From positions 41,943,366 through 42,007,365 of the forward strand of contig CAIIXF020000001.1 in NCBI GenBank assembly GCA_903813345.2: 64,000 bases of DNA, read 5' to 3'. The stretch's first letter is position 1. Each line of letters starts with the position of its first letter. Of this stretch, positions 1 through 64,000 are shown in pieces. Source of the stretch: Owenia fusiformis. Lineage: Eukaryota > Annelida > Polychaeta > Sabellida > Oweniidae. The notes under the pieces were generated by a model, which saw only the letters and a list, made by a program, of their open reading frames with translations, did not search any database and was not told the origin of the DNA. A program made the position numbers and the translations under genes.

Positions 1-581
1 GCGCCCCTGTACGGCATTCTTGATTCATTGCAAATCATCCTCATTGGTTGAGAGTAAACAATAACAAACATCAACAATGGTTCATAGATACTAATTAGCA
101 AGCCGGAATCATCTTTTGAAGCCCTATGCCAAGTAACTCCAACAGTCAATGCGAAGAAATCGGACGAGACACTTGTTAGAGTAGCCAGTATATCTTTGAG
201 TAGATTAATTACTGATAACGATTCTACCTAAAATGAAGACATAAATGAATTAGACAAATAGAAGTCCTAATTCACAATCAGTGCGGAATAATCCATATAC
301 AGTTGAGCAAAGGATCTAGTTCATTCATGACAATTATATTTTGAAGATAGAAAGCAAGTAAGTTGGAACAAGAACGGAAATTGGTTGTGTCAATATTGGA
401 TTTGTTTACTCAATAATAATCGCTTATTTCGAGGAAACATTCATACTGTCCTTTGCTCATCAAGAGGTCGACTCTAACTGAATTGTGGATTCGAGGAGAG
501 ACAACAACGAGAAGGTGTGACCAACAAGTTCGAACAACACCTAGACTTGTCAAACTAACCTGTAACTTTTCGAAGGTGAAC
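1..581 (+). other. upstream / 5' UTR region of the T-box gene
   Basis: AT-rich sequence with no recognisable coding exon. It probably contains the 5' UTR and perhaps the proximal promoter. No TATA box or initiator could be assigned with confidence, and a further non-coding exon upstream cannot be excluded. Confidence 0.4.
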
Positions 582-1252
582 ATGATAAAATCAAGGATTT
601 GTCTAGAAGGAGATGACTCCTCGAGTCACAACAGCGACGATCAAGATGAAGTATTTTACGATGAAGCTATTCTACCAAAATCAATATCGCAGAACAATCA
701 AATCCAATCAGATGCGAAAAATGCCTTTGCCAAAAATGGGAACAATGCTTTCAAAAATGCGCTTCAGAATCTCACAAATTATAGCTATAGCCAAGGAGTA
801 GAGACAAATGGACATGTAAATGAATATAAGATAGAACAGAGTCCATCCGTGATTGCTGCGCTGCAAAATGTCACCAGGGCAAGGAATGAAGCTCAAATAA
901 TGGCAGGGCAATACCCTCGAGAACCCAACATGGCGAACCTCATGGCTTCAAAAGGAAACGCAATGCAGTTGAACGAACACAATCAGCAAGTCGCAGAGCA
1001 AATTCCGTACGCGGTGAGACAGAACAACGGAATTACAGGCCCACCGAGAAATATCTCCCCACAGCATCAGCAGGCCACGTATCCATACAACGGTATGCCC
1101 GATCAGAGGATGAGATCCACAGGCATTGGCTCACCCCCAGGGATTGCGAACGCCTCATCCACAGGCACGGCGAAGATTCATTTGTGCAATCAAGAGCTTT
1201 GGCAAAGGTTTCATCAACACACCACTGAGATGATTATCACAAAACAGGGACG
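582..1252 (+). CDS. T-box gene exon 1
   Basis: Encodes the low-complexity N-terminus and the first 26 residues of the T-box (IHLCNQELW...IITKQGR). The exon ends with CG of an arginine codon before GTATGT; the next exon supplies the third base, so the conserved GRRMFP motif spans the junction. An inframe TTG lies upstream at 453, but the first ATG in this frame is at 582. Confidence 0.9.
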
Positions 1253-4200
1253 GTATGTAACTTTCTTTGTATAGTGTGATGTTTTTTGCATAATAATCTT
1301 TATTTACATAAACGAAGCATCGGTGGGGAGGCCCGAGGTCCAAAGCCATATCAGGAACGTTCTTCAGGAGTTTGACTCAGTATTGTAACAAATCTTTCTT
1401 GAAACATCCGATATACACAGTATTTGTAATTATTCGTGGATGTATTTTTGTTTTTGGCTGATCAAAATGATGCCATATAAATAAAAATCCACTGCTATAG
1501 CAGCTATAAAATACCCTTGGTCAATGGATCATGGATATATCAGATAATATATCAGATAATCTGATATTATATAATCTTTGCTATCAGCCCATCACATGAG
1601 AAGAATTGCATTTCATAATAAACAATGTATTCTATTGTGCCAACATATTAACGCATACACAGGTGATGCAACTCATAATCAGATGAAATTTAACTGAGAT
1701 GAAATATCTCAAAATACCTTAAATCTGGTCTCTTTGATCACCAGATCTACATGTAACCCATAATAACATGCCATCTCATGGCCGAGAAGAAATGAGATGT
1801 CATGGTTGTTGGTAACTTGATCGTCGACAACCTTTCATAGAGAATGCAGGTGCAAACATTCATTCATTTTCTTACTCAAAAGTTTTCCTAATTTTTGAAT
1901 AATGCAGTCAGGTAGACTAGTGGAAACTTAAAATCATTCAAAACTACAACCAAAAGTAGACTATACATTTCATCCTTTCACCTAGTTTCTTAATCCTCGT
2001 TTGCACCAATGTTATAAAATAGTTGTCAAGGATGAATAATACGCGAGAACAACATGTAGCTAGGTTAATTTTAAAAATTCACCTCAGACTACATTCTTGC
2101 ATCTTTTTCCATGGAAAAAAACATTTCGAAATTACATACATCGTGGTATTAATAGAAAGGATCATTTTGTTTTTTACTCATCAATTTGTTATTGAAACAT
2201 ATATAGCAACAGCAATTAATAGTATATAAAATTATAGTAACCAAAAACCGGTAACCATAGCAAAAACAATTAGAAACGAACAAAAATGTAAAAATAATGT
2301 AACTTAATTTGATCAACGCGCCCACTTTGACTTCCCACACAAGGGGCAAATTAAGGGAGGTTTGGTAAAAATGGTAAACAACCATTGTTCTTATTTTTTC
2401 TGTTAATATCTATATCTGGTTCTTAGGTATGCTATATTTACAATCTTAGAATAAATTTGAAACTACCTATTTCAACATCAAACAGTTCAGCGGAAACAAT
2501 TAAACAATTGTTTTTAAATGATATCTATAAACAACAACAAAATATTATATTCGGAAGTCTACCTCCAGTTTATTGTTTTAATTGATTTCAATGAATCCGT
2601 CATCAAAGAGCTAATTTATATTTCTGGCGGAAACGATATCTCTGTTTGATCTGCCTTATTAGTCCTCAATTAAACTACTTCAATCGGATTCTTATGAGCT
2701 TGTTTAATAACATGTTGTTATTGTCTTGATAATAGGAAAACAAAGGAAACGATACATTCATATTAGTACCATCAAAGTGTTGAGTTAATTGATTGTTTTA
2801 GTTTAAGAAACGCTCACTCGAATTTATTTTTGGCTTGTGACATATTTCTTTTGTAGCTCTCCCAGATTTGATTAATAATTATGTTTGTTCGTTTTTTTTT
2901 ATTTATGTTTGTTTGCACATTTAGCCAAATCACATATTTAACTTGTGTAATAAAAAAGTAGTCCTGAACCAAACCTTTTTATTTTAAAGACTTTATAGTA
3001 TTATTAGAGACTTAAGTACCGCTTGTTTGTATTTTATGTTGTTTGTGTGTGGCTTCTTGCTTGCTTCCCCGCTTAGTGCATGTCCCGCTTATATGCTTTT
3101 AGGCGCATGTTCCCCGTGTTCCAGCTTAGCGTGTCTGGCTTAGACCCCCAAAAGCACTACAATGTCTTCGTAGACATGATTGTCGCGGATCCTAATCACT
3201 GGAAATTCCAAGCCGGCAAATGGACCCCGTGTGGTCAAGCGGACCAGATGCACCATAGTAAGTATACACTGTTCGGATTTGTAGCTTATGTTGGACTTAT
3301 GCTGTCTGTATTTGAGAGAGGTGTTAAAAAGGCCAGGGACAGTGGATATTAGCAAAAACAAGTAAACACAGCAACCATTATTGTTTTTTTCAACAGGAAT
3401 GACTGCATGGATTTTATATCGTTCTATAAAAGTGCATCGCTGTGGCTATTTTCTATTTATTCAAGACCATTTTGTTTTAAGACGTTCTGATATGCAAATC
3501 CATTTTAACTGATGAATTTGCGAAACGTCTCTGAAATCAAACTCTTTGATGGAATATATTTGAATTAATTATATATTATTGTTGTTCATTATCTTAATGC
3601 ATTCGATAATCAACGAGAATATACATGTACGTGTTCACCTTGTGTGATATACTTTGATCTTTTACAATGCCTTAATATAAATATATACTGACTTATTAGT
3701 GAAATTACATATTTTAATAATCATTATACATACATCAGCTTGTTAATTAGGATGGGTGTGAAAGTATATCTAGTCACGCCCTGTCACTCATAGGGCTATC
3801 TTTGATACCAACTCCATTGATGTTACGCACGCGAGAATACCAAACTGTCAAACGTGTTGTGAATTTCAGACTAATAAGGGGATTTTTCAGCTGTGTCTTC
3901 TTGTGATTGCTAATTTGCACCAAGCAGTCGGTTCTAGCAGGAGTACAATATAGAATCTTTTGTTACTCTTAACCCTAACCATTTTCTCAGAGAATAAGTC
4001 ATTAACTTGTTTTTAATTTTCTGTTTGAACTTTGCACAACAGTTACTCGGATCTATTTTGATGAAAACTTAAAATTTCCAACACTTCAATTTTGCGCTCT
4101 TAGGATGCAATCTTCTCAGACCCCTTGTCCCATATTCCCCAGATTACCAGTTACTTTCATCTTATTGTGTTTTACTTTCAGACGGCCGTGTTTACCTGCA

Positions 4201-6292
4201 TCCTGACTCACCCAACACAGGTTCACACTGGGAGAAACAAGACATTATCTTCAACAAACTCAAGCTCACAAACAACAAGAACTGCGATCAAGGATATGTA
4301 AGTGATTTCAATATATTTTCTGGGGTTTCTTTTTCTTGCATTCGCTTAATGTGGCGCACTCAATGCTACCCTCGAATATACCGAACTCAGCCATGCTGCA
4401 GGATTCATTCATGACAATCCAAACTTGTAATCTAAAATGAATTGATATTTATTTCGAAGATTTGCTAATGCTAATTTTGATTGAAGAACGGGTGATTTAT
4501 TGACCGAGCCTTTAGTAAACCACCAAATTCTAGTTCTTTATAACAGCATAAAATGAAATGAATAAAAGATGTCGAGCAAAGCAAAGCAGACAGTAAATTG
4601 ACTATAATATACATGATATAGGTTTAGGCATCTTTCAATTCAGATGACAGGCTCGTTTTCTACCTCGTCGAAATCCAGACATGTTGGGCTGTCTCATTGT
4701 AATTGTAATGTAATGCAATACAATTATGTAATGCAAGAAAAATGCAATTACGTTTTGTTTTATATTGTATTTTATTGCCTTATGTTACATTGTTTTGTAT
4801 TGCAATTGTATTGTCTTGCCTTATACTGCATTGCAATTGTATTGCATTGTGTTGCATTATTTGCATTGCTATTGTATTGTTTCGCCTTGGATGATACAAT
4901 GTCTTCAATCACTCATCGCACGTATTTCAGATGGTGCTCAACTCGATGCATAAGTATCAGCCACGCATCCACATCATCGAGGTGAACACTGCTGGGGCCA
5001 GGGAACAGAAAAACCTACAAACCATCAGCTTCCCGGAGACGCAGTTCATCGCCGTCACTGCTTACCAGAACACCGACGTAAGTCAATATTGCAGTGGTTA
5101 CATTGTATGAGTCAAAATGTTTTTTAGAGCCCAATATCGAAACTTGTTACGTGAAATACAATATTGGAATTAAAATTAAAGTAAAGGATGGGTAATTAGA
5201 GGCCGTTTTTAGTAAATCAACTTATTTTGCTAGCCTCTATAAATTGAAAGGTTTAAGAGATAGCCGTGATGTGTTTGGAGAAAGGCAAATTCATTAAACT
5301 CTTGAGGAATGCTAGATATATAATATTGAATCTTTGTTGTATTATTTTAGATAACACAACTGAAGATAGACAACAACCCTTTTGCCAAAGGTTTCCGGGA
5401 TACGTCCTTTGATCGCGTTCGAGATATGAGAGACCGTTTCAGGGAGTACCCACACAACGGCCCGCATGCAGCCCCAGTGGCAATCGCTCCAGTGCCTCGC
5501 CCCTATAGCCAACCACATCCTGCCCAATATACACAACAGATCCCGTCTCAGTACGAAAGACCAGGAGTTCCAACAACAGGGATGTACAACATGACATACG
5601 ACCAGATACAGAGGGTAGCCCCACAGACACCATACCACACCATTGACGAGAGGGAATCGTATGTTCCAAATGGAGATTGGACTATGGGACAAGGCTATAG
5701 ACAGTACCCAGGCGCCTATGAATCTGCTCCACTGTCCAACTGTCAGCCAATCACCGAAGAGATGCAGCCTCCGATAGATTACACCAACTTTGGTCAGCTA
5801 AGGAACACATCTCCGACTTCCGTCTACTCAATAACATCTCCTTTATCATCGATAGGAACAACACAAAACACCAAAACGGAACCTCTGGACCTGCAGTCAT
5901 CGTATGTAGAGTACAAACCGAGCCTTGTATCAATGGAACCCTCACAATCAATGGCGGGAAAACGATCGTTCGATTCCTATTTGGTTGAACCTGAAACAAC
6001 CCCGAGTGACAGCAATGGACCAACAATGAAACGTCAAAGACTATCAGATGGAGAGTCACCCACATCTAGTTCCCCGGATGTCGATTCTTCCTTAGAGGAC
6101 CCTCAGATTACAGGGATTGACACAGACGGACAATTCACCTTTTTCTCTAGACCAGAAATGGGTCATTATCATATGTCGGACATATCATCTGTCCATGGTT
6201 TCGGCACGTCTGGTGGAGCAGATATTATGGACACTAAGTTTGGAGCTTTTCAAAATGGACAGACATACTCTGAAGATTTGAATAAAATGTAG
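582..6292 (+). CDS. T-box transcription factor, T-brain/Eomes-like (five coding exons)
   Basis: Sequence-specific nuclear DNA-binding transcription factor. Coding exons: 582-1252, 3103-3257, 4182-4297, 4931-5077, 5351-6292; all introns are GT-AG and the joins stay in frame, giving about 676 residues. The N-terminal 198 residues are polar and low in complexity (Asn/Gln/Ser-rich). The T-box spans about residues 199-380, a normal length, and includes [33 protein letters not shown] and [32 protein letters not shown] and TAYQNTDITQLKID are typical of the T-brain/Eomes/Tbr1/Tbx21 group. The C-terminal tail of about 296 residues is Pro/Ser/Thr/Tyr-rich, with a basic KRQR patch, and looks like a transactivation region. 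The start at 582 has A at -3 and precedes an acidic stretch (EGDD...DDQDE); the reading frame stays open upstream without another ATG. In the DNA-binding core, the usual Met after HW is Glu (GSHWEKQ), and the KLKLTNN[11 protein letters not shown] stretch recalls Tbx2/3. The Tbr/Eomes placement is likely but needs a tree. Confidence 0.93.
1253..3102 (+). other. T-box gene intron 1
   Basis: 1.85-kb AT-rich intron, the longest in the gene, splitting the GRR codon pair. No coding exon, mobile element or long inverted repeat was recognised in it. Confidence 0.8.
3103..3257 (+). CDS. T-box gene exon 2
   Basis: Preceded by the acceptor ttttag. Encodes [15 protein letters not shown] followed by the ADPNHW segment and [14 protein letters not shown]. 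The donor is GTAAGTA at 3258. One base is left over and completes an Asn codon with exon 3. Confidence 0.92.
3258..4181 (+). other. T-box gene intron 2
   Basis: 924-bp AT-rich intron between the first and second halves of the T-box. Nothing else was recognised in it. Confidence 0.8.
4182..4297 (+). CDS. T-box gene exon 3
   Basis: Acceptor ctttcag. Encodes [17 protein letters not shown] and [16 protein letters not shown] and ends in phase 0 before GTAAGTG. The PDSP and KLKLTNN blocks are T-box signatures. The Glu after HW replaces the usual Met. Confidence 0.92.
4694..4892 (+). repeat. degenerate pentanucleotide repeat in T-box intron 3
   Basis: About 200 bp of 5-bp units of the types TTGTA, TTGCA and TTGCC. 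The first part is on the opposite strand (TAATG/CAATA units), so the array flips orientation inside. It lies within intron 3 (4298-4930) close to the acceptor. Confidence 0.7.
4931..5077 (+). CDS. T-box gene exon 4
   Basis: Acceptor tatttcag. 49 whole codons: [18 protein letters not shown], then a short variable loop, then [17 protein letters not shown]. Donor GTAAGTC at 5078. The HKYQPR and [13 protein letters not shown] blocks are diagnostic of T-box proteins. Confidence 0.93.
5351..6292 (+). CDS. T-box gene exon 5 (terminal)
   Basis: Acceptor attttag. Begins [17 protein letters not shown], the end of the T-box, then encodes about 296 residues of Pro/Gln/Tyr/Ser-rich tail ending EDLNKM, with the stop at 6290-6292. 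Short patches worth noting are KTEPLDL (SUMO-site-like KxE) and [10 protein letters not shown] (basic, possible nuclear localisation). No second domain was recognised. Confidence 0.92.
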   Translation: MTQLKIDNNPFAKGFRDTSFDRVRDMRDRFREYPHNGPHAAPVAIAPVPRPYSQPHPAQYTQQIPSQYERPGVPTTGMYNMTYDQIQRVAPQTPYHTIDERESYVPNGDWTMGQGYRQYPGAYESAPLSNCQPITEEMQPPIDYTNFGQLRNTSPTSVYSITSPLSSIGTTQNTKTEPLDLQSSYVEYKPSLVSMEPSQSMAGKRSFDSYLVEPETTPSDSNGPTMKRQRLSDGESPTSSSPDVDSSLEDPQITGIDTDGQFTFFSRPEMGHYHMSDISSVHGFGTSGGADIMDTKFGAFQNGQTYSEDLNKM

Positions 6293-6519
6293 GCCTTAAA
6301 TGTTGACAGCATAATGTGTATATAATTTGTGAATAGGTATTTATTTTTCTGTGTGTTCATTCACACATACGGACAAACAAATTGCTCATCTGTCGCTATT
6401 GTTGGTTACCAGCAATGGTATCTAAGCTAGACTACGTCGAAAGCTCATTTCCGTTCAGTCAAACTGAATAATTATAGATATTATTGAGTATTTTCTGTAT
6501 AAAAAACTAGAAATGTAAA

Positions 6520-6525
6520 AATAAA
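6520..6525 (+). terminator. polyadenylation signal of the T-box gene
   Basis: AATAAA about 228 bp after the stop codon, in AT-rich sequence. It implies a short 3' UTR of roughly 250 bp. No nearer canonical hexamer was seen. Confidence 0.6.
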
Positions 6526-6545
6526 TGATGTGTACCATATACCAG

Positions 6546-7254
6546 TGTGTATTTGTAAAAATCTAATATCATGTTTTTAGTACTTTTTACACTCCGTTGA
6601 GATCGGACATAATTAATTACAATACTCTCTCATCCCAAGAGACCCGACTGATGAAAATATGAAATAACTCCTTTGTTATTTATCAGACAAATACATATTT
6701 TATTCCAGACCACAGTTCAAATGATGTTATTACAACTATCAATCTTGTAAAGTTGAGAACCAATCAAAAGTGTGTTAAAACATAACATACTGTATTTAAG
6801 CACATTCGCTAATTTATCAATTGTCCGTAGCCAGCTTTCACCAAGTGGGATGGAAGGGGGGGGGGGGGGGTTCAGAGGCGGGAGCCTTTTGACAGTTTTG
6901 GCTAGAAAATCATGAAAAAATTGCTCATAATTGTGAATTGTGAAAAACTGCTGATTTCGAAATAATTTCTGGTCCGGGGGAAGCATTTAAGTCATATTAA
7001 GCTTAACAGTTATACATTTTAAAGTTATAAACGTTACAGTTTTTAAAGCCATCAGTGGCTAAAACTATTCCACGTGATCCACGCTACAAGGAACTATCGA
7101 ATGCATGAAACAGTATAGGCTGACACAAACGGATATCATTAGTTTTATTGTGGGGATAACGTGTAAAATGAAGTGTACTATTTTCAGCGTTATCGCATGT
7201 TCCTTTCAGAACTTAGATATACAGTAGTACCAAAAAGTTCCGAAAAGTAAGCCC
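6546..7254. other. intergenic, no gene seen
   Basis: AT-rich sequence downstream of the T-box gene. The only notable feature is a run of 15 G at 6856-6870. Confidence 0.6.
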
Positions 7255-7600
7255 AATGTCCTGTTTAAGAACCCATACATATCTTACTTTTGAAAATGGA
7301 TTCTAGCAATACTATCCCACATGAATATCTACTTGTCGAGACTTGATCAACCTGAGTTCTTCAGAGAAAATGAGGATTTCAGCAAGGATGCCATTAACAA
7401 ATGGGGACATACACCATTGACCAATGACTTAGCATCGGGATACCATCATGTAGGTCACCATGCTAAGTCAATGCACCCTTGCTGAAATCTTCATTTTCTC
7501 AGAACTCATTTGATCGAATCTCAACAAGTAGATTCCTGTTGGATAGTATCGCTTGAATCCATTTTCAAAGGTAAGAATATGGGTTCTTAAACAGGACATT
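7255..7600. mobile_element. foldback element (near-complete palindrome)
   Basis: Left arm begins AATGTCCTGTTTAAGAACCC and the right arm ends with its reverse complement. Arms of roughly 150 bp match with scattered differences, including the segment TTTCAGCAAGG near the loop. No coding potential. No clear target duplication was seen, so the family is undetermined. Confidence 0.7.
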
Positions 7601-7749
7601 AAACCTTAACTAAGGCCTTTTTGAGATTTTTGTTTAGTACTAATAGTGCTGATTGCTGAAGAACCCTTTGATATGGGAAATGGGTTACATGGGTGCAGGG
7701 ATGTGGAATAGTGTTCGTTTTCTGGAATGCAAGTTATAAACCTTGGCAT

Positions 7750-7861
7750 AAGCCGTGGCCACATTTGCTACGATTTTTAGCACAGTGCCAGTTTTTCAAA
7801 CAAAGTACTCATCGACCATGCGCCGGTGTTTAAGATCGAAACAGATCGTGACCACGGCATT
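7750..7861. repeat. decayed short inverted-repeat element
   Basis: Ends resemble GCCGTGGCCACATTTGCT and its reverse complement (...GTGACCACGGCAT). They look like a diverged relative of the TGCCTTGGTCACAT MITEs at 40,989 and 50,302. The interior is not conserved. Confidence 0.35.
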
Positions 7862-9741
7862 GCACAGCTCCCGATAGGCTAAAGGGCGATAGAAATTTAA
7901 TTTCCACATGACAATAAAAGTTCTATCTCTGCTGCCATCTTTATATCGGCATTCAATCTACGGTTATTTTAATCTTGAATATGAACTTTTGCCCCAAGAC
8001 TGTATATATATATGAATTTAAGCATAAATGAAGTCCTTTGAAGAAGGATGCTGTAGCCCTCCCCTTTTGTACCTCACCAGTACAACTGTTATGTAGGTTT
8101 CAAGGGTCTTCAAGCAAGAGTACGGGATTAGTTCTAGAACTATTGTTTAAGAGAAAGGCGTGTTCAAAAAGTTCACCATATCGATACCACTCCTTTAAAA
8201 AGATGCCCAGTAACGCTACATTGCCATCTAAATTATTGGTCAATTTATGGAGGGAGAAGAAGATTTGGAGCCCTTAAATCTTTGGGAAATTTTTCCCCTA
8301 GCCTCCATATCTGCCACTGTGGAATCAGTATGCAGTGGGACTACATTCCCAGTGATGGGGTTTGTTGCTAGCTGCTGATGTTAAAAATAATCGCATCAAA
8401 CCTAAATGTCACAATCGTACATTCATAACATTCTGAATTAAGACTTTGATAAATGATACACGAACAGTTCCCATTAATAAATATCCAATTTGAATAATTT
8501 GCTCGTCTGTTGAGACATATTAATAAACATCCGGTTGGTAATCTAAGAATGTCAAATACAATGATGAATTTTCTCTCTTAGACTAAATATTGTCTCTTGT
8601 CGTTTGGGTTGTCTTTTCACTGAATTATGACTTGACGTTGCAATAGAGATTCCAATTAACAATGGCATCTGAATAAACTGCTTGTATTTGCTATGATTGA
8701 TTTGTCTCTTAAGACTAACATATGACAATGTGTCAATGTCAAAATAAATTTACTCTTTCGAAATGGATTGTTTGGAACATGTTTTTATCGGTATTTGCAA
8801 ATAATACACCACACCTCTCCATAAGTTTGGTTTGAGCCAATCTATGTTTGAACTTTAGGAATACAAACTCTTCGGATGATTTTTTGAAAATTTACCATTG
8901 TTGAAATTCACTATTAGTGCTGTTAACTATATTAACCATCTTGACTAGATAGAGGCAACAAAAAGCTCTAAAAAGCAAGCCCCATATCACTGGCGAATCT
9001 GGGGGGGGGGGGGGGCATAAAAATTGGGCTCAAAAACAATTTGGGCCAAGAAAGGCCTTAAAGTCCCAAAAAGTGAGCCTTTTTGATTTTTAATTTTAGG
9101 CCAAAATTTCGATCGATAGATGGGTCCAGATATGTCTTTGAGGGACAGGATAGATTGCCACATGAAATGCATTCCCGAAGGCAGACTATTTTGATTAAAT
9201 GTACACCAGTAAACCGTGTGCATCAGGAGTAAAAATAATCCCAGATTATACCTGCTTCTATATCTGAAATAATCTTGCATCAAGCCCACATTACCCTCAA
9301 TTTCTTTCATACACAGAGGGATGCAATGGCTTGATGGACGAGAAATGATGGTAAATTGTGAAATAAAATGTTGATGTCAGACGGAGTGCAGGATAATGGA
9401 CTGTTCTTAGTGGTTACGTCTTAAAACTTTAAATAAAAGATATACTACCACTTAACGAAGGCAGGATTAATACATCAACTGCCATTATCTTCCTAACTTA
9501 GGGGTGACTTGGGAAAAACAGATCACGGGGCAAGAAGAGACACTCCATTTTCTCAGCGCTTGTCCAGATGACAACGTTTGTCAATGACTTGATCAAAGGT
9601 TGCGTCAACAAATGCAAATGCAAATTGTAGACGCCGAGAATCATAAGGACCAACTTAAAGGTCCATGTGCAGTATGGCAAGTGGTTTTAGACGGTCATAT
9701 CTTTCAGCATGTAGAGTACTTTCTGGTCATCAATACTGTGG
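7862..9741. other. intergenic, no gene seen
   Basis: No supported gene. Contains a fragment at 8812-8830 (CACCTCTCCATAAGTTTGG) related to the end of the MITE at 49,125, and a G15 run at 9001-9015. Open frames here lack any recognisable protein. Confidence 0.5.
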
Positions 9742-10312
9742 TTTTTATTAAAACAATATGTTTTCTTTCACGTGAAGTCCCCATGTTAGTAAATTATCAA
9801 TCCAACTTTCTGAAAAATTATGGATTAGGACCCCACATTGGCACTTTTTTTTAAAAATGTTAGGCGCATTTTCTAAAACGAGGATCTTGTTTTTCTCAAT
9901 TTGAACATATCAAAACTTTCTTCTACACTATACTAACAATTTCTGAAAAGGGGATGTGTATTGAAATGCGTTAAAGTTAAAAACCACATAGCCCATATTA
10001 TTTTCCCATAGGGAGAATTCGTGCTATCCATTGTTTTCAGCATAGTTTTGGTCATCGAAAATGGATATCTTCAAAACTAGACTTTCAATACCATTCTACT
10101 CTTGAAGAAGTTTAGACCCCTTGTTGAATAATCTTTTCATGCAATAAAAACCAGAAAAAGAAGAATTTCTTTTAACAGTTTGAGTAAATAGGTTCAACAT
10201 TTTGAAAAAATGTTGATATGGGGTCCCTTTTAATAATTTTCGAATTGTTCGATTGATATTTTTATCATTATGGGTACTTCACTTGAAAGAAAACATATTG
10301 TTTTATTAATAA
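9742..10312. mobile_element. long palindromic foldback element
   Basis: The left arm (TATTAAAACAATATGTTTTC, then TTCACGTGAAGT) is repeated inverted at the right end. The arms diverge in the middle. The core around 10,000-10,090 (CCCATAGGGAGAATTCG, ATGGATATCTTCAAAAC) matches the cores of the palindromes at 31,736 and 38,851, so it is a diverged member of the same family. Confidence 0.65.
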
Positions 10313-10477
10313 CAAGGTCAAACGTTAATCAGAATATCAACACTCAACTACATCCTTCGAAATCGGTCCTTCACTGCTTTCATAGCAGATCATTAATGTA
10401 ATGCAATGAATTACTCTTGGGCCAAGGATGACTCAACTATTCTACTACTGGTTAATGAAAATACAGAATGAAATCCT

Positions 10478-10548
10478 GATGTGAGGGCAACCCCAGTGCG
10501 GATCGAACCCACGACCCCTCGCTTACCGTGCGATTACATGACGTATAT
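10478..10548 (-). mobile_element. tRNA-derived SINE relic
   Basis: On the minus strand a B-box-like GGTTCGATCC is followed by GCACTGGGG, and preceded by GCGAGGGGTCGT. A similar segment occurs at 49,885-49,960. Only the tRNA-like 3' half of the head is recognisable; no intact A box was identified. Confidence 0.45.
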
Positions 10549-10564
10549 GACAATGAAATGGCTC

Positions 10565-10580
10565 TATCCCAGCAAACAGT
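10565..10580 (+). repeat. left terminal repeat with TA flank
   Basis: TATCCCAGCAAACAGT. The first 9 bases are the exact reverse complement of the right end at 21,862-21,870, and the match continues as AACA after one mismatch. Short terminal repeats of this length are compatible with a DNA transposon end. Confidence 0.6.
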
Positions 10581-10719
10581 GACGTCCATGTAACGTCACT
10601 CATATGTGGTATATAAGTTCACTGGAGACGTTGTATATTTCCGTTATATGAACGTCAAAGCAACGTAAAATTGTGACATTCAGCAAAACGTCGGTGGATG
10701 GTTAAAAAATGACGTTGTA

Positions 10720-12980
10720 GTAATGTGTTAGTAAAGTTCGAAATTTGTGCTGGTGTGAAAAACGTAACAATGACGTTGAATTTTTACCAGTTTGGTTCAT
10801 TTGCAACGTAATACAAACGGTAAAATTTAACGTTGTCGTAACGTTTTTTAAATGTGTAAAATATTTGTAAGTGCAGGAAACATTACAAAGACGTTGCAGT
10901 TCTCACCAAATTGTTTCATTTGCTACGTAATATAAACGGTAAAATTTGACGTTGTCGTAACGTGTTTTAAATGTGAAAGATATTTGTAAGTGTAGAAAAC
11001 GTTACAAAGACGTTGTGTTCTCACCAAATTTGGTACATTTGCTACGTAATGTAAACGGTAAAATTTGACGTTGTCGTAACGTGTTTTAAACGTGAAAGAT
11101 ATTTGTAAGTGTAGAGAACGTTACAAAGACGTTGCACTTCTCACCAAATTGTTTCATTTGCTACGTAATATAAACGGTAAAATTTGACGTTGTCGTAACG
11201 TGTTTTAAATGTGAAAGATATTTGTAAGTGTAGAAAACGTTACAAAGACGTTGTGTTCTCACCAAATTTGGTACATTTGCTACGTAATGTAAACGGTAAA
11301 ATTTGACGTTGTCGTAACGTGTTTTAAACGTGAAAGATATTTGTAAGTGTAGAGAACGTTACAAAGACGTTGCACTTCTCACCAAATTGTTTCATTTGCT
11401 ACGTAATATAAACGGTAAAATTTGACGTTGTCGTTACGTGTCTTAAATGTGAAAGATATTTGTAAGTGTAGAAAACGTTACAAAGACGTTGTGTTCTCAC
11501 CAAATTTGGTACATTTGCTACGTAATGTAAACGGTAAAATTTGACGTTGTCGTAACGTGTTTTAAACGTGAAAGATATTTGTAAGTGTAAAAAAACGTTA
11601 CAAAGACGTTGCACTTCTCACCAAATTGTTTCATTTGCTACGTAATATAAACGGTAAAATTTAACGTTGTCGTAACGTTTTTTAAATGTGTAAAATATTT
11701 GTAAGTGCAGGAAACATTACAAAGACGTTGCAGTTCTCACCAAATTGTTTCATTTGCTACGTAATATAAACGGTAAAATTTGACGTTGTCGTAACGTGTT
11801 TTAAATGTGAAAGATATTTGTAAGTGTAGAAAACGTTACAAAGACGTTGTGTTCTCACCAAATTTGGTACATTTGCTACGTAATGTAAACGGTAAAATTT
11901 GACGTTGTCGTAACGTGTTTTAAACGTGAAAGATATTTGTAAGTGTAGAAAACGTTACAAAGACGTTGCACTTCTCACCAAATTGTTTCATTTGCTACGT
12001 AATATAAACGGTAAAATTTGATGTTGTCGTAACGTGTTCTAAATGTGAAAGATATTTGTAAGTGTAAAAAACGTTACAAAGACGTTGTGTTCTCACCAAA
12101 TTTGGTACATTTGCTACGTAATGTAAACGGTAAAATTTGACGTTGTCGTAACGTGTTTTAAATGTGAAAGATATTTGTAAGTGTAGAAAACGTTACAAAG
12201 ACGTTGCACTTCTCACCAAATTGTTTCATTTGCTACGTAATATAAACGGTAAAATTTGATGTCGTCGTAACGTGTTCTAAATGTGAAAGATATTTGTAAG
12301 TGTAAAAAACGTTACAAAGACGTTGCGTTCTCACCAAATTTGGTACATTTGCTACGTAATGTAAACGGTAAAATTTGACGTTGTCGTAACGTACGTGTTT
12401 TAAATGTGAAAGATATTTGTAAGTGTAGAAAACGTTACAAAGACGTTGCAGTTCTCACCAAATTGTTACATTTGCTACGTAATATAAACAGTAAAATTTG
12501 ACGTTGTCGTAACGTGTTTTAAATGTGAAAGATAATTGTAAGTCTAGGAAACGTTACAAAGTCCTTGTTTTCCCACCAAATTGGTTCATTTGCCACGTAG
12601 TGAAAATGGCTAATTGTAACGTTGTCAAAACATGGTTTGAATGTGAAAAATATTTGTAATTGTAACACACGTTACAAAGACGTCATTTTCTGACCAAAAT
12701 GGTTCATTTTCAACGTAGTGCAAACGGTTAATTTCAACGTTGTCGAAACGTGTTTTCAATTGAAATGTAAAAAAATATTTGTAAGTGCAGGAAACGTTAC
12801 AAAAAGACGCTATGTCCTCACGAAATTGGTTTATTTGCAACGTTGTCGAAACAGTTCATTTTGACGTTGACGAAACGGGGTTTAAACGTGAAAAATACAT
12901 ATACATGTATGTGAAAAAGAACGTGACAAAGACGTTGTGGTCTCAACAAATTCGTTTAATTTGTGACGTGAAGTAAATGT
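10720..12980 (+). repeat. left satellite array, about 119-bp monomer, dimeric organisation
   Basis: About 18 tandem copies. Two alternating monomer types are seen in the core: one with CACCAAATTGTTTCATTTGC and TAATATAAAC, the other with CACCAAATTTGGTACATTTG and TAATGTAAAC. Same-type copies recur every 239 bp (for example 10,911, 11,149, 11,388). The core (about 10,850-12,540) is highly homogeneous and both edges are degenerate. Each copy carries AACGTTACAAAGACGTTG and GACGTTGTCGTAACGTG. Short open frames across it are by-products of the repeat. Confidence 0.9.
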
Positions 12981-13377
12981 TAAATATATAACGAATATAC
13001 ATGTATGCCTCGAGTTGTGGTAACTTTAAATACTGATCGGTGGAGGCACAGGCATATGTTGGCTCACACAGATGAACTTAACGTGGTAATTGAGAGTGAG
13101 AGTGGAAATATGATGTAAAGAAAACGTTTCTCCGACGTTGTAATTTTGCCATTGGTTATTGCTGACAAAAGTCTGACGTTCTGTCCCGGGGGGTTCATTC
13201 CAATACCTCTTAATACCTATGTGCCGCGCCAAAGACCCCCTTTTTGAGCATTTTTTCCATGTCAATTTCCTCTCAAAATTGGAAGTTTCCATGTATTATT
13301 CCTCTCAGAGTTATAAAATTCCATATTTTCTTCCTCTGAACTTCATAGATGTCCATGTCGACTTCCTCTGGAGCTTG

Positions 13378-13548
13378 CCGGTGTAAAAGAAATTATGGTC
13401 CCCTGGGGATTATGGTCTCCTTTCTTAAAGGCCCTTACTGGCCCTGATTGTGGATACGATAATAAGGGAGAGTTGTATTTAGGTCACCATATAAATCAAT
13501 GGAAAGTAGGACCATAATTTGATAGGACCTCCTACCCTTTTACACCGG
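13378..13548. mobile_element. short inverted-repeat element (MITE)
   Basis: Ends CCGGTGTAAAAG and its reverse complement CTTTTACACCGG. A second inverted pair lies inside (ATTATGGTCC / GGACCATAAT). About 170 bp, non-coding. Confidence 0.5.
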
Positions 13549-13559
13549 GACTAAAGTTT

Positions 13560-13840
13560 GCGAATTATCGGTAAATTGACTAAAACTCCACTCTTCCGGC
13601 GATTTGTCAGACCTCGGGACAAAAATTTTAGTCCCTTTCAACAAGGGCGAGCGTTACAAACGGAAAGTACATCGTTCGCAAATTTGATGTATTTCTCGTT
13701 CGGCTTTTTATCGTATTCTGTTCTATCAACCAATAGAAATAGAGGAATTCCCGCGTCGAAATCAACATGGAGGACAGTTCCAAGTTCAAGAATATTGCTG
13801 CTTAAAAGCAACTTGGGAGCCGTACTGCCAGCTTTCGAAG
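13560..13840 (+). other. possible first exon / promoter region of an unknown transcript
   Basis: More CpG-rich than its surroundings. Contains ACCAATAGAAAT (CCAAT-like) and then a segment ending TTTCGAAG followed by the donor GTAAGAATG at 13,841. An ATG in good context (AACATGG, 13,767-13,773) opens only 12 codons. Read as a candidate non-coding 5' exon followed by the exon-like segments at 15,719, 16,211, 16,712 and 17,232. Entirely inferential. Confidence 0.25.
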
Positions 13841-14314
13841 GTAAGAATGATGCATGCATGTTACACAATCACCAAAGGTTAAAATGAAAGCATGCCATGG
13901 CCGGTACTTGCAGCGAGAACACAAATAATCTCATGTGAAAGTTGGGATCGTTTCAATTTTCAAAATTTTTGTCAGTTGAAATTAGACTTTTGAATATTCT
14001 GATATTTGAATCGATGTTATTGATTTTCAATTTCATCACGATTTTCAATCATAATTCCTGGTTCATAATTTTCGTTAGGTCAATTACAAGGGGTCCAGGG
14101 GTCAATTAACCATCAGCGACTTTCAAGTCAGATCCGGTCCCTGGGATCTGGCGCAGAGGTGTTGATTGGATGGTGAAGTGTTTATGGCAAATGGTTTATG
14201 CAGTTATCTTGATGGTGATCTCTGTTAGATCTACCTCTTTCAAAGAATAGACATTGCCCGGGGAGTCAGTGATTGCCATCTTTAGCCTGATAGATAATCA
14301 TGATGGCAGAAATA

Positions 14315-14727
14315 CATAATACACAAACATGTATCAGTTTCATATGCTTTAGAAAATGTACATGTTTGCGAACAAATAGTTCAGAAGACAATAGAATCGT
14401 CGATTTAATTCCTCACTTAAGTTACATAAACGGTTTTTTCGAAAAACAGTTAAGATCTGCACTTTTAACCCGAACCGCTTGTGTAACTTAAGTGAGGAAT
14501 TAAATCGATGATTCTGTTGTCTTCTGAGCTATGCCTATTTTTCGCAAACATGTTCATTTTCTAAAACATATGATGCTGATACATGTTTGTGAGAAAAAAT
14601 GTTGTGGGGATTCTGCCTACAATGCGTGAAATAAGGAAAAAAGAAAAATCGTACCTTCGACGTTCCGACATTTTGTTACCAAAATGAACCGTTTCGGTAA
14701 CCAGTGTAATCGAGCGGATCACCAGTG
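14315..14727. mobile_element. truncated MITE, same family as 61,656-62,192
   Basis: The right end (GTTACCAAAATGAACCG ... GATCACCAGTG) and the inner hairpin (CTCACTTAAGTTACATAAAC and its inverse) match the complete copy at 61,656-62,192. The left terminal segment is missing, so it is a 5'-truncated or rearranged copy. Confidence 0.7.
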
Positions 14728-14975
14728 AATAGATAGCATACTATATTTAGGGAGTTCTTTAATTTTTTTGAAAATAACATGGCAGAGAAGCATTGAAATA
14801 TGAGGTCACAGATATGATAGCTAAACTACAAAACAAACTAAAATAAACAAAAGTAAGAACATGTATAAATGTTTCTATTTTTACATGTTCTGTTTCAATG
14901 TGGTCCTTTAATTGCTTATTTTTTAGATTCAGAGAAGTTCCAAACATTCAAAATTTTACTGTAATCTCATCTTCT

Positions 14976-15135
14976 CTACGACCCCCACTTAAATTTGTAA
15001 AAAACATAAGTGGGGGTAACCAAACTCGTCTGGCCCTGTTATCCACTCCCTGATTCTGAAATGTCGTAGACCAACAGCGTCAGGCGTAGATAACTGGGCC
15101 ATACAGGTTTTTGTTAAAGTGGGGGTAGAATGCGA
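14976..15135. mobile_element. short inverted-repeat element
   Basis: Ends CTACGACCCCCACTTAA and TTAAAGTGGGGGTAG, with an inner inverted pair GGCCCTGTTATC / GATAACTGGGCC. A smaller hairpin (ACCCCCACTT ... AAGTGGGGGT) sits in the left arm. Non-coding. Confidence 0.5.
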
Positions 15136-15254
15136 TAAATCGCATGATGTATGGTCTCTCTAAAATTCTCTTATTTTTAACATGGGAAATCGTCACTTCA
15201 GCAAATTCACATGTCATTTATTTATGTTCCAAAATTCACCCTATGCAGACAGAG

Positions 15255-15475
15255 CCTGTGGGAAATATTGGGTGCGGAGCAAATGAGCGGAGGGTGCTGA
15301 GCTAACGGTCATTTTTGAAAAAAATCTTTCAAAATCATGCAGTTTTCACCATTTTGAGCACTTCTCAAGTGATTTTGTCCATATTTTATGCCAAAATTGT
15401 CAAATGTGAACCCCCCCTGGAAATTTTTGAAAAATGAACCCCCCTTGGCAAATCCTGGCTACGGGCCTGATTATT
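15255..15475. repeat. dispersed-repeat fragment with C-runs
   Basis: Contains GTGAACCCCCCCTGG and GAACCCCCCTTGGC, then TCCTGGCTACGGGCCTGA. From memory this resembles an end fragment of interspersed repeats common in marine invertebrate genomes. Family unassigned. Confidence 0.35.
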
Positions 15476-15718
15476 GATATTTATATTTTTTAATCGAAAT
15501 GTTGTTTGTTATAAGCACACGCCTTTTAACAATTGATAGAGACTGAAAAGTGTATATCATCTTCAGCAAATCTGAAATTAAGCTTTGTTTTTATTGATCG
15601 AATTCAATGAAAGTTAATTTCTTTTAAGTTAAGTTAACTTTTATCAGCCTTTAAAAAAACTACTATTGTCATCTGTTTTTCCATCTTAGTGTACAATAGT
15701 TCTCTACTCTGTTTTCAG

Positions 15719-15813
15719 AAGTAGGAGATGAACCAGATTTTTGTAGCTTTCATCCATGATAACCCTGAGACCTTGTTGGTTGTGTTTAGATGATGGTGTT
15801 TCATACTAATCAG
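15719..15813 (+). other. exon-like segment, duplicate A
   Basis: Preceded by a good acceptor (CTACTCTGTTTTCAG) and followed by CAG|GTATAT. About 180 bp, including the polypyrimidine tract, are repeated at 16,165-16,310. The shared core is CATGATAACCCTGAGA. No convincing open frame across both copies, so either a non-coding exon or decayed. Confidence 0.3.
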
Positions 15814-16210
15814 GTATATTATTTCATCGTTTGATTTAATTAACTTGCATCATTTGTGGCTCTTTGCTTCAGAAAGTATTCATGTGTATTTAATGCAGTT
15901 ATTATTTAACTTTCACAGTTTCACAGCAAATGAGATACTGTAAATTGCTTTAATTTGGTGCTATTTAATTTGGCGCCCTGTGCAAATTTTAAAAGTATGA
16001 CTGCTATATAATTAAGTTATTTTAAAAGGTTTGAACTTAATCCTGATTGACACAATGTTAAAACATCTCAGTAGATTTACTCATCATATTCACAATTTAA
16101 AGGTCTTATCTTAATCAATACAATTTGAAATAAAAGTATAAAATAAAGTAACAGTCTTTTAAAGTACTACTATTGTCCTCTATTTTCCCATCTACCTATT
16201 CTGTTTTCAG

Positions 16211-16287
16211 GATTGTTGTAGCCTTCACCCATGATAACCCTGAGATGATTTTGGCTGTGTTGAGATGAGTGGTGTTATGCTAATCAG
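16211..16287 (+). other. exon-like segment, duplicate B
   Basis: Acceptor ATTCTGTTTTCAG and donor CAG|GTAGGC. It matches duplicate A about 480 bp upstream, with the splice-site-like edges retained in both copies and the interior more diverged. Confidence 0.3.
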
Positions 16288-16711
16288 GTAGGCCTATATT
16301 ATTTCTAGAGGTGTCACACTGACCCGAAGTTGACCTGCCATATTTTATCTCAGAAAGTTAAGAGTCATTCTCAGGTATCTACTTTCCTACCGTTCCAACA
16401 TTTCAAATTATTATCCAATAGAATATTTTAATAAATAGATCTCTAGTTAAATCATTGGATGAAGATTATGAGAGTCAACGAAGGAATGTTTTGGCTATAT
16501 GATTCTACTGTAGAAATACAAAAGGATAGTACAAAAAGCTACTAGGGATCTATAAACAGATGAGCATAGGGATTGTTTTACCCCAGAGTAGTCCCAAAAA
16601 GTCTCCTGAGACAAAGAACAGATCTGGTGGAAGAAAGATTACACCCTCAGGTGCATTTTCAGATAACCAACTAATAAAATGTTTATACTACAAGTCTCTA
16701 AAATATTTCAG

Positions 16712-16810
16712 ACAAACTAGCAGTACAAGCAGAATGGAACATTTGACGGTTTGGAAGTTAGGCAGTCTAGAGTCCTCTGAGCTTGGGGAGTTGCGAGGAA
16801 AGTGACTTCG
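16712..16810 (+). other. exon-like segment with strong donor
   Basis: Acceptor AAAATATTTCAG, 99-bp body, donor TTCG|GTAAGTCC. An open frame runs through it (EHLTVWKLGSLESSELG) but ends just before the donor. No protein family recognised. Confidence 0.25.
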
Positions 16811-17231
16811 GTAAGTCCAGGTTAATCTATTATTCATTATAGAAGTATTTTATATATATTAAGTTTACAGCAGAATCAAATCTAGCAAGATCCTTGTCAT
16901 TCTATTCTAAAAATATAAAGTGCAGACTTTACTTCAGGAATACTAGAGTATTTTACCAAAGAATTTTACAATTATGTATTTTATTTTATATATATGGCTT
17001 CCATATTTATATTTGGAAGAATTTAAAAATTTTCCCGATTTTCGCACTTTTAATCCTCAATAACTTACTGATTTACAACACATTGTAGACTTTTGAGACA
17101 TATTGTATCTGAGATTGTAAAGAATAGATCGCTAGCTCAATTTTGGTTGAAAATGACACTGCAAAATATACAGAGTGGGTATGGGTATACAGGTTACATT
17201 TCATACTTTTGAATAGATTGATTTTTTCCAG

Positions 17232-17334
17232 GAAAATGTCCAAAAACAAGCAGAAATGGCAATGTGTTAAACATGCAACCAGGGAAACAACGACTGAGCT
17301 GTACAAGTCATTTGAAAAAACATTTGGAAAGTGA
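17232..17334 (+). CDS. small possible coding exon, 32 residues
   Basis: Acceptor ATTTTTTCCAG, then an ATG at 17,236 (AAAATGT context) opening a 32-codon basic frame that starts MSKNKQKWQC and ends KTFGK before TGA at 17,332-17,334. It would be the last member of the exon-like chain inside the large element. Unrecognised, and short enough to be chance. Confidence 0.2.
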
Positions 17335-17828
17335 TGAGGACCAATGAGAGCTCATGCTTTCAAGGAAAAATGAACACTTAGCATAAACAATATCTGTTCC
17401 GAGAAGCAAGCCAGTTTGAATTAAATTTTTATCTCTATGACAAGTAACGGGACAGTTTAAGATTGCATAGATATAATGGCTTCATATCTGAAACATGCAA
17501 TTTTTCTAGATTTATTCCCAACTTAAAATGGTCATTATTGCTTTTTGAAAATCAATACCATGTTAACTAATAGAGCATTTGTTCAAGCTCAAATTAGAAT
17601 ATTTATTCATTCCCGTTCAGAAAAATAACAATATAACCCCTAAACAGTTAGGCTATAGATAATTACATTCATAGTAAAGGGGGTGAATAGATTTGCCGAG
17701 ATCTGGGCACAATCTTGGAAATGAAATATCGAAATATCATCAAAGTTAATCCCATACTTAGTAGTGTTATAGGTAAATAACATGCGGGAATATAATTGAT
17801 ATCTGAGTTGAGCGGGAGATATACAAGG

Positions 17829-17967
17829 GTTATGTACTGGGAGGTTTTGGATACAGGTTTTATCCCAAGGGAAATATGTGTATATCCCGACGGACCGCAG
17901 GGACCAAGGGATATACACATATTTCCCGAGGGATAAACCCTGTATCCAAAACCGACCGTACATAACA
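17829..17967. mobile_element. palindromic MITE
   Basis: The left arm GTTATGTACTGGGAGG, GGTTTTGGATACAGG and GGGAAATATGTGTATATCCC recurs inverted on the right. The loop is only about 20 bp. A diverged half-copy (GATGTTTTGGATATAAGG) lies at 45,240-45,300. Confidence 0.7.
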
Positions 17968-18610
17968 GATGTATTTCATACCTACTGATGTTCTTGGTAC
18001 GTCATATACCTTATAAAGTTCCAAAATTCAAAAATATACTTAAGATACACATTTTCTTGGTGTTTTAAAGTGGTTTTTAAGTTTCTGAGATTATCAAACT
18101 CATAAATGTGAAAATCTTTTTTTTAGAAATGTGAAAAAAAATTTGGGGAAAAATGGGAAATTTCAATGCATATTTAATTCTCATAATCTACTAAGTATAG
18201 GATAAATCAGTTATTAAATGCTCGATTTTTGATACAGTGTATATCCCTAAGTAAATACTATATAGTCACGATTTATTAGTTAAAATATGCCTAATTCAAT
18301 TTTAAGACAAGCCAGAACGGCAAATCTCCCCTGCCCCTTAACCGTTTAGGGGTTAATAAAATACTCAATAAAACTTATTAACGATAGGATAGATTTTTGA
18401 TAGATGACATACGAGACTGTAATTATATTTAAGTTCAATTCTGTGTGTCAATATTCTCTATTTGGATGCTCAAAAAAGTTCTTGTGTATTAACTGTTAAC
18501 TCATTAATTATTGGAAAAACAATATACATTTGTTAATAAGTCAAAGCATAAGTTAGTTGTGTTTTACCTTCACATGTGAAAATGTTAGGCTTAGTGTGTT
18601 ATATTTAGAG

Positions 18611-18724
18611 GTTATGTCACTATCGTGGCATATATGCCCGAGGTCTCAGTGATATATGGCCCGACCTTGGGAGGGACATTGATCTCTGAGAACCGAGGGC
18701 ATATGTGCCACGATAGTGACATAA
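18611..18724. mobile_element. palindromic MITE
   Basis: GTTATGTCACTATCGTGGCA is inverted at the right as TGCCACGATAGTGACATAA, and CATATGCCC-type sequence continues inward. Directly abuts the element at 18,728. Confidence 0.6.
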
Positions 18725-18727
18725 ACG

Positions 18728-18984
18728 ATTTATAACATACCTATGATGATGTAGACTGGTCAGAGAGTACCGTTTTCTTATACAATTGACAAACAAATGG
18801 TTTGAAAATGATTGAAAAATAATTTAGAAAAATTGCTCGCGCAGTTTTATCTTCAATTGATTGGTTATGACGTCAGCGCCTTGACCAATCAGAAAGTTAG
18901 CGGGCGCGGGCTTTTCAAAACTTATATTGGCCCGCTGTCTTGTGTACACTTTGCACTATACATCATCATAGGTATGTTATAAAT
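18728..18984. mobile_element. 257-bp inverted-repeat element
   Basis: Ends ATTTATAACATACCTATGAT and the inverse ATCATAGGTATGTTATAAAT, extending to about 28 bp. The interior is GC-richer and includes TGACGTCA (CRE-like) near 18,868. It marks the start of the right satellite array. Confidence 0.6.
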
Positions 18985-18989
18985 AATTT

Positions 18990-21825
18990 TACTGAACATT
19001 AGTGTCTACATCTTCCTGTACAGGAACTTTAAATTATGTTCATGTAATGATTCATTTAACTGGACGTTAGTCATTACTATCACTATATCTTGTTGATGGC
19101 ATAATTAAGGTTACTAGAACATTCCTTGCATGTGTTGTCCTAACTTGATGTAACCAGAAGTTATGAATTTGCCATGTATGTGACAAGCACGTTACAGTCT
19201 CTTTATTTTGGCAAAGTCGTTGTTAAGGTTGGTACTACATTCCTGGCTCGTGATATCTAAGTCGAACGTAACTTGTATACTCATTTATGCGTGTCCACAC
19301 TTTCCTTTGCCTACAACGTTCTATAGTTAATGTTACCAGAACTTTAACTTGGCCACGTATATGTGACGTTGCATTAGCACGTTACAGTCTGTTATTTTAT
19401 TTTTGCAGTCATTGTTAAGGTTGCTACTACATTCCTAGCACATGATATTTAAGTAAAATGTAACGTTGTGTAAACATCTGTGCGAGTCCAGACCTTCCTG
19501 TGCCTACATCGGTCCAAGACAAACGTTACCAGAACTTTAAACTGGCCAGGTATATGTTACGTTGCATAAGCACATTACAGTTTCACTATTTTTGCGAAGT
19601 CATTGTTAAGGTTGGTTCTACATTCCTGGCACGTAATATTTAAGTCAAATGTAACGTTCTTTAAACATCTGTGCGAGTCCACACCTTCCTGTACCTACAA
19701 CGTTCCATAATTAACGTACCAGAACTTAAAACTGGCCACGTATATGTGACGTTGCATAAGCACATTACAGTCTCGTTATTTTTGCGAAGTTATCGTTTAG
19801 GTTGGTTCTACGTTCCTGGCACGTGATATTTAAGTCAAATGTAACGTTCTTTGAACATCTGTGCGAGTCCACAACTTCCTGTACCTACAACGTTCCATAA
19901 TTAACGTATCAGAAATTTAGATTGGCCACGTATTTATGACGTAATGTAAGTACGTTACATTTTCGTTATTTTGGCGAAGTCATCGTCTAGGTTGGTTCCA
20001 CGTTCCTGGCACGTGATATTTAAGTCAAATGTAACGTTCTTTAAACATCTGTGCGAGTCCACACCTTCCTGTACCTACAACGTTCCATATCAACGTTACC
20101 AGAAATTTAGATTGGCCACGTATATATGACGTAATGTGAGTACGTTACATTTTCGTTATTTTGGTGACGTAATTGTTAAGGTCGCTACTACGTTCCTGAC
20201 ACGTGATATTTAAGTCAAATGTAACGTTCTTTAAACATCTATGCGAGTCCACACCTTCCTGTACCTACAACGTTCCATATCAACGTTACCAGAAATTTAG
20301 ATTGGCCACGTATATATGACGTAATGTAAGTACGTTACAGTTTCGTTATTTTGGCGACGTAATTGTTAAGGTCGCTACTACGTTCCTGACACGTGATATT
20401 TAAGTCAAATGTAACGTTCTTTAAACATCTGTGCGAGTCCACACCTTCCTGTACCTACAACGTTCCATATCAACGTTACCAGAAATTTAGATTGGCCACG
20501 TATTTATGACGTAATGTTAGTACGTTACATTTTCGTTATTTTGGCGAAGTCATCGTTTAGGTTGGTTCTACGTTCCTGGCACGTGATATTTAAGTCAAAT
20601 GTAACGTTCTTTAAACATCTGTGCGAGTCCACAACTTCCTGTACCTACAACGTTCCATATCAACGTTACCAGAAATTTAGATTGGCCACGTATTTATGAC
20701 GTAATGTAAGTACGTTACATTTTCGTTATTTTGGTGACGTAATTGTTAAGGTCGCTACTACGTTCCTGACACGTGATATTTAAGTCAAATGTAACGTTCT
20801 TTAAACATCTATGCGAGTCCACACCTTCCTGTACCTACAACGTTCCATATCAACGTTACCAGAAATTTAGATTGGCCACGTATATATGACGTAATGTAAG
20901 TACGTTACAGTTTCGTTATTTTGGCAACGTTATTGTTAAGGTCGCTACTACGTTCCTGACACGTGATATGTAAGTCAAATGTAACGTTCTTTAAACATCT
21001 GTGCGAGTCCACACCTTCCTGTACCTACAACGTTCCATATCAACGTTACCAGAAATTTAGATTGGCCACGTATTTATGACGTAATGTAAGTACGTTACAT
21101 TATCGTTATTTTGGTGACGTAATTGTTAAGGTCGCTACTACGTTCCTGACACGTGATATTTAAGTCAAATGTAACGTTCTTTAAACATCTATGCGAGTCC
21201 ACACCTTCCTGTACCTACAACGTTCCATATCAACGTTACCAGAAATTTAGATTGGCCACGTATATATGACGTAATGTAAGTACGTTACAGTTTCGTTATT
21301 TTGGCAACGTTATTGTTAAGGTCGCTACTACGTTCCTGACACGTGATATGTAAGTCAAATGTAACGTTCTTTAAACATCTGTGCGAGTCCACACCTTCCT
21401 GTACCTACAACGTTCCATATCAACGTTACCAGAAATTTAGATTGGCCACGTATTTATGACGTAATGTAAGTACGTTACATTTTCGTTATTTTGGTGACGT
21501 AATTGTTAAGGTCGCTACTACGTTCCTGACACGTGATATTTAAGTCAAATGTAACGTTCTTTAAACATCTATGCGAGTCCACACCTTCCTGTACCTACAA
21601 CGTTCCATATCAACGTTACCAGAAATTTAGATTGGCCTCGTATATATGACGTAATGTAAGTACGTTACAGTTTCGTTATTTTGGCGACGTAATTGTTAAG
21701 GTCGCTACTACGTTCCTGACACGTGATATTTAAGTCAAATGTAACGTTCTTTAAACATCTGTGCGAGTCCACACCTTCCTGTACCTACAACGTTCCATAT
21801 TTAACGTTGCTACAACTTGAGACAT
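18990..21825 (+). repeat. right satellite array, 190-bp monomer
   Basis: About 14-15 tandem copies. The landmark CACACCTTCCTGTACCTACA recurs every 190 bp (19,680, 19,870, 20,060 ... 21,770). The left side is degenerate and copies become nearly identical towards 21.8 kb. From about 20,630 rightwards GTGCGAG and ATGCGAG variants alternate, giving a 380-bp dimer. ACGT motifs (AACGTT, GACGTAAT, CACGTA, GTACGTTAC) recur in every copy. Confidence 0.9.
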
Positions 21826-21861
21826 ATATTCTGACGACGTTATCACAACGTAAAATTGTTA

Positions 21862-21870
21862 GCTGGGATA
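21862..21870 (-). repeat. right terminal repeat of the large element with TA flank
   Basis: GCTGGGATA, the exact reverse complement of TATCCCAGC at 10,565-10,573. It lies 66 bp before the exon at 21,937. Confidence 0.6.
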
Positions 21871-21936
21871 ATAGATAAAGCTGGTATTGTATACGGATTG
21901 AATGCTAATTTTGTTGAATTGATTTAATCTATTTAG

Positions 21937-22430
21937 GTGGTTGGCGAGAATGGGACGCACCATCCGGGTACTTCCACAATGTCAGTGTGACCTCTATGGA
22001 GAGGTTCCTACCGGAGCCGTACATCCTTGAACCAGGTGTGAGGTGGAGGGATTCCCCAGGGGCGGCGGGCAGATGGTACTACTGGAAGCTACCCACGGAT
22101 AGGGTGACCATTTGGAGCAGATTGTTCATGTGGATAGCCTACTTTGGACACCAATTGACAATTTGGTGCGTCACTTACGCAGCACAGATGGCAAAGGCTT
22201 CACGACCAAAAGGAGAGCCAAAGTATACTGTAAAGATGGATCGGTTCAACTGGATTTCCCTTGGCCTAAACGTTGTGTTTCATATTGTTCATTTCGTCAA
22301 TACGCACACTACTTACGATGGTATAGCCCAAGATACAGTAACTGCAAGTTCCCAGGGGTCGGTGATAATGGCCATCGGACTAATATTATTTATGGAATAC
22401 AAGTGCGTGATACAGGGGTTGCCATTTTAG
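21937..22430 (+). CDS. exon of an unrecognised multi-pass membrane protein
   Basis: The acceptor ATCTATTTAG is followed by an open frame of 163 residues after two bases finishing a split codon: GGWREWDAPSGYFHNVS, then LPEPYILEPGVRW, then at least three hydrophobic segments (about IWSRLFMWIAYFGHQLTIWC, WISLGLNVVFHIVHFV and GSVIMAIGLILFM). Tyr/Trp/His-rich hydrophobic segments separated by charged loops (ASRPKGEPKYT) indicate an integral membrane protein. The frame ends CVIQGLPF-stop. A donor-like GTGCGTG near 22,407 suggests that the last eight residues may be intron read-through and that another exon once followed. Upstream exons were not found; the large element occupies the preceding 11 kb, so they probably lie beyond it or are lost. 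Codon quality and length argue for a real exon. Family not recognised. Confidence 0.65.
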
Positions 22431-22631
22431 TAAAGGGTGTAAATACGTTTCTGTGCTTGATACAGGGTATATTTAATGGAAAAGGTTAAATTATGATGTT
22501 GAATTATTGGTGTCTATCATATATTTAAGAACTGCCATCTATATATGAATATAAAGTTTAAATAACTAACGTGAACAAAAGATTAATGAGATTCTGATTG
22601 TTTTGTTCTGAGAATGCTGCTGCCATCTTTG

Positions 22632-22637
22632 AATAAA
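22632..22637 (+). terminator. possible polyadenylation signal
   Basis: AATAAA about 200 bp after the stop of the membrane-protein frame. Consistent with this being the terminal exon, but AATAAA is frequent by chance in DNA this AT-rich. Confidence 0.3.
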
Positions 22638-22704
22638 CTCTAAATTATCAATGATATAATTATAATCTATTGTGATAACGAACACCTCCCAATCTTAATG
22701 TTTT

Positions 22705-23420
22705 TAACTGCACGGTGGCATTTGGATTAGACAGGTTTTACTGTATGAGTAATAGTAATACTGAAATTAAAAAAAATCTGAAGGCCTAGTCAATCTATTT
22801 TGGGAAATATTCTCAGCTATTTGAAATGAAGATCAACTTTGTAAGAAGTCTCTATAATTATTTTTTTAATTTATACAATAACATTATACTCAACTTTAGT
22901 TCAAATTCCAATGCTCTGGCCTTGGCTAATCAAAACAGTTCAATTGTTTCATCAATTATTATATTATTATATTAATATATCATAATTATTTCACATGCAA
23001 ATACTGTACTGCCACTAATATTTGATGCTGTTATCTTTCACAATTTTGCAATTTTGAAATTTTGCGGATATCAATTTTCGCTAATTATAAATTTTTTATA
23101 ATTTTGTATCTATTTCTTTCACCATCATATCATTTCTCAAAAAAATTTCCAGCTTATTTGATTAAATGTTTTTAAAACCAAGAAATATGAATGAAACAGT
23201 ACCTTCTTACCTTTAATTATTGCTATACCATGTACTTAAAGCCTTTACATGACACCTATCAGCTATCACCTGCTTCAAAAGCATAGGTGAAACTAAACTA
23301 TTGAAATCAAGTGCTCACTTTAAATTTTTTTATATTTTCTGTTTGGGAAAATCTGTTAGTTATCAGCTGCATTTTTGTCAGTCAAGATTTCTCTTCATCA
23401 AACCAAATCAAATCCAAGGA
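22705..23420 (+). repeat. duplicated segment, copy 1
   Basis: Three blocks recur in the same order at 24,650-25,520: GGTGGCATTTGGATTAGACA; AATTCCAATGCTC with CACATGCAAATACTGTACT; and CAGTCAAGATTTCTCTTCAT. Direct orientation, offset about 1.9-2.1 kb. Non-coding. Confidence 0.6.
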
Positions 23421-23610
23421 ATGTTTAGTCAAATATCCAGTTGTTCAGGAATCGAACTCAATTCAAAGAATGATTAGTTCCATAGTGTAGACATATACAA
23501 CTTTGAACAATATTGGTATCAGCCATTATGTTACATTAAAAAAAAAACAGAATGTAAAACTGCAAAAGACTTTCATGTAAGCAGGAAATTTCTTGAAAGA
23601 ATACTAAAGG

Positions 23611-23945
23611 TTTCGCAACAGAATTTAGACGGTCATATGTTGAATTGCAGAAATTTTCTGAAAATGTAAGGTGTGTATGTTAGGCCAATGCATTATCTAA
23701 AGGAAAAGTACTCATACAGATGATAAAAAAAATTGGAGATTGAGACAGGGAAGGTGCAAAGACCCCATCAACATTTTTTTTCAAAAATGTTTTCCTGATT
23801 TTCAGTTCCTTCCATTTTTTTATAATGTTTTCACATTAATATGTTGCATTTGTAGACAAAGTTAACATACTAAAGAGAAAATATTTTCCTTTTAAGAGTT
23901 TATTTGTGTCTCCAAATGCAACATACTGATGCATAAAACATTTAT
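23611..23945. mobile_element. truncated copy of the palindromic foldback family
   Basis: Left arm TTTCGCAACAGAATTTAGAC, then GGTCATATGTTGAA and GAGACAGGGAAGGTGCAAA, as in the elements at 31,736 and 38,851. The centre retains an inverted pair around ATATGTTGCATTTG; most of the right arm is missing. Confidence 0.65.
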
Positions 23946-24419
23946 AAAAATTGAGTAGAAGGGGAAATTTTAAATTCAACGAACATATAGGCCCACTGAG
24001 CATTTATTTTGCACAGGGCCTTTATTAGAAAGAACTCAAAATAAATGCCATTGGCTTTTATTAAGACTAAGAGGGAAATTGAAAACATTTTTCCAAGGGG
24101 ACAGGCATTTATTAAGAGGGAAAATAGCTTTCCCAAGCCAGTGGGTGTTTATTTCGAGGCGTATTATCAATCGAAGAGTTGACACATGGCCTTCATATAC
24201 TCATGCAATAGTATCTATCATCTCTGATTGCACACTTCTGTTTTACCTTTCAAGCATTCGATTTGGATTTTGGAATGTCATAAAGCTATGCGGTCAAAAG
24301 TAATCTTAATACTTTTTAGTGAAAATGCATTTATATTTTTAAAATGCAGAATATTGCGAATGCAAAATCCTCGAAATCCGATCACCTCCACATCTGAATG
24401 TTTTTTTTAACTGGTCATG

Positions 24420-24550
24420 GTGTTTTAACTGGTCATGGTGGCATTTGGATTAGACAGATATTACTGTATAAGTATTAGACAGATATTACTGTATAAGTAT
24501 AATAGTATTACTGGAATTCCAAAAAATCATAACGCCTACAATGCTAGTAA
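24420..24550 (+). repeat. short tandem and dispersed repeat
   Basis: AACTGGTCATGGTG and AGACAGATATTACTGTATAA are each present twice in tandem. Related to the blocks at 22,705 and 24,650. Confidence 0.5.
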
Positions 24551-24649
24551 TATTAAGTGAAAATGCATTAATATTTTTTCAAAATCAAGAATCTTTCGGA
24601 TGCAAAAACCTCGAAATCAGACGTTTAAATCTGAATGTTTTTAATTTGT

Positions 24650-25520
24650 AGCGGTGGCATTTGGATAAGACAGGTTTTACTGTATAAGTATAATAGACAT
24701 TAATAGTATTACTGGAATTCCAAAAAATCATAAGGCCTATAGCAACAATCATGTGAACTTCAGGTCAAAATTCCAATGCTCCCTTGGCCAATCAAATCAG
24801 TTCATTGCATTTGTTTCATCAATGCTCTCAATATCATAATTATTCCACATGCAAATACTGTACTACCGGTTAATTTGCGAGTTTAAATTTCATGAATTTT
24901 GAGAAATACCAATTTTGCGGCCATTAAATTTTGCGGATATCAAAGGTTTAACTTCCATTATTCTCTGAATCCTCAAAATTAATTTATCTTATCTACAGTA
25001 ATTACACCTACCCAATATCATATACTTTGGATAAGATTTACAATCTCTAGATCTTAGTCAATGGCATGTTGCACCTCAGCCTTTAATTGGCGATATTCGC
25101 GACTATTAATTTTCGTGATTTTTACACAATCGCGAAAAGCACGAAACTAAATTGCACGCGAAAAATATCGGGAGTACAGTACATTGAAACCATACACTCT
25201 TATATTTCATAAGAATTTGCAATCAAGCCTAACAAATCTATTGGCAAAATATTAGAAGCCCAGCAAATGTACACATGCTAAAGTGATGAAACTTTAATGA
25301 ATTTTAATTTTGCCTATACTGAGATGTGTTAAACTCTATTTGGGTTAGATTTATTCGGCTACACCCTCTACTTACAGCCTTAACATGCCCCCTATCGGCT
25401 ATCACCCGCTTCAAAATCATAACAGGTTCCTTTATATCTTCCTTTATCTTCTGTTTAAGAAAAGCTGTTAGCTATCAGCTGTATTTTTGTCAATCAAGAT
25501 TTCTCTTCATCTGTGAATTA
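24650..25520 (+). repeat. duplicated segment, copy 2
   Basis: Same block order as 22,705-23,420 with moderate divergence. Its right part overlaps the palindrome starting at 25,375. Confidence 0.55.
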
Positions 25521-26149
25521 CCCAGCGAGAAACCAAAATGGCAATTTTGATGGAAAGACACAAAGTACCAGTCAAAATCTCTGAAGATTTCCGGGCAAAC
25601 AATGGCAGCTCTCCCAGTTAGGTTTTAGACTGTCTTCTCATATTTTGTCAATTTTATTCAATTTCAAGTATTGTTTAGAGTTGTGCGTTCAACATATTCG
25701 AGAAGTCAATAGCTATAATAAATCTGCAGATTTTGCTCGCATTTATGTAAGCTTTTCTCTTTTGACGGATACTTTGTGTCTTTCCTTGAAATCATGACAG
25801 GTGTAACTGATCTACTGAAATCAACTTCAAGTGCTTACTACTATCTCCCAATGTGAGCTACATCAGTGCTTTTTGTTGAGAAAATATGTAAGTTATTAGC
25901 CGCTTTTTTGCCGATCAGGATTTAAATTCTCTTTATCTGTCATGTACCTAGCAAGATTCAGAGATTTTGACTTGTACGTCATGTCTTTCCGTCAAAACTT
26001 CCATTTTTGGTTTCTTGGTAAAGAGTAGCTTCTCAATGTATAATGAGAATTTGCTGTTCGGCACAGAAGCACCTTTTAATTTTTTTCGATTTTCGCAAGG
26101 AGGACACTAACACAATTTTGAAGCGGTTGATAGGGGGCTCTAAAGGCTG
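25375..26149. mobile_element. 775-bp palindromic element
   Basis: The left end CAGCCTTAACATGCCCCCTA plus CGCTTCAAAATCAT is inverted at the right (ATTTTGAAGCGG, TAGGGGGCTCTAAAGGCTG). Inner arms match around AGAAACCAAAATGGCAATTT and CAGTCAAAATCTCTGAAG. Non-coding. A half-copy lies at 23,235-23,410. Confidence 0.65.
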
Positions 26150-28080
26150 TTCTAACATATCAGTCACAGCCTCTGAAAGAGCTAGATCTAAGGCTCTAGC
26201 TTTAGGCTAGTCTAAGTCCTATAGATCTAGTAGTCTAGGCCTAGAGTCATAGCCCAGGCATAGGCCCGTAAAAATGTAAAGAAATAAAGCTTACAGCATG
26301 TTCTATTTAAGTGAATTTGACTCATGTTATACATGTTCCGGGCCTATGCCTAGTATAGTCCCGCAGGACGAAGAAGATAGAATGTAAAAATCAAATTGAA
26401 AATCAAAATAATCGAACGAAAAAAAATTGAAAAAGTTGAAAATTCGATTTCGATTCAATTTGATTTTCTGCCATTATAAATGAAATACTGTACTTACCAA
26501 CATGTTTCTCGGATATATATGTTGTTCTTACTTTATCTTCGCCGAAGATCGATGTTTATTTATATATAACAATCGAATAATCGACATAATTCAAACTCAT
26601 CACTACGACACAAAAATATACCACTTTCGAAACCATGTAAACTGCTAAGATGACGTCATTTATATACGGGATTGCTTTGCAAACTCCACACAACAGACTG
26701 TCCCATCTTTTCTCCTGCTTTCTCCCGATACAATTCATACATTACTCGGAGATTACTGTCAAACGTTCCAAGTTTTACAATTTTAGCATGTTTATTACGA
26801 TCTAATTCCTGCCAGTATCAATGAATAAATCTATTGACCAACAGATTGGAAATATGTATTCCAGCGATACCCTCATTTTGACGAAAGAATGGTACAAATA
26901 TGTCCACTATTTATCGAGATATCGTGTAGAAAAATTGAAGAAAGACATCGCTTAAGAAATTTCTATTTCTAGACTGAACTGTTCACGCTCGCAAGTGGCA
27001 TCTCCAACTCCATATATGGGCAAAAAGGTGGAGTTAACAATAAGCAATGCAGGGATTGACACGATTGACACGAAGAAGTCTCGATGAATCTCGCTTAAAC
27101 TCCGCCCCTTCTTCGTGAAAAATCACGTGAATTCCGGCTTTTGCTGGGACATATCCGGGCATCTCGGCTTCGAACCCAATCAGAAGTTTCAATTTTGACT
27201 GGCGCCGCATACATTATCTCAAGTCTCACCCAATATTTTTATGTATACGTTAAAAACCACTGTATTTATGCCCAGAAAGTACTCATGGTTAAAGATATGA
27301 CTATCTAAAATCACTTGCCATACTGCACATTGACCTTTAAATTTTAAACCACCACAATTATTCATCTCATTTTCAATAACTTGTAAAAAGAAAAAAATCT
27401 TCCGAACATACTCGAGACGCTATTTTCTTGTGCATTATATATTCTCTTAAATTTGATGAAAAAACAGAGACAGGGGTATAATTTGAAGAATATCATCTAA
27501 AGTAATAGTTCTCCTCATCTTAAATGTGCATTAAGTTTTCAAATATATCATACGACATGAAAAGAAGTGGCCTGTCTGGCTACGGGGTGTTCCGTTTTAT
27601 CCAGGGTACATCTACCCTGTTTGCTCCATGAATACTTGGCCTTGAAAAGCAATATCATTATGTCTTTCTTTGTCATTGTATTTATTTGATAAGGTATAAT
27701 AGTTTAATACTCATGTGTGGACGTATATTATTATTATTTTTTTTTTGGGGGGGGGGGTTGGTGTTGTCCGTTTAGCCCCGGTCTTCTCTCACTAAATGTC
27801 TAACTTTATTGACTAATGTCTCAAAGGCCTGCAAAGTTTAGTTAACGATCTACAGCCTGGATCTACACCCCCTAAAACAAAGATTCAGCTAATTTGGTAC
27901 TTTAAAGAATAGTTATCAATTGCGTCGCAGAAAGAGTATCTCTTTGATGTAAAGAAAACACAGTATGAATAATAATCTTATCGGAGCATCCTGTTTTATG
28001 ATTCTACTTCAGATCCGATTAGAAGATTTATTCTAGGTGATATAGATGGATCAAGATTATTCAAATAGCATCGGTTTGAG
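26150..28080. other. intergenic, no gene seen
   Basis: Contains a CTAG-rich patch (26,180-26,280) and a T-run followed by a G-run (27,738-27,757). No exon supported. Confidence 0.5.
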
Positions 28081-28084
28081 TTAA

Positions 28085-28283
28085 GCCATGGACTCAGTGC
28101 ATTGTGGACTGATCAACCTTCCACAAAGGTGTTGTTTCAAACTTTGGACGAGATGCGTGGGCGCAACAGATCAACAATATCTTCCACCGCTTAAGGTAAC
28201 TGGGATTTTGGTTTTATAGATGATACCAGTTACCTTTCCTTAAAGCGGTGGAAGATATCGTTGAACTACGTTTCCTACGCATG
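28085..28283. mobile_element. foldback element next to a MITE-end fragment
   Basis: 28,152-28,283 is a palindrome whose inner arms are ATCTTCCACCGCTTAAGG and CTTAAAGCGGTGGAAGAT. Just left, AAGCCATGGACTCAGTGCAT followed by AAGGTGTTGTTTC matches the end of the MITE at 55,193-55,345. Confidence 0.55.
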
Positions 28284-28425
28284 GTATATGGACAGATGGT
28301 CATACTCCGAAGTTTCTATGTCATATGTCATGCAAATCTGATCTAGTTCAAATATCAAAGCATAACGTCAATTATAAAGTCAAAATCAAAAATATCGAAA
28401 TCGACATTTACCGTCCGCCATCTAA

Positions 28426-28910
28426 CACCCCAGTCACATTTGTCGCACGGCGGCCGTAAGTCGACCGCAGATCAATTAAATCAGTGGATTTCTGCGGCGA
28501 GCGTAGGAAAACTACGCTCGCCTTGCAGCCTCCGTACGGCGTATCCAGTTTTTTACAGGCCGCAGGGTCGCCGTAGAAATTGTAACTCGTAGTCATAATA
28601 TTTGTTCATTTCTGAGGTCCCCGTAGAACTGGCTCAACAAGATTGAATCATTATTTGTCAATGTTTCACGGTCACTTTTCATTTGATAGTACATTCTAGC
28701 ACTATGAATAACATTTATAAATTGTCCTGATGTAAATAAAATGAAAAAAAGTATTATTTATCATAGAAATTTAAAATTCACCTTGCGGTTGCCGTGGGAA
28801 ATGTGACTGCAAAAGTATGAGAGCGCAGAAATTCTACGGCGAGCGTAGAAAAGCTACTGGCCGCAGAAATGATAGACCGCACGGCGGCCGTGGGAAATGT
28901 GACTGGGGTG
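28426..28910. mobile_element. 485-bp MITE with TAA target duplication, PIF/Harbinger-like
   Basis: Ends CACCCCAGTCACATTT and the exact inverse, flanked on both sides by TAA (28,423-28,425 and 28,911-28,913). The subterminal GCACGGCGGCCGT is also inverted. A 3-bp TAA/TTA duplication is characteristic of PIF/Harbinger elements. No transposase frame; the open frame on the minus strand is incidental. Confidence 0.75.
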
Positions 28911-28913
28911 TAA

Positions 28914-29049
28914 TAGGGTTACGGCTGTTACCTTCGCTTGATTCTGACCAGTGGTTCCTACTTCGGATAGTATAATGGAATGCAATTATATGAAATATTT
29001 TGTTCTGAATAACTGGTTTCTGATTCCTGAGTCATTTTTCTATAGGTTT
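28914..29049. other. intergenic, no gene seen
   Basis: Short AT-rich spacer between the MITE and the dispersed repeat; nothing recognised. Confidence 0.5.
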
Positions 29050-29345
29050 GTAATCTCGCGAATTCTCTTTTTGGGCACATGGGGGGGGATGCCATGCTAA
29101 AATTCTTTAAAACTTTGGTTTATTCGTTTGACAACCAAACTTTTCATGATAAATCACATGTACAATTGGCAGGGCCATTCCATAGTATGCCACTTGAGTT
29201 TCAAACAGATTAAACCAACACTCTTTCATGAATCATGAAATTAAGTGACCATTTCAAGTTTTTAACAGCAAGTATATAACAGAAAACTATACAAGGGTGA
29301 CATCTATTTTATCAGCTTTATTCACCCATATAAAACTCTCTTATT
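29050..29345 (+). repeat. dispersed repeat R1, copy 1
   Basis: Shares GCTAAAATTCTTTAAAAC, TTTGACAACCAAAC, CAACACTCTTTCATGAATCA and GGTGACATCTATTTTATCAG with copies at 30,845 and 48,165, all in the same orientation. Appears to lack the 5' part present in the others. Non-coding; class unknown. Confidence 0.6.
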
Positions 29346-30844
29346 GGACACACCTTGCTGTGTGTGAAAATGGGTTTACCTACCGCTTCAAAGATGCAGT
29401 GCGGAAGGGGGATACTTTGGTTGATAATGTTAATATATGGCTTTAATTATTGATTGGGTTGTTTTCCTATGAGGGGGATCCTCTTTCAAATCAATTGATT
29501 AATTTAGTACGTATCCTCAATGCATTTTGTTTTTTCCACTGGCCATTCCGCTTGCATATTGCCCAATGAGGTGATATACTGTAGCAATCCTTACTGTAAT
29601 GCCTTGTCCAAATTGTTTATATTCCAGTAAAACAGCACATAAAAGAGACAAAACATTTATTTACGACACAAAGCGTGAATATAATGCGTCGAGCATTTCA
29701 ATCTTTATAGCACCCAGAACCCGTGTCTCAGCAATAAAAAGAAAGTTATGCATGACGTATAAATGACATTTGAAAATAAAGAACCGCTAAGTACCCTGTC
29801 AAAGTAAGACAACGAGCAATAAATATATTCATAAAGTGTTGAGTTTTGTTCCAACATCATTTAGAAAATTAAAGGAGTCATTGTTGTTATTCAAGGACGT
29901 GTCTGTCAGTTTAAATATTGAATGATCATGAATTGATGATGTAATAGCTGTTTGCGTCGAAGCAGCATAATAAGCATTACAATAACTTTAAGACACATCA
30001 AATAGAAACGTAAGACCGATAAAAGAATGATAACATATGAGACAATGTAAAGAAATCCCTCGTCCTAGTTAAGCAGTGTAAATAATACAGCTAGTAATGT
30101 TACGGATGTTTTTAATCAATGGAATCAAAACAGCAGAACAAATGGTAAAATTGTAATATTCTCTCGTGTTTATCAAGATAACGATGGTAAGTGACAGGTT
30201 TCTACTCTAATAGTGTGCCTTTTTAAATGAACCGGGAAATGAATGTGATAAGCAAAGGTGAGAAGATCCTAGGGTGATCTGACTTATGCGTTCATACAGT
30301 AGAACATGTGAAGTGGAACACCGCAATTTTCAATGTATTGATGAACCATTGGAAGTTGAACAATTCAAAGTGGCTCACTATTTTGAGAAAACAAACGTAG
30401 TCTAATTACACAGATATTTTCTGTATGATACATGTGTACAATCTTCCATACGGATCATCATCACCCAGTCTCGGGAGATACTTATCGCCCTTGACAGTTA
30501 AAAACGCGTTTTTCAAAGGGGAGCAGTCTCTTAGCCAATGTGATGATATATCTTATATAAATGAAACTGCATTCAAGCGATATGACAGATCCGATGTAAC
30601 AGGATTGCTAAATTTCATTTCCCTAGACCTTTGTCTGAAATTACATCATGGGTCTGATAATAACGCCTGAAATATAACATCTAGCAGACGCTTCTTATGG
30701 AAAGCGCGTAATGGACACCATGCATTCATTTAGGCTAACTGCATTTTGATGAATGCACTTATTTGCTAAAGATGATGAAACGCCGCCAAAGCAATGCATC
30801 AAAGTATACGGTATTTTTTATTAGAGGGAGATCTCAAATAGAGG
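29346..30844. other. intergenic, no gene seen
   Basis: 1.5 kb of AT-rich sequence. The open frame at 30,425-30,670 lacks any recognisable domain and is probably chance. Confidence 0.5.
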
Positions 30845-31335
30845 AGTTTCTAAATGATTTTGAAATCTCGCTAATTCTCGTTTTTTCATGAGATTTTAAG
30901 AGATTTGCACATTTTACCTCTAATGACTTGCTTTTCTTTCTTTTTTAATAGCATATTTGAATTCAGTGATATGTTTCCTACAATAATAGCTTTGACTTAC
31001 ACATTTATGTCATTTAAATCATTCTCCATGACATTTAAAAAAAACTCCATTGATGTTATGCTACAATTCTTTAAAACCATGGTTTAATCGTATGACAACC
31101 AACATTTTCATGTTTAATCACAATATGTTCATTGACAGGGTCATTTAATAGTTTGCCATTCAAATTTCAGACAGACTTAACTAACACTCTTTGATAAATC
31201 ATGAAATCAAGTGACTATTGCAAGCTTTTAGCATAGGACTCAATGGAAGGTTGGCCCAAGGTGAACAAAGGTGACATCTATTATGTCAGCTTTATTCAGC
31301 TTTATTTAGCTATTTAGAAACTATACTATTCTTAC
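30845..31335 (+). repeat. dispersed repeat R1, copy 2
   Basis: About 490 bp. Aligns with 48,165-48,645 along its length (TTTAAGAGA, CCTCTAATGACT, TTATGTCATTT, CAATTCTTTAAAACCATGG, GGTGACATCTATTATGTCAG). Confidence 0.65.
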
Positions 31336-31735
31336 CAATTTTTACCGCGGTTTGGACTTTTGGCTATTATCACTCAGCCCCCACTCCATCCACGAGACGG
31401 GTCAACTTGTTTTTTTATCAAAATGTATTTTATCTCCATGGCTTTTGCAATAAAGTGGTGAAATGTCTCTTGCAATTTCCTTTTTAATAAATAATACAAA
31501 GGTTTCAATGGGTATAATCACTATTACAGAGATTCTTTTCCTTTATCGCCAACATGATCTCGGTGATTACCTATGGCAGATATGGGAAATCCAGACAAAG
31601 AATATATCACTTACTTATTAATGAGTTTTAATTGGAATGGTATATCATACAGTTCTTAATGCTTCTTGTGACAACACAACTAATTGATGGCATTGAATAT
31701 AGTCCAGTTATTGTAATTATCCCACCGAACGAAGT

Positions 31736-32478
31736 AGAGATGGATAAATAGTGGGCCCAGAATACTGCATGGTATAATAAGAAAACTATTAATATTTATG
31801 TAAGGGAGGGGGGGGAAATATCGCAACAGATTTCGGACAGTCATATGTTGGATTTTAGCTATTAGACTGTTAGACCAATGCATTACCTCTAGGAAAAGCA
31901 CTCCTAGAGATGATAGAATAATTTCGACTTTGAGACAGGGAAGATGCAAACAACTCACCCACATGTTTCTTCTGAAATGTTTTCCTGATTTTCAACCCAT
32001 TCCACCCCTGCTTTTTAATCTTTCATGCATCAATATGTTGTGTTTTGATATACAGTCAACCCCAAAAAGGAATAAGTGATTCCTTCGTGGGTTTTAAAGA
32101 TATCCATTATGGGTGACCAAAATTAGCTGAAAGCAATGGATCGCATGAGTTTTCTCTATGGGAAAATAACAAGGGAATCACTTATTCCTTAAAAAGAAAA
32201 GCAGGGTGGAAGGGGTTAAAAACCAGACAAACATGTGGATAGGTTGTTTGCATCTTCCCTGTCTCAAAGTCGACATTATTTTATCATCTCTATAGGAGTG
32301 ATTTTCCTAGAGGTAATGCATTGGTCTAACATATGCACCTGTTTAAATCCTCAGAAAATAGCCAAAATCCAACATATGACTCTCCGAAATCTGTTGCGAT
32401 ATTTCCCCCCTCCTTTACATATTAATCGTTTTCTTAATATACCATGTAGTATTCTGGGCCCACTATTTATCCATCTCT
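31736..32478. mobile_element. 743-bp near-perfect palindrome
   Basis: The left end AGAGATGGATAAATAGTGGG and GGTATAATAAGAAAAC are inverted at the right. The family core begins GGAAATATCGCAACAGATTT. The centre has ATTCCTTCGTGGGTTTTAAAG and GGAATCACTTATTCCTT. The best preserved of four related elements (9,742; 23,611; 31,736; 38,851); no coding content. Confidence 0.75.
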
Positions 32479-33117
32479 CTATAGCAAATGGTTAACGGTG
32501 CGTCAAATATTTCAGCCCATCGGGATATTATCACAGGATTGATATCATTTAGTATTGTATGTCTACCGATTCAATTATTTATGTATTGAAACCCCATCGA
32601 CTGCATATTTAACAAACTTATGTCCAGTTAATCGTATCGCATTTTCAGTCAGTTCTAAAAACGTTTTATCTGTTTTTTCTGCCATCGAAATTAATGATCG
32701 TTATCTAAAATTGAATTCTTAATATGGTAAATTAAGTTGGCATCTGAATAAAAGTCGCCACCTCAATAATCGAATAATGTGATGGACATTATTTATGAAA
32801 CAATATATTCTCAGATTCCAATGGAATTTGAATAAACTGGTTTCGGAGAGCATGTAGCACGGTTTATAGTATCGTTCTGTTTCACCCTTCCTCTTTCATG
32901 GTAAAACGTTATTTTCTATTTCTCAAAGAATTCAGTTATTCATAGTTTCAGCTCCTTTTTCACTGATTACAAACTAATGCAAATAATAGTGGTAGCAAAA
33001 CTACTAAATGTATGCTCGAAATTCATAAGGTTCAACAACACCTTAAAGTTAGATTGGTATCGGTGTGGCTATGAACGTTTTTTAAATGTGACCTTGAGTT
33101 TTCGATTACTATTTTGT
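32479..33117. other. intergenic, no gene seen
   Basis: AT-rich, nothing recognised. Confidence 0.5.
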
Positions 33118-34535
33118 TTACATATATCACGCCCGGTGATCGTGAATATGGGACGGAGGGGGGGGGGGGGGGAGCAGGCAATTTCTGCTAGGAAATTCAA
33201 CAAATCTGGAAGATTTATTTTTTCAAGAAAAAGTTTACTATTGAATTGCTAAATGGATAGGCGCACGGTATGGTAGAATATGTTAGGTTTTCTGGGATTT
33301 TTTCTGAAACAATACGCATCTAAGGTATGAGATCTATTAAAAAAGGCGCAAGGCCATCAACAGGCACAAATCAACGTTTTTGCTATAAATCAAGCAACAA
33401 TGGACTACTTGTAAGTGATGTTATCATAACTAAATTAATGTCATTGCTGAATTTATAAAATAAGTTTCCATATGTGAAATAAAAAATAATCGAAAATAAT
33501 GAATTTGGGACGGAGGGGGGGGGGGGGGGGGGAGGGGACGGAGGGGGGGGGGGGGGAGCAATATGTATATAAGACATGATTAGAGATATTTCGCGACTTT
33601 AAGTCCTTTTACTCCAAATGTCCCCATTTTTCAGTCTCCAGGGGTATATCATCCAGTTTCTTACTAAGTTAATGAGTTCATTTTTCGTGTGAAGTTGTTT
33701 CACTTTATAGAATTATTACTCCCCCCCCTCCGTCCCCTCCCCTCCTCCGTCCCATTTTAATTATTTTCGATTATTTTTTATTTTACGTATGGAAACTTAT
33801 TTTATAAATTCAGCAATGACATTAATTTAGTTATGATAACATCACTTACAAGTATTTATTACAGGTCGTGTAGTCCATTGTTGCTTGATTTATAGCAAAA
33901 ACGTTGATTTGTGCCCGTTGATGGCCTTGCGCCTTTTTTTAATAGATCTCATACCTTAGATGCGTATCGTTTCAGAAAAAATCCCAGAAAACCTAACATA
34001 TTCTACCATACCGTGCGCCTATCCATTTAGCAATTCAATAGTAAACTTTTTCTTGAAAAAATAAATCTTCCAGATTTGTTGAATTTCCTAGCAGAAATTG
34101 CCAAAATGGAAATTTTTTGCAAGGGTTATATAGTATGGTAATTACATAGAGATGTGTGATGGCTTGATAGCATATACTTTGATCAGCATTAGTCAAGTTC
34201 TGAAATCACTTTATCCCGCAGCAAATTTTTTTACCCAGCGCCGGGACATGTCAGTTCTCAATCAATTATATCCCGACGTTTGCAAAAAAAAAATTACGGG
34301 ACAGTGAGTTTGAGAAACTGACTGTCCCGAGGCTCAGTGCTACAAAGTGCTCATACGGGATAAAGGTGTTTGCAATTGCGACTATCCCGCGAGCCCTATA
34401 AAATTACGTGACAGTGTATCTGTGATTCATTATATCCCGCTCTGTGAAAAACATTTGTCGGGCTCGGGACTAATAATCAGATCTGAAATTGCCTGCTCCC
34501 CCCCTCCGTCCCATATTCACGATCACCGGGCGTGT
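33118..34535. mobile_element. 1.4-kb foldback element with G/C-run boundaries
   Basis: The outer arms (CACGCCCGGTGATCGTGAAT, ATGGGACGGAGG, G-run) recur inverted at 34,497-34,535. The long inner arms (about 33,180-33,512 and 33,757-34,102; for example TAGGCGCACGGTATGGTAGA) are nearly identical. G-runs at about 33,157-33,172 and 33,518-33,558 face C-runs at 33,720-33,757 and 34,499-34,504. The right arm is interrupted by a 382-bp insertion (34,103-34,484). The left arm lacks about 18 bp present in the right. No protein recognised; the Pro-rich open frame on the minus strand is just the G-run. Confidence 0.75.
34103..34484. mobile_element. 382-bp insertion with 9-bp target duplication
   Basis: Flanked by GAAATTGCC at 34,094-34,102 and 34,485-34,493; the opposite palindrome arm has only one copy (GGCAATTTC), so it records the empty site. 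The insert carries several TATCCCG/CGGGACA motifs but no clear inverted termini. A 9-bp duplication is compatible with a Mutator-like element; the class is unproven. Confidence 0.6.
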
Positions 34536-34539
34536 ATAT

Positions 34540-35595
34540 TACAGTCGATATGTAACTCCCAAAACTTTACGATATTGTACCCGATATATTTTTGGAGCAT
34601 CTTTTGCAATACATCAAGGCACGAATCTACATGTGAAGAAATATTTCAATTGTCACGCCCTGTTTCTCACGGTTATTAATCATCCATTACAATCTATCAT
34701 ACCTTACCTTTAGTATCAATTTCTGATTAAATAGGTTTGATCGAAACTAATTGCATGAGGGTTGCAAATAGTAAAATTGATTTATTTTGGAATGCCTGAC
34801 AAAGGCTGTTAATAGTTAATATTGTTATACATTAGATAGGTTAAATACGACGAATAAATAGACTCAAATAATGTTTTAAATCGCCCAATATAAGGCTCCA
34901 AGATAAGACACGGATCAATAGGGAAAGTGGTTTTTCAATTCTTTTTGAGGGAAGTGAACGTCGGGTATTTCATCCCATTCTAGTTAATGACATTTGTATC
35001 AGATTTCCTTTTTGATTGATACTAAAAACTGTTCAGGTCTAATGATTCCATTAACTTTCCATTGAAACTGAAATCCACGATATTGTGTATCATAGGCTTA
35101 ATATTCGTTTCCATCATTTGAAGTTTATATCGTCAAAAAACTTCCTACTTCATTTTTTGAGTATTCATTGATTCATTTGCCACTTTGATTGTATAATCAA
35201 AATAAATGCACCCTCTAACAAATCACATTCAAAGACTTATTTTGGAAGACCAAGCTGACATTTCATTCATCACTCTTTATTATTGTGAAAGGAATCAATC
35301 GAGTTGAAGCGCATCAATTGAGTTTGAATCTGGAGGGAGGTTTAGACGAATACAAAATGATTTAAATTAGGATTCGAGAAGGAATTTTTAGAAATGTTTA
35401 GCCCCTTCCACTCACATTTTTTCTAAAGGATTCGAGGATGCTCACTTTACAATAAAAATGAATATATGCAAATGTAAAGACATGGTATACGATGCCTTCT
35501 TACTGATATCAAATACTAATTGTTCCCCTGTACGATACATGATTTCTTGCCTTTTGACATTTTCCAAAGCAAAACCTAATCACTGTTCCACAACT
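34540..35595. other. intergenic, no gene seen
   Basis: AT-rich, no element boundaries recognised. Confidence 0.5.
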
Positions 35596-35599
35596 AGTT

Positions 35600-35878
35600 A
35601 CTTTGACGGAACGTCAATGTAACAAAATGGATGAACTTCCTGGTTCCGAGTTTTTTGTTTTCTCGATTTAAACCAAAGTCAAGTTGCAGATTATAATTTG
35701 GCACAAAGCTAAAAATTATAGTATAGTTTTAATAAGTTTCTTCGATTTGGAATTTGTTGTGTAAATGAAGTTGCAATCCATATACTATTTAGCCTCTTTC
35801 TTTTGTTACATTGACGGAAGTCCGTTATATTACAAATGTATGTTACTTTAACGACATGCGTCAATGTAACAAAAGCGA
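35600..35878. repeat. inverted repeats around TTGTTACATTGACG
   Basis: CGTCAATGTAACAAAA occurs at about 35,611 and 35,862, and its inverse TTTTGTTACATTGACG at about 35,801, forming a 75-bp hairpin on the right. Probably a small MITE pair. Confidence 0.45.
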
Positions 35879-36024
35879 TGGTCTAAATGCATAAATTACA
35901 GCTTTATTTAAAAATCAAATTCCATAGTAATGTTAAACTGTATCAAAATTCGATTTGATTTGTTCATTTTACAAAAAAGGTATATTTCTAATACATATCA
36001 TTGTACTTATCAAGATTGCATAAT

Positions 36025-36400
36025 TATGTTATGTTCATTTGATAACCCACAGCATTGTATGTAGTAAGCTTTAGTCTTTATCAAGATTTGATATGTTATG
36101 TTCATTTGATAACACAGCTTAGGAAACACAGCATTGTGCTTAGTAAGATTCGATACGTAATGTTTATTTGATAACCCACAGCATTGTATTTAGTAAGCTT
36201 TAGTCTTTATCAAGATTTGATATGTTATGTTCATTTGATAACACAGCTTAGGAAACACAGCATTGTGCTAAGTAAGATTCGATACGTAATGTTTATTTGA
36301 TAACACACAGCATTGTATTTAGTAAGCTTTAGTCTTTATCAAGATTCGATATGTTATGTTCATTATGTTATGTTCATTCACACAACATTGTGTTTAGTCT
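36025..36400 (+). repeat. tandem repeat, about 129-bp unit
   Basis: Nearly three copies of a unit containing CATTTGATAACCCACAGCAT, TTTAGTCTTTATCAAGATT and ACAGCTTAGGAAACACAGC (landmark at 36,052, 36,181 and 36,310). Each unit is itself an imperfect dimer around TTATGTTCATTTGATAAC. Confidence 0.8.
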
Positions 36401-36985
36401 ACTCTGGCCTTCATATTCTACCAGAAAGTTGTATTCTAATCGTTTTCCTCGGATTGCAGTGTTTTCTTAAAAACTTTTTAGCACGAATAAAGGGTTCATT
36501 TATGAGTATCAAAAACATCTACTGACTTTACTTGATATTACAATATGAAAATTTGACACTCGAAAGTATCTTATTATTTAGAACATTATCCATAAAAATG
36601 TTAAAGATGGGCTTGGTCAATTTTATTATTCTGCAATCATGATGATCCAGTACCCAGAGACATTCCATCCATACTGGAATCATTACAATAAATGTTGAAG
36701 AATGATAATCGATAGTCTCAAATGATGTGGGACAGATAAAAGCCAGTCTCGAAGGTCATAGCGTATCAAAGGGTCGACATCCATTCACAAATCAATCACA
36801 TCGATCACACTCAATGCAAAAGTCAAAGAAATGCATAATATCATACCACATGAACGCGTTGCCTTCTCGAACGGATGATGTAAAATCTCGCATCAACCTC
36901 TAAACAACATTTGTTTCTGGAAACGTTAGATAGTTAACGAAACCTCGCGAGAAGGATTCATTAAACGAAGTTGAATTACATGAAC
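36401..36985. other. intergenic, no gene seen
   Basis: AT-rich spacer; nothing recognised. Confidence 0.5.
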
Positions 36986-38041
36986 CAGTTCAATAAGTAA
37001 AGCTAATTTTGCTCTCAAACTTTTATTTCTTGTCATTCATCGTTTTAATTTTGAGAGAAGAAGCATTTGACATTTTTCTAACTACCCTGAAAAAGGTATT
37101 CAGATATAATAAATAACAGCTAAAAAGTGGTTGCCATAGTAACGCGAATACAGTTTCTGCGGAGCAATTTTGACAGCATAGTAGATTTTGTTAACATTAG
37201 TTTCTGTTCTGTCTATGTTTTGATCATAGTAGCTGCTAAACATTTCTTCCATCAAGTTAACATTCCATTCCATGTTCAAAATAGTGTCCAATAGCTTTCA
37301 CACTTAACTGGTGTTGTTCTACTCACTTCTGGTAGATTCTGTGGAACCCATCTGGGAAATTTATTGGCACCATGGCATTTATCAAAGCGATTCGCAAGAA
37401 GAGGCTCCATAGGACTTTCAATTTCTACATATTCCATCAAGATAATGCCCCATTGCATAGGTTGCAAATGGTGCAGGATACTATCCAGAAACGCCCGATG
37501 TTCAAAGCTAGTCAGCATATTCTTCTGAGAAGGCACCATATATTTCCATGTTTGAAAAATGATCTGCGTGTTAAGATCCACTCAAATATCCACGAGCTTT
37601 AGAATGCAGTTCAAGGTTCGCTGACAAAGATAACTTTCCAGATAGGAACAACAGAATACCAGAAGTGGGTAGAACGACATTAGCTATGTGTGAAAGCTAA
37701 GGGAAACTATTTTTAACATTAAATGGAATACTATTACCTTGATGGTAGAAATGTCAAGCAGCCACAGAACTATGATCAAAACATAGACAGAACAGAAACT
37801 GACGTTAACAAAATCTAATAAGTTGGGAATTATCAAAATTACCCCGCAGAACCAGTATTCGCGTTACTATGACAACCACTATTTTGCTGTAATCTTTTCG
37901 GGGTGGTTAGGAGAATGTCAAATGCTTCTTCTCCGAAAATTTGAATGGTATATGACAACATGGGCTTTCAACTCTAATTGAAAGCCCATGATGACAAGAA
38001 ATAAAGGTTTTAGAGCAAAATAAGCTTTACTTACTAAACTG
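36986..38041. mobile_element. Tc1/mariner deletion derivative with long inverted ends
   Basis: About 1,056 bp. The left end CAGTTCAATAAGTAAAGCT is inverted at the right (AGCTTTACTTACTAAACTG, followed by TA). The inverted arms extend about 300 bp with gaps (TTTTGATCATAGTAGCTG against the right CAGCCACAGAACTATGATCA; GTTCTGTCTATGTTTTGATC and its inverse). The middle retains a transposase remnant. The TA flank is preserved on the right only. The right arm contains an extra small hairpin (CATGGGCTTTCAA / TTGAAAGCCCATG). Confidence 0.75.
37372..37602 (+). pseudogene. Tc1/mariner transposase fragment
   Basis: The frame encodes FHQDNAPLHRLQMVQDTI, matching the DNAPxH motif around the second catalytic Asp of Tc1/mariner (IS630 superfamily) transposases, which would cut and join the element at its terminal repeats. 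Only about 40-60 residues resemble transposase. The helix-turn-helix, the first Asp and the third catalytic Asp/Glu region are absent, so it is non-functional. It sits between the inverted arms of the element, on the plus strand. Confidence 0.7.
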
Positions 38042-38850
38042 TAAAAGGGGTGTACATGTAAAGGAGGGAGTACAGATAAATCTAAACTTGAAATAGTGTA
38101 GGAAATATGGGTTGGACTGATACTTATTATCGTATTATCGTACAAAAACAATCGGGAAATAGGAAAAGGAGGGGAGATATCATCATTTGAATATGCTATA
38201 TTTTTCAAAGGAAATGGAGGTGGATCTGTTGATTAAGAGTCCTTGACAACAATGAGAAAGTTAACTAATGCAGTAGAATGATTTGATATACATCAACATG
38301 CAATTTGGAAATTGCAAGAATTAAATACAAAATCAAGCAGAACTTGTGGCAAAGGCCAATGAAAGGGATGAACAAAGATGTTACCAGGAAATATTTTTCA
38401 GACATTTGAATATCTAAATTATTATGCGTCAAGTAGTTTGGGGGCATATCATTGCAGTATGACGATAACAATCCGATAATTGTGATTATTTCCCCTGACC
38501 CTTGCCAGCTGCGTTTGCTGTCACAAACATTGCGGAGACAGAATCAGTTGAAATATCAACATAAATTACTAATGAAACAGATTTATTACTAGTTTTTCGT
38601 TTTGAAAGAATGCTTCAAAGATAACCACTAGAACAATACAATTAAAGTACAATTATCAGCTTGTTCCAGCTTATGACCAAATCGTATCTTTTGTTCTTCA
38701 AAGATCAACCCAGTACATTGTGCCACCTCGTGGTCAAGATGTCATTTATATAGCTCCAAGACCGAAATGGGATTAACTTATTTTTAATTGAAAAAATTCT
38801 AACAATTTTGTTTAAAAAATCGCATACCATGACATCATGAAGGAGGACGG
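38042..38850. other. intergenic, no gene seen
   Basis: AT-rich; no exon or repeat boundary recognised. Confidence 0.5.
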
Positions 38851-39470
38851 AAAGTATCGCAACAGATTTCGGACAGTCATATGTATTTTTTTGCTATTTT
38901 CTGAGGAAAAGCACTGATAGAGATAATAAAATAATCTCGACTTTGAGCTAGGGAAGATGCAAACAACCCACCCACATGTTCTGAAATGTTGTCCGGATTT
39001 TCAACCCCTTCCACCCCTGATTTTTCAATTTTTGTTACATCAATATGTTGCGTTTTGAGACACAGTTAACCCCTTTAAGGAATAAGTAATTACTTTAAGA
39101 TAAAGTGGAAAACAATATTTCCCATGTTATTCTCCCATATGGAAAACTCATGCGATCCATTGCTTTCAGCTTAATTTTGGTCACCCATAGTGGATATCTT
39201 TAAAACCCCTGAATTCCTTTAAAGGGGTTAACTGTGTGTCAAAACGCAACATATTGGTGCAACAAAAATTTAAAAAGCAGGGGTGGAAGGGGCTGAAACC
39301 AGGACAATATTTTGGAAAAAACATGTGGGTGGTTTTTTGCATTTTCCCTATATAAAATTCAAAATCATTTTATCATATCTATGAGTTCTTTTCGTGGAGG
39401 TAATGCATTGGCCTAACATATGCACATGTTTAAATCCTCAGAAAATAGCCAAAATTCAACATATGACTGG
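38851..39470. mobile_element. 620-bp palindromic foldback element
   Basis: Left TATCGCAACAGATTTCGGAC, GTCATATG; right CAACATATGACTGG with the terminal part lost. The centre has two facing copies of CCCTTTAAGGAATAAGT and CTTTAAAGGGGTTAACTGTG. Same family as 31,736-32,478. Confidence 0.7.
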
Positions 39471-40988
39471 AATTCGATTTTAAACAAAATGATGTACGAT
39501 TCATAAAATATGAATGGCTGTTGATGACTCCATGATTGTTTTCGTATCATGAGGCAGTAACAGTCGAAAACAAGATTTTGCTATATTTTTTAGCTTATTA
39601 TAATATCGCAATGTTTAATCAACACTTTTAGGCCTTTACATAAAGAATAAGTATTGGAGTTAAGTTTTACTGGTTGTAAGTCATTTATTACCTCTAAAAT
39701 AATCATGGGATCTATTTTTATGCATTGCAGTTCGTTATAAAGTTAGATTGTTAGATAAATTGATATTTGCTTCAAACATGGTTTGCAAAGAAACTCGTCA
39801 TTACTCATGATATGGAATAAATTTCCATTTTTTCCTTTTCTGATGCCTATAATTGATTTGTGTGCCCTTTAAAATGTAAGTTAAGTTATATAAGTACAAC
39901 CTCATTATTGCCCATCTCGTGATAATTTTAGCCCCAAATAGGTATTATCTCCAAAATGTCTTGAAAATTAGTAAATATTTAACTATTTGATACAGATTTC
40001 ATTACATCATTTAGGCTATATTACAAATACTTATCAAACTGGTAAAATAACTCAATTATATTGCATTTGTAAATCAATTTTCTTTCATTTGATATATAAA
40101 TCAACAATTTTGACCCTTTATAAGTAGAATTATATCCCCAAACCTAACATAGGATGATATCCGTCTGGTCAGTTCTAAGTAGCATTCTGTATTCAGCGGT
40201 AAATCATGATTTTGACCCCATGGTTATCGAAATAATAATTTAAGACAAATACATATTTATATGGAAATCATCTTGTTGGAAAATTGAATTGTTTTAAAAT
40301 GATATTAAGTTTGAATAATTGTCTGTAATATCAACAACGTTGAAGCAAAACAAAAACGTGGACGCTTTTTGGCCCACCCTGTATATGAACAAGTAGCAGA
40401 ATCAAAGGTAAAACCTCAAACATCATCAAAGTGGAACACCCAATGATGTAATTAAGGACTTCTTTATTTATGCCTTTCCAAGTTAATGCTCCCCCTAATG
40501 ACTAGATAGTCAGACAAACAAATTTGATTAGATGTTGTTTACTGATGTTACACATTTATCAATCGTCTAATTCCATCTTATTACGTTGTGACATAATGTA
40601 ACACTGGGGCACCTTGACTTATTTTCAAGTTTTGTAATCACAACACACCTTATTCGTTGGATCTGTCGGTACTAACAAGTTTTTATGATTTTATTTGGTC
40701 ATTATTTAGGTAAAAAGAGATACAGGGATAGGGGTATTAAATCAAGCCTAAGATTGACACATGTTATCAATCATTGAGATAGGCCTGTATACAGGAATTC
40801 CTTTTACTAATTTTCATGATTATAATTACTGATTATAAAGTTGGTAATATTTTCACATTTTATGGGAACAAATACACATTATGGTAGAATACACATACAA
40901 ATGTGAAAAATATCACCCCTTTCATTGATTATGAGTAATTATGATCATGAAAATTAGTAAAATAAATCTAGTCATACGAACTTCCTTA
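39471..40988. other. intergenic, with an orphan transposon end
   Basis: AT-rich with no gene. A solitary right terminus ACGCTTTTTGGCCCACCCTG followed by TA lies at 40,362-40,383, related to the ends of the element at 43,469-44,331. Confidence 0.5.
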
Positions 40989-41128
40989 TGCCTTGGTCAC
41001 ATTTGCTCCGATTCATCGGCCGGCGCCCGGCCGATTGAGTATCCTGTTCACAATTGTATTCAGTTTTGAACAGAATACTCAATCGGCCGGGCGCCGGCCG
41101 ATGAATCGGAGCAAATGTGACCCAGGCA
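40989..41128. mobile_element. 140-bp palindromic MITE with TTA target duplication, PIF/Harbinger-like
   Basis: Ends TGCCTTGGTCACAT / ATGTGACCCAGGCA, flanked by TTA on both sides. The arms continue as GCTCCGATTCATCGGCCGGC and CGGCCGATTGAGTAT almost to the centre. A second copy of identical length is at 50,302-50,441. Confidence 0.8.
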
Positions 41129-41131
41129 TTA

Positions 41132-43468
41132 CTAGAAACAGACCACTAGAAACATATAAATTACTACGTTTAATTTCAGCAACGGCTTATATTTCTTTTT
41201 GAGTTATTCGAGCGAATCGTCCAATTTATAATGGACTGAATAATTCTAAGAAATCAGTCAAATAATGACATTTGATTTGTGAATCACGATCGATTGTAGA
41301 GAACATATTAACGGATATATCGTATCTTTGCCGAATGCAAATTTCAGGGAGCCTTTGTAAGCTGATGAGTGACAAAAATGACAAAGATCAGTTTACCTGA
41401 TGTGTATAATATTGCATCAGTTGACAATAAATAACCATGGTAATATTTATAAAATACATGTACACTGCATGGGGTCCTAAAATTACGTCATTATAGTATA
41501 TAGCCAACTACAAACCAAAGTTTTGTTCCTTTTACTTTTGCCTATCTAAGAGCGCATGTACCCAGAACACTACAGCCTCATAAAGTCTCTTTACACAGAT
41601 TTTGTAATTGTAATCATAAAGATACTTTACGGACACCCTGTATAATCATGAATAGTGCGATGTACTGCTTCAACAGACACGAAAACCTCATCTTATAATT
41701 CACTTTTCAGCGATAGAAAAGTGACGCCAGCGTTACCAATATCTCTTTAAATCGAAATTTATGAGCCCTTACAGATCCAAAATCAAGCCTAAGGAATTCA
41801 GATTGATATTCTAATAAAACTATTGGTTAGAAATCAACTCAAATTGTTAAATGATTATGAAGCAGGATATGTCGAGAGTTCATTAAAGGTTATATATATG
41901 GCCAACTTGACTAGCAACTACAGAGTGAGCCAAATAATGTAATCCAAATAAAAAGCTTAATAGCTCAGTCATCCAGAATGGGGTTTGAGTCATATTCGGC
42001 ACAACCGAACTGTGTTCAATGTTCCTTCATTCTAGTAAGTTTCATTGGTATATTCCAAATGGTCACGATCCCATGGATTTTGCAAAACATGCTCCAAATG
42101 CCAACATCTCCCAGTATGAACCCCCAGAGATTTATCATTGGGGGTATTTCAAATAATATGTACACAACCTAGAAGGAAAATGAGAGCCATTACATAAGAT
42201 TTAATTTTATTTCATGTAATATAATTCCTTAAAATTGTTTTTTTTTTCAAAATGTTTCATGAAAAAGGTCAGTTTTAAAGATTTTGCTGAACAAAATGAC
42301 CTCAAAATACAAAAAAATTCAAGGAAGCTAGAATAAGATATGGTTAATGGGAATGATAATGAGTTTTACGTACTATATATGTATTTAATATTATATTATA
42401 TCATATTATATCATATAAGCACTTAGCAGTCATTGACTCATCTGAAGTTTAGACAGCTTAATTGAGATTTAGAACATGTTAATAACGAGCATTTGTCATC
42501 TTCGTAAGTTGTAGGGACTCTTCGACATGGTCATGATGACCTTCAATCTTATGGATTTTGCCAGACCAGTTGGAATTCAATGCTGAACACTTGTAATACT
42601 AGCACAATGTACACTGAAGCCCCCATCCGCGAAGGACGTCCGCGTCTGTAATATATAGATCTTAGGGGAACATTCTGGCTTAATATTTCATATTTGTCCT
42701 CAGTTATGTCCATTAAAGATTCTAATCCTGAAATTATGGCAGGCAATGGTAGGCGTAAATATATTTTTTATTCAGTAAGTCGGTTATTAATGGGCATCAA
42801 ATACTTCCATATCAAATTGCTGAAAATGTATGGGAAATAAGAACTCTCAATAAACCTGATTTATTCTTAAATACCCAAGTCAGACAGGAATCAAGTCATA
42901 CGCTCACGACCCTAACAAATCACAATTCTGTACTGTCGTCAATGTTCTTCCAAACCACTCTGATCAAATCTTTCTACCTATTTGTGAAAGGCCTTTCTTT
43001 CATTTTCAACATTTATTATAAGGTGAAATATATATTTTCCAAAGTGAATCCCACTAAACAGACGAATGTCTGTGGGGGCCTAGAACGGATAGGCCTACGT
43101 GTGTTTAAAGTATGATCTCCAAGGGACAGTCTTGTTCGATTTATAGGTTGTCAGGCTATGCTCCGACTAATGACCCAAGACAACCAATTAACAACAAAAT
43201 TTATGTTGTTTACTGATATAATATATTTGTCACTCAAATAATTCTATCTTCTCACTGGGTGTGAGATTGTCAGGCGTTCATCAGGCCTTTGTCCTTACCT
43301 GTCAGAGCTCGTGTTTGTGCCATGTCATAAAGAACAAAGGGAAAAGGAACTCTTACATATGAGACTGTCGTTGCCCTTAAGTGTATGACCAAGAAAAGTA
43401 ATACCGATGCAATGTATCTTTTGGTTATTGCATCTAATCGAACACTGACCATTGCTCTAATAAGATTA
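41132..43468. other. intergenic, no gene seen
   Basis: AT-rich. Solitary terminal motifs of the CAGGGTGGGCC family occur at about 41,643 (ACACCCTGTATA) and 41,924 (TACAGAGTGAGCCAAA). No coding exon supported. Confidence 0.5.
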
Positions 43469-44331
43469 CAAGGTGGGCCAAAATCGTCCACATTTTATTT
43501 TGATTTCAATAATATTTTCAGAGATAACACAACCATCAATTATATATTATATCAACAAGGCATTAACATGACAAAATGTCACCACCTAGACAGTGCTCAC
43601 AATATTATTAGTCCAGCCTTAGTCAGATTTGAACTTCCGAGAACTCATAGATGGTTTTGAAAAAACAAATTGGTCAATTTAAAGCAAGTTGAAAAAATAC
43701 CTTTTTGACCTTTTTAGCTTGAGAAGGTCAGTGAAGGTTAAGTCTTAATTCTAAGAATCAGACTTGAATTTCTGAGATCTTGTAGATGATTTTGAAAATA
43801 AATTTGATCTAATTGAAATAAGTTGAAAGTATACATATTTTTTATACCTTTTTGACCTAAAGAGGGTCATTGGAGGTCAGTTTTGGAATTCTGAGTACTT
43901 TGATTTTGAAAAAAGCAATATCTCAAGGTAATATTTGACGTTACAAGCAAGTTTACAGTGATTTTTGTAATGCCCCACGTAAAATGGATGGACGTTCTAA
44001 ACAAATTGGGTATGGTGCTTGCACTATAGATCATATTTTTGTTGAAAAACATTAGGAATGTATTGGTACCAATAACGAAGATGGGATGGACTGGTTCAAC
44101 ATCAAGTAAAATTTGATTGAATTAATGATTTATTGGCCAGGCAGATACTGGGTCCCGGAGAATGTATATAATATCTGGGTATTTTTTGTTACACAGATTT
44201 ATTTTCCTGATCAACATGATACTGGATTGGTTTTTCTTCTTACTTACTTACTTTATCTTTCGATACTTCTTATACTTTTTGACTAGAAATAAGTATATCA
44301 GACGTATATGGACGTTTTTTGGCCCATCCTG
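43469..44331. mobile_element. 863-bp Tc1/mariner-like non-autonomous element with TA flanks
   Basis: Left end CAAGGTGGGCCAAAATCGTC, right end ACGTTTTTTGGCCCATCCTG. The ends are imperfect inverted repeats of about 22 bp, each bordered by TA. Inside, a degenerate tandem repeat of about 130 bp (TTTTTGACCT, GAAGGTCAGTGAAGGT, AGATGATTTTGAAAA) spans 43,628-43,920. No transposase. Confidence 0.6.
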
Positions 44332-44333
44332 TA

Positions 44334-45235
44334 TATCATAAACAAAGCAAAGCTTGCCTAGTTGCCCTTTATTTTAAATATTTATTGATACATGTCTATT
44401 ATTTATTTTGTTATATCATATTTGACACTTTAAATCACTATCATATCTTTTATAAGGTCGAATCATGAATTTGAAGTAATCATGTCCATGATCAAATCAA
44501 ATTACTATTTTCACGAACATTTTGCATTGATGATGGCCGGTCGTTTCATTTGTTCATGCTATGTTTGGAAATTCCATCATAACATTTCATTCTTTGTCTT
44601 ACATCATGTTGTCATGGAGACGTTTTGCAGATTGAATGGTCTTCAGCTATGTTTATTCAAAGTCTTCATCATATCAATTCATCAGTCACGAATTGCAACA
44701 ATCAATCAAAGGTGCATCATCCCGATCATTTGACTTCTTGATCTACACTTTTCATGTTGAGTCTATTAGAGATATGATGCTAACTCTCTCTCAAATAATC
44801 CTTGCTAGTAAAGTTTAAAGTGAAATGGTTCTCAGAGGTAATAAAGGCATTTAGCGGATGTGGAAAGAGCAAATGTAGGCATATTACAAATCACGAGGGG
44901 CAAATAGAGAAGAAATTCAAATAGTCTTCTGGTTGATATATGATGGTATAAGAAAATAAGAGATATCACTGGAATAAAAGTAGCATTACAATTAGCCTTT
45001 CTCTCGTTCATAAGGAATACAATTTAGTATATTCTGGGTACAAGTTTTTTTTTTCAAATAATTTGTTTATTTCTAGATATTGATGTCCATTCATACATTT
45101 CACTTGTAACGGTCTTGCCTCAAGACCCCGGGCTAGATACTCTAATTATTGTGTTGTTTAGATAGGAGTCAGGTCAACAGTCTTGGAGCAAGAGTGCATT
45201 TGTAACAAAGTGCGTCGTGTTTTCCCATTTAAACA
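44334..45235. other. intergenic, no gene seen
   Basis: AT-rich; open frames are unsupported by any domain or splice context. Confidence 0.5.
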
Positions 45236-45330
45236 GAGGTTATAATCCGGGATGTTTTGGATATAAGGCATTTCGCGAGGGAAATATATCTACCCCAAGA
45301 CAGAGGAGACTTGTGAATCTCCCTCGTTAA
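45236..45330. repeat. half-copy of the 17,829 palindrome family
   Basis: GGTTATAATCCGGGATGTTT followed by TTGGATATAAGG and GAGGGAAATATATCTACCCC parallels one arm of the MITE at 17,829-17,967. The opposite arm is not recognisable. Confidence 0.4.
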
Positions 45331-45331
45331 T

Positions 45332-45640
45332 ACCAGATCACGGATTTGGTTCACATTTTATATGCTGATGCCCAGAGACAAAGGAGCTCTGCTCAAGAAG
45401 ACATTTTAAATATGGCCACTGAATCTCAAAATGGCCGCCATTTAAAAAAAGTAATCTTTGATGACTCAAATACCAGTGGACAGATTTGGGTCAAAGTTCA
45501 CATGCTGATGCATAGGGACAGAGGAGCTCTGGTCGATAAGATGACAACTCAATTTCAAATTGGCAATCATGTTTCATAAAAACATAATCTTTGATAACTC
45601 AAATACCAGTGGATGAATTTGGCTCCAATTTTATATAGCC
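45332..45640 (+). repeat. tandem repeat, about 145-bp unit
   Basis: Just over two copies of a unit with CACATGCTGATGC, GAGCTCTG and TAATCTTTGATGACTCAAAT followed by ACCAGTGGA. Includes CAAAATGGCCGCCATTT, a perfect palindrome matching the GGCGGCCAT-type (YY1-like) motif. Confidence 0.7.
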
Positions 45641-46623
45641 GCTATTTATCAAAACATGTTTTGTTCGGTCGGATTTGCTACTCCGTGGAGTTGCTGTTTT
45701 TCTAGTTCATATAATGTCTCTGAAATCTTTATTTTTTTGTATTTTTCCTGAAGTTTTGGATTAGCTAGCATGTCATGTATTGTTCTATTTCTAGGGTATA
45801 TTTAGAGTACAGTCGTTACATAATGGTTAATTTATGGTTGCTATGGTTGCATGAACTATGGCACCCTGGAGAAGATTATTGATAAAAGCGTGTTACCATA
45901 TCAACCATATCTAAACTAACATGTTGTGATCAGTCAGATAGAACGATGCTTATTGTACATTATAAAAAATAAAAAAAAATATTATAAAGAAGATACTTTA
46001 TGAGGATACCATATTCAGTACTACAGATTAGATGTTCTAAATGATGCATTTCTTAAAATGCTTATTTCAAAACATCAGTTACACACTGCACCATTCAACG
46101 AGGCGTAAAAAGGTAACACATGGCCTTTTAGATAGTCAATAATAAATACAATTATAAAGCGTGGTAGACACAAGATGGGTAAGTATAGACAATATTTATC
46201 ACAAGGGGAAGTCTAGAGCCAATTAAACTGTTCTGACCATTATTAACAAGAAGGAAGCTAAGATAAAGAGGCGATCAACAAAAAGGTAGAGATTAATCTT
46301 GTCCTCCTTTACAAGATAAACGGTTTAGTATTCTATCTACCTCCGTATTTAAAGATATTAATGGCATGTCTATATTATTATTCAGGTTCGTGTAACTTGT
46401 TTGTGGAATCCCAGAAGTTTTTCCCTTCCTAATTAATCTTATGATATCGTCCGTGGAGTTTCGTATTGTCTCATCACAAAATATATCATATCATTTTCAC
46501 ATTTTTAATACAGAGTGGGCTAAAAATTGTAACAATCATTTTCAATTGAGTATAAGTTCATATTAATGCAGCTAAAGTAAATCTAAAGCATGGTCAATGG
46601 TTATCGATATATCGAAACAATCA
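45641..46623. other. intergenic, no gene seen
   Basis: AT-rich. A terminal-like motif TACAGAGTGGGCTAAAAATT occurs at about 46,511. Confidence 0.5.
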
Positions 46624-47969
46624 CACGGTGTCCAACCCAAACGCTCTTACATGTACGACGAAGCGTTTCATTACTGAAACTAAACAAACGCTGCAGAGTA
46701 AGAAAAATGGCGGGCGGGAATGATGAGCCGTCTGACAATTTCCCCAATAATGGGAATAAGTGTTACTTATTTCGAGTATACCATTCGATGAGAAGACTTC
46801 TGGTTTGCCATACTTATATAGGGGAGTGTAGCAATTACTGATCGAGTAATATGGTTCCATTTGATGGGTTAGATATTCATGTTGTACTTGGCTAGCTGTT
46901 GACGTTTGAAGCAATTAGGAAGAGCCGTACGAAACAGTATAGTTATCATATAATTCATAAACGTACGTGTCATTCTACCGGTAAAAACCCCCTTTGTTGA
47001 GACATGTGATTTGTTGAGTCAAGATTAGAGCATCAGGGATATTTTGGTCAAATTCAAGTTTCACACCATACATTATCGTAATTGTGATTTGATGACCGAA
47101 AATCCAGTCTTATAAATGATGACATTCTCATATTCAAGAAACGCTACGATCTGGTTAACACAGTGAAGTGGAAACGCTGCGGTACTAGTCTAGATATTTA
47201 GGAATTAGCTTGACTTTCCTTTTCAGGAAGAGAAAGAAAAGATCTATTATACCCCTTGGCATCAAAAGAAGAAAGATTAATTCACATTTAAACTTTTTGT
47301 CAATAGTTTTATGTTTTTGCACACATGTAGGCATACCATCATCTCATGTAGGCTTAAGTCGGCCTGTTGCATGTGTAGCACCACCAGGTTCAGATGTTTC
47401 AATTTGCCTAACAAGTACAACATGTTTTTATAGATATATTTCATTCCGGATTCCTCTCTAATAATCTGAAAATAATATCAAAACAAAATGGTAAGAGCGT
47501 TTCTAAAATTGTGTCCAAAATCGACAGAGCGTTTTGAAGAAAACAAGCGATTTCTCGAGAACAAGTTATGGACTAAGACTGGGATTTAAGCAAATGACAA
47601 TATACGAGTTTATGATCTACTACTTTAATAGAAAGATTGACGTTCTCATATAAATACTAGTTTAATACGTAATTTGTGGTCAATTCGTCAACTTCAGATT
47701 CGTTCGATCTACACTACGGAGCTTTGATCAAGCAAATAACAGTTTGCCACCAGAAGTTGAGTAAATAAGATCTTTGCTCAGGGTATTGTTCATCGCATGG
47801 TACATTCTATGTCACACTATAACGTATGATATCTAAGAGAAACAAGTGAAACAATACTTACAGTCATAGTGGTACCTTCATTAGCAGCCATTTTATTTCA
47901 CTCCGCAGCGTTTCCGCCTGAATAAAACGCCCCGTCGTGCATGTAAGAGCGTTTTGGTTGGACACCGTG
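46624..47969. mobile_element. 1.35-kb inverted-terminal element, unassigned
   Basis: Left CACGGTGTCCAACCCAAACG, right CGTTTTGGTTGGACACCGTG. The similarity runs about 85-90 bp inward (CTCTTACATG, ACGACG, AAACGCTGC) and reaches an ATG in each arm: ATGGCGGGCGGG at 46,708 on plus, ATGGCTGCTAATG near 47,893 on minus. The minus-strand frame MAANEGTTMT runs straight into a GTAAGT donor. The interior has a further GAAACGCTGCGGT and an acceptor-like CCTTTTCAG at 47,225. No transposase domain recognised; target duplication unclear. Confidence 0.65.
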
Positions 47970-48164
47970 ACTTATTTACAATTTCAAAACGTCAACTCAG
48001 GCTGATTGAAGGCATGTTACCCTAATCGCAGTGTTTAGTTCTAAACTAATATAACCTTTGGAGAGGAGATGCTACCTTTGAGAAGCTTAACTAATGCAAA
48101 TTGTGAACGCATTTTGAGGACGTTCCTGAGTATTCAGCATACCAAGATGCCCAATCGACGAGAA

Positions 48165-48645
48165 AAGTTGAAGATTTTAAAAGATTGATTTTAAGAGACT
48201 TGTACTTTTAACCTCTAACGACTAATTAAATAGTTAATTAATTAATAGCATTTTCGATTTCAGTGAAAGTTTTCCACAATAAAAACTTTGATTAATACAA
48301 TTATGTCATTTGATTATATTTTCCATGCCTTTTTAAAAAACTTAGGCCAAATCTCCTTTGATGCAGTTCTAAAATTCTTTAAAACCTTGGTTTATTCCCT
48401 TGACAATCAAACATTTCATGATTAATCACACTAGGTACATTGGCAGGGTCATCTCATAGTATACCATAAAGTTTCAGACAGATTCAACTAACACTTTTTT
48501 AAAAATCATTAAATTAAGGGATTAATGCAAGTTTATAGCATGGAAGGCTATGGCAGTCTGGCCCAAGCAAAACGAAGAATGACAAGAGTGACATCTATTA
48601 TGTCAGATTAATTCAGCCATATATAGAAACTATGGCTATTGAAAA
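48165..48645 (+). repeat. dispersed repeat R1, copy 3
   Basis: Same length and order of blocks as 30,845-31,335 (AGTTCTAAAATTCTTTAAAA, TTGACAATCAAACATTTCAT, TTGGCAGGGTCAT, GTGACATCTATTATGTCAG). Confidence 0.65.
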
Positions 48646-49124
48646 ATTTAGTCTACAATAGTCTAACTTTTCGACAAAGATCGAAATATATCATTTTTGT
48701 AATCTAAACTAAGTTTGGAAAAACCGCTACTTGTTTGATATATTTGATTATATCGGTGCCATTGTTATCTCTGTGTGAATCACAATTAATCATCAACAGT
48801 CACCAATCACTAGTCCTTAGTAAAATGATCTAAGATGGTGGACAATCAAAATTCACGAAAATACAACGTTCTTTTCAACATCTTTTCAACATTAACGGCT
48901 TATATTTCTTCGAGGCTACTCAAGCATATCGTCTGATATTATGTGGACTTAGAAACGTCTTACAAACAAGTCACATTATGATATTCAATTTACAAAACAC
49001 GATCCAGGAAATAGCATTTGGTCTGTGTTAATACTTTTTACTGAGAGAGATCTATCTCTGCAAAAATAGTCATCGTCAATTAAATGAATCACTGATTTTC
49101 AAATTGTTGTCTCCAATGTACATA
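48646..49124. other. intergenic, no gene seen
   Basis: AT-rich; nothing recognised. Confidence 0.5.
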
Positions 49125-49391
49125 CACTCCCCTCCATAAGTTTGGCAACCTTAGCTCCCCCATTGAACTACGTGGTAAAGCCTCTTTACGTTTGAATTTT
49201 TATTTACTTAACCGGCGAGGAAATACCGATTGAGAAAATTTGGAGGTATTGGAAATGAAATCAAATTACGTTTCCATCAATAGCATAAGTATTTTCATTG
49301 CAGGTTAAGAAAATTAAAATTCAAAGGTAAAGGGGCTTTAACACGTAGTTCAATGGGGGAGCTAAGGTTGCCAAACTTATGGAGGGGAGTG
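49125..49391. mobile_element. 267-bp MITE with TA flanks, Tc1/mariner-like
   Basis: Ends CACTCCCCTCCATAAGTTTG and its exact inverse. The arms continue with few differences for about 80 bp (GCAACCTTAGCTCCCCCATT, GAACTACGTG) and both ends abut TA. A fragment of the end lies at 8812-8830. Confidence 0.8.
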
Positions 49392-49884
49392 TATATAAAA
49401 GAAGTATACTAGAAATATAGGGAGATATCTTAAATCCATTTCTTTTTTCAATGATCGATTGTAGGCCTACTTGTCAATTGAAATTATGATATGACCGTTT
49501 ATTAGTTGCAGTGTAACTGGGGATTCTGATGAAAGATGCAGGCTAGACCAAAAACGCCAATGTGGATGTAAAAAAGCAAAATTTTGAATTTCTTTTGAAA
49601 AAGTTGCGTACGCAGCCTGTATTTAAACTGCCATTTCAAATTCATTTAAAACGAGTAATTATGCACATTTTGTATATCGTGTCCCAAAACGTTATGGCTA
49701 TAATCATAAAGAATGATGTCTCCATGACCTCCGCAAATCAGAAAAACAAAGAAAAACATATAGTTGACATATCTGATGTAGATTTCAGACAATTTGACGA
49801 ATAAGGATATTAATTTAGACACGTTTTGCTTCAGAGAGCATGAATTCATGAAAAATTCAAAATGAAATACTATGCTATAAGGAT
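49392..49884. other. intergenic, no gene seen
   Basis: AT-rich. The 80-codon frame at 49,562-49,804 (MDVKKQNFEFLLKKLRTQ...) has no recognised domain or splice context. Confidence 0.45.
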
Positions 49885-49960
49885 GTGCCAGTGAAGTCAG
49901 TCCACTCAAATAAGGATCGAACCTACGACACCTCGCTGTCGGGGCGTGTGTTCTCAATAT
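49885..49960 (-). mobile_element. tRNA-derived SINE relic
   Basis: On the minus strand GCCCCGACAGCGAGGTGTCG is followed by TAGGTTCGATCC, a pol III B box in tRNA T-arm context. Parallels 10,478-10,548. The body and tail are not recognisable. Confidence 0.45.
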
Positions 49961-50301
49961 ATCTTTTTATAATGAAATACACCTGATATGAAGGTTGTAC
50001 GCTGATTAAAAACAGCCAATTTGATTCAAGTGTTAGCATCAGTGAAAAAAACTGGGTTTTTAGACCAAACACAGATGTATAGAAAAGTAGAAATTATCTG
50101 GAGGCGTAATTGGAACTTTGTGTTTCTTTGCGAATGTGACTGTATATAATTTAATCTTAAACATTTGCCCAATGGACGATGTTATTTGATTATGCTAAAC
50201 CATGCTAATAAAAAACTTCTTCTGGGTGAACAGTTCCGTAATTCAAAATCTGGTCATTTTTCACTTCCACAAATTTTGTCCGGTTTTTGTTCCTCTTGTT
50301 A

Positions 50302-50441
50302 TGCCTTGGTCACATAGGCTCCGATTTTCACTACGGCGCCCGGCCGATTGAGTATTTTGTTCAAAATTGAATACAATATTGAACAAAACACTCAATCGGC
50401 CGGGCGCCGGCCGATGGATCGGAGCATATGTGACCCAGGCA
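50302..50441. mobile_element. 140-bp palindromic MITE, second copy
   Basis: Same ends (TGCCTTGGTCACAT / ATGTGACCCAGGCA), same length and same TTA duplication as 40,989-41,128. One arm has CGATTTTCACTACGGCGCCC where the other arm has the GGCCGGCGCC form. Confidence 0.8.
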
Positions 50442-51460
50442 TTAGTGTATTCTGTTGGGATGCGACAGAAGTTTTCAAGTCAGCAAGTCAGACTCTACCG
50501 AGCTCAAGGAAAATGAGAGTTCCGAAAATGTCGATTGACTTTTAAAACCACGAACGAGATAACTGAAGAAGGAGAATACTCCAGATTTAAAGATGAATTA
50601 TACCTTATGATTACGTTAAATTACAACGTTGTGATGCCTGAAAAGTATGGTGATCTGTAATTAGTAGGGATTGGTAGAGAACATACCAACTGACTGCAAA
50701 TGATTATACCAGTTTGTAAACAAGCTCTTTAAGCTAAAATCCCTAATGGACCTAGAGGGATTAGTGGCGTTAATGCACTCCCATGTTAACAATAATTAGA
50801 AGCTCGTGACACTTTATTTAAATACATACTCATTTATATGCACAATACCATGCGTCCATTGTGGAATCCACAGTCTGGACTATCCCTCATTCTGATACTC
50901 ATAGCATCTTTCTGTTTCACCTGAAGGGCTGAGAAGAATTGAGATGTCATGGTTTATCATGATGACTATCCCTCGGAATACACAGCATTAATGATAAATC
51001 GGAATGCCATGTTTCAGTTTCAAGAAAAGTAAAGAACCATCTTCAACAGGGCGTCACTTTTGTGACGGTTACTGGCCTCACATTTAAAAAGTTAGAATTG
51101 GACAAAAATACCACTGTGTGCTCTGAGACTGATATTACTATATTTGACTATCATATAACAAGACAGCAATAATATGTGTACGATATCTTAAAGATTTATA
51201 AACCACCAACACTTCCAAACCAAAAGTTCATTTTATCATGATCGGGTCATGTGTCGGGGATATAAAGTCAGCACGTGTTTGTTTTCGCGGCAAATCTGAT
51301 TTCATTTTCAGAGCAGAAATTTTACGTCACGTGACATGATTGATAAATGACACTTCGTCAGGAATCAATTTGCCGAAAAATACGATTTGGTGAATAAAAA
51401 CAAAACCCTGGCCTCAAAAACGAGTTGTTCACTCTTAGATCAGGGGGGCGCAGAGTAGTC
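50442..51460. other. intergenic, no gene seen
   Basis: AT-rich, no exon supported. Confidence 0.5.
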
Positions 51461-51486
51461 GAAGTCGAACGAATGCCAAGGGTATC

Positions 51487-51665
51487 GTATCAGGGGATTC
51501 CCCTTGGCTTTCCCGTATGGTCATACAAGTCTTATATGGATCTATCACATGGTATTAAAATGGCGGCAATAGTAAATTGGATTCCTTTATGGTCCCCCAA
51601 TCCTTATATGGATCTATCACATGATATTCAAAATGGCAAACAAAGGTCAGTTGTGGTCCTATAAG
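51487..51665 (+). repeat. dispersed repeat R2, copy 1
   Basis: Begins GTATCAGGGGATTCCCCTTG and contains two tandem units of about 75 bp built on CTTATATGGATCTATCACAT and AAAATGGC. Matches 56,893-57,080 and, inverted, 53,340-53,440. Confidence 0.65.
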
Positions 51666-53339
51666 CCTTATAGTCGATGGTATGAAATCTCTAGGACGTC
51701 TAATAAAGGAGTTGGTAGCACACTATAGCGCAGCGATATTTGACCTTACATTAACATACCTACATATGTCCCCTAATAATTTTTATTATAACCGTTCAAT
51801 ATACTCCCGGCTTTTAGGCTGAATTATGCCTGCCATTAACAGAGGTCAAAAAATCACCAAAAAATAAAATCCCTATTTTTTACAATTTGGAGTACACAAT
51901 ACAATAGAAAATAATAAAAAATGATTTTGAATATATTAGGTTTATGTTTCTAAGCTATAAGTTTGAGGTTATTTTTCTTATCAATACCAAAAAATATGTA
52001 ATCAGTGTATCAACGTTTTGTATTGTTTCATAGGTATTTATAAGATAAATGCTACAAATGAATCACTTTTATATTGAAATGACAAATGTTTAAATTATGC
52101 TAGTTTTTCACAAAAGGGATCTCAAAACGTTTTGAGATATGGACTTTTATTTATCGGTCAAAATTATAAATAAAGGCGGGCCTATTGCTCTTCCTTGACT
52201 AATTGGGACTACAGCTAAAATTCTATTTCCCGTAGTTAGATATAGCTCAGTTGCTTATAAAACAACCATCAAGACTTGATCGAATTCATGAATAATTGAG
52301 AAAAATCGTCCTTATCTTCCTAAATTTTGATTGTATCCAGCGGTAAGGTCAAATAACAAACAGCCATCATAAAACTTGATGATAGCCACAAGTAACGTCG
52401 AGGAAGAACTTCAGGGCATTCGATTGCATATGACTCTAATTGATTATTAGACATGCCCTTGGAATATATGAACATTCCAATACCTCTGTAACATTTTATT
52501 AGATATAAATCTTACCTTTTTTCTATTGTATTATGTTTTGTAAAACATGAACAATAATTTGTTGTTAGACCCCTTGCGATTATATGGAAAAATTCTGGTA
52601 ATAAAATATTTTAAATGGTAAGAAAACTAACATGTTCCCAATCATAAATTACCTAAATATTCCACATAATTGTTTCGAATCGGCTTGGCTCATATTTGAA
52701 AAATCAAACAAAATCTGAAAAACACACTTGCATAATTACACTAATTAAACACCGACATCTACGGTAAAATTAAATAGTATATTTTTAAATTATGATAATT
52801 TATTTTTGTTCGCATGCTTAGAATAACGGTCTGTGTCTTATAAAATGTATAAAAGTTCGAATCAAAATATTTACGTTTTTTGACCCCTTGTGATGAAAGA
52901 CATTTTTCAAACCACATGGGTACCACTTGACCTAATACGAATGCTGAGCTTTGGGAGATCTTCCTCTGTTATAGGACCATCAGGGGAGGGGAGACATTTC
53001 TCACGGAGATGACCTTTGGTATTGGCACGTTCGATAACTAACAATGCAGGCCTCATTCAGGCCATTGGAATGGATCTCACAATGTTCGCTGTTGTTTTAT
53101 GAGTATTCTCTACAAGTTTGGATCGAGTTACTTCAAAAGTATTACCGTAGTTTTGAAACTGATGATGATGTTGAAATGATGTTAGGATGTTAAACTGAAA
53201 TAAACGCCACTTTCACGATTTCTAATTTTTCTTTGCGCACGCTCGGCACTGAGAGAGCACGTGCTCATGGTTGTTCACGTGATCACATCCTGCAATTTGA
53301 TTGGACATCATATACTGGGTAATCCCCGAATACGATAGA
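51666..53339. other. intergenic, no gene seen
   Basis: AT-rich. GCTTTGGGAGATCTTCC at about 52,950 resembles CTTTGGGAGATCTCGCC next to repeat R2 at 57,065. Otherwise nothing recognised. Confidence 0.45.
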
Positions 53340-53440
53340 ATATGAAAGAATACTCACAGGTCCAAATGAAACTTGTAGGACCATACAGGGAAAGCTGAGG
53401 AGAAGCCCCTGATTCCAATAACTATGGGCGTTACTCACTT
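53340..53440 (-). repeat. dispersed repeat R2, inverted partial copy
   Basis: On the minus strand GGAATCAGGGGCTTCTCC is followed by CAGCTTTCCCTGTATGGTCC and CTACAAG, parallel to the start of the other R2 copies. Confidence 0.5.
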
Positions 53441-54858
53441 CTGCCCTTAGATTGAACCAATTATTGCATGGTTATAGGCTTTATAATATATCAATTTTAC
53501 AAAGGTGTACCAGATCAGTAAGTGGGTATGGTTTGCATCGCATCCTCCTGAAGAATTGGATCCTTTTTCAAGAATCTAGAGTTACAGGTTGTTTCTTCTT
53601 TTACACACATTAACAACCATTAAAGTAACAGTCTCAGTCTGTAACTTGTTTTCTATCGTGACCAAACCAAAGTGTGTTTTGAATTAATTTTACTGTCCAA
53701 GATCTGTCATGGTGTTTGCTACACCATCGTGAGGTCAGCCTAGATTAGGAAATTGTATTACCTTAGTAATGTGATGATTAGATCAGGAATCGATTATTTT
53801 GAAATCAAAACCTGGCGTCAAAGTGAGTTAGGTCATTAGACCTTTTGTTTGTTAACTGATGGAATTAACGATAGTCATACCGTACTTACTTATTGATAGA
53901 GCAGCATTAAAGAGGAGCAATGAGGGTCGGATTGGTATGCGATCTTGCAAGTAGGAAAAATAATCACCATTGTCATCATAGTGTAAATTTGAACATATCG
54001 GCATTAGATTTTGAACCAAAGTTACTGGACCCCACACCAGGACGTCGGTCCGTTCCAGTGACAAAATGGATGAATATCCGTAAAAGAAAATGGTTAAAAG
54101 TTTTCATTTTCATCATGTTGGCCAATAAGAGGTAGAGCTGTATTCCGATACTCTACTCATGTCTTAGAAGTTACCCCCGTTTACACAAAAGGTATGTTTA
54201 AATGTGGCTAACAAACTTTCTTCCCTCCCTAAAAGTTACTTGATTTAGATAATTTTCGAATATACTAGTTCGTCTCCCTTTGAATAGCAAAACAGCTCAT
54301 TAAAGGGAAAAAGAGTTACGCTTCGAATGCGGGTATTTAAATACATCATATACTATAATTGCGATGGAGTCAACAATATGTCATTTTTGCTCTCATCAGT
54401 ATGTTATCATGGTTTTTTCAATTCTACGAATTTGCATATTTCTGCATCTTGAATCTTAAATAGAGTCATGTTTGACATCCCAAATCGTTTCATAGAATAC
54501 AATTAGGGATGAAGCTAAAAGGGGAACATTCATGATTGACATGCCTTTTTTGAAAGATTGCATCCAGTAATTTATATTCTGTATCCCTTTTACTTCCTTT
54601 ATGAGTTTGTCGTTAGAACCCTGATTGAAATAAATCTGATGTCATACAGCGATTTACTAATGATGATGTTTAGCATTTCTATTTGAATATGACTTATAGT
54701 TTTAGATCACCAGCGTCACGTTTATCAGTTTAATAGAAGCGTTTCAAAATACTAATGCATTTCTGCTCTGAGATTCCCTGGCTTACACATTGATAGATAT
54801 ATATTTGATTCTTAGCTATTATATTTGAAATGTGATAAATCTTAACGAAAAATGATAA
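53441..54858. other. intergenic, no gene seen
   Basis: AT-rich; nothing recognised. Confidence 0.5.
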
Positions 54859-55110
54859 CCCTACTATCACAACAAACTCGTTCAAATACGTTCTCGAAAA
54901 CAGGCTTTAACTGTGCACGAACGGATTGGACGTACATAGAACCATTTGATCGTACTCGAACGGGAAGGTCATCAAGAACTTATAGCATGCTCAAAATTGT
55001 CTGGTGGTCGTCAAATTCTGCAATCAGAACGAGTAACAACGTAACTAAGGTGACCTGGAAGTATTACGAACAGAACTCTCGTACTTCAATCCTACTAGGG
55101 ACGTATTGAG
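54859..55110. mobile_element. truncated copy of the CCCTACTATCAC element
   Basis: Begins CCCTACTATCACAACAAACT after TAA, then GTTCTCGAAAAC and GAACGGATTGGACGTACAT, in the order seen at 56,050. The right terminus is missing. Confidence 0.6.
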
Positions 55111-55192
55111 AACGAGATAGAAATGTGTTCTTTAGTGATTTTGTTCCTTTTAGATGATTTTGGAGAAAATATTTTGCAATGTGTGAAAATAA

Positions 55193-55345
55193 TTTAAGCC
55201 CAAGACTCAATGCGTTGTAGCTGCTTCATTCCACTCAGGCGTTGTTTCCTAAACTTTGCATTCCCGCTGCGCGGTCATGCAGATTTGGAAACAACACCTT
55301 CTTTGTATGATTCAGTAAACAATGCACTGAGTCCAGGGCTTAAAT
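55193..55345. mobile_element. 153-bp inverted-repeat MITE
   Basis: TTTAAGCCCAAGACTCAATG at left, inverted at right as CACTGAGTCCAGGGCTTAAA. The inner GGAAACAACACCTTC / GGCGTTGTTTCC pair is also inverted. An end fragment is present at 28,085. Confidence 0.6.
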
Positions 55346-55614
55346 CCTTAATTCACTTTTTGTGATTTTATAAATTTTCAAAAATGATAGAAAAATTTAA
55401 ACCACATTTCCTTGATGTAATTTTTCATGTAGATTTCAAATATGCTATATTTGACTGAATTTCGAATAGCTAATGATGTAAATCAGCATTATTTCTACTC
55501 GTTATATATTCTATTGCCAACGGGTTTAATCATACTAAGAACGTAATTGGACTGCTTAGATACGTTGAGTAGACAGAATAAAGACTACTAAGGAACCAGT
55601 TAGCAAAACTAGCT

Positions 55615-55835
55615 ATCTCACCAAAGTAGTTGTCACTGCGTTCTTAATCCAAACGTTACCGAACTGGCTTGAAACAGTGTGCGAACGGAATGAATGTAGC
55701 TGCAACTTCCTACGGTCTATTTACGAACTTCAAAGACATGCCCAGACGGGAAGGTGATCTAGAATTTTTAACCATTTCAGAATGCGATGGCCATAACGCT
55801 CTGTTATTAGATCGTGTACCAACTCACAGCTAAGA
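55615..55835. repeat. internal fragment of the CCCTACTATCAC element
   Basis: Contains CACTGCGTTCTTAATCCAAA, GTGTGCGAACGGAATGAATG and CTACGGTCTATTTACGAACTT, matching 56,223-56,360. Confidence 0.55.
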
Positions 55836-56049
55836 CGTTTTGACGCTGTTAAGAATAGTTTTTGACGCCTTTAAAACTCATTTTTAGCGCCGTTCAAAAT
55901 GTCGCATCTTCAAATTCCAAGGTGGTTATAACACAAGTTGGAGCAACTGAAACCTTGTGAATCAAGATGGGATTTCGTGAAATTCAAAATTAAAGAGTCG
56001 CCATTTTCACTTCAGATTTTGAATCGCGAGTTTTGGTCTCATTAGTTAA

Positions 56050-56617
56050 CCCTACTATCACACCAAACTAGTTCTCACCACGTTCTCGAAAATGGGCTTC
56101 AACTGTGTACGAACGGACTGGACGTACTTAGAACCGTTTGGGGTCTGTTTACAAACTTCATCGAACGTCCTCGAACGGGTAGGTCTGCTAGAGCTTAGAA
56201 TATGCTCAAAATGTTCTCGTGGTAACTGCGTTCTTCAAAACTGGTTTTAAACTGTGTGCGAACGGAATGAACGTAGCTACAACGTTCTACGGTCTGTTTA
56301 CGAACTTCATGGACTTTCTCGAACGGGGAATGTGATTTAGAATTTTGAATCGATTCAAAATTCGATGGCGACCATACCGTTCTGTAATCAGGTCATGATG
56401 ACTTTCTAGACTAAGGGACGCGTTATACTACGTTGCACACCGATGTGGTGCGACCTGAACGAACTGTGAATGAGATGGACGTATTGAAGACTGTTTATGA
56501 ACGAAGTAGCTAATTAATTTAGACATATTTCCCGACCACAGCCAGATTGAGCCCGTTTTACGACGTTTTCGTAGGACTGGCAAGAACGGGTAAGAACTAG
56601 TTTGGTGTGATAGGGGG
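56050..56617. mobile_element. 568-bp inverted-terminal element with TAA target duplication, PIF/Harbinger-like
   Basis: Left CCCTACTATCACACCAAACT, right inverse AGTTTGGTGTGATAGGGGG; TAA precedes and follows. The interior consists of imperfect repeats of a unit with GTTCTCG, TGCGAACGGA, GACGTACTTAG and TCTGTTTACAAACTTC, so it is internally tandem. No transposase. Confidence 0.7.
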
Positions 56618-56892
56618 TAACAGACAATGTCAAAACACAAAATAAGTGATCTAGATATTAGCTCAAATCTTTTGGATTGTTCATTATGAATTTATAGCCA
56701 GTTTAATGTCTTGACAATAACGAAATTTTCATTGTTGGAAAATATCGAGATTGCATTCCGGGAGCCAATCCTCCTTGGTGTTTGGATGGAATTTTACAAG
56801 TGTCCATTGGTCATCTGAGCACATATACTACGTTCAAAACTTCAGACTACATCAGGTATCAGAGGAAGTGAGTAGCCCCTTATTTCTTTGGT

Positions 56893-57080
56893 ATTACTTG
56901 GTATCAGGGGATCCCCCTTAGCTTTCCCTACATGGTCCTACATGCCTTATATGGATCTTTCACATGGCATTTAAAATGGCGGACAACAAAACATGTTGGA
57001 CTCCTATATGGTCCAATAGGCTTTATATGGATCTATCACATGGAAACGGTGACCCAATACCACTGAACTTTGGGAGATCT
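56893..57080 (+). repeat. dispersed repeat R2, copy 2
   Basis: GGTATCAGGGGATCCCCCTT followed by two tandem units carrying CTTATATGGATCTTTCACAT and AAAATGGCGG. Same orientation as 51,487. Confidence 0.65.
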
Positions 57081-57284
57081 CGCCCCTGTCGGGTATTAAA
57101 TCAACGTCGTCTTAAGGAGCACAATGAAGGAGACGAGACACCATTTGATCATTCCTGACTTCATGGTAATCACTCAATTTAGCAGATTTGGGCTGCGTTT
57201 TTGAACTGCCCACGGGTTAGTGCAAATTACATATTCGAACATGACTGTATTCACGCCTTCTATAAACTGTAAACAAAGTCAACA

Positions 57285-57445
57285 TTTCACCCGGGGTATA
57301 TTCGCGAAGAATACCCCCGGTAATACACCCCTTAGTGCTAGGCACAAAAGCTTTCGAACCCCTCACTCCCTTCGGTCGTTCGGGGTACAGAAATAGTTTG
57401 TGCATAGTCCTGCGGGGTGTATTCGACAATATTACCCCTGCTCTT
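57285..57445. repeat. clustered small palindromes
   Basis: GGGGTATATTCGCGAAGAAT followed by ACCCC, and GGGGTGTATTCGACAATATT followed by ACCCC, form two similar hairpins flanking a CTCACTCCCTTCGG segment. Probably MITE remnants. Confidence 0.4.
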
Positions 57446-57935
57446 CGGTCTATATTTCTTAAATATATAATAAGTATTTCCCTAGGTATCACGAAAAATA
57501 AAAATAAGCCCATGCGTTGCAAATTGAATGCTCACTGTTTTCGAAAAGCAGTTCGAAGCGCACACTTAAACCGCTAAATACGCTGTGGCAACCCTGTCGG
57601 CTGCTCGCGTGTGTCAACCGCGCCGGCTTGTTGCTAGCACCACAGGGGCTCGATTGCAATAAACTGTGATGTCTTTCAAAAGAATTATGTGAGTGTTAGT
57701 GTGCTAGAATAAGCTTTTTGTTGTTGAAAACTCATGAGCATGTAATGAGCACTGCAGGGCTTATTGTTCTTTTTAATGATACCAGGGGAGAAACCTCATT
57801 AAAATATTACGCAATTCACTAGCACCGCGGGCATACAAAAATACAGTCTAGATAACATGACCAAACACAGGTATTTGTGAATTTTAAAACTAGGATAAAC
57901 TAATGTTATAATAAACTATATGACCATTATCAATA
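57446..57935. other. intergenic, no gene seen
   Basis: AT-rich with a GC-richer patch at about 57,590-57,650. No coding exon supported. Confidence 0.45.
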
Positions 57936-58025
57936 TCAACCATATAAACACTGTGGCTAGTCGATCTATGTGGATGCAGTCAAGCACATGTAATGTTTCG
58001 TGAGTACCCGCCTCTGTACTTTTTA
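57936..58025 (+). pseudogene. decayed copy of the zinc-finger family upstream exon
   Basis: ATATAAACACTGTGGCTAG, CGATCTATGTGGATGCAGTC and ATGTAATGTTTCGTG match, in inverse orientation, the exon-like segment at 61,150-61,288 on the minus strand. The frame that is open there contains stops here. It lies about 670 bp upstream of the plus-strand zinc-finger exon at 58,694, the order expected of a second gene copy. Confidence 0.5.
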
Positions 58026-58693
58026 ATGGAAGAAATTTGCACTTTTGTTCAAATAATCTACATTTACTCATCCGTGTATATCATACTTCATTGATTTACC
58101 AATTCCAAAGCAACGCTATAAACACACATTCTCTGATAATTTTACAGCGAATAGATAACTCAAACGAGTTCACTCGACCAGTTTTATCACCTCGCTCATA
58201 GCTGTGAGAAGGTATGTATAATTGCCATAGGTTTACCTTATAATGGGGAATAAAACATTCAAGTAATATAATTATTTCACGTACACAAATATGTCTGTGT
58301 GAAGTAAAATACAAATACAACGCATTTTATAATATTTTTGGGGTTATGGTATGAAATATCCGCTTTAAAAAAGCAATTTAATTATGATGTATCATGTGGA
58401 TTAGTAGACGTTCTAATTGGATTCAATGAACAGACTGGCTAGGTTTTAATTGAATCATTTTGAATGTGTGTATTTTTAATATTTTACATATATTTCTTAA
58501 ACGCTCTCATTGGATACATCAGGAAGAAACAAATATGGTTACATATAAACTTGAGTTGGGACAATAATTCAACAAAAATATAATTTTACAGTAGTATATG
58601 GTGAATATTTGATGCCCGACGATAATCTGATGTTTACTCAAGATGATGGACATCTTGATTTTATTTTCAATATATATTGCAACTATTTTGTAG

Positions 58694-58882
58694 ATGGATC
58701 TGATTGTCGTACAGCCAGTGGAGGAAACTGCCCCAACACGCCACATGTGCGATGAATACGGCAACCTTTTCAATAGCAAAAGCGCACTAAAAACGCATGG
58801 TAAAGAACCATGGCCTCCTCCACCAATGTTCTACTGCAATACTTATAGCGAAGCCTGTGTTGATCAGGACCATTTTTATTAG
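58694..58882 (+). pseudogene. degenerate C2H2 zinc-finger exon, plus-strand copy
   Basis: The acceptor CTATTTTGTAG is followed directly by ATG and 62 codons ending at a stop: MDLIVVQPVEETAPTRHM, then CDEYGNLFNSKSALKTH, then FYCNTYSEACVDQDHF. The first block has the C-x2-(Y)-x12-(H) layout of a C2H2 finger with the second Cys replaced by Tyr; the second block is likewise incomplete. A C2H2 finger binds zinc through two Cys and two His, so neither would fold normally. The start codon at the first exon base parallels the minus-strand copy at 60,898. Likely a decayed paralogue. Confidence 0.5.
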
Positions 58883-58884
58883 AC

Positions 58885-59270
58885 TCCAAAATGCCTAGGT
58901 CAAAATCTAGGTCAAATTCAAAGTTTTTCCTTATTTTTGCGATTCTGACACTACACTTTAATTATATTCTTCGAAACGATGTATACATGTAGCCAAGAGT
59001 GTGCTAATAGTGTTAGCTTTTTGCCGTCAGAAAGTATTTTGACCCACTTTTGAGATATGGCGTCCGAAAAGTAGGTCAAAATAAAAGGTTCTCCAAATTC
59101 AACGTATGAGTTATGAATTAAGGATAAAATTTTCTCAGGAATCCAAATCTGCAAACCAAATCTCGATCCGTCTTCCGTTCGGAAGTTATGGCGCTTTGAA
59201 ATTTCGAGAAAAAATCGATCTGATGATAACCTTATAGAAAGTCAAGAAAAGTGAAAAAATTGAAAAAATA
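58885..59270 (+). repeat. tandem duplication, copy 1 (about 385 bp)
   Basis: CCTAGGTCAAAATCTAGGTC, CGATTCTGACACTACACTTT, CTTTTTGCCGTCAG and GAAATTTCGAGAAAAAATCG. The whole block recurs at 59,366-59,735 with few differences. Confidence 0.8.
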
Positions 59271-59279
59271 CCTTTCCAG

Positions 59280-59370
59280 TCCATTTCCAGGTTCAAGTCA
59301 AGGTCCAGTCCAGGTCCAAGTCCAGTGTTTGTCTAGGTCCAAGTCAAGTCTAGGTCCAAGTCCAGTCCAG
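59280..59370 (+). repeat. minisatellite between the duplicated blocks
   Basis: Short units of the type AGGTCCAAGTCCAGTCC, about 90 bp, between the two 370-385-bp copies. The array may have mediated the duplication. Confidence 0.65.
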
Positions 59371-59735
59371 GGCCTAGGTCAAAATCTAGGTCAAATTCAA
59401 AGCTTTTCCTCATTTTTTCGATTCTGACACTACACTTTAATTATATTCTTCGAAATTTGGTATATATGTAGCCAAGAGTGTGCTTATAGTGTTAGCTTTT
59501 TGCTGTCAGAAAATATTTTGCCCCACTTTTGAGATATGGTGTCTGAAAAGTAGGTCAAAATAAAAACTTCTCTAAATTTAACGTATGAGTTTTGAATTAA
59601 GGATAGAATTTTCTAAGGGATCTGAATCTGCAAACCAAATTTCAATCCGACTTATGTTATGGCGTTTTGAAATTTCGAGAAAAATCGATCTTATGGTATC
59701 CTGATTGAAAGTCAAGAGAAGTGAAGAAAATGTTG
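59366..59735 (+). repeat. tandem duplication, copy 2
   Basis: Second copy of the 58,885-59,270 block, offset about 480 bp. It runs directly into the microsatellite that follows. Confidence 0.8.
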
Positions 59736-59739
59736 AAAA

Positions 59740-60078
59740 ATCCATCCATCCTTCCACCCATCCTTCCTATCTTATCCTTCCTTCTATCTATCTTTCCTTC
59801 ATATATTTTCCTTCCTATCCTATCCTTCCTATTCTATCCTATCCTTCTTTCCTACTCTATCCTATCGTTCCTTCTTATTCTATCCTATCCTTCCTATCCT
59901 ATCCCATGTTATCCTATCCTATCCTTCTTATCTATCCTTCCTATCCTTTCCTTTCCTTCCTATTCTATCATTCCTTGCTATTCTATTCTATCTCATCCTT
60001 TCCTATTCTATCCTATCGTTCCTTCCTATTCTATCCTATCCCTCCTTCCCTATTTCATCCATCCATCCATCCATCCAT
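59740..60078 (+). repeat. pyrimidine-rich microsatellite (TATCC/TTCC/ATCC)n
   Basis: About 340 bp of interrupted 4- and 5-bp units: TATCCTTCC, TATTCTATCC, then five ATCC units at the end. Long Ser/Pro/Tyr/Leu-rich open frames across it are artefacts of the repeat. Confidence 0.9.
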
Positions 60079-60081
60079 CTT

Positions 60082-60160
60082 TTTCTGGATGACTCAGTTT
60101 ATTCTGGATGACTCTGCTTATTCTGGATGACTCGGCTTATTCTGGATGACTGGGCTTAAA
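60082..60160 (+). repeat. 19-bp minisatellite, four copies
   Basis: Unit TTCTGGATGACTCGGCTTA repeated four times with single-base differences, immediately after the microsatellite. Confidence 0.85.
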
Positions 60161-60419
60161 AAGTCTAGATCTGGAGTCTGAAATTGAACTTGTTCAATTT
60201 CCACAGTCTAGTTATATTTTATTATCATAAGAATTAAAAGTAAAAATGAATGAAGTCTTACCTCAGAAACTTCCCATGAAACAGACAAAAGCCCATGAAC
60301 CAAAAGTATTTAGTTTCCTTTCTGTATCTTACTTGTTTGGCACATGGAGCGGTGAAATAGTCCACAGTGTCCAAAAACAATAATAATCCTATATTGGTAA
60401 TTGGAAAGATTCCACTTAC

Positions 60420-60898
60420 CACGATTTCAAAAAATTGTAAATAGATGATATAATTCTTGAATTTGGGTCATTTGTTTCAAGGAATCTGAAGGCTCTTTCA
60501 GCTGAGCTGACAAAATCACCAAGATTTACAGATGGTCCATCTGTTGGCTGCTCATTGTCACTTTCAAGGAATGTTAATGGCTCTGAAACTTGATCTGTGG
60601 GCATTTCAGTGGGTTGATGGTTCTTGGACTCTGAATTCACTTGATTGGCATTACTAATTTCAACATCTTCATTGTCATCATTACATGTTATGGACCCGTT
60701 TTTCAAATTAACAGTATTAGGGATGAAACCATAGTTTTTCCTTCTGTAATGGCATTTTCCAGTTGACGGGTCTATATTAAGTCTATCAATTTTCAATTCT
60801 TCATGAGGGTGTATTGTAATGGTGTGGCTAATTACTTCACTGAATAAGGAATGTTTATCCGAACAATGGATACAAAGAAAATCTGGCCAGTTGTCCAT
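60420..60898 (-). CDS. C2H2 zinc-finger protein exon, probable start exon
   Basis: Minus strand. The acceptor TTTATTTACAG is followed directly by ATGGACAACTGGCC. The frame encodes MDNWPDFLCIHCSDKHS and LFSEVISHTITIHPHEEL: C-x2-C-x12-H-x4-H, one canonical C2H2 finger at about residues 9-30, which would bind zinc and possibly DNA, RNA or protein. After it come a basic stretch (CHYRRKNYG) and an acidic Asn/Glu/Ser/Pro-rich tail with VNLGDFVSSAERAFRFLE near the end. The exon ends at a strong donor TCGTG|GTAAGTGG; read-through hits TAA one codon later (LKSW-stop), so about 159-160 residues. The upstream partner is the segment at 61,150-61,288. Open for 479 nt with good composition, so probably a real gene, possibly a young family member; decayed relatives lie at 58,694 and 62,870. 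Family beyond C2H2 not recognised. Confidence 0.6.
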
Positions 60899-60944
60899 CT
60901 GTAAATAAATCATCATGATAAAAGCATAATTTATTATAGCACCC

Positions 60945-61190
60945 ATTTGTTACCGTTCTGAATCCAAATGATACATAGTTGAATCCATTTGATACATATA
61001 TGTTGACGTTTACGAAATGTTGTTCAAATATCTTCCCTATAACAGGAATATGGTAGCTGAAACTTTCACACATTGTCATACTATGTATATTGAATATGTA
61101 TGCAAGATTTCAAGTCAATATGTTAAGTAGACACTCTGAGATCACTTACCTCGATTTTCTGTCATATCTTTTAAAAGACCCCATTCACTA
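60945..61190 (-). repeat. inverted duplication arm 1 (zinc-finger locus)
   Basis: Matches 62,870-63,112 in reverse complement: CGAGGTAAGTGAT, TGAATATGTATGCAAGATTT and TCAAATATCTTCCCTATAAC correspond with moderate divergence. Covers the end of the upstream exon and most of the intron. Confidence 0.7.
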
Positions 61191-61288
61191 TAATGTTCGC
61201 GAGAACCCACGAAACATTGCATATACATGACTGCATCCACATTGATCGACAAGCCACAGTGTATAAACAGAAATATGATCAAAATTGT
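61150..61288 (-). other. upstream exon-like segment of the zinc-finger gene
   Basis: Minus strand, between acceptor ATTTTTCACAG and donor TCGAG|GTAAGTGAT. One frame is open throughout (starts TILIIFLFIHCGLSINVDA), but joined to the next exon it would run into a stop within 15 codons. In the frame that does join, a TGA sits five codons before the donor. The simplest reading is a 5' UTR exon with translation starting at the ATG of the next exon. The donor region is conserved in the inverted copy at 62,905. Confidence 0.4.
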
Positions 61289-61655
61289 CTGTGAAAAATA
61301 TCAAAAACATTGAACTAATAAATAGATGATTTTGATATTTCCAATGAAATTCATCTCGTTTTAAAAAACGACCCGGTTAACTTAGTTCTCGTGCCTCTTA
61401 GCTATTAGAGTTAATGCAACGGACGTCAATTTTACAAAACGGAAATTATATTTGAAAAAATACGAAACGCCACCCAAATTCTAGAGTCTTAATCAAATGC
61501 GTTAACATATTAGTCAGCAAAACATCGCTATCCCACATAGTCCTGGCCTAATGCTTATGGTGTAATTAATTATTATGTAGACGGACGACAGCATGATGAA
61601 GTGAAGTTATCAATGAGCAACCCCAAGAGTCCATCATATGAAAACATTACCAAAT

Positions 61656-62192
61656 CACTGGTGATCCACTCGATTACGCTGGTTACCAAAACGGTTCGTT
61701 TTGGTAACAAAATGTCGGAACATCCGGAAGGTACGATTTTTCTCGTTTCCTTATTTTACACGTTGTAGGCAGAATTCCCACGACATTTTTTAACACAAAC
61801 GTGTATCAGTATCGTATGTTTAAGAAATTGTACATATTTGCGAACAAATAGTTCAGAAGACAACAGAATCGTCGATTTACTTCCTCACTTAAGTTACATA
61901 AACGGTTTGGGTTAAAAGTGCAGATCGTCACTGTTTTTCGAAAAACCGTTTATGTAACTTAAGTGAGGAAGTAAATCGACGCTTCTGTTATCCCCTGAGC
62001 TATTTTTTCGTAAACATGTACATTTTCTAAAACATATGATACTGATGCACGTTGTGAGAAAAACGTCGTGGGGATTCTGCCTACAACGCGTGAAATAAGG
62101 AAAAAAGAAAAATCGTGCCTTCGAAGTTTCCGACATTTTGTTACCAAAACGGTTCGTTTTGGTAACCAGCGTAATCGAGTGGATCACCAGTG
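61656..62192. mobile_element. 537-bp MITE with long inverted ends and CAAAT target duplication
   Basis: Ends CACTGGTGATCCACTCGATT and its exact inverse, with about 65 bp of arm (GTTACCAAAACGGTTCG, ACAAAATGTCGGAA). CAAAT flanks both sides (61,651-61,655 and 62,193-62,197). A central hairpin carries CTCACTTAAGTTACATAAAC. No transposase. The 5-bp duplication does not fit Tc1/mariner or Harbinger; superfamily left open. A truncated relative lies at 14,315-14,727. Confidence 0.8.
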
Positions 62193-62859
62193 CAAATACA
62201 AACTCAAAACGGTATGATAAAGCGCGGATATTCGACACAACATACCTGGAATTTCTCTCTAGTCTTTCAGATCTTAATCCCCCCATGTTACCCTACCAGA
62301 CCATTTGTTGGTGGTCATACTTTGCCCGAGAGGGGATATTATTATACATTATTAAATATGATTCAAGTTTCGTATGTTATGTAGTTTGGGTATCGTTTTA
62401 ATCGAAGCTTTTTAGGACGACAAAAACTTTACAGTTTCAAACCTATGCATCTTGATCAATGTGAAAAATAGAATAATATTGTCTTCAATTTATTATAAAA
62501 TCGAATTCTGACTTTGGGTCAATGTAATATTGTGTAACATTCAAATTATTGCTAAAACTCAACACCTGTTCTTCAAAATCAGTATTTCGCCTTGAGCATT
62601 TTCAAGCAGGACCAAGGGAACTTACTACTTTTCCGGAAAGCAGCGGATGAATTTTATTATTTCGATTAAAATGTACGTGATGTTGTTACTGTTTGTGCCG
62701 TTGACTAGTGCCATATTTGTGATAGAAAATAATAATAACACAATCATGGTATACAGGTTGGGCCAAAATGTTACTAATTTTAAAGTGTAATACACTGATC
62801 TCTAGTAGAAATCGGTGGATTCAGTCATGTACATGTTATTTATCATTAGGTCAAGTGTA

Positions 62860-63200
62860 CATTATTGAGAATGGGGTCATTGCAAAAATATAACAGCAAA
62901 TCGAGGTAAGTGATTTCAGAGTTTCTATTAAACACTGTGTCTTGAAATCTTGCATACATATTCAATATATAATTATATAGTCGGACAACATTTCAGCTAC
63001 GGCATTCATGTTATAGAGAAGATATCTGAACAAAATTTCGTAAACTAAAGCACATTTGTGTACCGATTCCAATATGTAACATTTGGATTGAGAACGGTAA
63101 CAATTGATTCCAATCATAACGTCAAGATACATCATAATATAAGCTTTTTCAAAACGAATATTTCATACCATAATCCCTAAAATATTATAGAAAGCGTTGG
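62860..63200 (+). pseudogene. partial inverted copy of the zinc-finger locus
   Basis: Plus strand: GAATGGGGTCATTGC, then ATCGAG|GTAAGTGATTTCAG, then intron sequence matching 61,150-60,945 inverted. At 63,143-63,200 a further block (CATACCATAATCCCTAAAAT) is the reverse complement of 58,322-58,370. No zinc-finger exon was found after it. Confidence 0.5.
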
Positions 63201-64000
63201 CTTTGTAGCTTACTTGACACAAACATATTTGGCAAACATTTTAGTCAGTGACATGTTCCACCTATCTGGACATGTCAACAAGGAACGTGAGATTCTCCGC
63301 TGCTAATAACCCCAGGCAGACGCAAGATAGACCAACTAGTGTTTTCATTCATTATATATTTATTCAATTCAAAAAGTATACAGTAGTTACAGTAGTCGCT
63401 GCCTAGCGCATTTTGCATTATAGGCTAGCATTTCAAGTTATACATAAAACAAAAATTAGAGAAGGCGAGTGAGTAAGTGCCAGTAAAATACCAACAGTAA
63501 ATCAGGAAGAGATGAACTAAGTTATACTAGAAACGAATTCAACAAACCTTTCTTTTAATTCAGAATCCTTTCCAAGTGAAAGGGAATTTTGAAAAATTTG
63601 AGATTCAATTTTTTCTTGTCCATTGAATGGGGTCCAACTAGTGTTGAATAAGTAAGAGTATGGTGTGCTAGAAAAGAAAGGTATTGTGGGCCCATTCTGG
63701 TTCGAAGATGTCTAACGGGCCGGGAAACCCTGTAACGGTGGACTCCAAAAGGTGCAAGAACCCGATCCTTGAGCGTTTCCTACCTGTTTTACAATGGAAC
63801 AGATGGGTGAGAATGAGACGTGACAATTCCCAGCAGGATTGAACACCTCTTCATTATATCAGCAGCGTGGAAGATCGAAAGGGAGTATTTCCTAGCGATG
63901 GGCTTATTTCATGCAGGACCCCTAACATATGGCTATCATACTCTCCAGCAAGGCGCATGGATGGAACCATTCATTCACTAAAATGTACATGGAGATTTGA
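63201..64000. other. end of window, no gene seen
   Basis: AT-rich then more balanced sequence. No exon, repeat boundary or RNA gene recognised. Confidence 0.5.

Follow-up and report, generated by a model that had tools for sequence, protein, structure and literature searches.

On contig CAIIXF020000001.1 of Owenia fusiformis, two different satellite arrays lie just inside a pair of inverted termini, and the locus raises the questions of whether both arrays belong to one mobile element and why both are filled with the palindromic word ACGT. We analysed a window of 64,000 nucleotides, in which this stretch of ~11 kb spans positions 10568–21867. The stretch is one cut-and-paste element whose two arrays and core arrived together, and it is one of several dozen recent copies of a young, gene-poor family. 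Most probably it is a non-autonomous cut-and-paste transposon of large size, with subterminal satellites that are arrays of putative protein-binding sites.

Boundaries of the element and pairing of its ends

The element is bounded by 11-bp terminal inverted repeats, CCCAGC[A/T]AACA, with one mismatch between the ends. The limits of the left repeat, CCCAGCAAACA (10568–10578, forward strand), are set by two sets of empty sites and by flanks that vary among 51 left ends; the right repeat is CCCAGCTAACA (21857–21867, reverse strand). The first-pass annotation had described inverted TCCCAGC[A/T]AACA termini with TA flanks around 11.3 kb. The inverted termini stand, but the leading T is part of the flank: the base preceding CCCAGC is T, A, C or G in different copies (left ends among the matches listed), and the element therefore starts with CCCAGC at 10568. 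The flanking duplication likewise exists, but it consists of 2 bp of varying sequence, which at the window copy is AT (10566–10567 and 21868–21869). Among left ends in the matches listed, an exact 2-bp duplication surrounds 37 of the 47 paired copies, as compared with a shuffled mean of 7.0 and a maximum of 16 in 5000, and 10 of the 47 pairs have none; the 37 sequences comprise TA (11), AT (7), AA (6) and others (13). The tally of duplication sequences drew on 75 of 94 right-end rows, and the pairing count on all 94.

The left ends were taken from the best 100 of 210 sites, of which 49 were set aside for a MITE or near-variant flank, an exclusion judged from the flank with two such loci read. 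Among these matches listed, 47 of the 51 remaining left ends have a matching right end (n = 94 counted) downstream on the same strand, 9.0–26.5 kb away; within 40 kb, the 51 left ends have one partner in the wrong order and none on the opposite strand. The first-pass annotation had asked whether the ends co-occur 5–15 kb apart with TA duplications; they do pair, at the wider spacing given above and without a fixed TA, and the outcome named there as fatal to a single element, ends that never pair elsewhere, is excluded by the same count. Precise empty sites were found for two copies. For the window copy, a paralogous empty site lies on contig C10; it has one AT only and neither array. For the copy at C7:37650362-37663999, which has an AA duplication, two paralogous empty sites lie in the window on the reverse strand, one within a MITE (GTGACC-AA-GGCAT, 40988–41000) and a further one of this kind at 50301–50313.

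A chance side-by-side placement of two short elements that both possess a second terminus could account for the 4 of 51 left ends without a partner (among the matches listed) and for the 47 of 94 right ends unpaired with left ends drawn from the best 100 of 210 sites. Such a placement is nevertheless vanishingly improbable in view of the 47 paired ends (among the matches listed), their matching duplications, the one core common to the copies and the empty site that holds neither array. End pairing and empty sites together rule out two separate elements and, with the 2-bp duplications, bear out the single-element reading.

Two unrelated arrays saturated with one word

Each terminus opens into a single-copy region, at 10568–10758 on the left, where 7 ACGT occur in 191 bp, and at 21809–21867 on the right. 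The satellites follow inwards, with all four features given on the forward strand. TRF resolves the left array (10759–12897) into 17.9 copies of a 119-bp monomer and the right array (19185–21808) into 13.8 copies of a 190-bp monomer, in agreement with the two tandem arrays first described. Array length ranges from 10.9 to 17.9 monomers on the left and from 9.8 to 14.8 on the right in the 11 copies measured, and is 7.4 and 6.5, respectively, in a sister copy on contig C5.

ACGT occurs 98 times in 2414 bp on the left and 110 times in 2808 bp on the right, as compared with 7 times in the 6080-bp core and 131 times in the remaining 52,698 bp of the window, an enrichment of ~16-fold on both sides. 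By the same measure, 98 of 140 CpGs in the left region and 110 of 158 in the right region sit in ACGT, as compared with 131 of 1284 outside the element. The left consensus monomer holds 5 ACGT (dinucleotide-shuffle mean 2.4, P = 0.022) and the right 9 (mean 3.3; 9 reached in 0 of 5000 shuffles). Both the saturation noted at first and the excess over shuffled monomers were thereby confirmed. The bases flanking ACGT are mixed: GACGTT, AACGTT, AACGTG and TACGTA in the left array, and AACGTT, TACGTT, GACGTA, CACGTA and CACGTG in the right. Aligned with each other, the monomers score 63 in direct orientation (shuffle mean 45.5, P = 0.012) and 62 inverted (46.9, P = 0.052). As the first-pass annotation had judged by eye, they appear not to be convincingly homologous and seem to have little in common besides ACGT.

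Comparison between subfamilies bears on whether the word is retained. From the C5 sister copy to the window copy, ACGT was kept at 38 of 39 sites on the left and 45 of 46 on the right, as compared with 620/1025 and 853/1222 for other 4-mers and 11/27 and 18/30 for other NCGN words, although sites within an array are homogenised and these counts are consequently not independent. The excess is weaker from the window copy to the sister copy, with ACGT kept at 38/47 (left) and 43/57 (right), other 4-mers at 608/993 and 845/1202, and other NCGN words at 11/18 and 18/22. From a captured left-end relative, 74% identical and residing in a MITE, to the window copy, 14 of 20 ACGT were kept as compared with 175 of 573 other 4-mers; two copies of this MITE compared with each other show no ACGT excess (19/24 vs 525/626). 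Within the left monomer, the ACGT columns are conserved above the others (0 of 118 rotations; random P = 0.0067), and the right monomer shows no such excess (41 of 189 rotations, P = 0.24). The proposed selection for ACGT binding sites is thus supported by the persistence of the word between subfamilies, but not by the column test of the right array.

Core sequence and candidate sources of transposase

The core (12981–19060, forward strand) is shared over most of its length with 10 other fetched copies, with identity in long segments of about 98–99% in six and 94.6–97.3% in four. It contains no long ORF in the 11 copies, none exceeding 123 aa in shared sequence, and no Pfam family above the cut-off in the window copy, in line with the initial view of an element lacking a recognisable transposase. 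No match was obtained by an Rfam search of window positions 9500–23000 or by a tRNA scan of the window. By eye, the core holds exon-like pieces with splice-like borders. One of them, a weak candidate at 17232–17334 (forward strand) that follows ttttttccag and contains a 32-codon ORF (MSKNKQKWQ...FGK), has a similar counterpart in the sister copy, and it is possibly the 3'-terminal exon of a transcript that is short or non-coding.

Copy lengths above about 10.5 kb reflect inserts present in one or few of the 11 compared copies, such as a nested insert of ~365 bp with palindromic arms (18605–18967) found only in the window copy (1/11). The 24.9-kb C5 copy, which represents the sister subfamily, carries an insert with an ATPase-like ORF, as read with about 12 kb of its middle left out. 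A six-frame Pfam scan (E ≤ 0.01) of one large insert per copy gave no match in L017 (4.7 kb, of which 3.3 kb scanned), L031 (about 4.5 kb, of which 3.2 kb scanned) or L035/L036 (4.0 kb, scanned in full); the smaller inserts of these copies and the inserts of L019, L021, L023, L027, L029 and L033 were left out. No transposase or autonomous partner was found in the window core and scanned inserts, a search that left out the other copies with more than 16 kb between their ends (on C10, C6, C4, C11 and C3), among which an autonomous element may lie. The long copies among the 11 compared were rejected as autonomous elements, given that their extra length consists of inserts, without a Pfam match in the three scanned.

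A CMC-like transposase is our leading guess for the superfamily, albeit a rather doubtful one. A CMC consensus, CMCWR, would fit the CCCAG of the transposon. CMC/CMCT elements (EnSpm, Mirage, Chapaev and kin) are described as making 2–5 bp duplications (PMC12730594); most have 5'-CA..TG-3' termini, and the DDE transposase has C(2)C/H(3-4)H motifs. The 2-bp duplication lies within this range, whereas the termini are CCC..GGG, not CA..TG. An EnSpm-type family (PF02992) in the same genome has nine copies, e.g., C1:24242424, whose 359-aa query matches are identical. It resembles the transposon in its GC-rich right terminus, CCCCGGCG, ending in GGGG, and in a right subterminal array of its own (152 bp × 6.2), but differs in its GAAGAA-type 6-mers, with little ACGT (0–3 per 500 bp), the left end not being reached. 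Out to 100 kb from the 94 right ends, none of the 34 EnSpm-type transposase matches occurs, and this family, with another terminus and another motif, was rejected as the autonomous partner. The pattern CCCAGCWAACAY..ACGT, searched for further families, gave 4 sites vs 10 in the reversed control, and an EnSpm-type terminus pattern proved too loose (307 sites vs 468 in the control). Two of the four former sites, L052 and L053, resemble an old lone end.

ISL2EU (PHIS) elements are reported to duplicate AT within A-AT-T and to encode a THAP transposase and a YqaJ exonuclease (PMC4482050). The transposon shares with them a 2-bp duplication and AT-rich targets; however, its duplications include AA, TA, AC, TC and TG, with AT in 7 of 37 and other sequences in 30 of 37 (among the matches listed), which rules out ISL2EU as its source. 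The core has no Pfam match to such genes, as would also be expected of a non-autonomous copy. CCCAGCNAA is absent from 15 YqaJ loci, each covered over about 3.4 kb, whose element ends may lie beyond that reach.

Putative role of the arrays and comparison with known systems

Judged from sequence, the ACGT arrays probably act as a protein-binding platform. An unlikely alternative holds that the ends were ACGT-rich by chance and were amplified by replication slippage or unequal exchange, the word having no role. Freely varying copy number (7.4–17.9 left, 6.5–14.8 right), the right-array columns without conservation excess and a left single-copy end already rich in ACGT would suit such passive satellites, but the enrichment is common to two monomers without convincing homology, and from the sister copy or captured relative to the window copy ACGT outlives other words, CpG words included. 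Less credible still is the idea that ACGT binds host transcription factors, the arrays driving a non-coding core transcript as its promoter or enhancer, or acting as a decoy or chromatin signal. ACGT is the core of bZIP- or bHLH-like transcription factor sites, and the exon-like core pieces agree with this idea, whereas the mixed bases around ACGT are unlike one host motif.

Returning to the binding platform, the satellites most likely work, by analogy, like En/Spm subterminal repeats or the THAP sites of Galileo. A transposase supplied in trans would cut the CCCAGC ends, after the transposase or an accessory DNA-binding protein had loaded on ACGT-centred sites in both arrays, and the loaded protein would draw the two distant ends together. 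On each side, tandem duplication may have multiplied a different ancestral stretch already holding ACGT sites, and the presence of one word in two unrelated monomers would follow from this; the arrays could then vary freely in length, matching the observed spread. We tentatively propose, as a joint reading, that each end is an unrelated stretch turned satellite, that a single palindromic word is kept at saturation in both, and that ends may be recognised by ACGT density, set by array length, with many low-specificity contacts replacing a precise terminal site. The family offers a natural experiment on transposon end recognition: its several dozen young copies differ in array length, a sister subfamily is available for comparison, one empty site is near-identical to its filled counterpart, and an unrelated MITE carries a captured left-end relative, in which the motif may decay freely. 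It also illustrates a route by which satellites can originate and become dispersed inside a transposon.

In Spm/En, the accessory protein TNPA recognises subterminal repeats, and the soybean CACTA/EnSpm element Tgmt* is 20.5 kb long, with asymmetric subterminal repeats and a 3 bp duplication (PMC2613891). Like CACTA/EnSpm elements, of which defective derivatives are known, the transposon is large and combines short TIRs with asymmetric subterminal repeats at both ends. It differs in its CCC..GGG rather than CACTA ends, in a 2-bp duplication as compared with the 3 bp of Tgmt*, in that no transposase was found, and in its arrays, which are satellites of kilobase length with monomers of 119 and 190 bp rather than motifs of 12–20 bp. 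Galileo, of the P superfamily, carries THAP sites in tandem repeats of long TIRs (PMC3688188). The likeness lies in tandem repeats near the ends, which in Galileo hold several binding sites for the THAP domain of the transposase; there, however, the repeats are the same at both ends, whereas the arrays of the transposon differ. P-type elements also make longer duplications. Oyster Helentrons and Drosophila Tetris are reportedly mobile elements with tandem arrays. In the CACTA element Jozin, a satellite lies close to the 3' end (PMC8978399). All of these share with the transposon tandem arrays carried by a mobile element, but the transposon differs from them in having an unrelated array at each end, with one palindromic word in both.

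Pairing of the ends and unoccupied sites

The window copy (10568–21867) is bracketed by the inverted termini CCCAGCAAACA on the left and CCCAGCTAACA on the right, which enclose two tandem arrays delimited by TRF, one of 17.9 monomers of 119 bp on the left (10759–12897) and one of 13.8 monomers of 190 bp on the right (19185–21808). The first-pass annotation had read the two ends as a single element, and their distribution across the genome (498 Mb, 525 contigs) bears this out. A left-end pattern of 35 places, with up to three mismatches allowed, matched 210 sites, of which 100 were listed, and a right-end pattern matched 94 sites, all listed; reversed controls of both patterns matched no site in the genome. 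Of the 100 listed left-end matches, 49 share a constant flank (AAAATAATCGAT before CCAGC), exactly or nearly so; we set these apart and examined the remaining 51. Among the matches listed, 47 of the 51 left ends are followed on their own strand by a right end, at a spacing of 9.0–26.5 kb (median 11.3 kb). For one left end the order is wrong, and an opposite-strand right end within 40 kb was seen for none. The 2-bp flanks are identical in 37 of the 47 pairs, compared with an average of 7.0 and a maximum of 16 for shuffled partners. The inverted ends do bracket the element as annotated, but the end pairing and the 2-bp flanks place the boundary at CCCAGC, one base further inside, so that the first T of TCCCAGC is not part of it.

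Several other arrangements of the ends were observed. At C12:27292743–27314782, two minus-strand ends, the left one at 27314782 and the right one at 27292743, flank a plus-strand right end at 27312079; one copy has probably inserted into another. Contig C446 carries six identical right ends, 7.5–11.7 kb apart and all with the flank TATACAGGTAA, which represent a tandemly amplified segment containing the right end. At position 1501 of loci L052 and L053, CCCAGCAAACA...GTAACGTTAACGTAC lies between flanks identical at both loci, upstream of a coding-looking stretch, and looks like either an old end without a partner or a relative that has diverged.

When the sequences on either side of the window copy were joined through a single AT, the resulting query matched C10:16136533–16136806 across the junction. 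This stretch reads GGCTCTAT-AATAGATAAAGC, without arrays or core, and aligns with the window flanks over ~390 bp with few differences apart from a gap of 2 bases and ~19 additional bases within a single region; the alignment stops on the left beyond window 10430. The search for empty sites thus returned a paralogous unoccupied site for the window copy. Similarly, the C7 copy, a family member with an AA duplication, is inserted in a MITE, and MITE relatives at window 40988–41000 and 50301–50313 hold its site with AA once. The empty sites therefore indicate that both arrays and the core arrived together, and recently; the element has moved. Its target (window 10430–10567 and 21870–22120) is matched almost identically by a paralogous stretch at about 16.136 Mb on C10, and appears to have been duplicated recently.

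Core, copies and relatives

Ten further copies were fetched. Long core segments are ~98–99% identical to the window copy in L019, L021, L025, L027, L033 and L035, and 94.6–97.3% identical in L017, L023, L029 and L031, with parts of the core missing from some copies. Length differences reflect inserts in one or few copies (~365 bp in the window copy), and monomer number ranges over 10.9–17.9 on the left and 9.8–14.8 on the right across the copies measured. No ORF longer than 123 aa occurs in the sequence common to the copies, and a six-frame Pfam scan of the window core returned nothing above cut-off (best match SHP, E = 0.0066, 16.5 bits versus a cut-off of 27). By eye, core 13555–17340 contains exon-like stretches (~15719–15813, 16211–16287 and 16712–16810) with splice-like borders, including a donor after 13840 and an acceptor before 17232; the region may give rise to a spliced transcript that is for the most part non-coding. 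Two similar core pieces, at 15736 and 16211, are 84% identical.

The C5 copy spans 24.9 kb between its ends, with an AC duplication and 7.4 left and 6.5 right monomers; its aligned ends are 88–91% identical, and it belongs to a sister subfamily. Its insert (L059, C5:13226500–13236400) holds a 429-aa P-loop ATPase-like ORF that matches AAA and Adeno_IVa2 weakly, in both cases below cut-off, and is possibly Polinton/Maverick-like.

Two of the loci with the constant flank, L057 (reverse complement, 352–1322) and L058 (604–1562), are copies of an unrelated MITE of ~970 bp with inverted ends of its own (GGGTTTGTGTAAAAAACCGGG...), within which lies a ~68–76% identical relative of the element's left end and first monomers. 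The constant flank in 49 of the 100 listed left-end matches suggests that this MITE has many copies.

ACGT in the two arrays

ACGT occurs 98 times in the 2414-bp left part and 110 times in the 2808-bp right part, compared with 7 times in the 6080-bp core and 131 times in the remaining 52,698 bp of the window. Accordingly, ACGT accounts for 98/140 and 110/158 CpGs in the array regions versus 131/1284 in the background. As had been proposed, both satellites exceed dinucleotide-preserving shuffles: the left consensus monomer contains 5 ACGT (shuffle mean 2.4, P = 0.022) and the right one 9 (mean 3.3, reached in 0/5000), which is good evidence for enrichment. The two monomers themselves align barely above shuffles (P = 0.012 direct, 0.052 inverted).

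From the C5 copy to the window copy, ACGT is kept at 38/39 sites on the left (other 4-mers, 620/1025; other NCGN, 11/27) and 45/46 on the right (853/1222; 18/30). In the reverse direction the excess is smaller, with 38/47 on the left (608/993; NCGN, 11/18) and 43/57 on the right (845/1202), where NCGN, at 18/22, lies above ACGT. The left-end relative captured in the MITE keeps 14/20 ACGT versus 175/573; between the two MITE copies there is no ACGT excess (19/24 versus 525/626). Because monomers are homogenised, a test on monomer columns is fairer. In the left columns, ACGT is more conserved than other placements (rotations 0/118; P = 0.0067), and in the right columns it is not (41/189; P = 0.24). 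These comparisons provide moderate evidence for selection on ACGT in the left array, while the right array appears to combine enrichment with one-way retention only.

Mobilisation and relation to known transposons

In the same genome, an EnSpm-type family that encodes a PF02992 transposase (608-aa open frame) has multiplied recently and is present in nine nearly identical copies. It has the right terminus CCCCGGCG and, just inside it, a 152-bp array with GAAGAA-type words; these features were observed at 1394–2341 and 2495–2552 of L062 (C1:24243500–24248500), where the inverted terminus reads CCCCGGCGAAATGA. A motif-dense satellite beside a terminus is therefore not confined to the present family. 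As a partner of the element, the PF02992 family was rejected on its different terminus and motif, and no right end among the 94 has any of the 34 EnSpm-type transposase matches within 100 kb. ISL2EU was excluded, since the AT-only duplication described for it (PMC4482050) is unlike the element's duplications.

The best-supported reading is a non-autonomous cut-and-paste element mobilised in trans, whose subterminal satellites would be arrays of sites for a transposase or accessory protein and would be bound by it. Among the titles and opening lines of abstracts listed from the open-licence literature, we found no element whose two ends carry different satellites with a motif in common. The 2-bp duplication falls inside the 2–5 bp range given for CMCT, whose termini are described as mostly CA..TG (PMC12730594), whereas those of the element are CCC..GGG; a 2-bp duplication has been recorded for a CACTA element of an animal (PMC6004678). 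For the arrays, the nearest precedents in the portions of the literature consulted are Spm/En, with TNPA and its subterminal repeats (PMC2613891), and Galileo, with THAP sites within tandem repeats (PMC3688188).
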